A stretch of DNA of 64,000 nt from Sipunculus nudus (Eukaryota; Annelida; Sipuncula; Golfingiida; Sipunculidae), in contig CM049317.1 in the NCBI GenBank assembly GCA_026874595.1, positions 32,600,901 through 32,664,900 on the forward strand, in the 5' to 3' direction. Shown here in pieces: positions 1 to 64,000 of this stretch (its first letter is position 1; every line of letters starts with the position of its first letter). The notes under the pieces were generated by a model that saw only the letters and a program-made list of their open reading frames with translations, was not told the origin of the DNA and did not search any database. The translations under genes and the position numbers were made by a program.

Positions 1-180
1 CACGGTCGGCCCCCACCCAGGGTGAGCCGTCTGCAATCTTAAAGGGGAGACTGTGCTCAAAATTCGTGTTTCACTCACACACAGTGCGCCTTTCGGGGGT
101 TCCTCGGTGTTATGAACCAGCAATTGGGATGACACACACCCAGAACCCACAGGAGGAGTGATACATCGAGCCTGGTTGAC
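1..180 (+). repeat. tRNA-SINE 3' body (truncated at window edge)
   Basis: This stretch matches the body of the SINE at 33523-33750: a CCCA(C/T)CCAGGGTGA segment, then TGCGCCTTTCGGGG and TTCCTCGGTGT, then an ACACAC...CCAG tail. The tRNA-like head would lie outside the window. Confidence 0.6.
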
Positions 181-611
181 ACCAGAATTATGTAAGCCCC
201 TGTTACAAAGTCCGAAACCAGAACGGAATTCTGCTGATGTACATAATACTTAGTTTAGCAGGCATTAAAAAATGGAGGCGGTTACCTGAACTAAAAAAAA
301 GTTGTGAACATAGACGCAGCGACCGTAGCCGACACGTAAGTAGACGTGTGTGCAAGGGTAGTAGTACCGGCGGACGTACTAACTGACATGGGAAAAATTA
401 GCCGTGTTTTATTTGTAAAGCAGCTTACTACTATACTATGTTTTCCGATGTTTAACCGGATTCAACGGAACTCTGAAACAGAGAAACCACGAGACTTGGT
501 TCGGTAATTGAGTGCGGCGCTCTTTGCGTATAGACAGAAGCTGCATGAGAGCACATGATTCTCTTCTTCTGAGTTGATCTTTGGCCGAATTGTGAGAGGG
601 CCCATGCATAT

Positions 612-960
612 TCTGCGCTATCTGTGGACAAACGCGAGGTGGATGCGGAAACCAAGACTACGTATCAATAAGTGCTCGATCTCCAGGACAAGCTGAGCGA
701 TACGTGCGCGTTAGATCGCGAAACTGTGAGTAAGTCTGCGGAGAGATACAAACAATTCCATGACGTAGGTAAACGCCCCCGCAAATTAGAGATCGGAGAC
801 AAAGTGTTGTTGCTCAACGGACCGAATCAAACCGCTTCGTCCAGTGAAACGGCCCTTCAGCATTGCAGATAAAGAAGGTGATCTAGACTATCGGATCAAG
901 GCCGACAACAAGATCATAACCTTTCATTTGAACATGCTAAACAGGGCCGATCCTCAAAAT
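612..960 (+). pseudogene. Ty3/gypsy integrase C-terminal fragment
   Basis: The decayed reading ETKTTYQ, stop, VLDLQDKLSDTCAL then KRPRKLEIGDKVLLL and, after a frameshift, LDYRIK with FHLNML resembles the end of a gypsy integrase (the GDKVLLL beta strand and the HxNML terminus). A stop near 670 and a frameshift near 840-850 show it is dead. Confidence 0.6.
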
Positions 961-986
961 CCTCACAAAAATGCTAAGCATGCTGA

Positions 987-1018
987 CCCCCCCCCCCCCC
1001 CCCCCCACACACACACAC
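987..1018. repeat. Poly-C followed by (CA)n
   Basis: About 20 C residues run into seven CA units between the integrase and RNase H fragments. Confidence 0.9.
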
Positions 1019-1046
1019 ATTTCTGAGACTGCTTGATTTCATTGCG

Positions 1047-1258
1047 CTGTTCTACCTGAAATGCGACGCGTCGGATGTCAGAATCGGGAGTATCCTTATG
1101 CAGGGACACGTTTGGATGATGCATCCGATAGTTTATGCTAGCAGGAAATTACTGGCTCGAAAGAGAAATTACCTTGTTATTGATAGTGAGCGTTTGCCAA
1201 TTGTTTTGGCAGTTCAGAAATTTGCGATGCACTTGTCATGTAGTGTATTAAGTGTATA
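1047..1258 (+). pseudogene. Ty3/gypsy RNase H fragment
   Basis: The frame reads LKCDASDVRIGSILMQ, HPIVYASRKLLARKRNYLV and LPIVLAVQKF. This is the DASxxxIGxxLMQ...YASRKL...RNY signature of the gypsy RNase H domain. It lies downstream of the integrase piece, opposite to the normal order, so the two are rearranged fragments. Confidence 0.7.
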
Positions 1259-1501
1259 AGCAAAGCCAAGTGACTAAACAAGAAAGTAATGAGATGGGTC
1301 TTTGTGTTACAAGGGTTTAGATTCTAGATACAGGCTGTATATGGCAAGCTTAACCATTGCCCTAACAGGTTACCAAATGTTGAACTGGATTGGATATTGT
1401 GGATATATAAGGCAGACAGTGTATATAGATATGAATTGCAAAATATTTCACATAACTTGTAATGGGTCAGTATTGTATGATGTTTTCGCTTAGTTTGTAA
1501 T

Positions 1502-1717
1502 GAATCGATACTAATTATCGAAAAAATACTGTGTATTTTCTTTTAAAGGGGGAGTGATGTCACCAGAGGACTGTGAATTAGGTATTAGCATGTTCAAATA
1601 GGGAGTAATGAATCGATATTCCGTACCGAGAAAATACTGTGTATTTTCTTTTAAAGGGGGAGTGATGTCACCAGAGGACTGTGAATTAGGTATTAGCATG
1701 TTCAGATAGGGAGTATA
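1502..1717 (+). repeat. 108-bp tandem duplication with polypurine tract
   Basis: Two copies (from 1502 and 1610) share AATACTGTGTATTTTC, TTTTAAAGGGGGAGTGATGT and GACTGTGAATTAGGTATTAG. AAAGGGGGAG followed by TGATGT looks like a gypsy polypurine tract next to the start of a 3' LTR. Confidence 0.75.
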
Positions 1718-3768
1718 GCCAGATGATTGTTTTGATAATTTCTTGTATCTTTATATCGAGTATCCTGTTTTGATATTAGCGTGGGAACGTTTAGATAAAA
1801 GCATATGTGTCACGTTTGATGTTAATTTCAGTACTGTTTAATTCCGTGTGAGCCATCTCTGTTTTTGCGATCACTATAGTAACAACTGTTTGTTTGGTTT
1901 TCCCAGAATTTTGTCACTGGGGGCGTGTCCATATCAACATTCATATAATTATTCGCAGTCGACAAAACATGGAGTGGTGATTGTCCAGACGACGGTCAGG
2001 ACGTGAGCAAGCAGGACGACGGTCAGGACGTCAGCAAGCATCAGTAAGACATTATTAAGAAGAAATTCGCTACACTAGCCCTATCAACGCGGCAGCTCGG
2101 TAAAGCCTGACAATATCTGTAATCCACCGGCAGGTCTGCTCGCATCATGAGTCTAGACAGCCTAGAAATGTCTATAACCGTAGATAGTCGGTGTCTAAGG
2201 ATGGCCACGTTGATTACTCTGTAACGGACTTCAGAGCGAGTATCGCATTTTGCCGACGGACGGATAATATGGCGATTTAATAGGAATAGACCGAGGACAT
2301 TATTTAAACGCGTAACTGTAAAGGTGATGGATATCGCGGTGAGGTAGCTTATTCAGTTACCTAGAGCTGAATGATTCCAGGAGACATCAGCTGTGAATGA
2401 CATTGATTCTGGGTCTAGATAGAATAGGTTGTGCGCTAATTAGTAAGTGCTGTCTGAACTATGTCTCGAGAGGCAAACCAGTACTCCAGCGAGGGACTGT
2501 TGGTTGTTTGAGCTCCTTTTATCTATATGTGGACTGATTGTGCTGTGTACACAGCGAGATCAAACGGTGAGCAGAGCGGCTCAACATCTCGATGTCACGC
2601 GTGCGCAATGGTCATGTGATAATGAAAAGTGTAAACAAGGAACTTCCCTGTGTAGCGTGATTAACGGGCTTGATAATCATATCTGTGTTTATTTTCGGAC
2701 GTTGATGAGCTTCAGTGCTTAATCTTTTGGAGCGCCTCTTCAGAAAAATGTGTCTTCGTTCTGGAAATATTGATATGTTTTTGTTAACTCAAATCTGATT
2801 CATCTTTTGGAGTGTACGTATTAGTTTCACCCAGTTGGTTTGAGATTTAAAATCACTTGGCCGTTCACATCTTTACTGGTGTGACAAAAATTAATGATAT
2901 ATTTACATATTACAGAAATTGACGAAAATGCAAGTATCATTGATTATTCCTGGAATTTAAGGAGAAATAACTCATATTCATTCAACGCGCACACATATAT
3001 ATGAAATACAAACAATTAAAAGTAAATACTTTGGACAACTATGAATAAATCCATTTGGGCTATAGATTGTTTTACGTATGGGCAAGTGAAAGTCAGTATT
3101 AATAAAAGTTCATGAATCAGGCCGGACCTGACATCAGACAAAACCTGAAATTGTTAAATATATCGACAAGGTCAATGATGACAATCTATATACAGGCTTG
3201 TAACGAAAACAGATCATATCTAATGGCTCTTTCTTGTTGGCGTTACAGCCACTGAGGTTGAGAGTGTATCTTGTAAAGTTTGATCAGATCTGACCAAAGG
3301 GGTTCATATCACGATATTCGGCTTTCAGCAGGAGGACATGCAACAGCCCCTATATATTATACATAGCATATTTGTGTTGACTCAGTTGATCCATAACTTT
3401 AACTTATTCAGTATGTTTAAAACTATTGACACTTACGCTCAAGAAAACCAGATTAACTGTTACCTCCACCGGGTCTTGTTTATAGCCTTGCAGTGCATAC
3501 TGGGAAAGCTCAGGTGGGTATATTCTTGGGCAACGTCATGACGATCTGAGAAACCCACCATCTATAGGATATTTTTAGGTACTTTACATAGACCTCTGTT
3601 TTATTTGTATCATATGAACATTTCGGATTGTGTTGAATCAAACTCTCTCCCAGAGGTGATCGGACTCTAGGCAGAAAATTCGGGCCAAATGACTATTCTT
3701 TCATCGAATCCCAATATACGAGCTGTGCTGTTATCATCAAACGTTTCAATTGCAGATGTTAAGGTTAC
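1664..3768 (+). repeat. LTR-like repeat, copy 1
   Basis: This follows a polypurine tract and is homologous to 5490-6868 in the same orientation (shared CAGATGATTGTTTT, GTTTGATGTTAATTTC, GTAACGGACTTCAGAG and GTTACCTCCACCGGGTCTTG). It carries about 650 bases (roughly 2481-3130) absent from copy 2. It is probably a long LTR or the end of a gypsy-class element; the exact ends are not defined. Confidence 0.55.
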
Positions 3769-3779
3769 AAAAATATTCA

Positions 3780-5450
3780 ATTTTTAGCTCAGCTAACTGT
3801 AAGTCATCTAAGCTATAGGGATCACCTTTTGTCCGTCGTCCGTCCGGCCGTCCGGGCGCTGTCATCAGTTTCTGCAGACTGGTGGCGCAACCTGTATTTT
3901 TCGATTTTTTATGATTTTTTTTCTCTATTTTTGAGACCTTTAAAAATGTGGACATCTGTTAACAGGGCACAAATCATAAAGACTGGACCTAGAATCTTCA
4001 TTCTTGACATTCTGAGAGACCTATGTAAAGTTTCCATGGAAACCAGAAATTAGGTCTCTGTTACATATATCCTTTGAGCTATGGGGCTCCAAAGTACCCC
4101 CAGAATAGTGAAAAATATCATACAAAAACTTCAATATCTCATTAACTACATCACTGATGGTAATGATTTTTGGCATACATATTAATCACGAGATGTTTCA
4201 TCAGTTTCTGCAGACTGATGGCGCCACCTGTATCATTCGATTTTTTAATGATTTTTTTTCTCTATTTTTGAGACCTTTAAAAATGTGGATATCTGTTAAC
4301 AGGGCTCAAATCTCAAAGACTGGACCTAGAATCTTCATTCTTAACATTCTGAGAGACCTATGTAAAGTTTCCATGGAAACCAGAAATTAGGTCTCTGTTA
4401 CATATATCCTTTGAGCTATGGGGCCCCAAAATACCCCCCCCCCCAACCTGAAAAGTGAAAAATTTCATACAAAAACTCCAATATCTCATTAACAATATCA
4501 CTGATTTTCATGATTTTTGGCATACTATTAATCATGAGATGTTTCATCAGTTTCTGCAGACTGGGTGCGTCATCTGTATTTTTCGATTTTTTACGAATTG
4601 TTTTCTCTATTTTTGAGACCTTTAAAAATGTGAACATCTGTTAACAGGGCACAAATCATATCAACTGGACCTAGAATCTTTATTCTTGATATTCTGAGAG
4701 ACCTATGGAAAGTCTCTATGGAAACCTGAAATAAGGTCTCTGTTACCCATATCCATTAAGCTGTATGGCTCCAAAGTACCCCCCAGAATAATGAAAAATT
4801 GATACAAAAACTCCAGTATCTCAATAACTACAACACTGATGCTCACGATTTTTGGCATACATACTGATCATGACGTGTTCCATCAGTTTCAGCAGGCTAG
4901 GAGGGCCAACTCTATTTTTTTTCAAATTTTTACGAATTATTTTCTCTATTCTTGAGACCTTTAAAGATGTGGTTATCTTTCAACAGGGTACAAATTGTAA
5001 CAACTGGACCTAGAATCTTCATTCTTGTCATGCAAGGAGGCCCATGAAAAGTGTCTGTGGAAACCTGAAATTAGACCTCTGTTACCCATATCCTTCAAGC
5101 TATAGGACTCCAAAGTATCCCTCAGAATTATTCGAAAATCTGATACAAAAGCTGAAGTATCTGAACAACTAATCCAGAGACCATCATGCTTCTTTGCATG
5201 GATATTGACCATTAATTGTTTTTATTATTTTCTACAGACTGGTGGAGCCACCTGTATTTTTTTTAAGTTTACGCATTTTTCTCTATTCTTGAGATATATT
5301 AATACAGACACAATCTCAGCCTGTTGGTTAATCTGTTTGATGTTTCAGTTCAATGGTTATATACTACCATTCAGATGATAAAATTTCCTTTTGCAAATCT
5401 CTTCCCAGTCAGTTGAGCGTCATGACCCATGGGTCACTTGTTATGTAGAA
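3780..5450 (-). mobile_element. Dispersed non-autonomous element, copy 1 (inverted)
   Basis: One end has TAGCTCAGCTAACTGTAAGT and a GTCCGTCCGGCCGTCC block. The other has GCGTCATGACCCATGGGTCA, the reverse complement of the start of the copy at 44449. No coding capacity was seen; the interior is a tandem array. Confidence 0.6.
3866..5330. repeat. About 335-348-bp tandem array, ~4.4 units
   Basis: CATCAGTTTCTGCAGACTGG or a near variant recurs near 3866, 4200, 4547 and 4882, with a weaker copy near 5228. Each unit also has TTTTGAGACCTTTAAAAATG and GGACCTAGAATCTTCATTC. Divergence increases towards 5.3 kb. Confidence 0.8.
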
Positions 5451-5489
5451 AACATCAAATCATGTCCAACTTAAAAGCAGAGTATAATT

Positions 5490-6868
5490 CAACTGTCGAT
5501 AGAGAACTGTGACTTAGGTATGGTATTGCATGTTCAAGTAGGGAGTAAAACCAGATGATTGTTTTAATAATTTATTGTACATTTGTATGGAGTATCATGT
5601 TTGGATATTAGCGTGAGAACTTTGGTAAAGAGTACACGTGTCTCGTTTGATGTTAATTTCGGTACAATTAAATTCCTTGTGAGCCGTCTCTGTTTGGCGT
5701 CCTCTTAGTAACGACTGTTTCTTGTAGACTTCAAAGGATGAGCACCTGGGTTTTGTCACGTGTCCATATCAACATTCATGTAATTTTTGGCAGTCGGCAT
5801 AATATGGAGTGGTGATTGTCCAGAAGACGGTCAGGACTTGTGACGTCAGTGAGCATATATAAGACGTGATTAAGAAGATGATCGCTACAACTGCCCGATC
5901 AGTGCGCCAGTTTGGGATAGCCTGACGATAATTTCAGTCTAAGAGCAGGTATGCGTAAATTAAAGGTTTAGACAGCTGAGAGATGATGTCTATAAGCGTG
6001 GATAGTCTGTGTCTGAGGAAGGCCACGGTGATTAGTTTGTAACGGACTTCAGAGATAGTATCGCATTTTCCCGACGGCCTGTTAATCTGGCGTTTTATTT
6101 CTGTTGTGAGCGTTTCCATACCGAGGACCTAATTTTTACGCGTAACTGCAGAGGTAATGGATATAGCTCTGTGCAAACGTATTCGGTTATCTTAAGCTGG
6201 TTGATTCCAGGAGACATCATCTGTGAAAGACATTGATTCAGAGTTCAGTCTGTGCGCTAATTAGTTGGTGCTCTTTGAACTCTTTCTCGAGAAGCAAACC
6301 AGGCAATTCAGAGTAAGCCTGATATTGTTGAATATTTCGACATGCTCAATGATGACTAGCTACAGGTCTGTTACGCAAACAAATATTTATATGCTCTTTC
6401 TTGCTTGCGTTACAGCCACTGGGATGGACAGTTTTCTTTGTAAACTTTGATCAGATCTGACCAGATCATGATATTCATACAGTTGTGGTGACTCAGTTGG
6501 ACCATAACTTTAACTTATTCAGTATGTTTAAAACTGTTGTCACTTACGCTCGAGACAACTGTTACCTCCACCGGGTCTTGTTTACAGCCTTGCAGACCAT
6601 GCTGGGAAGGCACAGGAGGGTATATTCTTGGGCGACGTCAAGATGATCTGAGGAAGCCACCATCAATAGGCTATTTTTAGGTACTCTGCATAGACCCCCA
6701 ATTTTATTTGCATCAGATGACCATTTGGGATTGTGTTGAAGCAAACTTTGCCCCGCAGATGATCGGACTCTCGGCAGATATTCGGGCTAAATGATGACTC
6801 CTTCAGCGAATCCCACCATGCGAGCTGTGCCCTTAACACCCAGCGTTTCAACTGCAGACGTTAAGGTA
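5490..6868 (+). repeat. LTR-like repeat, copy 2
   Basis: This is a diverged copy of 1664-3768, lacking that copy's internal 650-base block and the clean TGATGT start. With copy 1 it flanks the tandem-array element. Short open frames inside are not convincing genes. Confidence 0.55.
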
Positions 6869-6869
6869 A

Positions 6870-9627
6870 ATAGAATTCCGTGTATATGGAGAAAACATCA
6901 CACCATGTCATACTTTAAAGCAAATTAGAATAGAACTAATCATATATTCACATATAACTCAGTTTATAAATTCAGATTCGATACAATTCAATTTTCAAAA
7001 AGGGAAATATATCTATCTAGCTCAATCTTTGCCAATTTCTAACTGTAATACATTCAGTGATACGAGTGATTCGAAAACGGTTTAGTAATAAAGTAGTCGT
7101 TCATTATCTTTTGTCTTTTATTTTCTATATATACTTCAATTTTACCTAACATTGGTTGCATTGAAGGACATTGATAACAGTGAATCCCGTAACTATGGCA
7201 AAGTTCTTCCACAAGGAACCTCTTGCTCCATTGTACCGGTACATAACATCGAATCTCTTCGTTATTGTCAAATGATTATCAAATGATGCTAGGTTCGTGT
7301 GTTTCATGGAATGGGTTTTAAATTCGTTGTATATTTATTGCGTTGTATATTAACCTGAAGACATCGTTTGTAGCTATATGTTGACGCAGAGGTGTTTGTG
7401 TTGTGTAATTTAATATCATTTGAAAAATGACAATTACAATAAAATGAATAAAAATCCTACGACTTAATCATATATTGGAAAGGGTTTACTTTCGTGTGTG
7501 GATACGTGTCTCTATAAGTGTATTAATATATGTATTTTGTAAAATTAAAAATTATCCGATAATATACCATTTCCATAGGGACGAACCAATAAAACCAATA
7601 AACTATCCTGCTGCTATGTATCCTTTTCTTGATCATCTGGTACATATTGTCGGGATCTTTGACCACACAATCACACACGTTGATCAAACATTCCCGACCA
7701 TATGGCGTAGATGAGTTCCTAGCCCCTTTAAGCACACGGAAAATGACATGAACTCCAGAACTACCGTCTTGTCGTATCTTGTCCTTAAAACTTATCACTG
7801 ACACAGTTTGGAAATAGAGAAATTCAGTTTAAACACTGTTAAACTATAACTGGAAATCTGATGTTACACTAATACTATAAACTATTAATTTATCGGGTCG
7901 TTCATGCATAAAATGCGTATGCATATATGCTTTTTTTTAATTTCAAGAATAATGAAATGTCCTGTTCCTATTTTATTTTTATGACAACATCTAGGCAAGA
8001 ATATTTTATACAGGTCTCACAGAAACTAGGAGATGCAAACTGAAATGCCAAATCCTATGTACAAAGTTTATCTATAAATTTAATGCGCTCACTCAGTTGG
8101 CCCTTTCACATTGTGTGTCAGAATAAAAAATGGAGTCTAAACATATTTCTGACGAGACGACAAGGTTTTGCAGTTTTACATGACAACACAAAGTAAAAAT
8201 TGAATGTTGACAGGATATTGTGTTCAATTTTCTTTTCTTTGCAATCTTCTTGTTAGCGATTTCGTATAAAGGGTAAGTGAATGCAGAAATATCTTAAACT
8301 CCTCTTAAACTGACAACTTCATGAAATCTTAATGAGTGTGTGGCCTAAAATTTGATATCAACAGTAGAGTGAGGAACATCTTGTACCATTAATGTAGCGA
8401 ATACAGAAACCGAACAGCCGAAATGATGCAAAAGGATCTGTTTACTAGGAGTTTATACTTAGAATAATATATTATTAATGTTTAAGGCAGAACCTTGATC
8501 GTTTTCGGCTATAACCACATTGTTATCTATACAAATAATTTAAATAAATTCTTATGATCGGTGCTGCTATATGTTCACATCACCGTTCACATTATGAATA
8601 TCATATTAATCCAAATAATCATTCACTTTTGGCAATTATTAAGGTCAAACATGAGTTTAATACAGTGGTATATTATGATAAATTAACTGTAACTAATGGT
8701 AGTACTTCAGAACATCGGTAATGCTTACTTTTTTGCGTATATACATCGGGACTGATTGTTTAAAAAGCGTTCCCTGCATATTGTGGTCCCAAAAAAGTAG
8801 ACAGAATATAGTATCTTGGCGAACATATCTGATATCAGACAATACGAATTCGTTTCGTGTTGTATGTCACCTGTCACCCGTAGCCAGATATTCACACCTA
8901 ATACAGAGATAAATAATGGGAATGATAAATACGTTCATCAACCCACACAAAGGGAATGCAGCTCAGTTACATTATTATAAGTATGATTACTTCTGGCCTC
9001 ACAATACTAAAACACTAAACACACATACACACACGTACACACATACGTACAGACACATCTGTATGTATGCATGCTGATTGTGCTCTAACGAGCGTGTTGC
9101 CTCTCAGTATACAAGGACCAATTATTATTCTGTTTGGGAGTAATGCACGTTTACATTGTATTTAACGTTGGCGTTACATGGAAGTGATATAAGGCACCCA
9201 AGATCACACAATTCTGTTTATTTATACATTTTGACAATCCACATGTATGGTAACTAGGTTTACCGTGTATAACCTTCCCTTTACCGAATGGATGTTACTC
9301 GATCTTCGGTACATCAGAACACCAGAAGTAACATTATTCAGACCATATCCATGCATTTGTCCATGCAATACCATTGAACTCATATCAATATTCCTGATAT
9401 ACATTGATTTTGATTACTAAATTCGAACAAATGTATTTAAATATATTTGAAGTAAAAACTCCAATTTTTGTATGTGTATATTTATCTTTGTTAACTCTTG
9501 GTACATCGATGTCGTTTATATATTCACATTCCGAAAGTATTCACGTTTTCCCCATCTTTTAAATGATATCGACAAAACAAACCAAGTATATATAGCTCAT
9601 AGGTTTGTCGTGTATATAATGTATGTA

Positions 9628-9691
<64 letters not shown>

Positions 9692-11330
9692 TATGTATAT
9701 ATTTGCGCCTATGAATACGTGTTTGTATGACTATCACTAGCACACATAAATGTCCGGTATGAACTTTATAACAGAGTCAACTACTTTTAATTTGCTCAAA
9801 TTTTCCTCACAATCGCAAGGCAATATCTGATGTGATTGGGTTATGTGTACTAAATATGTGATGGACCTTCATTATAAGATTGACTTTTGCCTTTGGAATG
9901 GGAACTGAGAATGTCAATGTATATTTACTTTAAATGTTTTACATACGTTCGTACATGCCATATATAAACATTAACAAGGTATTCCTGATATCCTACATAT
10001 ATAAATGACAAGTAAACATATTCAGCGGTATATGATTTATTGAATTAAAGAGGAAGTACATGAATTACAGATTATCTGAAGTATAAAGTATGATGGCCCC
10101 TAGAAAAATCCATGTTTAGTCATATTATATAGTCATCTTATCCAGTCATCTTATATATACATGTGTGTGTGTGTGTCTGGTGTATGTATCAAATCAACTG
10201 GTCAGGAACACTAACCTAGGCTTAACTAAAATCTACCCCAATATGGAATAAATGGTGCTTGTGTAAATAGGCTTTCGGGAACAGCTTTATGCAACTGTCT
10301 AAAGATATTAATAAGCAAGTATCAAAACAAAATTACAGATAATAAAGAACCAGAGGCAGGTTGAAACAATTTTACAGTTAAATCAGATTAACACTATAGG
10401 TGTCATCAGGTATTTTTTTTCTGCAGTCCCAGCGAAAGTCGCCTAAGATGTATATTAGATATTAGATATTACAGATATTACAGATAACTGTCACTTCCAT
10501 ACTAGCAAGCATGTATCTGTCAGTTAAAAAATCGTATCTTTTGTGAATGTTCAGATGTGATACGAATAGGTTATGTAACATTTAAGCTGGAAAAAGGGAA
10601 TATGAATAATACACCGAGCAAGCTGAAATGGTGTTATTGTTGCATGTTGGTGTTGGTGTTATTTTTTTTATGCATGTATCTGTTGTCTGCAGAACTGAAA
10701 CCAGCCAGCGAGGTGTGCACGCAGCCTTTGTTGTTACGTTTCGTTTGAATTACAGCTCATCGGCCGAGCATCCTATATGCCCAAGGCCCTGAGCAAACCA
10801 CGTCAGGGGCAATTCTCTCTGAGCCTGTGGCCTGTTCAGACGGTTACGCTGGGGGATGAGCTGTCACTCAAAAAGAAATGAATATGATTGGCTCCGTGTA
10901 TTTCTCGCTTGGCTCTGTCTTCCAGCACAAGGTCTCATCTGATTGGACAAAAATACAGTGCTCCCCCCTAGTGTTGCAATTCAGGATACGAGGTCATAAC
11001 AAACAGCGCCTTACGATATAGGTAGTAGCCCTATAGGTAAAGCGCTGTGTAAAGAGCGTACTGTGTGATTGCCATATTAAATAAAAGGAACGTTTAAAGT
11101 CATCAATGATATTCTAATACATATTAACAACTAATCGTCTGTACTGGATATGCGAGTTCAGGATATAACTATATAAACGCAATTATCTTCTATGCAGAGA
11201 ATATAAAGTATTTTAGGCAACGCTTAAATTTGCTGTATTCATTTCTCCCTGAAGATGGAGCATATATATTTGACGTTTCATCATACTGTTAATACTTATT
11301 TTTTTGCATAACACAGAGTGTTTTGATTTA
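6870..11330. other. AT-rich stretch without a recognised gene
   Basis: It holds a TA microsatellite near 9630 and one unassigned minus-strand open stretch at 7804-7523 after a tgtcag acceptor-like site (VHVIFRVLKGARNSS, CLINVCDCVVKDPDN). It also has a + strand ORF at 10602-10748 with a basic start and a hydrophobic run. Neither is supported by family similarity. Confidence 0.5.
9630..9688. repeat. (TA)n microsatellite
   Basis: About 29 uninterrupted TA units. Confidence 0.95.
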
Positions 11331-11331
11331 C

Positions 11332-11397
11332 CTGTTGCAAAACTTTTATACGTAAATGGTCTCGAGCTACTTGAAGAAGACGTGCTGGCTTCTGATG
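11332..11397 (-). CDS. Locus A exon 7: Ser/Thr-rich stalk
   Basis: A 66-nt segment sits between acceptor cgttgcag and donor gtaaat, phase 1 to 1. It encodes ASEASTSSSSSRPFTYKSF, a mucin-like stalk comparable in place to locus B exon 6. Exon status rests on splice sites and composition only. Confidence 0.45.
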
Positions 11398-11662
11398 CTG
11401 CAACGTAAGTGATGATCCAGGTAAAGGGAAATATACAAAGGGAATCTTTGGGTAACTGCTTCATGAATCAAACAAAAAGTAACCGTTTAAGTCATACGTA
11501 ATATTACAATATAGTATGTGTACCAACAAAATACCTCTTGTGCATATGAGATATCATCTAACTATTCACATCCTTTTCAACAAAGATATATTATTTTTTA
11601 ACATTATTTTCGATGTATTCATTTTTCCTGAATTATTAGGAAATATAATTAATAATATGGTT

Positions 11663-11787
11663 TCACAGAATTGTAACAGTGACAGAAAGCCATTTCCCTG
11701 ATCGTGTCAGAATAAGGCATTTGTTCTGCCTTGGGATGGGACATATTGTCCTGGCCCAGCGGTCGCCAGTTACCTCTTTCTCTGGGC
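11663..11787 (-). pseudogene. Locus A exon 6: broken C-terminal half of the second CTLD
   Basis: After acceptor tttaacag in phase 1, the frame reads NKCLILTRSGKWLS, similar to NYCLFVNHQGEWSS in locus B. It then ends at TGA (11665-11663). Another frame carries LLQFCETI, which resembles AFICAQV of locus B. The two pieces are too close and out of frame, so bases have been lost. Confidence 0.45.
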
Positions 11788-11937
11788 CTGTTAAAAGAAA
11801 ATTAAGTTTATAATATGGTCTTCTGTAGGATAAGATCCTGTGCTATGTCAAATGTTAGCATATTTATATCAGAAACCGTTAAATGATTAAGTTTACATTC
11901 GAGCCATAATGCGGTCATCAGAAACTACAGATCTAAT

Positions 11938-11995
11938 AATAACAAGTGATCTATGGGCCATGACGCTCAGCTCAGCATGACGTATTTGGAAAGGT
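11938..11995 (+). repeat. Terminal fragment of the dispersed element
   Basis: AACAAGTGATCTATGGGCCA and TGACGCTCAGCTCAGCATGA match the start of the copy at 44449. It lies in the locus A intron before the stalk exon. Confidence 0.5.
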
Positions 11996-12768
11996 TAAAG
12001 TCAAAAGATGTAGGTCACAGCGACAGAGTGCAATGATTACAAGGAGAGTTTACCATAACATATCTGTTCTATTAATTAAGCCTCTCACTAATAGCTGTTT
12101 TCTACCATTAACAAAAATAAGTCAGAGGTTTTAGTTTCGCTCTGTGCAAATTTCTAGTGCATAAAAGTTGGTAACAAATAAAAAATTAAAAGAGTGAAAT
12201 AGAATGGTTTCAGCCGTAGTCTCAAATATGCGGCGCCACATCCAGCTTAAATCTGCATACCAATAAGAAAAGCGGAATATACCATTTGATCCACAAAAAG
12301 TAGGTCAACAAAAGTAGCAACACTTACATACAGCCAAAGGCTCAATACACATATTTGTAGTGAACATTAGATTTTCTTAGCACATAGATGTCATGACATA
12401 TTGCAAACTGTTCCCTGAAGTTCCCTGAAGTTAAAGCTTTTAACTTAGCTGCCACATATTAACTTACTTTAAAAAAAGCTAACAATCACATAAAAAGTTT
12501 GTTGTTTAAATATCATCTGATCTGAGTCTGATGAACTGGAAATGATTTGGTTTATTAAAATAATTAATTTCAACATAGGCGTTGCCAATTGCACATTTGC
12601 AGCTTGCAAAAAATACATCAGTTCAAGAAAAAAAATATGCCTGCGATTTTGGTTTATGAAGGTCCTGAATTAATGTGTCACAAATTATATGTAGACAAAC
12701 ATTTAAAATCGTCAACATTTGTGATCATGACATTTGCAATAGTCAAGTATAGCTAAATATAAACTTGC

Positions 12769-13014
12769 CTTCATGCCATTTCCATACGTTGCTTGTACCA
12801 TACGTCCAAAATTCATCTCTGTGAAAGAGGAATGGAATTAAATCGTCCATCACGTCCAAGTGCACGCCATTATTCCATAACGACACTAAGTTAGCATTTC
12901 GGTTAAGACACATCCGGACGGCCTTGACCCAGGTCACAGCTTCCTTTATGAACTCATGACACTTGTTGTTCTGTTTCATCTTGTATTCCCACTGATTGCA
13001 TCCGTTACTTGCGT
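12769..13014 (-). CDS. Locus A exon 5: N-terminal half of the second CTLD
   Basis: The exon encodes NGCNQWEYKMKQNNKCHEF, EAVTWVKAVRMCLNRNANL and FWTYGTSNVWKWHEG. Acceptor is tgaaatag, phase 1. The exon ends CATGAAG followed by gcaagt, the consensus of the rare GC-AG intron class. Locus B uses GT here. Confidence 0.7.
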
Positions 13015-13947
13015 CTATTTCACATATGTTGTGTTACGAAAGTATACAGTATGTTTACCATAAACAGAAACAACAAGTTAAATATAGAAACTAAAAGAAA
13101 CGGGAAGGCGTGAATGCATTAACTTGGAAAACAAGCATATCTATTGGTTTAACACAACAACGCAAGCGATTCCTTGGAGAAAATATCTGGGTCCAGTTAA
13201 ATAAATCATTAAAAATGATAAAATGAAAATAGCCAATATATGTATTGTAGTACTACCGTGATGTTACGTAACTTAAATATCTTCAGACCTTAATGTGGCC
13301 GAGTGAAAATAATGCATTAGAAGAGTTAAAACATTTCCTCGCTAAGGCATGAGAATATCACAGGGCCTACTGTGCATGTATTGTAATTTTATTAGTACAC
13401 TCATGCTTTGATCACAATTTATATAAATATGATTCTCTTTTCATAAATCACTTCTTACGTTACAGCTATATGTATTATGTATGAGGGAGATAACTACATT
13501 TTTCACCTGTGTCCCTTACGCATAGTGGGTAGAGTTTGAACGAACATGGTCGGCTCTTTAAAAAGATTTTGAAGGAAGAAAACGTCAAAGAAACACAACC
13601 ACCTTGCCCCCGTTCATTCCTAATAAGACGCGGCTCGTTAAGAGCCCATGACGGAGTGTCTACAAAAAGGTAACAGTCCAATGGTCTAATATAAATATAT
13701 GTTACTATAATGCTGAGTATTCTTCATCACGTTTATCCAATTGCACTGTGTTATCATGGAAACATTTTTCTTTAACAATAAAATACTTCTTTTTCAGTAG
13801 CAACCATATAAAAAAAAAAGTATAATATGTGATGATTGAACCCCCATGGTAAAATTACTTTCTGTAATTCATGAATATACATTTTTATCAGATGACATAC
13901 CAAATTATAGTGAATCAACATGGATTTCGTATCAACGGCGAACTGAC

Positions 13948-14093
13948 CGTATTCTGCATGAGTTGCATATACTGCATAGTTAGAATCTCCGTTTCCACAC
14001 ACTTTCCCATCTAAAACAAGGATGACAAGACATGGACTGTCCATGTTTCCAAAACGTACTGCTACAGCTGCAGCAGGTTGCATTCCCTGGTAC
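13948..14093 (-). pseudogene. Locus A exon 4: second half of WSC-like domain, frameshifted
   Basis: The exon starts in the frame of ATCCSCSSTFWKHG and SCHPC, then continues in another frame as DGKVCGNGDSNYAVYA. Locus B has CCCGHLL...FCGNKNSYAVYS in one frame. The exon is 146 nt; its homologue is 145 nt with identical phases. That implies one inserted base around 14005-14020. Confidence 0.65.
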
Positions 14094-14413
14094 CTTGAAT
14101 GCGAAAAATGTATACGCTCACTGTCATTAACATTGAAAAGATAATTAAATTGGAGATCCGGTTTCAAGGTTTGGTGGATATAACATATATTAATAGTCTG
14201 TACCGATCCTTATGTTATTTTTATATATTTGATAAGGGCGAGAAACGAGATAAAATATATATACGTACTATGCAACTACTATGTTGATTCATGTTTTCCA
14301 ACAATATTAGCACTGTAATTTTGAAACACATAACATCTTTAATATCATAAGGCATGGAATCTGTGTGAGCGTTAACTACGAATTACTCAGTCCACTGACA
14401 AGAAATATCATAC

Positions 14414-14571
14414 CAACAGCATAAAAAACTTGTAGCTGAAACAGCGTGTTTTACAAGCACTGAAGCTGTTAACGCGTATACACCCTGACAGTGATGATTC
14501 AGTGTTGAAACGGCTATAGTCAGCGTTCAGGTGGCACCCGGGATAAAACATCATCGAAATGGATGGAGATG
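14414..14571 (-). CDS. Locus A exon 3: first half of WSC-like domain
   Basis: The exon encodes FYPGCHLNADY, SGCIRVNSFSACKTRC and FSYKFFMLL, aligning with locus B exon 2. It is 158 nt against 155 in B. Acceptor is ttatttag, donor gtatga, phase 1 to 0. Confidence 0.7.
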
Positions 14572-15025
14572 CTAAATAAAATAAATGTTAGTGGTCAATG
14601 ATCAAATCAATAATATCAAGGTACCTGATTTCCGAAGTCATTGTTCTTGGTTAATAAGGATAAATGTCGAATTATTTCCAAAAAATTTCGTGATGATAAC
14701 TTTCTATTTCAATCATTGATTCTTTATGGCTTGTTATCCCCCTACATATTTAATAGACTATTCCCAGCTGCAACTATATAGAACTTTACACCTGAATCAT
14801 CTTTACATATGGATACCGATCAAAGTACACGAACAACCTATCCTCCATCCACAAAACAGTTACTACTAAATTTATATTTGTCCATTTGAAGTCTTAAGTG
14901 TTAAAGGTAAGTACTGTGTAAAGTAATCTTTGCAAAGTTCTAACAAAGGACGAAATACGTGTTATGATCAAGAAAGTAAGCATATTACAATTGATATATA
15001 AGTGTTTGGGGATGTGTGCATTTAC

Positions 15026-15235
15026 TTTTTGTTTGAACCCAGTTCCAATAAACAGGCGACACTTTTGCTCCTATCCAAGCTTCGTTAACCTTGCTCTTAA
15101 ATACCAATGCCATAAGAAGATGATGGGTATCCTTATTAGTATCTGCAACTAAACTTCCTCCCTTCTCCTTACAAAATCTTCTAGAGCTGAACCAGGTTGA
15201 TTTCATCATGTACAGGCAGTATTCTGCATGAGGAC
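15026..15235 (-). CDS. Locus A exon 2: N-terminal half of a CTLD
   Basis: The exon encodes AEYCLYMMKSTWFSSRRFC, KEKGGSLVAD and NEAWIGAKVSPVYWNWVQT. These are collinear with locus B exon 1. Acceptor is tacttag and donor gtaaat, phase 1 to 1. The CTLD C-terminal half is missing here too. Confidence 0.7.
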
Positions 15236-15422
15236 CTAAGTATAAGAAAGGACATAAAGTAGATAAGGATCGAAGCCAAATATAACTGCAAAATTTGACA
15301 TAACCGCACATTAACAAGTTTAAATGAAGTCTACTGAGCTGTTAACTGAAAATCATTGGTGTATGATTTTCACTGAAATATAGCAGTTATACGTTGAATT
15401 CCTGTATGGTTATAGCACCTAC

Positions 15423-15507
15423 CTTCCAGTCTATTGATACAAGTTTTCCCACTAGCATAGGAGCAAGCTCCTAAACAGAGCATCGTGAGAAGCAACGCCA
15501 GATGCAT
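15423..15507 (-). CDS. Locus A exon 1: signal peptide
   Basis: The leader MHLALLLTMLCLGACSYA is followed by KTCINRLE and a gtaggt donor, phase 1. The reading frame extends upstream, but this ATG gives the best signal peptide. In locus B the leader and the half CTLD share one exon; here an intron separates them. Confidence 0.6.
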
Positions 15508-15509
15508 CT

Positions 15510-18500
15510 GTGAGTGCCGTTTTTCAAGAGCTTGTACTTTATAAGTAATCGATCCCTGTGTTTTGTACAGAATATACATGGATTCAGCTGTCGATGCAAC
15601 CACGTAACCGATAAAGCCTGCTTTTCCTGTTTGCGTGACGTTCTATGTACTATGCTTGAACATTCACAGTTAATTAACTTATCTTGTTGCCTTGTGTATC
15701 TTGTGTATATCGACGGTTACCAAGCTGTCATTGCAACCATATGTTTGATAAAAGCTGCTTTTCCTGTTTGTGTAATTTATTATGTACTTTACTTGAATAT
15801 TCACAACTGATTAATTTATCCTGCTACCTGTGCATATCAGCGCTAACAAGGAAGTATAAATTCGTGCCCGTTCTCGAAAAATTTCAGCATTATGGAAATG
15901 TAAGTTATATGGATGATGGCTTATGCTGATAATCAAAACATTACCCTAGCAACTTTGTTTTGGAAGGATAAACACTATATAGGCTGTAGGGCATCGCCTT
16001 CAAACATGCCGTCCGCCACTCGTTCGTCCACTATTTTTGATCTTATGAGCGGGATCTCTAAACAAGAATCAAACATAACTACTTCATTTCTTTAGGGCAG
16101 TTGTATGCAAACTTTAAGCTTTTGGTCAGATTTGAAGATGGGTAAACTTGACATATTTGCAAGGTCACAGGGCTATTGATATACAAAACTTGTTAGAACC
16201 TTTCTACGAAACTATTTCATAGATCGTTATGACATATAGCTAACGTAAAAGACTTGATAATTTGTGACTGCAAATAGGACCACCAACAATAACTTAATAT
16301 CATATTACAATTGTGTCCACGTGAGCGAGTAAAGTACAAATAATTGAACCTGGTACATGAGTTCAGTGTAGTTTGAAGATCAACAGAATCTATCTATAAT
16401 AGTTTCAAGGATTTGTGTATTTACTATTATATTTTAAGGATGTATTGTATTTAGACGGAAGTCTCTAGTTTTGATTGATGAGGAAGCTTTCGTTTCGAGA
16501 AAATTTGCATAGGGGCCCTTCAATCATTTATAAACATGATAGATCATCCGCGTTCTCTTCTGTATACGATTGTGATGAAAACCAGAACCAAAAAAAAGAA
16601 CGTGAGAGCCCATTTTAGAGGAGGCGAATAAATAACCTTTGGTTGCGACGTTAAGTGAAGTCCCACTACAACAAATTAAAGGAACGAAAGAGAAAACGCA
16701 CACGATACCTGACGAAAAGATTTCTAAGGTGAGGACTGAGTTAAATGTATAACACGTATAAAAAAACTACTTCAAACTAATTTTAAAGTTTTCATTTAAT
16801 TTATCTCTTAACGACTGAGGAGCTGTGCGTCTGCTCCCCATCTGGTCTGCGACTTTACATCTATCTAGTTAAGTCTGTACGCAAGATAAAAGGTCGTGGT
16901 AATGGTTATACTTGTTATGTGCTGGTTATACCTATTCCTAAAGGTTTTATGTGTAACATTTTGCAATTCGGTGTGTCTATATGCAGACCTACGCGAACAG
17001 TTCTGAACATATTTTCATAATGTTGATAACGGTTTGTATAACACCCGGTGAACAATGAATTAAAGATTGGATGTAATCCTAATTACTCTCAACGTTTTTT
17101 ATTCATTCAGATACGTCCTTGCCATTGTGACATGCGGTTCTTTATTGTGTCCATACTGGGCCTGAAGCTTAACAAGTAATGAAGATGTTCAAACATTCCA
17201 TGTGTTGCCCGCTAGTGTGACCAGGATCTTGGTAGAGGTTGTGATCCTGATCACTTTCTTTCTTTAGATACGTACCCACATGATTTGATTGGAACACCAA
17301 AAATAGACAAAATGTTAACACTAGTGTTATTGTAATGGAAAGGTTAGAGCCCGCAACGCACGGTACACGTTCCCTGAGTAAGCAAATTGTTTGGCTGACA
17401 ATTTAATGAGTTAACTTGTCCAATCAAAAATTGAATTAATAATCTAATTAATGGCCCTTCAGAAAGTTCACTGAAAATGCCTACGGGTGATGTGGACGAA
17501 TGACCAATCAAATCAGTAATTGTTAAAGTCCAGTGTTTTGACATGCGGCTCATGATTCTTTGGCATAAGTAAAAACATTTTCCTTGCACAGAACTGTTCC
17601 CCGCATGGAGGGAACAATAATGTACAGGAACTTATAAAAACGAATATCAACAAATTCAAAACCCTTAAATATTCTAAAGATTTTTTCAGGGCTCAGCGAA
17701 TGTCATACATTTTCTGAACACTGGTATATCCTGGTCCAAACCGGTAGATTGTAAATTCAGCCGTTTAAGCGAAACCAGCAGCGGGTGTCATTAAGATCAC
17801 ACATAATAAGGACATATAGCGTTTTGTTTAAATCATGTTAAGTATCCGGAGAGGCGGATCTGCGACGTGAACGCGTGTCACCCGTGTGCTCCTCTGGCAG
17901 TAGGCTTTGGCCTTGGAACGTTAATATCAAACTACAGATGGCGTCCCTGTATTATAGTTGTAAGATACCTTAGCAGGTCTGCAGCAGCTTTAGTTTAAAA
18001 CACGGGCGACCTTTGGTCCGTGCTATGACCGCTATGTCATTAATCCCACTGCGGATTATTAATAGAAACGATTTTAAATGTTTTACTCATGATGCTTTCC
18101 TATCGATTTTCTGTTTGCGGAGGCCATATGGGTACTAACGGCTGCCTAAGTAAGGCAGCACGGCATTGACAATGAATAAACCAAATACAATGCAGTTTTT
18201 TTCCTACGGCTTTTTAATTGCAAATTGAAATTGACCAGTATTAAAAAGGGAAAACTTTTTTTTCAATTTTTTCATCACATTCTTAATATTGTGTTTTAAG
18301 TGTCCCATTAAAGATAACATAGGCAGTCCGAAATAAAGTTGCCCAGTTGTCGTTCATTTTTATATGTTTGAAGTTTTTTTTTATGAAAGGGATGATAAGA
18401 ACACGAGATTTAATTTGATTTTAAATCCTACACTTTCATCAAACATAAGTGACCTGCGTAATTATGTATCTAATCGCTGTCGCAGTGCCATATTTATGTA

Positions 18501-19735
18501 GTGAATGAAAGGTGCCTTTAGTACGTGATAATGCAAGCACATTTGTGACTTTTCGTGATACATGTATATTTGTAGGCTGACATCACGCAAAACATAGCAA
18601 AATAGGCGCCTAACTTCCTAAAAACTCTTTCTTTTACCACAATAATCCCCTCACCTAGTTATAGGTTATAAAGTTATACATATGGACCAAAAACAATCAC
18701 AAGCACATGATATTCACTTTTATTGTTGGGGGAGGAGGGTGGGTGTCAAAACATATGTCTGGTCTGGCTCCGTCCTAAATTGCAAGTCCCCTGTGTGGCG
18801 ATCCGTTATCCTGGCCGTCATGGTCTATACAATTTAAGAAGATTTTCCAAATGACTAGCCTGTAATAATTTGTTGACAACACTCAGTATATGAATCTATC
18901 ATCAAACATTCCCTTTTACTAGCACGGTCAGAGTGATCCAGTGATACAGTGTACTGAGTTTGTATGGTCTATCTATTTGCTATAGTGGCTTAACATTACA
19001 CCCTTACAGTTTGTCGTATATTCTTATTAGTACATCTTGCTTCAGTATCATTTCAAAGATAGTCGAATTTGAAGTTCAATGAGACTATACTCTGTTTGAT
19101 TATTCATGTTTATGTGTTTGTCCTCTCTTCCCAGTTTATTCGTTACATGTATCCACAAGACATTGATATATAGGGCTGGACCTTACACTTCAGTCAGTTG
19201 TTGTATATTTTTAATTATCAACTAGTGGAACTGATTGATCATAGAACAAGAAAGTACTGAAACGTTTCTTTATTCATATAATGCTTATCACGGTTAAACA
19301 ACTCAGCTCCACGGGTCACCTAGACAAAAACCCTGTCTAATACTAATGTATGGGTCTGGTCCTCTGTCGGTAATAGAATATATAGCATTCTTTGAACTAA
19401 AGATATGATGGCCATTCGGATATATCCTCTGGTAGAACCTCATCCCTCCACAAATCCCCTAATTCATTTAACAAAGTTCCTAACAGACGAAACAAAAGGA
19501 AAAACCTGACACCGTCACTGTGTAAGAATTGCAGACCAAAACGAAGTGTGCGATACAAACACTTCCATGCTGACATTTGCATGCACTATCCTCGCTATTT
19601 AGTTAATAGAATGTTCGCAAAGCAATAAATTCAAAAGTATGCCAGAATTAACGTCTTTCCGGAATTTTTAAAACCTGATCAATTTTTTGTTACGGAACCG
19701 TATAACAACAGATCACGTAGTCGTGCCGAGCATAA
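15510..19735. other. No recognised feature
   Basis: Upstream of locus A. A short diverged direct repeat of about 150 bases spans 15590-15850 (two CTGCTTTTCCTGTTTG blocks and their flanks). No exon-like segment with family similarity was found. Confidence 0.5.
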
Positions 19736-19739
19736 ATTT

Positions 19740-20300
19740 TGTTACGGATATAAATAAAGTCAGATTCTGTAACACTAGGCAGCGTGAAATGTCTAGGGTA
19801 ATGAATAAAGAAGTCAGTTGTTTTTTGTTAACAAATAAATATAATTTATTCTTAAAACAACCCGAACATTACAATACACTAAATTAATACAATTACACAG
19901 TATAATAAATAAAGTGTATAGTACCAGATCGAGTGTCCGGATCCTAGGCTTTTCTGGCTACCACCACTGTCACAGCTCAACAAGTCCTTTAAAATTAATA
20001 ATCTACGTAAACAGTTCAAATAGTTCAAAGTAAAGCTCTTGTTTTAATACCGAAAGCAAACTGGAGACAGGCTGCACTAAATCTGCATAGAGTTCGTAGA
20101 ATCCCTGACACTACTGCAATTATCCGATAGGTCAAAAACCTGACTCACACTCTTCCGTGTCCTTTGGAATATTTCTCTCTCCCTCCTCTAAACATAGCCC
20201 CTATTTATAACATTTTATCCGAAAATTCTAAAAATGGTAAACTCTCTAGAACAATACACACGTTACAGGAACACACGTGAAACATCTAGAACAAAGAACG
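19740..20300 (-). promoter_or_regulatory. Putative minus-strand promoter / LTR-like unit
   Basis: Read on the minus strand there are TTCTAGA motifs near 20290 and 20247, a TTATAAATAG TATA box at 20210-20201, and an AATAAA signal at 19850-19845. CTAGTGTTACA follows. The spacing suggests a retroelement LTR (U3-R-U5) or a compact inducible promoter. No partner LTR was found. Confidence 0.3.
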
Positions 20301-20499
20301 CTGTGTTTCTACACGTCATACCCCAAGCGTGGGCCGGGCCAGCTCGCACGTCTCCCATGGCAACGAACCACGCTTGCGCTACAGAGACACATGCACGACT
20401 TCTGCGCACAATAAAAGAGACACCTATAACATTTTGTAATTTGTTCCTTCGTTCAACTATCTGCTGATGTGTCAATGGTAAAAACGGCATCCATTAGAT

Positions 20500-22250
20500 C
20501 TCAGTGGAAAGCCTATCACACCAGTATTTTCCACGCTATGCGGTTCACGTTGTGGTATCGTTTAAATAACTCTGATGAAATTTCATGAAAACAGACATCG
20601 CAAGGGAACGCAGACAATGTGCGAGAACGGGGACTCAGACTCTATGTGTTGTCATTTTTACAAAATAAAAAAAAAATATATAATCTCACACAAAATTTGT
20701 AAATGTGCCAAACACAGCAAATACTGCAGGCGCACTGGCCACCAGTTATTTCATCCCCACAAAAACGCGCGAAAACGTAAAGTAACGCGAACTGCTCTTT
20801 AAAAAGCTTGTTAATAGTCTAAATGGAATAATCAAGGAATTATTTATATTCTATCAGATAAAATAGTTTGAAAATCACCAACCTTTAAGCGAACCCGAAG
20901 TAGCTTCTTAATAGGTTTACTCCCTTGTCATTCATTGAGCACCTCATAAGGTCCGCCTTACATCTTTTTTAATTGATAAAATATGATCCTGGAGTTTCAA
21001 ACAAGCATTACTTATTATATCTATATTGACACAGATGTAACTTAAGATACAAATGGTCCGGTGGTCAGAGATCGGATTACAATGATAAAAGCTTTGACAG
21101 TGCATGGTAGTTTTGGCCCAACTCAGCATTTTATGCATATATTGTTTTAATCGTTTAGTTAAATACGACGCCTAGGAACATGTGACGACGGTCTATGTGA
21201 ACAGGGACTACGTCTTACAAGGGGAAAGTTGTATCGTTATCGTCACTGATGGGTAACTCATGGAATATCATTTACTTACTGAACAGTACACTGGAACAGC
21301 GCAGGCTGTACAAACGGCCCATGTTACAGCTGATGGAATAACAAACGAGATTTTTTTTTCTGGAAAAAATCAATAAATAAAACCACCAACGTTCAAATAT
21401 TGTTCAGTTTCCCCGTTTTCATCAAGCTTGTTGATCCGTTATTAGTTAGCCAATTCTAAGCTAGATATGCTGATTCAGAATAATGCTCTCCTTATTTATT
21501 CTGAAATTTTGGAGTTATAGCTTTATAAATGGAGGAAACACATTCCTGTTTATTGACTTCTTTAAGGCGCGTCCTCATCACGCAGTCATAGTTTTAGTCT
21601 AGAGACTCCTCTAAGAATAAACCCACATTTACATGTATACATCCGTTGCACTTCATTTTGGTCTCCTTTCTTGAGACGTGCAATAGACCGCGAAAACAGT
21701 TACGGTCCAGGGCAGTCTTTTCACTAGTCACCCGCAATATCATTTTTATCGTCACCATTAACGCAATATTTTATTAAACAAAACACAATATGTTAAACAT
21801 TTATGTTTATTCATTTTAAGAAAGTTCGCCTCATTAGGGTCTACTGATTATGGTTAGACATCATTTGTGTTATTTGTCTTTATGAGAAGTGCAAGGTGTA
21901 TTCTACAAATAAACGTTTATATTTATCTGTTGCATCCAGTTTTTTCGTGGTGACCGCAACACCCACGAGGGTGCCTAAAAGTGAACTTTTTCTGTCACGA
22001 GTAATACGTTCATACGATATCATTATAATAATAGTGATTTCTGAGATTATTGTACTCGTCAACATGAACTAAGCAACAGGCGATCAAGGCCCCACCGGTC
22101 ATGATCCACGCAGAGAAAATGGCATTACTGCAAAATTGCACGCACGCCTTAGTGGGCTAACATGCAGTCAACCAAAGGCGTTATCAGGTAAAGGATTTAG
22201 TGAGAAAGACGCGCACGTGTGATGGTTCCACCAATACAGCCTTTTAACTG
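20500..22250. other. No recognised feature
   Basis: AT-rich DNA with only short shadow ORFs; no repeats or domains recognised. Confidence 0.5.
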
Positions 22251-22770
22251 TGACTTACAGAGGTTGGGTAAACACGAAGCTACATAGCCGATACTACGGT
22301 ACTTATAGAGATCGCCCTAAAACTTCCGATGGGGAACGTAGAGATGAAATAGAGCAGGTCCTGACTGAGGACGCTGCCAAAACAGTAACGCCATTCCACG
22401 TACCCAGGCACCAAATTAGCAACCTCAAGGAACACATTTCAAGAACATTCTAGCTTCCGAACGAAGAAGAAGAATTCCGTCAGAAACTACACAGGATAAA
22501 TCAGGGTTCAGGTGTAACAGTTGCTTCATTCAATCGCCGTTTCACGTCTGTTGCAGAAGAGGGTTACCCAACAGCCATCAGAAACTGGACCTGCAACGTT
22601 TCCTCCTGAAAGATTACATAGCGGCAGACCTGCAGGTAAGACGTCCTGTTGTCTATTCCGATCCACAAATAGTTGAACAGGTTATGGTTAAAGCTGCTGA
22701 AATAGAGCAGCCAAAAGCAGCTCCTTACCCAAATATGGTATTGTCAGAAATGCAGCAATTTTCCTTTTAA
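22250..22770 (+). pseudogene. Retrotransposon gag fossil
   Basis: Fragments in changing frames read EEFRQKLHRINQGSGVTV, FNRRFTSVAEEGYPTAIRN, RFLLKDYIAADLQVRRPV and IVEQVMVKAAEIEQPKAAPY. The order and wording resemble the capsid part of invertebrate LTR-element Gag proteins. Stops and frameshifts make it non-coding. Confidence 0.5.
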
Positions 22771-23488
22771 AAAAAAATATTAATCAATTGTTCCTTGTGT
22801 CATTGCACAGCCATCTTAACCTCTTAAATATTCGTTAGTAACATTCTTTTTATTTTTGTTGCTAACAGACACAGGAGAGTCAACGACGCCGAAAACGGCA
22901 AAAAGAAAAAAAAAACAACATAAACATACATCACAAGTTTATTGGGGTTGTTCTGTTTGACCTGTTATTTATTCACGTCCAGGATCAGATAATGTGCAGG
23001 CCGCCATCGATACCACATTTGTTCACAGGTGATATTTTGATAAGATCACAGTGACACTTGTATTTACAGCGGGAACAATGTACAGCGGGGAAAATTTCGC
23101 GAGATTGTATCTTTAGATATTCGTAGTGTTATGTTCCATAATAATGAACTAACACATCGTGATATATCTGTACATGATGTCATAATTGTGACCTTGTTGC
23201 ATTGATCTCGATAAATTAATTTACTACACTTCGGAACCTCTCTCTCCCTCCCCCTCTCTCTGTTTGCCTCTCTCTCTCTTAAACTTGATGACAGCTTGTC
23301 TCATCTTATGAGAATGACATCTATAAGCACATATATATTAAATAAAAAAATAAAATAGCAATATTTAATGTAAAGTCTGAAACTACAACATTTATGCAGT
23401 TAAATAAGAAATGAAATAACTGTAAAAACCGTAGTTATTATACTATATACACACACACACACGCATATATATATATAATTGGTTTATA

Positions 23489-23966
23489 TTAATGAGCAAT
23501 GGGATTAAAACGAGAAGCTATTGTTGACACAGAAACACCAGTCGCAGTTTCATAAATTTCATTTTCCACCATTTCTGTTTCGGATTCCTTGTCACGGGTA
23601 CTTTTTATGTCTTTTAAATCCATTGTCGCATTGCCGTGATCGTGCAGCTCAACTTGACGTTTGGTTTTCTCAGTTGGCGGTTTTCTGCGTAGATTTTGTA
23701 GTTCATGGGCGTTGTCATGCAAAGCCTCAAATTCTTCGCTCGTCATCCATGGTACAGCTGTTGACTCATAGATTTCATTTTCAACCATAACAGTGTATGT
23801 GTCCTCTTCAAGACCATTTGTTGATTTTTCTAAATAATTAGACGACTTTTCTTGATATTTGACTGATTTTTGGTTCTCATTTTCTTCAGTTTGGTTTCTT
23901 AAGTCAACTCCTTTTAGATGATTATGGTCATACCTTGCATTAGACCAACTCCTTCTTGTGCAAATC
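23489..23966 (-). CDS. Locus B exon 8: cytoplasmic tail with tyrosine motifs
   Basis: The exon begins with the basic RICTRRSW and ends at a stop codon at 23491-23489. Tyrosines occur in ARYDHN, VKYQEK, SNYLEK, EDTYTVM and in two copies of VENEIYE (followed by ST and TA). The rest is Glu/Lys-rich and predicted to be unstructured. Tyrosine phosphorylation and SH2 binding are inferred from the acidic context only. Confidence 0.8.
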
Positions 23967-26900
23967 CTGGTAATTAAATTACAGTTATTGCAGGTTAAGT
24001 AAGTAAAATAACTTTAAAATAAGAAAAAAAGTTTGTGGAATAAAATTTGATAATTAAAGCATGATTGCAGTAACAATTTCCTCAGTAACTATGCGTAACA
24101 CTATTTCTGTTACGATTTATTTAATTTCCCATTCTCCACTGTAAATGCAAATGCTCTCAATATTGTATTCTAACTGTTACAGTGAACAGGTTTCCTTATG
24201 TATTATCTTTCATCGGGTAGTCAGATTTGGATTATGAAAGACACTTACCGCTTTGTTAGAATAACCAAGCCTAGTATAACAGTGATAAAGATCAGGAATC
24301 CAACGGCGCCGATGACAATCTTACCTACCCGTGAAAGTTAAAGAGGTAGAAAAAATATGCGTTTAATCTTCGTAGTTTTTAGTTTTGCTGATTATGTATG
24401 AAATAAAAAGGAAACTAGTATATTATTATATGAAATAATCGCTTAAAAGGGAAACATTTTAAAATTAATCTATGCATGCAAGAAATGTTATAACCTCCTA
24501 TATTATCAGCTTTGAATCATTAAGTCGATTTAATATGATTTGATTTGTTGCAGTGTTTACAGGTATTATTACACAGCAAGAATGGTAATTTATTGATCCG
24601 AATTAAGCAACGACTCCATATTATACAAATATTATTTTTCTGATTAACGATGTTTTAGATAGTATCATGAAAGATATATATTTTTGCACGAATGATTATT
24701 TAATTAACCTCTCCCGGTACCCATTTTGGTCGGCAATATGATGACAGCTGTTGTAGGCGTCGATAACGGTAATGCATATTCATTTTCTTTAGTAGTTACA
24801 ACCTGAGGGGTCAGTGACATATCTAAAAAAGAATAAAAATAAAACTGCATTTTACTTTAGATTTCTAAGCTACTGATAGTTTAACGTACATAAAGGCAAT
24901 AAGGCAATACGCACATTATTCAGAGAAGTCATATTTAAATAACAAAGATTTAAATTTTAAACATTTAAAATTGTCTTATGTAAGAAAGAAAAGAAATGCT
25001 TTCCGAATATTGCAGGAAAATACCTGTATATTCTTACGCAAGAATATACATTAATTCATACATTCAGCTGCATAACAAAACTGCCAGATTGCATTTAAAC
25101 GTAGCTCATATAGCAACTGGCTTAGATATTTTTTTATTTATTCAAGTTGCCAGCGAAGAGAGCTAACCATTTTACCACTCGCCTGTCCAAGCCCCATTGA
25201 TTTTTTTTATACAAATGCAATCTCAGATTTTTCATTATTAATCATTTAATTAGAATTCTTCCCTGTTCCCCTTTCAACATTTTACAAAGTATTTATGTTT
25301 AATTCATTTGTCTAGCAAACTCAAAGCACTAGAGACATGGAAGGAGAGGCCCGCACTTTTCCAATACAGCAGCCGTAACAATTGGACGTTATTTATTGTT
25401 CTTTATAGGCTTATCACGGAAAAGTCGCCAAAATATTTAGTGTTCTGAAATATTTAATTTTCATCATTATGTTTTGAATTAAAAAAAATGTTTTATAGAT
25501 CTTTAATAGGAACATAACATTTAAAAATAAGTCATTTCTCGAACATTAAGTCGAAAATGTAAACGCCAAATAACTTATTGTCATGGATAGGGGAATGAAA
25601 TAGATTATAATGTTTTTATGGATTTGCATAACTACTTAACTTGAGCACAAATAAAAGCTTCAGTTGTACTGGAGCAGGGAGAGGACGACCATTCACCCTG
25701 ATGGTTTACGAAGAGGCAGTAATTTTGACTTGGTGCTTGATGACGTTCACTTGACCAGTAGTTATCAGATACTTGTGAGTACAAACCTAAAATATAGCAA
25801 AAAGGTCGAAAATTTACAGAAATAACATTAATAAAATGTTCTTAATCGACGAAAAGCAATTTATTTATTGCTCCAGTACGCATATCACCTGTTTCAGCTT
25901 GTGTTGAAAAAAATACAGGGCACTGATATATTTTATATTGACATTTCATGAAGAGTCTGGTCCTGGGGATCAATGTATCGAATTTGTCAAAAGGAACTAT
26001 TGATCAAATGATTAGTAAAGGTATAAGACAGCAATAACATTGGGTATATACATTATCACTGACAATAATCAAGTTTTCACACCTATCTACTAAGAAAACA
26101 CCCACCGTCTTGCCATAGCCACACGCTGCTAGTGCCATATACCCAGAAGAATATGCTTTCATTTCCCCCGCCCAGGAGGGTATTCTTCCATTCCAAAACA
26201 TCCAAGTATTCACTTTCACCGTGGAATGAAACTAAACGCGAGTTACTCTCCCAACAGCGACTGATGGCCTTTTCCCAAGTCATTTGCTCTGCATGAAACC
26301 AAAGGCACCTCCCTGTCCTGTTCAAGATATATGTGTCAGAACGACACAATCCGTTTGCGGTATCTGAAAAATATAAATGTCCTACCATAGAGGTGGGGGT
26401 AATGTTGAAAAACAAGTGTAGACGTCAAAAAGGACTTTTGTAAAACAATGATCACGCAAAGTGTGGCGATCCTATTGATCAACGGCATTCCGTTCAAATT
26501 ACACCCAAAGGATTACAGGAATATCCGTAAATATTAACTCACCGTAAGGAGTACAGTTTGTAACATTGATAAAGTATTTAATGATCATCCTTTTCACTAT
26601 TACTTCTGTAATATTTATGTTATTATTGTAATAAAAAGTTACTTTGTTTAGTAGAAAGACTTTACGGTGATGTAAATAATATGAAATACTTCATATTTTG
26701 CCCTTACTTTGCACACATAATGGGGAGAAGAGACGGGTACACGGTCTGCCGACAAGATAGCGTTCTTGGTGGTTCTTGGTTAAGAGAAGTGCTGCACATG
26801 TGGGATTCCCCTTTCCATCAATTATTCATTCAGGATGACCATAAAACCATGCATTCCTACCTTTAAATATATACAAGAACATAATCTGCGAGTTAACCAT

Positions 26901-28876
26901 GCGATAAGATTAATTAAACAGGATATGGTTAAATGCATTATACTTTTAGCTGTATATTATAAAATATTCCGAAAAAAAGTATAATTATTGTATAATTAAT
27001 AAATGCAGTGTAAGTCATCTGAGCTACGTCAAACGTCGTTCCGGCCGTCCAGCCCTCTGGCCCTCTGGCTGCCCGGCCGTCCGGCCGTTAACAGAGCACA
27101 AATCTTAACCGTTAGACTTAGAAATTTCCAACCGTACATCCAGCTAGGTCCTATGTACATCTCCTTGGAAACCTGAAATTAGGTAATGGTGACAAATATT
27201 CTGCGAAATATGTACCGAAAACATGATTTTAAACACCTAGGCAGTCAGAGAGAGCCCAAAGTGTTCCGTTGAGCCGGGAATGTTCTAGCTTTACATTATG
27301 AAAGGTCTTGGACCAAGGTTTATGCAAACATAAAATTAGGTCACCATGACATATATTTAGCGATCTATATCTATAATTAGGACTTTGATAGGCCTAGAAT
27401 TTTCTTATGTAAAATTCAGGGAGTTCCTAGGCAAATCTACTTGGAAAATAGTATATTAGGTTACAGTGACCTATATTCTGTGATTTATAGGAAAAAGATG
27501 CCATTTGAGCACTCTTAATCTCAAATGGGCACACATCGCTTCTAACACAACATAATCTTCTAACACAAATTCTGGGGGGGGGGGGGGGGGGGGAGGGAGA
27601 GGTTCTGGACAAAATGCTTGGGAAAACTGACATAAGGGCATGAACTACGGACCAAAATTTTATTTTCAAGACCATACAGACAGGGTACACATTATATCAA
27701 TTTTCCTTGAAATCTTTTAATATATCATTAAGGGAAGCCTTGGGCAGATGTTTTGGACACCTGAAATTAGGTCAAGGTGACACAATCTATGAGCTACAGG
27801 CAAACAACATGATTCTGGGCACCGAGACAGTCACACAGGGCATACAACTTTACTGTTGGAGCCAGTACCTTACATTGGAAAATCCAGGGAGGTCCTTGGC
27901 AAGTCTCAATTGAATATTTAGATTAGGTGACAGTGACATATTCTGTGAGTTATGGGGAAAAAATCATGGTTTTAGTACTAAGAAATTCAGATAGGCGTCC
28001 AATACAACAGTTGTACCTAGAAGCTTCTAACTTAAAATTCAAGGAGGTCCAGGGGGAAGGGGGTTAACCCTATGTTGAGGAGGCACTTAACTTTGAGCAC
28101 CAGGAAGCCATAATTTTAAACGTTAGATCCTGAAACGTGACTAAAATGAATCTTTGGAAACCACAATAAGGTCACTGTGACTACATCTGTCAACATCATC
28201 TTAGCATCCTCTTAGGTACAAATTGTGTAGTTGGACAGAAAATTCTAATCAAATTAAGATCCCTGATATCCCTATAAAATCTTCTTTCACACAATAAATT
28301 CACTATGATAAGTTACATGGACAAAGCAGTTGGACATAGATCTGAGCATCTAGGTGGTTCAGAGTAAAATCTTCTCGGAAACCCTACATAAGGTCGCACT
28401 ATCCTATTTGCTTAGGCTTATAGATCATACGTCTCTTCCTGAGCATTGACCATTGTTCAAGTTTCATTTAATCAATTATTAATTAATTATTGTTATTTGT
28501 TTTATTATATCTTTCTAATGAAGGATTTAATAAGTTTTACTTTTTTGAAGGCAAAATTGTAGAGGTTTCTAGCACCAGCATTTTGTTTTCATTTCAATCG
28601 TCGAAACCTCACCGTTGTCGGCCTTCAAAGAATAGACTGCATAGCTATTCTTGTTGCCACAAAATCTTCTCCCAGGAAGACATCGCTGGCAAAAACCGGA
28701 ATGCCCGCGTCCTCCAAGCAAATGGCCGCAACAGCAAGCAGTCAACAGGGGATCAGTCTGGTTTGGCAGAAGAACACATTTCCATGTATTTTTTCATTTT
28801 TCAACAAGTGGATCATAAAGTTCAATTTTAGCGACATTTGATAAAATTTACTGTCAAATTTACTGATACATCGCAG

Positions 28877-28945
<69 letters not shown>

Positions 28946-29348
28946 CCACTAAATTGTTATTTTTTCTCTGTTGCGTAAATGGGAGAGCGATTTACCTTGT
29001 AAAGCATCATGAACTTGAAACCTTCGCAGTTGGATTCACATTTATGAAAGCTCTCCGTCTGTATACATTTAGAAAGTTGTGACTCGGACCTGGTCCCTGC
29101 CTTCTGGGCATAACATCCTCGATAGAGTATTGGCAAATTAGCAGGATCGGCTTTTAGAAGAGAGATCATTTTTTAGATGAATGATTTTCTGCAAGTGATC
29201 ATGTATAATCAAATCAAGGCAACGTTCTCATACCCAACATGAAAGCAAATTACATACACTATAATTACATCCACTTTTGTAGTAAAATAAATGCTGGTGA
29301 CCTTTAGTAATGTATTATTGTACGTTGTATATTGTATATATATATATA

Positions 29349-29396
<48 letters not shown>

Positions 29397-29739
29397 CGTG
29401 TGGTAATATATATTTTGAATATCATCGGGAGAAATGCACCTTCACCAACGAAGTCTAGTGGTACCTACCTTCAGGTTGAATCCATTGCCAGAAAGCAGGT
29501 TTGGTTTTGCCCCCAAGCCATGCTTTTTCAGTATCACTGTCGATTAATAAACTTTTAATGAGCGCATGTGGATTGTCATTATCATCCACGGCTAAACTTC
29601 CGCCGTACTTCTTGCAAGTTATTTTAGCCACGTCCCACGTCGTTTCATTCTTGTACAGGCAATACCTGTCCAAACACTTGTGTTTGAAGGAGGTTGTTGT
29701 TCGTAAAAGAAACATGAATACTATCCAAGCACACGCCAT
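23489..29739 (-). CDS. Locus B: half-CTLD / WSC-like / CTLD single-pass receptor-like protein (8 exons)
   Basis: The exons are 29739-29469, 29150-28996, 28757-28613, 26363-26106, 25786-25641, 24802-24721, 24324-24249 and 23966-23489. All intron phases agree (1,0,1,1,0,1,2) and give an open frame of about 536 residues. Order: signal peptide (about 1-17), the first half of a C-type lectin domain (to about 90), a WSC-like cysteine-rich domain (about 91-190), a complete CTLD (about 191-325), a short stalk, one transmembrane helix (about 354-376) and a roughly 160-residue cytoplasmic tail with several tyrosines. CTLD and WSC domains usually bind glycans or other extracellular ligands, so a recognition receptor is inferred; no ligand is known. 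The start is the ATG of a hydrophobic leader. The borders of exons 5 and 6 are the least certain, and an upstream 5' UTR exon is not excluded. No disabling lesion was seen, unlike paralogue A. Confidence 0.78.
24249..24324 (-). CDS. Locus B exon 7: transmembrane helix
   Basis: The exon encodes about 22 uninterrupted hydrophobic residues (IVIGAVGFLIFITVILGL within them), ending in TKR as a stop-transfer signal. The phases (1 in, 2 out) match both neighbours. Confidence 0.75.
24721..24802 (-). CDS. Locus B exon 6: juxtamembrane stalk
   Basis: This short Thr/Pro-containing stretch (VVTTKENEYALPLSTPT onward) lies between the CTLD and the membrane helix. The acceptor is acccctcag and the donor gtaccg. 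An alternative acceptor about 28 bases upstream is out of phase with exon 5. Confidence 0.5.
25641..25786 (-). CDS. Locus B exon 5: C-terminal half of the second CTLD
   Basis: The exon encodes QNYCLFVNHQGEWSSSPC and ends AFICAQ. This is the C...W...C...FIC signature that closes a CTLD. No classic calcium-binding WND triplet is present. The donor (CAA followed by gttaag) was chosen because it is the only phase-compatible site near the end. Confidence 0.75.
26106..26363 (-). CDS. Locus B exon 4: N-terminal half of the second CTLD
   Basis: Acceptor is tatttttcag and donor gtgggt, phase 1 to 1. The exon encodes CLWFHAEQMTWEKAISRC, an RLVSFHGESEYLDVL helix and FFWVYGTSSVWLWQDG. The pattern is a CTLD first half with WVYG in place of WIGL. 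Confidence 0.85.
27003..28450. repeat. Diverged tandem repeat block related to the dispersed element
   Basis: It opens with GTAAGTCATCTGAGCTACGT and a GGCCGTCC-rich block like the end at 3780. Then come several ~200-300-bp units built around CCTGAAATTAGGT(C/A)A, GTGACATAT and GGTTTTAG/GATTTTA motifs. It lies in the intron between locus B exons 3 and 4 and contains no exon. Confidence 0.55.
27574..27593. repeat. Poly-G run
   Basis: About 20 G residues followed by GGAGGGAGAGG. Confidence 0.9.
28613..28757 (-). CDS. Locus B exon 3: second half of WSC-like domain
   Basis: The exon encodes ACCCGHLLGG, FCQRCLPGRRFCGNK and SYAVYSL. This is the CxCG, C-x2-C-x-G, CG and xxVY ending typical of WSC. 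It is 145 nt long, phase 0 to 1, with donor gtgagg. The + strand reading of the same bases is a shadow. Confidence 0.75.
28878..28945. repeat. (TA)n(TG)n(TA)n microsatellite
   Basis: TA units interrupted by GTGTGTGTG, in the locus B intron next to exon 2. Confidence 0.95.
28996..29150 (-). CDS. Locus B exon 2: first half of WSC-like domain
   Basis: The acceptor is ttctaaaag and the donor gtaaat. The exon encodes YRGCYAQ followed by a C-x8-C-x3-C stretch (KCIQTESFHKCESNC) and EGFKFMMLYK. This matches the start of a WSC domain (YxGCY, then C-x3-C and an aromatic GY/GF segment). Locus A has the counterpart exon at 14571-14414. Confidence 0.75.
29335..29393. repeat. (TA)n microsatellite
   Basis: Interrupted TA run inside the short (318-bp) intron between locus B exons 1 and 2. 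Confidence 0.95.
29469..29739 (-). CDS. Locus B exon 1: signal peptide and N-terminal half of a CTLD
   Basis: The protein opens with a hydrophobic leader (MACAWIVFMFLL), then YCLYKNETTW, a CKKYGGSL segment and AWLGGKTKPAFWQW. These are the helix and WIGL-type core of a CTLD first half. The exon ends CCTGAAG followed by gtaggt, phase 1. The long-loop half with its last two cysteines is absent, because the next exon starts a different domain. Confidence 0.8.
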
Positions 29740-29744
29740 GTCAC

Positions 29745-31550
29745 AGTAATCAGCCTAGGAGGAACCTAAAATTACTAGGGACAGGGGAGTAATAATTATA
29801 AATATCACTGCCCCGGACAGGACCCGGATCCTAATATAGATGATCGAGATATAACTGTAATAACTGGAAACCGCATTATCATGACGTATGAACTTTTTTG
29901 GTTTTAAATACAGATACTATTGTACATGTATCTTGCTAGCCCAGTCTGGGTTTAAATATGTACGTTTGCTACTGAAATGCCTAAAAATAAACATATACAG
30001 ATAGACGTTAGCATATCATTCCCTATAGACTATAGGCCACCATAAAACCGCCCCCCCTTACAACAATTTCCACTTTCTTTATTCTGTTAGCCAGGTTAAT
30101 TAGCTCTCATTATTTGCATATTTGCCATTGAATTGGTGGTGGGTGAGAGCTCAACAGCAGTTGCCATGGCAATGCATATGTAAAAAACATGAATTTAAGA
30201 AAACCTCGTATGATTAATCTCCTTAAAAACATCTCCAAAATAAATAGAAATGTGTAGTTAAAACTTCCAAGTTCATTAAAAAAAGAGTTGATTCATATTA
30301 GGTAATAATCATCAACAATGATAACGTAATGGTTTAAATCGCCACAGACACTATTGACCTAGAAGTAGACCATATAGCTTCTGGGCCAGCATTGCCCCCC
30401 CCCCCCCCCCCCACCCTTTTAAACAGAAATTGTTACCACAATCTCTAGTAAGCCTGGAACCTTACCTCTTATAATGTGTTTTAATGTATGCCGTTGAACT
30501 ACTGGTGGTTCTGGCATGTAATCATGTCGACATAATAATAAAAATGTAATAATTAAAAAAAGTCATTTAATAGTTACTGTACACAATCAAAACATAATAT
30601 ATGTGCCTAGGTTTACATTTTTTAAGCTTCCAGGTCAAGTAAAATCAAAATCTGGAGGCTGTACTCCTTGCTGTTCAGAAGTTGTGTTGTTCTATATGAA
30701 TTTAAGGGAAATAAAGATTTGATATATAACAGAGACACATTTTTATTAGCAAGTGAGGATTCCAGGCCAACAAATGAAAGCAAGGTAGGTCAACAGAGAC
30801 GGTTAAAAAGCAAAAGCTAAAACGAAAACTAAAAAGCAAAGGGAATGTTTTATTTTCTAACACACGGTGTTAATGGTAGAAGAGAACAATCATTTAGAAT
30901 GATTATCATTTTGTCCTGCATAAAGAGCTCCCATACAAATAAAGATTTAAATTTCAAATCACTTTGATTTTGTTTTGTTTCATTGTCAGGATATCATATA
31001 TTCGTCATTTTTTAATATGGATACTTTGACATGTATATTATGTTAAGTAACATATATAGGGATTTTTTTTTTAAATTTTAAACATTAACATGAGTGTGTT
31101 GTCATGGTAACTTGTCGGAACCACCAGCTGATCCGTTGCTATAAACCTTTTTATTTTACAATTTTCTTGACTATGTAGCCGTTGTAACGAGCCACATAGC
31201 CACACCCACCATGGGAATATTTGCAAACAAGTAGATTCTAATACTTATACTAATATATCATGTTCCTGGCTTACATGAAAACAGCCCAAAGGGGAGATAT
31301 TGTACATATTGTACATATTGTAAATAATGATTCTGTTATTATAAATATTATCAATCACTTGTGACTCTATCATTAGTTGAATTGGTTGCGTGTGATTCCG
31401 GGTGTAATGTTAGTCCCACGTAACACCACTTTGAAGAGCGATGGTCTGATAAACGATGACAATGAGGGTAAGGGTGCTAGTGTTTAATGTGTCGCCGAAC
31501 TCAATAAAGGCGGGGCTCCTCAAAATATTAAGATTGTAGGTCTTTGGAAA
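29745..31550. other. Upstream region of locus B, no gene recognised
   Basis: It holds a poly-C run at 30395-30412 and otherwise unremarkable AT-rich sequence. The locus B promoter should lie here but no TATA or initiator could be defended. Confidence 0.45.
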
Positions 31551-31552
31551 AA

Positions 31553-31945
31553 TAAACAAGAAACCCATGGAACATGACGCTCAGCCAAATGACTTGATGA
31601 CAATATGTCCTTTCACAGAAAACTAATTAAGATTATGTTGATGGTATAATCAGTCATGCATATTAGCTTAAGTTGTTCATCAAGCACACCAAATTTAATG
31701 ACAAGCCTTCCAGCCATTCCTGAGGAATCTAACAAATTCTTGCATTTTAAATTATTTATGGGGTGCTCAAACACGGCCCGTAACTTTAAGAATATCGGTC
31801 TCAATGACCTTATATCAGGTGTCTGAGCACAACTTTATGAGTATCTTTCAGGATAACGAGGTTAATGAGTCTAGACTTTATGGTTACGATTTGTGCACAA
31901 TTAACGGGCGACCGGACGGAAGATCAATGCACTGTTTTTTTTAGA
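31553..31945 (+). mobile_element. Dispersed element, short internally deleted copy
   Basis: It starts AACAAGAAACCCATGGAACA, TGACGCTCAGC and ends GGTTACGATTTGTGCACAAT, CGACCGGACGGAAG then a T-run and AG. The same start and end blocks bound the 2.4-kb copy at 44449-46852, so this is a deletion derivative of about 390 bases. Confidence 0.55.
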
Positions 31946-31959
31946 TCTTGAGCTTTGGT

Positions 31960-32135
31960 ATCAAACTTTTAATAATTCTCGTGGGTATTTATAAGGCCAA
32001 TAGGTCAGAGAATATGGGTAACCAAGATCTAATCATAGGCTTTCAAGGAGATATTTCATGGACCTTCCGGCATGGCATGTGGGAATATCTTAGGTCGAAT
32101 GGTTACGATTTGTGCCCTGTAAACAGACAAACACT
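31960..32135. repeat. Single diverged unit of the dispersed-element repeat
   Basis: TATGGGTAACCAAGATCTAA, GGAGATATTTCATGGACC and GGTTACGATTTGTGCCCTGT match a unit of the array at 4.9-5.2 kb in inverse orientation. Confidence 0.45.
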
Positions 32136-33522
32136 TCTTTGAAGGTCTCAAAAAGAGAGAACAAATGCGTAAAAATTGGAAAATTACAGGTGGCAGGTGT
32201 TGTGTATTTCTGTGACGTTCTTTTGTACTTGGGTGAATGTACAGGTTGCAGGACTCTCAGAAATAAAGGAATCATAATATAGCTACAATAAAACATGTCC
32301 GAGCCGAAACACATATTTGCGATAAATGGTTTATCACGTCGCCTCAGTCTATCGGAGAATTACCCTTACCTTATACTCTGTATTGCTTTTTGTGTCGAAG
32401 TATGTTTAGCATAAATTGTTTTATACGATCCCTTGAGAGGTGTACATATTTTAAATAAATATAATTAACCCTCTATAGTATCAGGCAGCGGGCCTTGGTC
32501 TCGAAAAGCTCAACAATGTCTACATTGTGTCACACATTTATCTCATTGCTTGACAACACTATTTATTCATCATGTATTTGACCTATTTGTCATAATGGAA
32601 GAACACTTCGCCATCACATTTCGTTTTTATATTGTATGTATATGAATGCGCATGATCCATATATAATGAGAGTGTGATATATAAAATTGCTATCAGCCGG
32701 ACATTTGCGTTTAATTTCTCACTTCTTCTCATTATTCTCGCTTCTAGGATCAATAAATTATCCTCAACATCACAAAGCGTATGTATAATTGTTTGCCGCT
32801 GCCTTCAACCGATTTTAAATCCATATCAAGTCTTCATTTTATAATCCGTTCATTACTTCACCAACCCTTTTCTTTCAATGACACAAACTACCAAAGCTAT
32901 CGACAAAGCGGCCCCATACTTTAGCGTTTTTTTACGTTTCTGTATGTTCGCGATTGGAAATCGCCTAAAAACATCTGATCACTTCGCATTAAACACATGA
33001 ATCTTCACACATACGCATTAGAACACAGACACTGCGTGAGAAAAGAGACATTTATTGTCAAGAACGCTGCGATGTGTTGCGATTTTTTTTACATATTGAA
33101 AATAGTTTGTGTAATCGCACTCTAAAAGTGTTAAACATTAGCAAATGCAGTTAAAACACTGGTCTTCAGTTTTCACGTGAAAATGGCGATTCGGCTAAGA
33201 CAGATGTACAGAGCGACCATCCCTCCATCCACATCCGGTTTAATTACATCGTGAAAGCAACTCTTCTCTAATAACCTTCATCTTAATAATAATAAATACA
33301 ATTTTTAGCGAACCATATGCACAAGTTAAACTGAACTTAAACTTAATCGTGCATTTTCGCCGCTTGTTATTCAGAGAACAACTCGTCCCCCAGACACGTC
33401 AGGGAGTGTATGATATTTAAAGACTCCCGCTGAAATAAAAAGGTTACTATTTTTCGGTTTAATATAGTTTATATCCAGTAATCGAGATCTTTGACAGTAC
33501 ATGCTATGTTTTTATTTGCTCG

Positions 33523-33750
33523 ACCGGCTTCGGTGGCCCAAGGGTAGAGCATAGGACTCAAAACAGGGAGATCGTGAGTCCATATCTGCCGAAGCTGAGA
33601 GGTTTTTAATGGGCAGTCCCCATCCAGGGTGACGTTCTGCAGGCTTAATATACCGAGTTGACCTAGTATTAATCTAAATCGAGTGCGCCTTTCGGGGTTT
33701 CTTCGTGTGTATTAGCAATCAGTTTGGACGAACACACAACCAGGTGCCGC
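33523..33750 (+). mobile_element. tRNA-derived SINE
   Basis: The head reads CCGGCTTCGGTGGCCCAAGG (box A-like) and ATCGTGAGTCCATATC (decayed box B) and is followed by a body shared with positions 1-180. The cloverleaf is not intact, so it is not a tRNA gene. Confidence 0.65.
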
Positions 33751-33754
33751 ATGT

Positions 33755-35055
33755 CTGGTTAAACTCGGGATACAAAATGATAGGGATCATGTCATTGACG
33801 CCAACACAGGAGAAGTATTCTGGGATATCCATAAATTTTTACGACATTTTACATACTTGTGCAAATGTATGTGTGCGTGTGTATATTATATTTACATAAT
33901 CTAGAAGGACATTTGTTTTACATATTCCTCAAGGTTATACAATTTCCTCAAATAATAAATTAAAGCGTGCTCTCATAATTATTACATCCTCCATAAATCA
34001 TCCCTCTGATCTACGTGTAATTGCCAGTAGGAACTTTTCAAATCCCTTTTGAACTATAAAAACCCTCTCCCCTTCTGCCTAACCAAATCTACCAGATCAT
34101 CTACTGATGGATAGGTAAGTTTTAAAATTGCTTGGGTATCCCATCATTTTGTGATCTACCCGGAGAAAAGTTCAAATCTACCACTATTCTTCTCTCCATA
34201 CTCTCACGTTTGGGAACTAACAATAAAGGAGATTGAACTATCGGAAACACAAAGGGCTTGGCCCAAAATATTCCCCTGAGCAATGTGTCTTCGTAGCACT
34301 ACATATTTAGCAGTATCTACGGTTAACTACCACCGAAAAGGTCACAAAACAGGAGCGTATTTCCAGTTCGAAGGTTACTGGATACAAGCAATATTCTTTC
34401 TGTTTCTCTAATATGCAGAAATATATAAAAACTATTTTCTCTATGCACGTAAAATCACCTCAGTTCGATGTAATGACTTTACACGTTTTATATTCTTGCG
34501 AATTAATGAGTTTATAAATATTGACTAAGAATTGAAAAAGCATTAACAGTTTCTCATTTTATTGAATAAAATGAAGATAAATTCCATTACAAGGTATGCA
34601 GTATCATGAATTAACTTTATGTATTCTGTCTAAAACCAACGCTAATATTTCAGTGCATACGGTTGATACAGACCCGGTTCAAAAGTACACCGTTGGTGAT
34701 TACTTAACAAATTTAAGACGTTAACTTCTGTGGAATTGTTTACAGTATTCTTGTAAAATGTTAACACATAAAGAACAGACAAAGTTTCCACAGCTGACAT
34801 TAAAATTGAGAAGTGGTGAAAAAGGAATTAATTTTTGACAATAAATTTTCTTTATCTATGATCTGCTTTAGATGTATGATTTATTATCTTGAGTTTTTCA
34901 GTTGTCTCAAGCAAAATTCATGAATGGTTTCTTTTCTATGTAAACACTGTTGTACTTTAAAGGTACAATTATGAATCTTGTTGGTTAGATGACTGATATT
35001 TTCATATTAAAAAACTATTTTCATACTATAAGCTCTTAACATTTATTTACAATCT
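33755..35055. other. No recognised feature
   Basis: AT-rich DNA without exon-like segments or clear repeats. Confidence 0.45.
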
Positions 35056-35061
35056 ATATCT

Positions 35062-35397
35062 TCAATATATCATGCAAAGTTGGACGGGGATGCAAGTTGA
35101 TTCCCTTCCTGTATTGACATCGGTAACCATAGGCCGACCTTTGCGGTAACAACTCTGTAACATTAAACCAAACAAGAAGTTACGATGAGATATTTCGATT
35201 CGTCCAAATGTATTCTGGTCCATGGCCTTGGTAAGCAGACATAAATAAATAAGTTGTTTATTTGTTCCTGTTTTGTGTATTTGGCATTCAGCTTTATTTG
35301 GTGTCCCAAAAACGCCACCATGGGAGATCGTATTTATTATTAGTACGTACATTAACAGACACACACATTTATACATTCTTGTAGCTTTCCTCAGCAT
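35062..35397 (-). CDS. Candidate small secreted protein (111 residues)
   Basis: A single open frame starts MLRKATRMYKCVCLLMYVLI, a plausible signal peptide ending near ISHGG. The rest is a basic chain with five cysteines (AECQIH, YLCLL, QSCYRKG, STCIPVQLC). Length, leader and cysteines suggest a secreted peptide, but no family was recognised. It could be a chance ORF or one exon of a longer gene. Confidence 0.3.
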   Translation of the reverse strand: MLRKATRMYKCVCLLMYVLIINTISHGGVFGTPNKAECQIHKTGTNKQLIYLCLLTKAMDQNTFGRIEISHRNFLFGLMLQSCYRKGRPMVTDVNTGRESTCIPVQLCMIY

Positions 35398-35479
35398 CCA
35401 GGGGCCTACAATCAGACATTATAAGCGTTAGAAGGTTATTCATTGCCCGTTGATGTACATTACCCTCAATAACCCCTGT

Positions 35480-36100
35480 GGCACAGACTTGGCAAGGCGT
35501 CTTGAAATTGATATTAACTGAAGCCAAAAGAGGTATACGCTCATCGAGCAGCTACAGGTTGCTGCGGTCAAGACCTCAGCCCTGTGCGCTCCTTAAGCAT
35601 GTTCTCTGAGCCAACAGTCGAAGTGACACGCCAAGCCAAGCAGGGAGCCGTAGGGGGCTCCACTTGTTCATCCCGAGCCGTTGTCCTTTTGGAAAGCTAC
35701 AGCATCCACAGCCACAAAGCCCGAAGCAACCTACGTTCCCTTCACCGATCCCAGCAGCGGAGACCCAGCCATGTCACTCGAGGGCCGAACCCGATCTTTT
35801 GAACGACATTACTTCGAGATTCATAGCCCTTGTACTTGCGGTTTCGGCCATTTGGACCGTATTAACCTGGTTTCCGGTTTTGCAAGTTTAGCAAGTTTTT
35901 TTCGTCATCGGCATGATATTAGCTGAACAACATGATTACATCCTTTCACTGTCGGAATCGTTCCCCTCCCACATGGTTTAAACAGTCTTCCCGTTTTTCG
36001 ACATGGAAAATTGGTTTCGAATATATCAGGGGTCACATTAAGTCAAATTTCCAACAATTGTTCGTGGATTTAGACACCCTATTTTTAGCCACTTTTTATC
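35480..36100. other. GC-richer stretch with overlapping open frames, unassigned
   Basis: Between about 35580 and 35930 all three + frames are open for 70-80 codons and base composition is more balanced than around it. None of the three translations matched a family I know. It may be a decayed retroelement or exon remnant. Confidence 0.25.
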
Positions 36101-36811
36101 ATGTCTGTGAATAGCGTGCGATAAGTCAGTCGTACATCATATAAGAAACCCATGTTAGGACTCGCTCAGGACTTAAACACGCGTGCGCAATATTCACTGA
36201 CATGTTAACGTAACTGCATGTTAAAGTAAGTGCTTCTTTGTTACGAAATATTAACACGTTTTCAAAAAAAATATTGATCAGTACCATCCTTTCTTTTAAA
36301 ACAATTGTCATATGCAAAATGTATATAGTTAAGGGCAATTGTTCTGTTTTCTTTTACGTGATTAGGGAAGTCTAATGAACATTAATGACTTTAAATCGAG
36401 TGATTAGACTTTATTCAGAAGAGACTAAATCAATATACCGGGTTATTTTATTTTAATCATTCCTTTTTTTCATATTTAAGGTGGGGAGGGAGGTGACCGC
36501 CTATATAATAGCTGGAATGCTGTGTTACTCTATGTGATATATAAAGCTATCATAGAGATCAATTTAGATTTGAGACTAAGTAACGATGTCTCATCAAGGC
36601 CCAGTATATACTGGGTGTGGGCATACTAGTTCCTGGGCTGTAACACTAAGGAAACCCTTATTACGCACTCGTTTGCGAGTAAAAAATGGTCATGAGGAAC
36701 ATCCGATCATATACATCTGTCTGCCCATTGACCATACAAGCCGGTTAATCATACACTTTCATACCAACAAATCAGAACGAGATAAGAAATGACTTGACAG
36801 CCGTAATTATA

Positions 36812-37289
36812 AATTCTAACACCGAGAGTAAGAAGTTTCATTCACCTTTGTGTAAATTTTAATGAATGAAAGTTATCATTAAAACATTACCTGGAATACA
36901 AAGTCAAATACTTTACAAAATTTTATGTGAATGCTTCAGTGTCGATACAATACAGAGGAAAATAAAAATTATTTATTAAATTGGCAAGTTGACCAAGTTA
37001 CATTCATTCGCACCCCATTTCGAGGGAGAAACGAACAAGTCAGCAGCTAAAATTCTAACACCGAGAGTAAGAAGTTTCATTCACCTTTGTGTAAATTTTA
37101 ATGAATGAAAGTTATCAGTAAAACATTACCTGGAATACAAAGTCAAATACTTTACAACATTTTATGTGAATGCTTCAGTGTCGATACAATACAGAGGAAA
37201 ATAAAAATTATTTATTAAATTGGCAAGTTGACCAAGTTACATTCATTCGCACCCCATTTCGAGGGAGAAACGAACAAGTCAGCAGCTAA
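36812..37289. repeat. 239-bp direct tandem duplication
   Basis: Units 36812-37050 and 37051-37289 differ at only about two positions (for example TTATCATTAAAAC against TTATCAGTAAAAC). The low divergence implies a recent event or an assembly artefact. Confidence 0.95.
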
Positions 37290-37679
37290 TGTAAACTTAT
37301 ATTTATTAAATTCACAAAAAGTCATCACATACGTGTACAGGATTGTGAAATAGAGAAGTAATGTAAATCATACCAAAAAAGTAATGACGGGAGCAATATA
37401 AATTTATTTCATTTTGTATTTGAAACCTGACGAAATATTCAAAAACTCTTTCAACCTTTGAAGTAAAGGAAGGCACATAATAACACTTGTTTGCAGGTTC
37501 AACAGTTCAACAGGGAATGCATTACCATTTATATATAATCTGCATAAATAAATAAACATGACATTTTATTGATACATTGTTTCGCTCATTTTTTCTTTTA
37601 TAGACTGTGAGGATATGCGGCCAGATAACGCTATATGCCGCGTCCTCTGATGTGGAAATACGATTCTGTATTGTTCATT

Positions 37680-37732
37680 TCACGGATTGACAGCAGTTGC
37701 AGGTTTGTTCAGCTGGCCTCTAGTCATTTTGA
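37680..37732 (-). CDS. Probable terminal exon of the TSP1 locus
   Basis: After acceptor acatttcag in phase 1 it encodes VKMTRGQLNKPATAVNP and stops at 37682-37680. The phase matches the exon at 38833-38943. No family signature was recognised. Confidence 0.35.
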
Positions 37733-38832
37733 CTGAAATGTAAAAAGGATAAATTAAGACATTCTTAAAAAAAAACACAAATTCCTTTTCACGTTTTACT
37801 GCGTTTTTGCTACTCTTAACGTGACTAATAAATATAGTGTATGTTATTCTTCGGAGCAATTTGACAAACTATATTTAATGGATAAAAAAAAATATGGAAC
37901 AAGATAAAATGCTTCTTAAAATATGTTCTGCTGATATGATGATGATTATAATATTCAAAGCCTTTCTGAGTGAAGACTCACTTAAGATCTTATGTTTCCA
38001 GGCAAGAGCATACGTCGGTCAAACATATATATAAGGGCTTCCTCAAGCTAAGTTTAATCTTGCTTGTACGAAGTATATTTTCAAAACCACTTTCTGGAAC
38101 GAATTTACATGAAATGTTTTGACATACACAGTAATGTTACAGTACTTTTGGAAATATTGGGAATTAAACACAAGAATTGATGATATATGGATCTTGGCAG
38201 AAAACTAATTATTCTGATTAAATTGATGACATTACCGTGCTGTGATGAAGCCCGAGACTCCAAAAGGAGGTTTAAGTAGGTGTCCCCTCTTGAAGAGCGT
38301 CGACTAATTTATCTGTATCATAATAAGGTCAACGATCCGGATAGGAAACCTGATGAAGGTTCTATGAGATTCCAGCCTAAAATATATAAACCGATTTTTT
38401 TTAATTATTTTTGTCTTAGTGTAAGAGGCATAGGTAAGTGTTTAATAAATCCTTGTGTGCTTCCTTGTGAATTCGCCTCACATATATTCGCACTGCAGCA
38501 AACTATTTCTAGATACAGTATACGATAAAGTGATAGATTCAAGTTTTCGTTTAGGCACACGTTTGGAATACGGTTACCATTTGCATGCATGTAAGCAATC
38601 TTCCTGTTGTATAGCGATTATCTACGCGGACGTTGGATTATTTGAAATTCAGCTATATTTATGGTCCATAATCAAACCAACTTATCACTGCCCTATAGAA
38701 AGTAATACAGTAATATTAAGAGTTCTGCATTGCCACTAGGTTTCTCCCACCTGGCGGTCCCTAGAGTGTAAAGAATATAAAAAAAATCACCATTCTGTGA
38801 AGAAATGTTGCCTCCAGCAGTAAGCGCTCTAC

Positions 38833-38943
38833 CTTTGCCCGTCCTGTCTCTATTTCCTGTACCAGTCTTCAGATTTAGTGTCCTGTCCTCCGCTACCATC
38901 ACGTTTTTCTGTACAAGACCTGATGCTTTTCCAGCTGCCCATC
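38833..38943 (-). CDS. Probable C-terminal exon of the TSP1 locus
   Basis: A 111-nt phase 1 to 1 segment lies between acceptor atttcag and donor gtagag. It encodes WAAGKASGLVQKNVMVAED then RTLNLKTGTGNRDRTGK. The basic composition suits a cytoplasmic tail. Assignment to the TSP1 gene rests on strand, position and phase only. Confidence 0.4.
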
Positions 38944-39773
38944 CTGAAATATTAATTTGTTAATTGGTTTAAATAAATACAGCCTGCACCACAGTTTTGC
39001 TTTTAACAGCAGGTTGATTATCGATCCAAAGGTTATCGAGCGGAATAAATATTGATCCCAAGCCACCTTTTAGACGTAGCTAAGCTGTAACTAAGTATCT
39101 CCTGTGTAACATCAAAGTATTAAAATATATACATTTACTCTGTTTACAGTATTTAAACTACTCGACTTACCTCGGTCCTCAAAATCACATTACATTTCTT
39201 GGTTGAAAATCTGCCAAAATAGCAATTTCTTCAAAACCTCTAGCGACAAATTATTTCGAAGTCATTACCATTATCGCTTCCCACGTGGACATATGAAGAG
39301 CAATATTTAGTCTCGTCCTTATCCGTTAATCACATTGACAGTTAAAGCAAGTAATTATAACTGCTGCTAAATAAGTAACCTCAGGTGGTCTCTTATGTAC
39401 TTATGATCTTCCACGAGACTGTCTCACTTTTCTTATGAAAACGGAATTAAATTAACAAAAACCTTTCTGTTATTATTTGTCAGGAAATTCTCAGTTATAT
39501 TTTCTGTTCGAATATACTACATTCAACACATTTCCCTCATAATGCGTGAACCATGTTTCGGAATAATATTCACCGTGAAGGTGTATCGAAAGGAAAACAT
39601 TATACCTGCGTTTATATTCACGGTTTATATACATAGGGTATTAAAGTTGCTGAAAGTACGGTATAAGGGTCTATTGTCTGCATAAACAATAGCAATTATA
39701 TTAGCCTATTATTCTTACCTTGGAAAATTTGATATTTACATAACATAAATCCTGAAGGGTTCCTGCTTTCTGT

Positions 39774-40020
39774 CTACAACTTTCTATATGAAACACCTAC
39801 ATGATGGCATCTATAACATCGGTCCGTGTTATTAGGAAACCACATGGTGTTGACTGAGTGCATGAGATGTGATAATGTACTTTTAATGTTTCTGGTCCAT
39901 GTGAGCGATGACGAGTTTGGTGTTGACGGGGCCGTAGGTACACGCCGGGGAGGCGTTCTCACGGCTGCCACGTTTTGGTCTTTGGGAGGACGGTTCATGC
40001 AGTTTGCCACTGTCGATTAG
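39774..40020 (-). other. Possible exon of the TSP1 locus, unproven
   Basis: After acceptor atcgacag (exon would begin near 40008), two frames stay open: one reads ANCMNRPPKDQNVAAV, the other GKLHEPSSQRPKRGS, and a gtgaga donor follows. The second frame's phase would fit the exon at 38943. Proline- and basic-rich content would suit a tail, but no family match was seen. Confidence 0.2.
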
Positions 40021-40060
40021 CAATAAGATCAACTTTTAACATGGTTCTGTACAAAAATAT

Positions 40061-40062
<2 letters not shown>

Positions 40063-40121
<59 letters not shown>
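40063..40121. repeat. (TA)n microsatellite
   Basis: About 29 TA units. Confidence 0.95.
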
Positions 40122-40594
40122 TGAAGCCAGAGGGATAAGGATCTCGCCGACCTCTGCATTATTAGGAAACATCGGAATACAAATCTACAGATTTTACACA
40201 TTGAAAAAAAACAACCGTTTTTCTAAAAGAAAAAAATATATCCGAATTGGATTACTCATCATTTAGAAATTGCACAAAATTCATCTTAACAATATTTACA
40301 CTTGAGAATTTGGTATTACAATGGTCCCGGCATTGAAAGGGCATCACGTATTACATGTGCATCGTGTTCACGTAAATCATACTGCCAAGTTATCACCCAC
40401 CACTGCTTCATCACGATTAACCTGGTTTACTCTTGCTATACGCGAAGGTGATCAGCAAACAAGTTATCATCTCTTGAATAAAGAACAAACCACACAGTGA
40501 TCCAATTAAATTAATTTAAAGGAAACTTTCTCATAATCCAAACTGTCTTGATTGGTCGTTTTCTATTTATCAGAGTTTCCGGTCCTCATTAAAA

Positions 40595-40746
40595 TATATA
40601 AAACCGTAAAGTCGGCATTACCTACCCCCAAATGTACTAAAAATATTTTTCTATGATAGAGATATAGAGATATATAAAACCGTAAAGTCGGCATTACCTA
40701 CCCCCAAATGTACTAAAAATATTTTTCTATGATAGAGATATAGAGA
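40595..40746. repeat. 76-bp direct tandem duplication
   Basis: Two identical units beginning TATATAAAACCGTAAAGTCG follow one another directly. Confidence 0.95.
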
Positions 40747-41282
40747 TATATCTTCTGAAAGAGATATAAGCACAAAATGAAGACTAAGCACTTTTTTATA
40801 TACTGTATATAAAATGAGAAAAAACTTAAAACCCTCATCGTCTCACTGTGAATGACAATCCATTATCCTTTACATATACACTGTAAATATGTCAATCAGT
40901 CCAGCGTCTGGCACAGACAATAGAGGCACCCCGCCTAGTATTACGAGTAATCTATATGTTCTAGGTCGTTTTCACGTCATGGCCATGCATGGCTCTATTC
41001 ACTGCATCAGAATAAATAAGTCAACTAACACATGCTTGATTTGCAGTATATTGTAATTAACTGAATACCTCTTTAATAAATCTAGATTTCCTCTTGAAAC
41101 TTTCGAGAGATACTTGACTGCGTATTTTGTATCATTATAAATTACTTTCAACATTTCGTAAAGGCTTCGTCTGTTATCTTTAACCTTTTGCACACCCTTA
41201 TGCACAGACAAAAACAAACACATCTTATTCCCCTTTCAACCAACCAGGCATTGTTTTTTTATCCGTTGTCCGTGAGGTTTCT

Positions 41283-41483
41283 GGTGTAATCATTATCTGG
41301 CCTGCTCCCTGCGTCGGCAGCCTGGCACATTCTTCCAGCGACTTTCAATGTAGATTGGCGTCAATCTCTCACGACACACACACTGGCCACTCCGGGTATA
41401 GAACGCTAACCGGATACGATGACAACTGGACGGACACAGACGTTAAATAGACGGCTTCGTGGACTTGTCACAACCACCCTGAC
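41283..41483 (-). pseudogene. TSP1 exon 14 with in-frame TAA
   Basis: In the phase set by exon 13, the frame reads QGGCDKSTKPSI, TAA at 41445-41443, then RLCPSSCHRIR and FYTRSGQCVCRERLTPIY. The cysteine spacing continues across the stop. The exon's 3' end is not resolved; the frame closes near 41283. Confidence 0.55.
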
Positions 41484-41818
41484 CTGAAATATTAGTCACA
41501 AATACTCATAACATTTGACTTATAACTTGACGGAGGACATGCTTTCTCCCGTGATATGAATAAGTAGGAAATTATTTTTATGTGGGTCCTTTTCTTTCTG
41601 TAAATATAAAAAAAAACACTTCAGTTTATGTGGTACCAGAAGGTCGCTTATTACATGATTGAAGTGTCCCGTAAATTGGCTTAATAGTTTAATGTTGTAT
41701 GAACCAATATGGCCGGCAGTAAAGCGAGACACGCAATGTTTATACTGCAAACATACAGTATAAAGTGTGATGAATGATAGTTGATCATTCCTGTCTTATA
41801 TCTGAAAGTGTTTTTGAC

Positions 41819-41836
41819 TCCCCCCCCCCCCCCCCA
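41819..41836. repeat. Poly-C run
   Basis: Homopolymer of about 17 C. Confidence 0.9.
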
Positions 41837-42182
41837 ACGTTTCTTTGAAAATGAACTACATAGATCATCATGTACGCGCAAGTTTATACGAAAGTAGACT
41901 CTATCCTTATTGGACATCATTGCCAAACATGGCTATATGGGTGTATATTACTAATACCAAGAAACGAACCCACCAAGAAAATTGCTACAAATCATGGCAC
42001 ATCTCCAACCATTTTTTTCAGAACTCATGAGTGTTCGTTATAATAAAAAAAGGTGGATATTCATTAAGAATGTTTTACTGTTTTCATCAGATTCCAATCA
42101 TTGAATTGATGATCGGGATGTCTAAAAAATAAGCATAAGGTTCCGAAATTGAAACGAGTAAAAAAATAACCATAATACTTAC

Positions 42183-42371
42183 CATATGTCCTGATACCGT
42201 CGTTCCGCTTACACCACACCTCTCTGTGCTGTCTTAACCAGTCTGTAGTAGCCCAGTGAAAGCTGTGACAGACCCGCGTACTACATGGCCTGGTTTCTAG
42301 CAGGGCCTGGCACGGTTGGCCTGTTGTCGACGGATGCTTAATGATGAAGCGCGTTCTGGTCTGTGTACCTT
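42183..42371 (-). CDS. TSP1 exon 13
   Basis: The exon encodes EGTQTRTRFIIKHPSTTGQP, CQALLETRPC, CHSFHWATTDW and VWCKRNDGIRTYG. Acceptor ttaacag, donor gtaagt, 189 nt, phase 1 to 1. Confidence 0.8.
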
Positions 42372-42669
42372 CTGTTAAAGAAAAGTAAAAGGATCAGAGG
42401 TGTTAACCTGAGGGTCCATTCATTGTAACCATCGTTATGTAACACAAAATACCCAATGTCTATTTGATAGTATTTTAAACAGTCGTTCGTGTAGTTAATA
42501 TGGGCATAATAATATTAGAAATTATTTGATATGTGCATCATAATGTAAGGTTTCGGGAGGTTTTGCATCTTTAATTACTACAGGTCTGTCTTTCATACAC
42601 TAGAGATTATGTTACCGAGGAAACAAAACAGAAAATAACTGAAAATTTCAGACTTATCGGACCATTTAC

Positions 42670-42762
42670 CTGTGAGATTTAGACCACATAATTTGTGACT
42701 AGGTCTCCATGGCAACCACTCCGATATCACACATTCGCCGGGACACTTAATCTGACATGATT
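42670..42762 (-). CDS. TSP1 exon 12
   Basis: The exon encodes SCQIKCPGECVISEWLPWRP and CGLNLT, a CxxxCPGECVxSEW module start. Donor gtaaat is phase 1 and joins exon 13 exactly. Confidence 0.75.
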
Positions 42763-43279
42763 CTTTGTGATGAAATACGAATAAAACTACATATATAAAG
42801 GGACCCGTATTCTTTGAGACAACAATGTATATATTATTGGAAAATATAAAACGATCCAATAGCGCCACGTGACTAGCTTATCCATTTGTTCTTAACGTTA
42901 GATAACGATATCAGAGTATACTTATCTCAATCCACAGTATAAACATTTTATCCCTTATTTTTAAATAAGAAATATGACTGTTTAGGTCTGACATTTGAGG
43001 TAAAATATGTATTTTACTGTAATTTTGTATATCAACAGCCTTTATACGATTTTTTAATATTAACAATATTTTTTGTCTCATCTTCTTATAGCCACATCGT
43101 TACTAATGCTTCTGGTTGATTGTTTGTTTGTTTTCAAATATAATTTGGCCTGAAAAAGCATATAGCTAATTATCAATTACAATTATCAAGGACTGTACTT
43201 TGAAACACTCTTTCAAGCAGAAAACTAATTGTAAGATTCATTCTCCTGAGTTACGTCATCGTATTATCATCAGTCTCAC

Positions 43280-43316
43280 CTGCGTCTGACACGGAGACCA
43301 GTGACTGAAACTCCAA
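43280..43316 (-). CDS. TSP1 micro-exon 11
   Basis: A 37-nt segment lies between acceptor cttgcaacag and donor gtgaga. It encodes WSFSHWSPCQTQ, a tryptophan ladder of a TSP1 module. Its outgoing phase 0 does not fit the next exon, so at least one exon is missing between them. Confidence 0.5.
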
Positions 43317-44448
43317 CTGTTGCAAGACAAACAAACACATGAACGGACTGAACCAGCTCTTTGGGACACAAGCGACCCCTGTTGGTAGGTTTGCGTACCA
43401 CATGTCTTTGGCGCTGCTGGACACCTATGTTGGAAATTCTTTTAAATATATAGTGAAAATAGTATTAAAGTTACAGTTAAAGTTACAGTTAAAGTTAAAG
43501 TTATCAGTTACAGGAATCCGGCAGATTATCTATCATTGTTTAAATGTTTATATATAAAACCTACTCGGATTATCATTATCCGTACTTTAGATTAAAACCT
43601 AACCTTCCCCGGAGGTTTAGCTACAGGCCCACCAACTGCTCCATTCAGCCATGATAGTCCTCTGCACACGGCACCTCGCATACTTCATGCGCGTGTTTGC
43701 AGCCTGATCTCCCATGCGTCGGCACGTGGTCTTTGTTTACTTGAGGGGCGATTGCCCCGACCCCTAGCGGTAAAAACAAACATGAATGCCCACAGATGTA
43801 CTCCGATTCGGGTCATTTTTCAGACGCCATTATTTTTTCAATGTTAGTATGATAAAATTGTCTGTCCACTCATAGTTGTGTCCTGTCATCTGTAGCAGGC
43901 AACGGATATTATTAAATCATATGACCATTGTCATGTTACTTGTGAAATGGCCGCTTTCAGCATGTCTATGACCTACTAACACGTCGAGGGGGACCGCTCA
44001 GAAAATCCATGAAACAGTAGGAAAATTTACCGACAGCGGTAAACTGACCATACTCAAAGGAAAGAGCACAATAAAATATATGGTTATGAAAAAAATCAGA
44101 TTTCAAAGTGGTTTAGCAAAGCCAGGGTACACATTTTTGTGAGCGTCAGCTGGTTCCTGAGCGCGGAGGCCTGAGCGCCGTCAGTAACGAGGTCAACCCC
44201 TATGGATGTACACGAGAATACAACACAAACAGATGATGAAATAGCCAAAATATGGCTACAATATGAAAAAAAGAACAATTTAAAAATAAATTATATGGGA
44301 TGGTGCAACCTATCACAGGGCCAAGAACATTATTTTGACCAACTACGATAGCCTTGAGCGCTGCATGATGAGCCTTATTCAGGCTGTAAATATTGTCAGA
44401 AAGCCCTTTTACCGTGACGGTATTTTAATATTTTTTTATAAAAACAAG

Positions 44449-46852
44449 TGACCCATGGGTCATGACGCTCAGCTGCCAAGCATGACCTGTGACATCATGG
44501 ACTGAGATTCACATCTTCCAGACAAATTTTGAAGAACCAATTTGCCAATTTGTTGAAAATTTTCTATGACAACAGATATATATATCACCTATGTCTGGTT
44601 AAAACACAGTGAATTGATGGTCTGAGGAAAATGCATGATTGTTAAGCTATCAGGAACTATTCCAACAGCTTGCTTGAAACCTGTCAGTCTCAAAAGGAAC
44701 ACCACAAAGGGCAAATATAAGATCAAAATATATTGCAAAAATCAAGGAAATACATGCAAGAATTATTGAGAAACAGGTGCTTCTGTATGAATTTTTTTTC
44801 AATACAAGCCAACTGTACTGCACTTTTATAAATGATGGTAATATTTATTCAGAAATATTTGGCCCAATCCTTTACAAGATTACATAAATATACATCCAAC
44901 TGCATTCACTTTAACTGTTCTTGAGATAATATGATCAAAAGGAATTAAAAGATGGTTGCCTGGTGGCCATATTGGAATTTTGACAAGTCTGAAATCAAAC
45001 AACAAACATTCTCTTAATCGGACCAAACATTAAAGAAAAATTACTGAAACTGCCCGGAAGAAAGAATTTCTAAGATGGCTAACTGGCAGACATAATAGAT
45101 TTCTGACAAGTATGACATTTGATATCCCACATTCTCCAATAAGAGACCAAATTTGGGGCAAATTATCCAGTAATAAATGCCCAAAATAATTCAAAAGGCA
45201 TGTCCAGGCCCTCATATCAGATTTATAGATAAGCAATTGTAAAAAGTGTAAGTCCAATATTTTTTATTATCACTCTGCTTTTCAATGGGGTCAGCAGGGT
45301 AGGTAAACTACCAAACCTGAAAGAAAAGAAATGCAGAAAGCATGACTAAGAGTCTTGAAATAAAACAAAAAGCCATCCTAAATCAAGGTACACATCCACA
45401 TATTATGAGAACAAACACTTGCTTTTATATGTGGTGATATATATTAAAATATTCAGATATCTAGGAAACTAAGTTTATTGCTAGGATTCCATAAAATAAA
45501 CTGCAAAATGTTCCCATCATCTTAGCAGTAGCTAAACCTTAATACTATACTCTCATAGTCTTAATGCCTGGCTGAAGCATTCTGACAACAGTGTTTTTGT
45601 TATGGAGTAACGAGGTACTTATCATTGAGCGTTATCACTTAATAGGCTGATACAAAAGGGAGTCATATGTCACCAGTGTCACTCACAATTACAGCCACAT
45701 AGGGAGATGTACCAGCTGGAGTGGGATGGCTATATAAACAAGAAAAATAGAGATGGTCTATAAAATAAGTAATTGTGAACATCCCTGACCTATGACCTTG
45801 GCCTTTTGCCCATATATCAACTGGATTCTTTCTAAATGATGAGTAACTACTGACCACTTAAATCTGGTGTAATTACTTGGCAACCAATGGGTGAATAACT
45901 TTGACCTGCAAACTTTAACCTGTTGACCAGCTGACCCCAAAATCAATAAGTTATTTATTCAAGCAAAAAGACCCATAAATATGAAGTTTGAGTCTAACTG
46001 AGTGTTGCATAGATGTGGCATATGTGAAAGACTGAAGGTTTGGGTTGAACAGTTACACTTGAAATATGCTCACAAGCATTTAGAACAATTAAATATTGTG
46101 ACCTTGACCTTTGACTTTTTGACCTCAACATCAATAGGCTTCTTCCCTTATTGGTAGGTAAGCCATATATGACAGATGGAAGGTACAGATTGAAAAGTTT
46201 GTCTGAAAATGACTCCACGCAAGAAGTGGGTGCTGTGAACTTGACCTTTGACCTCAAAATCAACAGGTCTTTCCCCTGTTGGCAGAGAAGCGATATCAGT
46301 GCTGGAAGGTTTGGAATGAAAAGTCTAGCTTGAAATGTGTCCACTACCTTTTCAAAGAAGTGGATCCTGTGACCCTGACCTTTGACCTTGTGACCTCAAA
46401 ATCTATAGGATTCTTCTCCAACTTAGTAGGTGAGCTATATGAGAAAGATCAAAGAATTGGGATGAAAGGATTGGCTTAAAATGCATCCACAGGCTCCTGT
46501 GACCTTGACCTTTGACCTTTTGACCTAAAAAAATTATGGTTCTTCCCCTGTTGGTAGGTGAGCTGTATGTGAAAGATGGAAGGTTTGGGATGAAAATTTT
46601 GTCTCAAAGAGTTATTTCTGGGGGGTGCAAACACACCCCATAACTTCGAGAATATAGGTCGCAGTGACCTAATTTCAGGTTTGCAAGGAGATCTTTTTAT
46701 AACCTCTAAGACTGTATAGGGTTCATGGCCCTAGCCCCTACGGTTACGATTTGTGCCCTGCTAACGGCCGGACGGCCGGACGGACAGACGGAAGGACGCC
46801 AGACAAAGACCCATCGCTATAGCCCAGCATGACTGAAAGTCAGCTGAGCTAA
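44449..46852 (+). mobile_element. Dispersed non-autonomous element, longest copy (~2.4 kb)
   Basis: The start has GTGACCCATGGGTCATGAC then GCTCAGCTG; the end has ACGGCCGGACGGCCGGACGG, CCCATCGCTATAGCCCAGCA and GTCAGCTGAGCTAAAAA. Both ends recur at the copy at 3780-5450 (inverted). The interior is non-coding with a GACCTT array. It lies in the interval where TSP1 exons are missing. Class is unknown; no transposase was seen. Confidence 0.6.
45760..46600. repeat. Decayed tandem array with GACCTTTGACCT cores
   Basis: Units of about 130-200 bases each contain a TGACCTTGACCTTTGACC core, a TTCTTCCCCTGTTGGTAGGT block and a GGAAGGTTTGGGATGAAA block. Cores occur near 45785, 46100, 46238, 46372 and 46500. 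Confidence 0.8.
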
Positions 46853-46959
46853 AAACGGTGAAAACAGGTCTGTAACTTTCTTAATTATATAAAACTGAAC
46901 GTAAACTGCAAAACAGCTACTAATCACGTGCAGAGCAGGCTTCCGATGAGCTAATACAT

Positions 46960-47930
46960 GTAAAGGCAACGCTACATGGGCTATACTGCACATGCACACA
47001 GCTTGGCCGCTCCGAGGTTAGTTTTTAGGTCAGCGAAGTGTGTCGTCTCCATGGTTACGACCCGCGACCTGAGTCAGTGGGTGCATATTTACCCTGTGAA
47101 TATGGCCACCGAAGCGGTGGTTCACGGGCGAAAACACCGAGTCAAATTAACGCCTATAGAATAATTTATATGATTAGCACAGAGATGGCAGCTCGGAATA
47201 TAGATCATAGGTACCCTTTGCATCATAGTTTTATAATTAAAAATGCTCGTATTGTTTTAGCAACGATAGGGTACAGTGTCAAAGATCGAGTTTGAAGCGG
47301 TGCCTGTAACACGCTTGCTTGCTCAACTTCGATGCACTGACACGGTTTCTTGTATGGTTTGTCTATTAAAACTTGCTGTTTATTCAGAATTGGTTTCACA
47401 CTGGTCGCCTGTCCAAATAAAGCCGTGTACTAAAATGTCCCAACGGTCGTAGTACTCGCCTTATCAATAGGTGGCGTGTGTGTATTTTGAAAACCAAATC
47501 TCATTTAAATATATTAATGAAGCACGGGAGTTCAGGCTGTTTGTGTGAGGTCCCACGGATAAACTGCAAGGACGAGAAATATGACAGTCACAGCTTCTAA
47601 AGCAGGACACTTTCTCCTAAAACTGATAACAAATTAATCAGTAAAACCGATTTAGTGCGTAAAAGATTGATGATTAACACATTTATGTTCCAACACTACA
47701 AAGACAATTCGACCTTCCTAGCATCCTCGGAATATTAAATCACGGCGATATCTCCGCCAATTGAAGCATTTTCACAGTAAGGTAAATTGAAGATTCATAT
47801 ATTTGGAATATTTTCTGAGCCGATATTTCATATATTTTTTCAGTAATGGCTTTTTAAAAAATCTTGTGTTTTTTTCTGTTTTAATAAAGTGACATCAGTA
47901 AGGAATACAATTAGGTAATGTCCCTCGCTC
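46960..47930. other. No recognised gene
   Basis: Intronic by position within the TSP1 locus. 46960-47160 is richer in CpG than its surroundings; no exon or repeat could be assigned. Confidence 0.4.
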
Positions 47931-48015
47931 ATCATTGCATACATATGCATCAAACATGTACATTATTATAATAATATTTAAAATTATCATAATTATTATT
48001 AATATTAATATCAAA

Positions 48016-48048
<33 letters not shown>

Positions 48049-48102
48049 CGTATTATATCCAATACTGATGAAAACTACATTTACTTTTTCACAGAGACCT
48101 AC

Positions 48103-48344
48103 AGAGATTCCCCTGCCGCAATTCTACGACATGCGGGCACCCTTTGCCTCTGACCTGAACCGCACGTGGCACGTTCCCCGAGTGTACACGGCCCCCATTC
48201 TGACCACTCCCATACGTAATCAAAACAGTTGTTGCCAAGGATACAAGGTTCTCCCTCCACGGAGTGAGGACACGGCTCTTTGTCGCGGGAAGCCTTCCTC
48301 AGAATCGACCTCGCCCGAGATCGAAACTTGTCCTTGGAGCACGG
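48103..48344 (-). CDS. TSP1 exon 10
   Basis: The exon encodes PCSKDKFRSRARSILR, KEPCPHSVEGEPC, FDYVWEWSEWGPC and TCGSGQRQRVPACRR. It contains the end of one module and most of the next. Acceptor is cttattttag; the donor gtaggt is tentative. Confidence 0.75.
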
Positions 48345-48985
48345 CTAAAATAAGACATGTGGACACGTAGACTGGATATGTGACACAAACCGTTGCCTAA
48401 ACAGTTAAGTGAATTCTAGGATCATGCTTTGATGGCATTCGCATCATTTCTTTAAATTTAATATACTTGAATTGAAACAGGTTTCTGTTTATTTTCGCAG
48501 ACCCAAAGATTAACTTGATTTACGGTGAAACATTTACTAAACGTTTTTGTTAGCGATATACAATTGCTTAAGCAGTCAATTAAATTATGACGTGCGAGGT
48601 AAATAAAATCAATATTTAACTCATTGTTTTGGATCTTTTCCTGAATATTTGATGAACATAAAACAAATAGTAGTCAATTATGATTTTAATTATGCCTTCC
48701 GTAATTTAAGTGTGATGAGTTATATCCAGATAAGGAGAACAATCATTTGAAGTTCTTCAGGATTACGCCCTTGAGGTTCAGGAGAAATTTTGGCCAAGTC
48801 ACTGGCACATTTTCCAGTTTGCGTCAACAGGGCGGGGTTTTGCTAGCAAACATTAAGTTGAGAAGTCTAGTGTTACAAGTGTAGACACTTTAGCACCGTC
48901 ACATTATTATTCATCCAATAGAGCACTTCAATGACACCTACCGGTGGACAACTAGACCACTAGCTCCAAGGATACGTCACACAAC

Positions 48986-49225
48986 CAGGTGGCAAGAGTT
49001 GGTGTTCTATGGCAGGGTCAGAGGGTCACAGTTCTCTTCCCCGACTTCTACAGGTTGTATCCCCGGGGACTGGAACACACACCGCACGGTGCGGGACTGT
49101 AACCCCGGACCACAGGAGGGGTATTGATGGTGATGCGGCTGAGAGATGGCGCTACAGTCGCTCCATGCTGACGTCAGCCAGGAATGGTGACCACATGGCA
49201 TCGGGCAAGGCCGCTTCTGATACTC
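48986..49225 (-). pseudogene. TSP1 exon 9 with in-frame TAG
   Basis: The exon encodes EYQKRPCPMPCGHHSWLTSA, WSDCS, CGPGLQSRTVRCVFQ and EENCDPLTLP, then TAG at 49009-49007, then NTNSCHLV in the same frame. A CAG-to-TAG change would explain the stop. Acceptor is ttgacag; no donor exists before the stop. Confidence 0.6.
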
Positions 49226-49679
49226 CTGTCAAGGAAGATAATTGACACAAGCTTTTATTTTGTTGACTACAGCTCAAACTATTTCTTACTTGGTAATTAC
49301 AGCTTCAAATAGGTCGTACGAATTAACAATAGGGCAAAATAGGTCATACTTGTAAACTACATTTTTTACTAGGCCATAGGTATTAACTAAAGCTTTAACT
49401 AAGTCATACTTGTTAACTACAGCTCGCACAAGGTCATACTTTTGGATAGATTCAACTGGTCAAACGGGTAGGTAAGATATTTATGATATTGAAGTTTATA
49501 TTCCGTTGACTTTGGTAGGCATCACATTATTCGTTCCAGTTGTTGTAGTAGTATTTAGGGAATCCACACCGGATATTTACTGCCCCAATCCTACCCTGTA
49601 ATGAGTTTCTGGACTTAACGATATTTGTAAAGATGTCCTTATTGTTTACCCTTATGTATGCCACTTTAATGACTCTTAT

Positions 49680-49920
49680 AGAGTTCTTCCTCTACTGGTA
49701 AGTGAGCCAAATGTGAAGGACGAGAGGTTTGGAATGAAAGGTTTGCTTCAAATGTATTCAGAAGCTTGATAAAGAAGAAAGTCATATGACCTTAACCGTT
49801 GGCCTTGTGACCTCACAATATACAGCGATCTTCCTTTATTGGTATATAACCATGCGTGAAAGATGTAATGTTTGGGATGAAAATATTGGCATTAAATGTT
49901 TGCCCTTGATTAAAGGGATA
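49680..49920. repeat. Fragment of the GACCTT-type array
   Basis: TATGACCTTAACCGTTGGCC, TTCCTTTATTGGTATATAAC and TTTGGGATGAAAATATTGGC match units of the array at 45.8-46.6 kb. It lies in a gap where TSP1 sequence is missing. Confidence 0.6.
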
Positions 49921-50054
49921 TTTAAATTCACTACCAAAAAATAATTGAATCAAGAATTAAACATAAAATATATGAAACGATTATCAAATCGATGCTAAAG
50001 CTTCTCACAATGCACAGGGCAAAAGAACATGGTCTAACTCTCCAGTTTTCAAAC

Positions 50055-50305
50055 TCTAGCCCTGTATCCCTGCCCACAACGTTTCTTGGCGTGTGGTAAA
50101 ATACACGCCGTCCACAGCGACATCTGCCAACGATACACGGAACATCTCGGTAATCCAAGGCACGGTCTTGTTTCAACCTCTGGCTGAGAGGGGTCGCCCT
50201 TGTTTGTAGCACCATAAAGATCAAAACTGTGACGTTTTTGTACCAAGGGTTCAGAGGAAGAAGGTAAAGTATAGTAAACAAACATGGTGTTGTTGGAGAC
50301 ATCAA
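50055..50305 (-). CDS. TSP1 exon 8
   Basis: The recognisable part reads GDPSQPEVETRPCLGLPRCS, VYRWQMSLWTAC and RCGQGYRAR. Upstream about 35 residues are open but unlike TSP1. Acceptor gtagag is phase 1; the 3' end at a weak gtttga donor is uncertain. Confidence 0.6.
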
Positions 50306-50905
50306 CTCTACCAGGGGGTCACATAAGGCTATAATGTGTACCCTGTAGTTACGGCACTAAAACCTATACCAGGCCTCCTCTAAAGTAAAGCACCAAACAA
50401 CACCTGTCGAAAGCCCTATTATAATGAAAAGATCCTATGTAACAATGGGACAGTATCCGTTGAATTAAAAAGTTAACTGAACAAGCTTACCTCCAAAAGT
50501 TTTATGTGTTATTCCTCGGGTGTTATCATAACCCTAGATAAATTTTATCAAATTCTGCTCAGTAGAAGAATGCATGGGACATGGACAACGTCTTATGGTA
50601 ACAAACTAATTTTTGTACGTTTTATTGTGGGCTCTGTGTGATGTAATACATCACTGAAAATACTTGAGCGGACGGCCGACTGTTACAGCTCTTAAAATGT
50701 TATAATGCGCCCCTTGCTGACCTTAATAATACAGTTACACCTACAAATTACGATCTCCAACTAGTCCTTGATACACTGGTCATATTTTCGAGGTGGTCGT
50801 TTTAGCGAGGTCACGTAAAACGCAAAAAAACGAACTTTTATTTTGAAGTGGTCGTTAAACTGAGGTTTTTTTTCTGTATAAAGTAGAAATAATATATCTA
50901 AGAAC

Positions 50906-51021
50906 CTGTGACACAGGTGGCGCTGCAGGGCGACCAGGCCGTGTGGTAATTTTTGCGACATCTCCTTGTACAAGGAATGATGCAGTTCTGCTCAGGTACG
51001 GGCTTGTCGTCTGACAGGCAG
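50906..51021 (-). CDS. TSP1 exon 7
   Basis: The exon encodes CLSDDKPVPEQNCIIPCTRR then YHTAWSPCSATCVT, the end of one module and the WSxCSxTC start of the next. Acceptor tattttag, donor gttctt, phase 2 to 1. Confidence 0.75.
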
Positions 51022-52225
51022 CTAAAATAAAACAGGAATATAAATATTGGGCGACCATGAAATATAATATAAACTTTTTTACACAAAAAAAGTGGTTATT
51101 TATGTTAGATCATATCCCTGGTACTAATACTTCAAAATAGTAACTAAAGATATTTTATTTGTAAAGGTATGGTAAGATCTAAATATCTGAATACATCTGA
51201 ATATATTTAGTGATCACTTAGACACACGTACGTTATGGCGCATACGAAAGATACCGTTATACCGGCTCTGAGAACAGTTCCCCAGACAAGGGCATTGACG
51301 TCAGAAATGGATGGTGTAGTGTTGTTCCAATACACATGACAGGAAGTTATCCGTCAATCATAACGAGGCTCATCATTTGGGATTTCCACACACAGATGAT
51401 AGTACAATAAATACCAGGCACTTGGCCTTTAGGTTGACCTTCTTACGCTAACGAACATGCGTTTTTATTGACATCTTCATTACTGGGTCTAGTGTTTTAA
51501 ATATATGAATATTCATCTACATTCAAGACGAAGTCTGAGCGTGACCTCTCGTTCCAAGATGACAGGTTTCATACCTTGTGGTAGAAGGTAGACAGGAGAA
51601 GTTATAGATGTGAAATGGATTGAAATTCAAAATAACGTGTTTTGTTGGGAGTCGATGGTTTTTTAATTGTGTGAAAACCCTCAAAACAAGTTCAATTATT
51701 GCTAATATGATAGAAAGGCCGGTGTAGGCTGGTGCCCTATTTCCCTCTAATTGTCACCCAGACCAATGTTTGTTGACACGCACGGCCAAGACCTGAAGAA
51801 GCAAATGACACGCCCCTGCGACTATTCATGCACTTGGGTCTGGCAATCTCACAAGGGCCAAGCTTTATTGCCTCGTATGAACAGATTACAGATTATACTG
51901 TCTTTAAAACTGTTTGACCGGAATGAACCGAACCAGTTGCATTGTCATTTCTATGAACAACCTGTGACTCGCGATCCCTTGACTCTCTCTTGTTATGACG
52001 GCATAATATACTGGATAATCCCCGGTCCCTTCTTTTCAGTAAAAATTTCCTTTTGCATAATATTGAACTGGCCATAACAATTATCGCTGAATGATCTCAT
52101 TGCATATTCATATTCATATATCTTCAACAAACCCAATAACAGATTTATCAGGTAATAACACCAAGCAAACATGTGCATGAATTTCTGCTTCTATTTACGA
52201 TGCTGCATCACAGATATAACGCCGC

Positions 52226-52245
52226 AAAAAAAAAAAAAAAAAAAA
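52226..52245. repeat. Poly-A run
   Basis: About 20 A on the + strand, following GATATAACGCCGC. No adjacent SINE or LINE body was recognised. Confidence 0.8.
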
Positions 52246-52476
52246 TCATTAGGATTGGCACAATATTAAATGTGGTAGATGTTTTATGTTTATTATATTT
52301 GTAATGGATGTTGTCGATACGTACTCTATTTTTGCTCCAAATATATCTATCTATATATTTATTATTATTTACATTTCTCAGACGAAATAGCTCAATTTCG
52401 CAGTTAAAGTCTGCTATGTGCATATGTGTAAGCAAGAGATCTATTCTATCAAATCTAGTGTATGTTGTTTATTTAC

Positions 52477-52667
52477 TTCCGGTTGCTTACTGCGCTCTCC
52501 CCTTGATAACACGTGACTTTCCTACGTCGATTTCTGATTCCGCAGGTTTTGTCTGAGCGGACGAGTTGACATTCTTCCCAGGATTCAGTCGGCCAGTGGT
52601 AAACGAGGAGGAGAGTGACACGTCTCTGTCTCCACCAGGTGGCGCTGTTCTGGACAACTGAGACCTC
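52477..52667 (-). pseudogene. TSP1 exon 6 with one-base frameshift
   Basis: The incoming frame reads LSCPEQRHLVETETCHSPP and would then reach TGA. The adjacent frame reads YHWPTESWEECQLVRSDK, TCGIRNRRRKVTCYQGESA. Both halves are clear TSP1 sequence. The outgoing phase 2 matches the next exon only if one extra base is present near 52600-52610. Confidence 0.65.
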
Positions 52668-53278
52668 CTGAAAGAGATGGGTTATGATCGGAAAAATAAA
52701 TATTATATCAATATCTCTATTTATAATTCCATGTTTTAAAAGTATATATTCTGATTAGCTCGTGTATTATTATATTGAAACTGTGATTATACTAGTTAAA
52801 CACTTCCGTAATTATAATAACCCAAACGGTGTCAACACGGCCGATGTCCATGTCTCGTAAAGCACCACGCACTAAAATCCTCGCATTAAGACATGTAGCA
52901 GAACGGCCTGAAATACACTCTGGACAAGGTTTCAAACCGACTTGGTTTAACCGATAAAGAAATACCTTTTATTACAGCATGAACATACAAATTGTTTGGG
53001 GTTTGTTACAGAAAGAGTTGATTTGCCATATGAAATGGGTTTAATTAATATTTGACTGGTTTAGCGTAAGAGTGCCTCGGTGTGCCGGCTTGGTTAACCG
53101 AGACCGACCTACGTGTAAGCTTGTTAAGTGGTAACATAAATTGTTCTTAACACAGAAGCACTAAAATCCAGCACTTACATCCTAATGTATCCCACAAGCT
53201 TTTTACTATATATCTATACTTATCCAGCGATAAAATGCGTAAATATAATGCTCAATTAAAGGTGCAAAACGTATGGCA

Positions 53279-53403
53279 ACAGGACAACTATCCCCCGGAC
53301 AATAACCCCCGACAATTACCCCCTGGACAATTTCCCCCCGGAAAATTACCCCCCGGTACAACTACGCCCCGGACAACTACCCTCTGGACAATTACCCCCA
53401 TGG
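53279..53403. repeat. C-rich minisatellite arm
   Basis: About eight units of GGACAA(C/T)TACCCCC(C). It is inverted relative to the array at 53985-54345. Confidence 0.85.
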
Positions 53404-53984
53404 TATAAATTACACATTTAAAGTACACGTTATACATTTAAATATATTCTGTGTTGCTAATGAGTAGCACAGAATGTCAAAAAAATAAATAAAGTTAATT
53501 GCAAACAAAAAATAAATAGAAAATCATTTTGAATAATAATATCATGCTATTAATTATCATTATATTACTTATTATGACTGGTAAGAATGGATCAGAATGA
53601 ATGGTATTCCCTATTTGAATGGGTGGGTATACCAGAATCGTCACCAGATGATATTGAACATTGTGCAGGACTACGGAAACAGGGCCACATTAGATTACCT
53701 TCAAGGCATTGCCTACAACTTGCCCATGTAATGAACATTTCATATAATGGACTTTTGAACATATGTTTACAAAGCTTAAGCATATTTCACATAATGGACT
53801 TTTTACAATATATTAACAATGTGTTTTTTACAATACACAATACAATCATCTGAGAGACACATGATGTATGTACCTATGCTTGGTTTCAAATATATTCTCA
53901 CCAGTATTAGTTTTACTTACAATCGGGATATATTACCTTTAGTTTGTACGATGTGTACTTTAAAAGTTTTATTAAACCATTGGG

Positions 53985-54345
53985 GGTAGTTGTCTGGGAG
54001 GGGGATAGTTTTCCGGGGGGTAGTTGAACGGGGGGTAATTGTCTGGGGGGTAGTTGTCTGTGGGGTAGTTGTCCCAGGGGGTAATTGTCCGGGGGGGTAA
54101 TTTTCCGGGGGGTAATTGTCTGGGGGGGGGGGGGGTAATTGTCCAGGGGGTAATTGTCGGGGGGTAATTGTCCGGGGGGTAATTGTCTGGGGGGTAGTTG
54201 TCTGTGGGATAGTTGTCCCAGGGGGTAATTGTCCTGGGGGGTAATTTTCCGGGGGGTAATTGTCTGGGGGGGGGGTAATTGTCCAGGGGGTAATTGTCGG
54301 GGGGTAATTGTCCGGGGGGTAATTGTCTGGGGGGTAGTTGTCCTA
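53985..54345. repeat. G-rich minisatellite arm
   Basis: Around twenty units of GGGGGGTA(A/G)TTGTCC, with a higher-order repeat of roughly 145 bases visible twice. With the C-rich arm it encloses about 580 bases. It is intronic in the TSP1 locus; G-runs are dense enough for quadruplex formation. Confidence 0.85.
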
Positions 54346-54736
54346 GAGCCCTACCGTATGGACATAATTTTTGCCTCCATCAGGAGCATATTCCCCTACA
54401 TGTGTGTTTTTGGGTGTTTATGTGTGTTCATGTGATTGTTACCAACCTAATTCACGTAATCCTGAACGGAATCTCATGAAGTATGTGGAACATTTCGGAA
54501 ATGGGTCAACGGGGAAACGATAACATTTTGGTTTGGATCCGAAACCTGATCCGGATTCAGTAACGTCATCAAGGAATATTTACAAATATAAAGTAACCAA
54601 GGCTTGAATGAACCAGGGAATATGGGCCGAAAAAGTGAACGCCTATACACATGGCTGATGACTGCAATTATTAGAATGGTGATTTCTAGTTTTATCATGT
54701 TTTCTTTATTTATTTTAGGCTCTCCTGAGTACTGAC

Positions 54737-54926
54737 CGGCTCCACTAAGCGCTACTTTTATCCTGTGTCGGGTCCGGACCCGGACGTCTTCCCGCTCATT
54801 ACAAGACACAGAGCAGCCCGACCACGTGGTCCAGTCAGAGAGCACACAGTCACTGGCGCACGGGATCAAACAGTCAACCTTCGTCTCCGACCGAGTCTCA
54901 AAGCAGAAATACGAATTCACGCTCTC
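54737..54926 (-). CDS. TSP1 exon 5
   Basis: The exon encodes KVDCLIPCASDCVLSDWTTW, SGCSVSCNE and VRVRTRHRIKVALSGAG. It is a textbook TSP1 module with CSVSC and an RxRTRxR strand. Acceptor ttattacag, donor gtcagt, phase 0 to 1. The + strand ORF over it is a shadow. Confidence 0.85.
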
Positions 54927-55921
54927 CTGTAATAAACGAATAACAGTCATTGGACGATGTAAAATTTCAAATATTTTTACCAAAAAAAAAGATAAAATGA
55001 AAATTACTATTAAACAACAATTACTTGTTTTACATTTCATATATCTGTTTATAAGGGAATAATAAGTGAATGAAACGGATGGCATATTTTGGACATATTT
55101 GTTTTATAAAACCAGTTATAAACGGAATTTGGATCCAATCTGCAATTTTAACAATTTACACTGTTGCAAACCATTTTACACATATATATATATATATACG
55201 AGCAACCAGACATGAGGGAATGTGAATTCCCATGAGACATCTTATAATGGGCAGTGGTCACAAGAGATCTTTGTCACCTGTCTTCTCTGTGGCCACGTCT
55301 CAGATATGCACCTTTTTAATCTTGAACTGTCAGGAATTCTGCAAAGTATGTCCAAAGGGGAGAATTTCCCATGTTTTCACCTATATCCGGAGATATTTCA
55401 CTTACCCCCCGGGGTAATGCAGCGCCACCTGACGGTAACTACGATTGTGTATCGATAGCAACAGAGAGCAATTTGTTACTCCGAATCTCAGGCCTTCTCA
55501 TAGAGTGTGGCATCACAAATATTAAGTTCAACAAACACAATTTGATTATATTGACCAATTATGTGGTAAGTAGGGTTTGAAAAAAACACATTTTTGTCTT
55601 ATTTGTCGCTTTTTAATTTACAAATTATCTATGTGCATGCTATTCCTATGTATTTCTATGGCCTGTGCAATAAAATGTTCAGTTGTACACTTGTGCCGTT
55701 GCGCTATCTATTGGTAGCCATTCTTGGTTATATAATAGCATCGTCAGTGATATATGAGATGAATTTAAGCTGGTTTTCAGGTGCAAATAATGAAAGATTA
55801 GGACAAGTTAGTCACTATAATAAAGATACTCTTAGTCTATTTTAGGGAAATTTGGAAGGTAAATAGCTAAATATGATCAATATGCTGAGATACCAACAGT
55901 TTATTAAATGTTAATACTCAC

Positions 55922-56118
55922 CCCGTTAGTATCGACACACGTGATTCTTCTCGTCATCGTTCCGGGGCCACACAGCATCAGTTTTATTTTAGGGAAACAT
56001 TCCATCTCGTCGATCTTCCAAGTATAACACAGAGGGTATACACACGGCTGTGTCTCTTTCAGCGCTGGACAGGGATCGTTATCTGTCTGAAGGTTTTGTA
56101 GAACCTGGCGAGTTCTTG
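55922..56118 (-). CDS. TSP1 exon 4
   Basis: The exon encodes ARTRQVLQ, CPALKETQPCVYPLCYTW and CGPGTMTRRITCVDTNG. This is a module end followed by a new module with the LCYTW linker seen in the THSD7 family. The 197 nt end in phase 0 at gtgagt. Confidence 0.8.
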
Positions 56119-56439
56119 CTCTATGAACTACATGTAAGTGTGATCAGACATGTGAGTTAAAAACAATGTCAATTATATTTTTATGATGTATCGGTAAATG
56201 TACCTTACCAGGAGACCCCCCGTAAAGTAGTTTAATACAGTAAGACCTCGCTCTCTCGCCAACATTCTCTAGATGTAATGGCGGGAGGTGAGGGCGTCAT
56301 GATATCATTACAGAAGATAGAACTTTGGAAATACAGAAGACGTTTTCGTCCATGAAGTGACACACTTTTTCGTACAGATATACAATTCGGGTGATCAAAG
56401 GAATCTTTAAGGAGATATAAGACTAAAAAACGCTCCCAC

Positions 56440-56601
56440 CTCTCTTGGTGCCAGATCTATGCCGTCTACAGTAGTATGGTTGACATGTGTTCCGTTCTGA
56501 CCAATCAGTGACCAGACATTCGGTGAGACACGGTACATTACTGGCTTGCATTGATACCGGAGCGGGTGGAAGGCACAAGATTGGATTCACGACAACTGAA
56601 T
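56440..56601 (-). CDS. TSP1 exon 3
   Basis: The exon encodes PCLTECLVTDWSERNTCQ then CRRHRSGTKR, a CxxxCxVxDW module start. It enters in phase 1 and its phase-1 end joins exon 4 to give SGTKRARTRQVL. Confidence 0.75.
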
Positions 56602-57138
56602 CTGAGACAAAAGATGAATGGATTACCAGATAAATCATCATCAAGCACATAGATAAAGCAATCACAAAACCTAAACACGTTATCTTCCAAAGATTGTTCG
56701 TCTCTTTAGTATTTAGTCATTCACAATCAAATCTAATTTAGTGGAAGTCCAAACATTTATTTTCATGTACCGTTTAGTTCAAATGGTAAAATAAAAATGT
56801 CGTTATTTTGTTTAGAGTCGTATATTAAATATTTGGTTGATTCCGTCCACCCCGACAAAAAGTTTTACTTTGCACGATAAAATGTTACGTAGTACGAGTC
56901 AAATGTACTTTATAGCTAGATCAGCTCGCACATATAACTCGTATAGATAACTTTGGATATAAAGGGATTACTTTGATCCGGATTTTTTTAGGGATGACCT
57001 TAATAAGCATAATATATTAGTGCACCCGAATAAATATTCGAAGTTGACTACTGCAGGAATATTATGAAGAAGCGGACGGTCTCTGATAAAGAGACAAAGT
57101 GAAATTTTCCAGGTCTCGGAGTCGAATTTCACTATTGA

Positions 57139-57141
<3 letters not shown>

Positions 57142-57199
<58 letters not shown>
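57142..57199. repeat. (CT)n microsatellite
   Basis: About 29 CT units just downstream of TSP1 exon 2 in transcript sense. Confidence 0.95.
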
Positions 57200-57202
<3 letters not shown>

Positions 57203-57234
57203 ATTTTTTTATGAGAGGGTTGGTGATATGTTAC

Positions 57235-57335
57235 CATTCTTTTGGACACAGATGACGTTTCTCTCTCTGAAGCCTGATCCACACAAACCATCAACTGTCC
57301 AGCACGGACCCCAGGTTCCTGTTATATACTCATAC
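57235..57335 (-). CDS. TSP1 exon 2
   Basis: The exon encodes YEYITGTWGPCWTVDGLCGS and GFRERNVICVQKN. This is a module core of the W-x-PC...CGxGxRxRxxxC type. Acceptor ttcag, donor gtaaca, phase 2 to 1. A CT microsatellite lies directly downstream in the intron. Confidence 0.75.
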
Positions 57336-57565
57336 CTGAAATAAAATAGGCACGGTGTAATATTGTACTAAACATGTCATTACTGAAGCTATACAGACAA
57401 AGGGTTCATATTGTATAAACGGTCATCATTCCTCTAAAACCACGCAAAGCACACTTAAAATCTTTGAGAGTTAAAGTTTCCGAAATATATCAACAACATT
57501 GAAGCATTCAATGACAACACTGTAAACAAGCAACGCCTTTTCTGTGGTTAACCGATTAATATTAC

Positions 57566-57811
57566 CTTTTGCAAAATATGCCCAGCTCTTCCAGAGTGGA
57601 CCCTCTTTCCTCCTCAAGATGGCGACACTCTTGGACGGCTGTTGGTGATACCTTGAGGACGCTTCGAGTGCGATGAAACCTGACGTTCCAGCCGAAGCCA
57701 GCAGAAAACTAGTGAGGATGTAGCGACCACGCCGACCACTCAGAAAGCTGACACGGCGTCTGTATTGTACACACTTGTTCTGTTGAAGGTCTCTGCAATG
57801 GTTCACACATC
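57566..57811 (-). pseudogene. TSP1 exon 1 (visible part) with in-frame TAG
   Basis: The frame reads PCQLSEWSAWSL, TAG at 57711-57709, then GWNVRFHRTRSVLKVSPT, QECRHLEEER and IFCK. Both sides of the stop belong to one TSP1 module. The donor AAAAG followed by gtaata is phase 2 and fits the next exon. Confidence 0.65.
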
Positions 57812-57814
57812 CTG

Positions 57815-58780
57815 GAAGATAAAAGACAAGGATTAAATTTTCACATTCAGCACTTGATCTCACCTTTCTTAACATCCGAGGCATCACTCACACTCGTGCT
57901 GACACGCTTTATACATTTTTTGTATTAGCCGTGAATATACGACTTAGTGGGCATATGTATTGGAACAGGAAGCCTAACTTGAGTCGTGATACAAGCCATA
58001 CGGAGGAATGCATTACAGTGGTCTTCCACTGGTCTTCATGTTGATTTTATATCTTGGTAAACAGGCCATAATCCTAACATTAAGCTATGAATGATGAATT
58101 TACACAACATAGTGTATGTGAACTCAAAACCTAAACTGAAACTCCGTCTCTATGGTAACGTGTCATTATCTGTTATCGTCCAGTAACCCAGCTATGCTTG
58201 TATTCAAACGGCCAGAAATTCCACAACTATGCAATATACTGAGTGGTATAGGACTTTTTTGCTCAGAGTAGTTGTTGTTAGAAAGTTTGCTAAAATGGAT
58301 AAAGATTGGTCTGGTTTATGTCAAGTGTCACCGTACTTATAGGCCATGAGGAGTTGTCAAAAAATGACGAACATGTTTGCATCGTCATAGAGTGCGAGGA
58401 GTGTTGAAAAGGCACCAGCCAGGACGCTGCATGGTCGTACAGACTTTCTAATGTCAGAGGGCCTAAATAGCGCTAGTTCTGTGTGGGGTGTATAAATCAG
58501 GTATGCACGACTCTAATGCGGTAATTAAATGGTAGAAAATTTTCTTCCACAATGCATTTATAATATTAAGAAAACAGACAAATGTAATGTTATGCTTACG
58601 GAATATCTGTAGTTCACCTGCGGTCAATCCGACACTTGAAGATAATAAAATACTCTCATGCCTTCCTTCTGCTTCTTAAAATACTATCTGAACCATATGT
58701 GAATTATGTCTTTGTTCCTCTTTTCATGCAGTATATATTTGCCTGTTACTACAGAGCCTTCGCTGAAATCAAGGGTAACT
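57815..58780. other. No recognised feature
   Basis: This would hold the upstream exons of the TSP1 locus. None was recognised before the inverted-repeat structure begins. Confidence 0.4.
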
Positions 58781-58782
58781 GT

Positions 58783-59728
58783 ATAGTAGGTGGGTTAAGT
58801 GACTTTTGACTTCAAGTCATGATGCAAAGGTCCCCTTTGGCATAAAAGTACCTTAGGGTGATAGGAATTAATTTATCCAAAGACACAAGTTAGGTCTCCC
58901 TTAGTATGTGAAATATATGCAAATTATTCAAAATGGCCTCCGAAAATACTCCAAACCCCATATGCTTGCTTCTGTTACAGCTATAATGGCAAATTTTGTG
59001 TCAAAATTTACATTTTTGTGGTCAAGGAATCCAGTGAAATAGGTTTCATGATTGAGAAAATAATAGTTTTCTCCTTACCATTAAAATTGGGGGTACGTTT
59101 CATAAAATATCAATGATTTTCTTCCATCATGGTAACCTGAGACACATTTTATCTATGTGCTTAGCATAGGGAGGTATTAAACTGTTGTGAATAGACCCTG
59201 TAAACGAACACAATCCTCAGTCGACATGCATAGAGCATAAAACCCCAGCAAATTTAATGCATTAACTAGAGAATGACTGGTACGTGGCACTTATTTAATC
59301 TGAGTTTAGGCAGTACACACGGTTCAATAAACTCACACACGATGCTCTATTATCAGCAAAAATACATAAGGCTTGGGTTGTGGTTTTTCCGCATGTAATG
59401 TCAGTTCATTAAATACATTATTTGGGTAATACGGCATAAACTGACCCTTCTTGACCGCACAACATGCGTGGGATTTACTTTGCAAAAACCAGAGTACCAG
59501 TATACACATGAATGGGAAGACATTCCTGTAACAGAATTCAATGAAGTTGCCAGCTGTAGTTTCTCCTCAGTATCTAACATTTTGTTTCAACAGAATATTT
59601 TGTTTGAAACAAATCTTATCTATCTCAAGATGGCCCACCCTTAAAAGCTGATAATCATGATAAATGCCAAAAACACAAAAGCCATCAGTCATTGACACTC
59701 TTTATTTTAATGCTTCACAAGTTAGCAA
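58783..59728 (+). repeat. Left arm of the inverted repeat
   Basis: This arm pairs with 62515-63566. Shared blocks include GACTTCAAGTCATGATGCAA, TTAGGTCTCCCTTAGTATGT and AACACAATCCTCAGTCGA (the last two with changes). Confidence 0.8.
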
Positions 59729-60462
59729 TAGGGTTTTATAGGGAAATACACGTATCCTGAAAACTGGATTCGTATTTCTATTTTTTTTTTAAGTAACGTC
59801 AGGTAACTGAAGGAATTAGATGGGTTGTTTTATTGTCGATGAAATGATTGTTGAAGTAATGAAGTAATAGTATTCAACCTACCATGAAATTATGGGGACA
59901 GTATGCAAATTTTAAAAAAAATTTAAGTATTATCATGAAAACTTTTAACATCTATAATTGGTTTGTATTATATTATTGTTCTTGTTATTATCTTGATAAA
60001 GACAGGGGAGCATTTCAATAACAGCGTATATGTACCCGATGTGTGCGATTCACAGCATACAGAGCATAAAACCACAACTAAGTGATTAACATTTTTGTAT
60101 TATGTGGAGAAATAAATAAGCTGAATGTTATTCGATGATATATAATTATGCTTATAATAATGATCAGATATAATTTAATTGAACATAAGATCCCACGTCC
60201 ATGGTCTTGCCTCAGTAAGTTTCCGAATCGACTACCATGTTCTGGAATACAATATCTGGTTAATACCCCATAAAACCATACGTATTGCACGGCTTACAGA
60301 GGTTTCACTATGTCACAGACAGAGTACACAGAGGTATTGGCAGCCGTACAAAGTGGACATTAGAATTTCTTTATTGCCAACAAAAGATTATCGTCTGCTT
60401 GAGCTTCAATGTACTACTTTCAGGTCTTGTGTGATATAACCAACACATAATCTTTTTAAGAT

Positions 60463-60943
60463 GTGCATTTGATAAAATTGGAAGCACATATTTCACAGAA
60501 TCTAGCATTCTGGATAGTGAAGTCCATTGCACGAATCACACTAGTAAAAGTTCCTTATGCACAGAAAGGCAGTACTACTATCAGAGTTGTCACTGGACAG
60601 TCACAAGTTGAAAAACTTGGCCAAACATTGCGTGTTAACAGACTTAGTCGAACTGCATTTGAGAATGTTTGTATACTTCTGAAGCCAAATCCTCAAACCT
60701 CTGATCTTTTAGGTTGGAGTGATTCCTGGACTTTGGTGTTTATTAATATTTTTAATGAACCTAAATAACCGCCTGATATCCGTTGAAATTCAAACGAGCA
60801 AGCACAACGTGTATTACAATCTTAGAAATCTCCCTAAAAACCCAAAGGGACCTGGAATTGCCCTACTTGCCAAATTTATCTGCAGAATATCGGCGGGTGA
60901 CCCTGAAAAAAACTTTGGAGCATTGTACTTCAATGAAAACTAA
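60463..60943 (+). other. Two overlapping ORFs in the foldback core, unknown
   Basis: Frames 60463-60768 and 60719-60943 overlap and could be one frameshifted coding remnant of about 150 codons. Visible text includes TTIRVVTGQSQVEKLGQTL, CILLKPNPQTSDLLGWSD and YYNLRNLPKNPKGPGIALL. No family was recognised. It may be the residue of the element's own gene. Confidence 0.3.
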
Positions 60944-61880
60944 TGAATTTTGTGCCTAGGAATCATCACATCGTGGTACCACAGCAAACATTAAAGAAAA
61001 CGTATATCTTTTTAATAGGTTAAATAAAATGTTCAGTACTGTTAATGTTATAGGAACTTTGCCGTTTGAATGATAAATCTGGCAAGTCTTGCTGACGTCA
61101 AATTAATTTTAGCCCTTTTTTTTCAGGTTAGTTGTGACCAACTTTTAAAATATAACATGCACATTTTATTTAACTTATTAGCACGATAGATTAATTTTTT
61201 TCTGAAAAAAAAGGCAGATTATTTGTTTGATTGGAAACGTGAGAGAATGCGCGGATGCTGTTTATCAACGTCGCCTATGCCTGAAAGGGTTACACAGAGG
61301 AACAGGGGGCTGCTGGTGCGACATGACTGAATAGGAGTTGCTAAATAAGTTCATCAGAGACTACCTAACTTTGGAGAATCATTGACAAATGGACAGCTTT
61401 ACAACCCTCTATAAATTTTTTTTCCACTGATGGATCTAAAAGGTATATTTTCTTGGTGTAAGCTCTGAACACTTATATGCTCCCAGGTACTGATAACTTA
61501 ATTTGCTATGTCTGTCAGGAGTATTGTTAAGGTTAAATGACATATTATTCTCACTGACGCATTACCACGACTTGTGCATTTCCAGTTTTAAGATGTATTT
61601 TCATTGCATGATATAAGTAAATTAGTGTCTTAATCTCTTTTATATGAGGAAAGACACTACAATGCTTCTTCAATTTGGATCTTACTGAGATGAAAATTAT
61701 TTACTTCCCCATGGACATTAAACACCAGGAACATATGTGGATCGGGAGGTGACTGGGTCCTCAGGGAGTACATGTGAGATCCTTCTGCCCGAGGATTATG
61801 GCTGATTTTAGGCAATGGAAAGAAACGTCTTTGGACGCAATGTTTAAAAAAAGAGCTAATCACTGAGAACACGGAACATA

Positions 61881-62060
61881 GGAGTCGAGTGGTAATAGAC
61901 TTTGATCTCTGTGCTGGCTATACCCGGGTTCAATTCCCAGGACAGCTATGAGAATAGGTGATAAAACCCTTTCCAGGTCAGTAGTTTCCCCGGGTCCTCT
62001 GGCTCTATACATTAATAAAAGGGGCCATCTCTACCATGGGGAGTGCCTAGCAAACGTTAT
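61881..62060 (+). mobile_element. tRNA-derived SINE in the foldback core
   Basis: GGAGTCGAGTGGTAATAGAC resembles a box A region and CCCGGGTTCAATTCCCAGG is a good box B. The sequence continues into a non-tRNA body. A genuine tRNA fold is not present. Confidence 0.5.
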
Positions 62061-62514
62061 TATAACAATTTGCACAATCCATGTAAAGTAATAATGTTAC
62101 AATTTATCAAATTCTGAACTTTTTTTAATAACATTTAGACATCACATTCAACACTTTCTGCTTTTCTGTTTTGACTAGTGCAAAATGTTATATAGCACGG
62201 AAGTTAGATATAAAGCCTGTTAGGCGGACTTGGCATCTCGCCTTCTTGCTGTCCTTATACTTGGGTTGAAAGTTTTTATGTTTGCATCATAAACATGTTG
62301 ATAATCAGTGGCGTTATTGTCAAATTTGTGAACAATACTGGATACATTGTTATAACCTGCACCACATCCGGAACAGTCAGCACTGCCACCATTACTTCAA
62401 CAATCATTTCATCCACATCTTAAATATAAGACATCTAATTCCTTCAGTTTCCTGACATTACTTGTGAAAAAATGTGAACAAAGTTTTCAGGATGGTTCCC
62501 TATGAAACCCTAAA

Positions 62515-63566
62515 CTAATTGGCGAAGCATAAACACCAAGAGTGTCAATGACTGATGGCCTTTGTGCTTTCAGCATTGATCATGTTCCAATATGGGTTAG
62601 CCATCATGAGATGGATCTTGAGATAGATAAGATGTGTTTCAAGCAATATATTCTGTCGAATCAAGATGTTAGATTCTGGAAAGGAACCACAATTGGCAAC
62701 TTTATTGTGTTCTGCTACATGAATGTCTGCCTATTCTTGTGTGTACAGGTACTCTGGTTATGTATATATCCCGTGCATGCTGTACTGTCGAGAAAGGTCA
62801 TTTAATGTCATATTACCTAGATAATGTATTACATGGACTGACAGTATATGCGGAAAAACCGCAACCAAGACCTAATGTATTTTGCTGGTTTTATATACAG
62901 CGATGTGTGTCGACTTATAAAACCATGTGAGGATATAATGATGCAAGACCAAGGATGTTGGTATTTCACTTGGGTATTTAATAAAGAACAAACCGTTTAT
63001 CTAAGCTAACCGCATAGCCTTCCTGTACTACATAAACTAAGATTAAGTAAGTGCCACGTACCAGTAATTCTCTTGTTAACGCATTAAATTTGCTGTGGTT
63101 TAATGCTCTATATTTGTCGATTGCGGATTGTGTTCGTCTACAGGGTCTATTCACGGCTGTTTAATACCTCCCTATATAGATAAGATGTGTCTCAGGTTAC
63201 CATGATGGAAGAAAAACAATGATATTTAATCAAATGTTCCTGATTAACCCAGATTTTCATGGTAAGGAGAAAACTATTGTTTCCTCAATCTTGAAACCTA
63301 TTCCATTGGATTCCTTGACCAAAAAATGTATTTTTGACACAAAAATTGTCATTATAGCTGTAACAGAAACAAGCATATGAGGTTTGGAGTATTTTCGGCG
63401 GTCATTTTCAATAATTTGCATATATTTCACATACTAAGGGAGATCTAACTTGTGTCTTTGGATAAATTCATTCCTATGGCCCTAAGGTACTTCTTTGCCA
63501 AAGGGGACCTTTGCATCATGACTTGAAGTCAACAGCCTAATTTATGCACTTAACCCAACCACTAGA
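62515..63566 (-). repeat. Right arm of the inverted repeat
   Basis: Inverse of 58783-59728. The open frames at 62542-62930 fall within or across the arm and are not conserved in the left arm, so they are not taken as genes. Confidence 0.8.
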
Positions 63567-63749
63567 ATGGGATTTTCCTTTTAGGGAATATCTATCTAAA
63601 CCATCAGAGGTGTTCACCACCTAGAGTGATCGATAAACACGTAAAAATATCCTATCAAACATTTGATAAACCTGAAAGGTTGTTCTGTCTGGTAAATGTT
63701 TTGTAATTAGCTCAGATCCATTTAAAATTAACTGACATTACTTATTGTA

Positions 63750-63752
<3 letters not shown>

Positions 63753-63786
<34 letters not shown>
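63753..63786. repeat. (CT)n microsatellite
   Basis: About 17 CT units followed by CACACACA. Confidence 0.95.
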
Positions 63787-63796
<10 letters not shown>

Positions 63797-64000
63797 TTGG
63801 TCACTATATGTTTAATTCACCGTCTTTCAATTCTCTTAACTTCACGCCACCTTTTAATGTTTGTCGTAAAAAAAATGGATTGAAACGCGCAAAGGAAATT
63901 ATATAATTCATTGTTCTACAAGTTGTTCTAATTTTGTGAAGAATGCACCATTCTCTACATCACGTTGTGTATCCTACAGAAACTAAATAATGGAGCTACG

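Follow-up and report, generated by a model that had tools for sequence, protein, structure and literature searches.

C-type lectin domains (CTLDs) of the long form, such as those of the PLA2 receptor, the mannose receptor and selectins, are characterised by the Lectin_C profile, six cysteines, a WIGL-like motif and a WxW strand, and the long loop region, which is variable and faces the ligand, begins just after WxW. Polycystin-1 and the REJ family reportedly carry a WSC domain and a CTLD in one protein. The layout of this family comprises PKD, REJ and GPS parts together with numerous membrane helices. WSC has also been named among the extra domains of unique bivalve CTLD proteins (PMC10140915); section 8 of that paper makes no mention of it. 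A CTLD intron located after the WIGL motif has been described (PMC514892), and EPN or QPD plus WND are the motifs of the Ca-dependent sugar-binding CRD (PMC7618208).

This study focused on two paralogous minus-strand genes, A and B, in a 64,000-nucleotide stretch of Sipunculus nudus DNA (the window; assembly GCA_026874595.1, contig CM049317.1, positions 32,600,901 to 32,664,900). A Pfam scan of four other long open reading frames of the window gave a TSP1 match only. The first CTLD (CTLD1) of both genes shares the long-form features listed above, including the intron after the WIGL motif, but differs in that about 100 residues of another, WSC-like module separate the WxW strand from the W..EP segment, and in that the EPN/QPD and WND motifs are missing. 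As in polycystin-1 and the REJ family, both module types occur in one receptor, whereas here the protein is short, has a single membrane helix and carries the module inside the CTLD; Lectin_C was the sole family found in a Pfam scan of the 536-residue gene B protein (E up to 10), in which one hydrophobic helix could be read. The bivalve proteins likewise have both types of module, and nesting is not mentioned in the passages of that paper covered here. The exons of gene B (23489-29739), with the evidence for each, are as follows.

29469..29739, minus strand: exon 1, begins like a signal peptide and encodes the first half of CTLD1 (C0, C0', C1, WLGG, WQW); Lectin_C positions 3-59 of 107, 25.1 bits
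28996..29150, minus strand: exon 2, first part of the WSC-like module; exon model and paralogue alignment
28613..28757, minus strand: exon 3, second part of the WSC-like module (CCCG, CxxC, CGN, YAVY); exon model, alignment and cysteine pattern
26708..26860, minus strand: exon 3b, second half of CTLD1 (C2, C3, C4), phase 1-1, in-frame TGA at 26826-26828; peptide matches, profile and alignment
26106..26363, minus strand: exon 4, first half of CTLD2; exon model and Lectin_C profile
25641..25786, minus strand: exon 5, second half of CTLD2, followed by gttaag, a weak donor at the 59th percentile of GTs; exon model, profile and splice scoring
24721..24802, minus strand: exon 6, short stalk; exon model
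24249..24324, minus strand: exon 7, transmembrane helix; exon model and mean hydropathy of 2.96 over 19 residues
23489..23966, minus strand: exon 8, cytoplasmic tail in which MVENEIYE is repeated twice and YTVM occurs once; exon model and motif scan

The original prediction, an eight-exon receptor in which half a CTLD is joined to a WSC domain and followed by a full CTLD, a membrane helix and a tyrosine tail, lacked exon 3b, which sits inside intron 3 (2249 bp), after the WSC-like part. In other respects the eight-exon model was confirmed: its junctions are in phase, its introns are GT-AG (intron 1 being 318 bp), and the frame is open over 536 residues. The full downstream CTLD was also recovered (exons 4-5, residues 216-324, Lectin_C profile 1-106), as were the membrane helix and a tail of 158 residues with one YxxM and two NEIY, in which no ITIM or ITAM was matched. 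The CTLDs, single pass and tyrosine-bearing tail fit a single-pass surface receptor, as had been proposed from the sequence, while the half-CTLD architecture included in that proposal did not hold.

Exon 1 of gene B does encode only the first half of a CTLD, its match exceeding the curated Lectin_C cut-off of 22.6 bits, and there is indeed no room for the missing half in intron 1. A search of the three minus-strand frames of this intron, and of the corresponding intron 2 of gene A, gave no match to the cysteine pattern of the CTLD C-terminal half (CTLD-C). The second half was found further along both genes, beyond the WSC-like part, and had been missed because only the 318-bp intron preceding that part was considered. 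In intron 4 of gene A the CTLD-C pattern matched exon 4b only; in intron 3 of gene B it matched exon 3b and one further site, taken as chance. The exons of gene A are listed below.

15423..15507, minus strand: exon 1, signal-peptide-like, carries C0
15026..15235, minus strand: exon 2, first half of CTLD1; profile
14414..14571, minus strand: exon 3, first part of the WSC-like module; alignment
13948..14093, minus strand: exon 4, second part of the WSC-like module, apparent frameshift
13507..13659, minus strand: exon 4b, second half of CTLD1, with an open frame and of phase 1-1; peptide match, profile and splice scoring
12769..13014, minus strand: exon 5, first half of CTLD2; the acceptor context is poor and the donor is GC instead of GT
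11663..11787, minus strand: exon 6, second half of CTLD2, shortened by a stop
11332..11397, minus strand: exon 7, Ser-rich and stalk-like, not alignable to the B stalk (247/1000 shuffles equal)

Exons 4b and 3b lie in the same intron of their genes, are each 153 nt long and of phase 1-1, and were mutual best non-self matches (E 0.014 and 0.0015) when six-frame peptides of 15 aa or more from the window were compared. Their alignment has 15/48 identical residues, and that of the first halves of CTLD1 28/71; neither was equalled in 1000 shuffles. Thus the first half is kept in paralogue A, as had been claimed, while the second half is absent from neither gene, and a stable half-CTLD common to the two paralogues was not borne out.

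With the halves joined, Lectin_C scored 38.1 bits instead of 27.6 in A (+10.5; profile 2-106 of 107) and 34.2 bits instead of 25.1 in B (+9.1; profile 3-106 of 107, with X at the stop). In a control run for B only, the first half was joined to random fragments with at least two cysteines from open frames of the window, and all nine gave 24.2-28.2 bits and ended at profile positions 59-83; with the insert left in place, HMMER scored CTLD1 of B at 26.0 bits over profile 3-85 only. Among solved structures, the joined A domain matched the CTLDs of the PLA2 receptor (E 2.9e-10) and of P-selectin (E 5.3e-06), and its alignment with the selectin crosses the joint. That two unrelated half-CTLDs came to flank the module by chance exon loss is highly improbable, given that the joined halves span Lectin_C without a break and together supply exactly the six long-form cysteines, invariant in A and B: C0, C0' and C1 from the first half and C2, C3 and C4 from the second.

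The most likely explanation is that the apparent half-CTLD is a whole domain with a small cysteine-rich domain inserted in one loop, as the position of the second half further along the gene indicates, and that A and B share, as their conserved feature, a CTLD split by a WSC-like module. We consider it probable that the order of first half, WSC-like module, second half and CTLD2 was already present in the common ancestor of the two genes. By its whole-profile Lectin_C match above the cut-off and the presence of the C1-C4 and C2-C3 cysteines, CTLD1 fits the CTLD superfamily. It does not appear to be a Ca-dependent sugar-binding CRD, because the EPN/QPD and WND motifs are missing from its translations (EPR in A, HPE in B, no WND); none was read in CTLD2 of B either. 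Against the nested arrangement, the second half alone matched no Pfam family in either copy (E up to 10), and the WSC identity lacks profile support (see below).

The TGA in exon 3b and a flat codon-position pattern also count against the nested arrangement. Differences between exon 3b and its A counterpart were 0.62/0.50/0.58 at positions 1/2/3, compared with 0.45/0.28/0.51 in the first half of CTLD1, a hint of relaxed constraint. An unlikely alternative for gene B is that this exon is dead or skipped, leaving a receptor with an unpaired half-CTLD and a WSC-like module. Besides the TGA and the flat pattern, which speak for this reading, skipping would preserve the frame since the exon is of phase 1-1, the remainder is open for 536 codons including the long tail, and the exon's acceptor is the lowest-scoring of the eight in the gene (2.6 versus 3.9-7.7, by a weight table). 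However, C1 would be left without a partner, and exon 3b retains its three cysteines, RPC and PLCV, has a strong donor (98th percentile), and resembles A about as closely as the other exons do (28/71, 19/50, 16/48, 31/82 and 10/34 identical; stalk 3/20). An acceptor downstream of the TGA, at 26810, was rejected, being weak (21st percentile of AGs, by a weight table) and, by reading, of the wrong phase for the donor of exon 3. More speculatively, and with a decidedly small probability, exon 3b could be a cassette that carries its own stop. Transcripts without it would then encode a membrane-bound receptor made up of a half-CTLD and the WSC-like module, and transcripts with it a secreted form ending shortly after the module, adding a splice switch between receptor and soluble form to a CTLD whose ligand loop holds a whole inserted domain.

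In gene A, the observations against the nested arrangement are the frameshift, the poor acceptor and GC donor of exon 5, the shortened CTLD2, and the failure to find transmembrane or tail exons either by tblastn with B or by tyrosine motifs. A splice-bounded hydrophobicity scan from 11331 to 1 gave no transmembrane exon, while a similar filter recovered that of B (2.96); a relaxed filter gave four overlapping, weak candidates (2.22-2.37) near 8.9-9.1 kb, and an unbounded scan of 9000-11333 gave two stretches only, neither taken as an exon. With lesions in both copies and no such exons found for A, the two genes may be recent pseudogenes of a nested-CTLD receptor with intact copies elsewhere. 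We regard this as somewhat unlikely: gene B has one lesion across nine exons and an intact tail, and single-base errors of the assembly would give the same picture. Given the lesions that the assembly shows in each gene, the products described are provisional; that of gene B may at present end early, lack exon 3b or reflect a single misread base.

The inserted module had been called a WSC domain, for which we found agreement in cysteine order and none in profiles. Pfam WSC (PF01822) matched neither B nor A (with XX at the A frameshift; E up to 10), while a WSC bait reached 72.7 bits; WSC gained no support from a profile search of PDB sequences, and the single B sequence had no PDB match. With a home-made profile of three WSC sequences, 400/2000 shuffles equalled B and 46/2000 equalled A. 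The order GC..CxxxC..CxC..CxxC..CG..Y is common to A, B and the three WSC sequences, and its pattern occurred in 0/300000 shuffles of each copy, with ranges set post hoc, after the copies had been viewed. Compared with the WSC domain of Kremen1, the module has the same order of eight cysteines, with CxxxC..FKF..CxC in register by hhalign, but has ten in all, and the hhalign probability was about 1 percent (E 0.048 and 0.075). That the module is instead PAN/apple-like, or a cysteine-rich domain of unrelated origin, is a possible, though less favoured, reading: neither copy matches Pfam WSC, the WSC profile scores B like shuffles and A only somewhat better, and the WSC and PAN folds have a structural relationship (PMC5014086). 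However, no Pfam PAN family matched either, and the cysteine order, as a post hoc pattern, agrees with WSC.

The module comprises two exons bounded by phase-1 introns, and its position in CTLD1, directly behind the WxW strand, is one at which a phase-1 intron cuts a CTLD; in CTLD2 of B a phase-1 intron occupies this same place, where CTLD2 of A is also broken. We infer that exon shuffling placed the module there. In the WSC domain of Kremen1, strands beta1 and beta5 lie side by side (PMC5014086), which by analogy suggests that the ends of a WSC domain are close together, and inserted domains tend toward close ends (PMC13114784). The two halves of CTLD1 would then fold as one, with C1 bonded to C4 and C2 to C3 as is usual for the domain, and the WSC-like module would be displayed atop the domain as a recognition surface, kept away from the membrane by CTLD2 and the stalk. 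The tail may recruit adaptors once the tyrosines of the repeated NEIY are phosphorylated.

Literature phrase searches, which covered few subscription papers, gave no CTLD with a whole module in this loop among the matches listed. If a phase-1 intron common to both domains let a whole module enter the ligand loop of a CTLD, this would clearly exemplify how exon shuffling forms a nested domain, and a nested gene of this kind shows how a domain can come to be misread as half of one.

Reconstruction of receptor gene B, one exon after another, recovered the eight-exon model of the original prediction with in-phase junctions, seven GT-AG introns and an open frame of 536 residues.

B exons as first modelled, each rebuilt in phase:
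29469-29739, minus strand, exon 1
28996-29150, minus strand, exon 2
28613-28757, minus strand, exon 3
26106-26363, minus strand, exon 4
25641-25786, minus strand, exon 5
24721-24802, minus strand, exon 6
24249-24324, minus strand, exon 7
23489-23966, minus strand, exon 8

As predicted, exon 1 encodes half a C-type lectin domain (CTLD): the Pfam Lectin_C match to this exon alone scored 25.1 bits (curated cut-off 22.6 bits) but covered only positions 3-59 of 107, and a pattern scan found no CTLD-C cysteine pattern in the 318-bp intron 1. The second CTLD of B (CTLD2) is complete (residues 216-324, Pfam). The further claim that the half-CTLD was not a gene-model error did not hold, as the exon for the second half had been omitted from the model, and this omission accounts for the apparent half domain. 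Long TA microsatellites occur in B introns 1 (29335-29395) and 2 (28880-28945).

In both B and its paralogue A, the CTLD-C half of the first domain (CTLD1) sits downstream of the WSC-like part, a cysteine-rich insert between the two halves.

Exons for the second half of CTLD1:
13507-13659, minus strand, A exon 4b, open, phase 1-1, in the intron that separates CTLD2 from the WSC-like part
26708-26860, minus strand, B exon 3b, homologue of the A exon, in the corresponding 2249-bp intron, with splice sites

The A exon carries W, EPR and cysteines C2, C3 and C4, and the B exon, equal to it in length and phases, contains a single in-frame TGA (26826-26828). In a comparison of the six-frame peptides of the window (minimum length 15 aa), the two were reciprocal best non-self matches (E 0.014 and 0.0015), and their alignment, identical at 15 of 48 residues, was equalled by none of 1000 shuffles.

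When the two CTLD1 halves were joined with the insert removed and scored on Lectin_C, the score rose from 27.6 bits (half) to 38.1 bits in A (positions 2-106 of 107), and from 25.1 bits (exon 1) to 34.2 bits in B (positions 3-106 of 107). In a control made for B only, its half was joined to nine random window fragments, each taken from an open frame containing two or more cysteines; the score was 24.2-28.2 bits in every case, with matches ending at positions 59-83. Against CTLDs of solved structure, the joined A domain was most similar to the PLA2 receptor (E 2.9e-10), and its alignment to P-selectin (E 5.3e-06) crosses the joint. The six long-form CTLD cysteines, three per half (C0, C0' and C1; C2, C3 and C4), are invariant between A and B. 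Neither second half alone matched any Pfam family at E up to 10, and B CTLD1 with the insert left in reached only 26.0 bits on Lectin_C (HMMER), so a plain domain scan would tend to report a half domain.

The insert comprises about 100 residues and ten cysteines in each of A and B. The WSC domain predicted for B fits in cysteine order, since eight of the ten follow that of WSC, an order that none of the 300000 shuffles made of each copy reproduced, the pattern ranges having been set post hoc, after inspection of both copies. Profiles, however, gave no support: Pfam WSC matched neither A nor B (WSC bait as control, 72.7 bits), the B module alone found nothing among PDB sequences, and hhalign placed a Kremen1 segment in register with the module (E 0.048 and 0.075) but with a probability near 1 percent. 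On a small WSC profile, 46 of 2000 shuffles scored as well as A and 400 of 2000 as well as B. A two-sequence module profile gave one PDB match, regarded as chance (E 1.1). On these sequence comparisons the WSC label lacks profile support, and WSC-like is a working name.

The module is flanked on both sides by phase-1 introns. A phase-1 intron also cuts B CTLD2 just after the WxW strand, the point at which the WSC-like exons enter CTLD1; A CTLD2 is broken at the same place, but with a GC donor. Introns downstream of the WIGL motif also appear in fish CTLDs, according to passages of PMC514892. The simplest reading is that a phase 1-1 module would have been shuffled, as exons, into a CTLD intron after WxW.

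Paralogue A has a frameshift within its second WSC-like exon, a shortened second half of CTLD2, and an exon 5 whose acceptor is poor and whose donor is GC.

Donor of A exon 5:
12769, minus strand, gcaagt, GC instead of GT

No transmembrane or tail exon was found for A; the transmembrane scan recovered the transmembrane exon of B as control. B is open throughout apart from the TGA in exon 3b. Differences between exon 3b and A are spread flatly over codon positions (0.62/0.50/0.58, 48 codons), unlike those of the other four pieces compared, which included neither the stalk nor the second WSC-like exon; with so few codons, this no more than hints at relaxed constraint on exon 3b. The lesions of A and B may reflect assembly error, polymorphism, a pseudogene or exon skipping.

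Elsewhere in the window, an open frame at 54477-55103 (minus strand) encodes the beginning of a thrombospondin type 1 repeat, with both matches short of their cut-offs (TSP1_spondin 26.8 bits against 41; TSP_1 21.3 bits, just under 21.6). This frame may be a single exon of an adjacent gene. It adjoins a long proline-rich tandem repeat at 53916-54379 (minus strand), open in all three minus frames.

Translations of CTLD1 and of B CTLD2, read by eye, lack the EPN/QPD and WND sugar-binding motifs, so no calcium-dependent binding of sugars of the classical kind is expected. Passages of PMC7618208 describe the long loop region as carrying the canonical CTLD binding site and give a suggestion that it evolves independently; a module inserted there would thus probably be the recognition surface. 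The tail of B has two MVENEIYE repeats and one YTVM, with no ITIM or ITAM in a motif scan; it may bind phosphotyrosine or PTB-type adaptors. The MVENEIYE copies (within 23489-23966, minus strand) are identical over 8 residues and lie 72 residues apart.

The discussion of PMC10140915 names WSC among the additional domains of bivalve CTLD proteins, so the combination itself is not new. The 'partial' CTLDs in passages of PMC514892 are partial BLAST matches. Among the matches listed from the literature on CTLD architecture, in excerpt, none described a CTLD with such a nested module. The remaining interest lies in a whole cysteine-rich module nested in a CTLD loop and common to two diverged copies.
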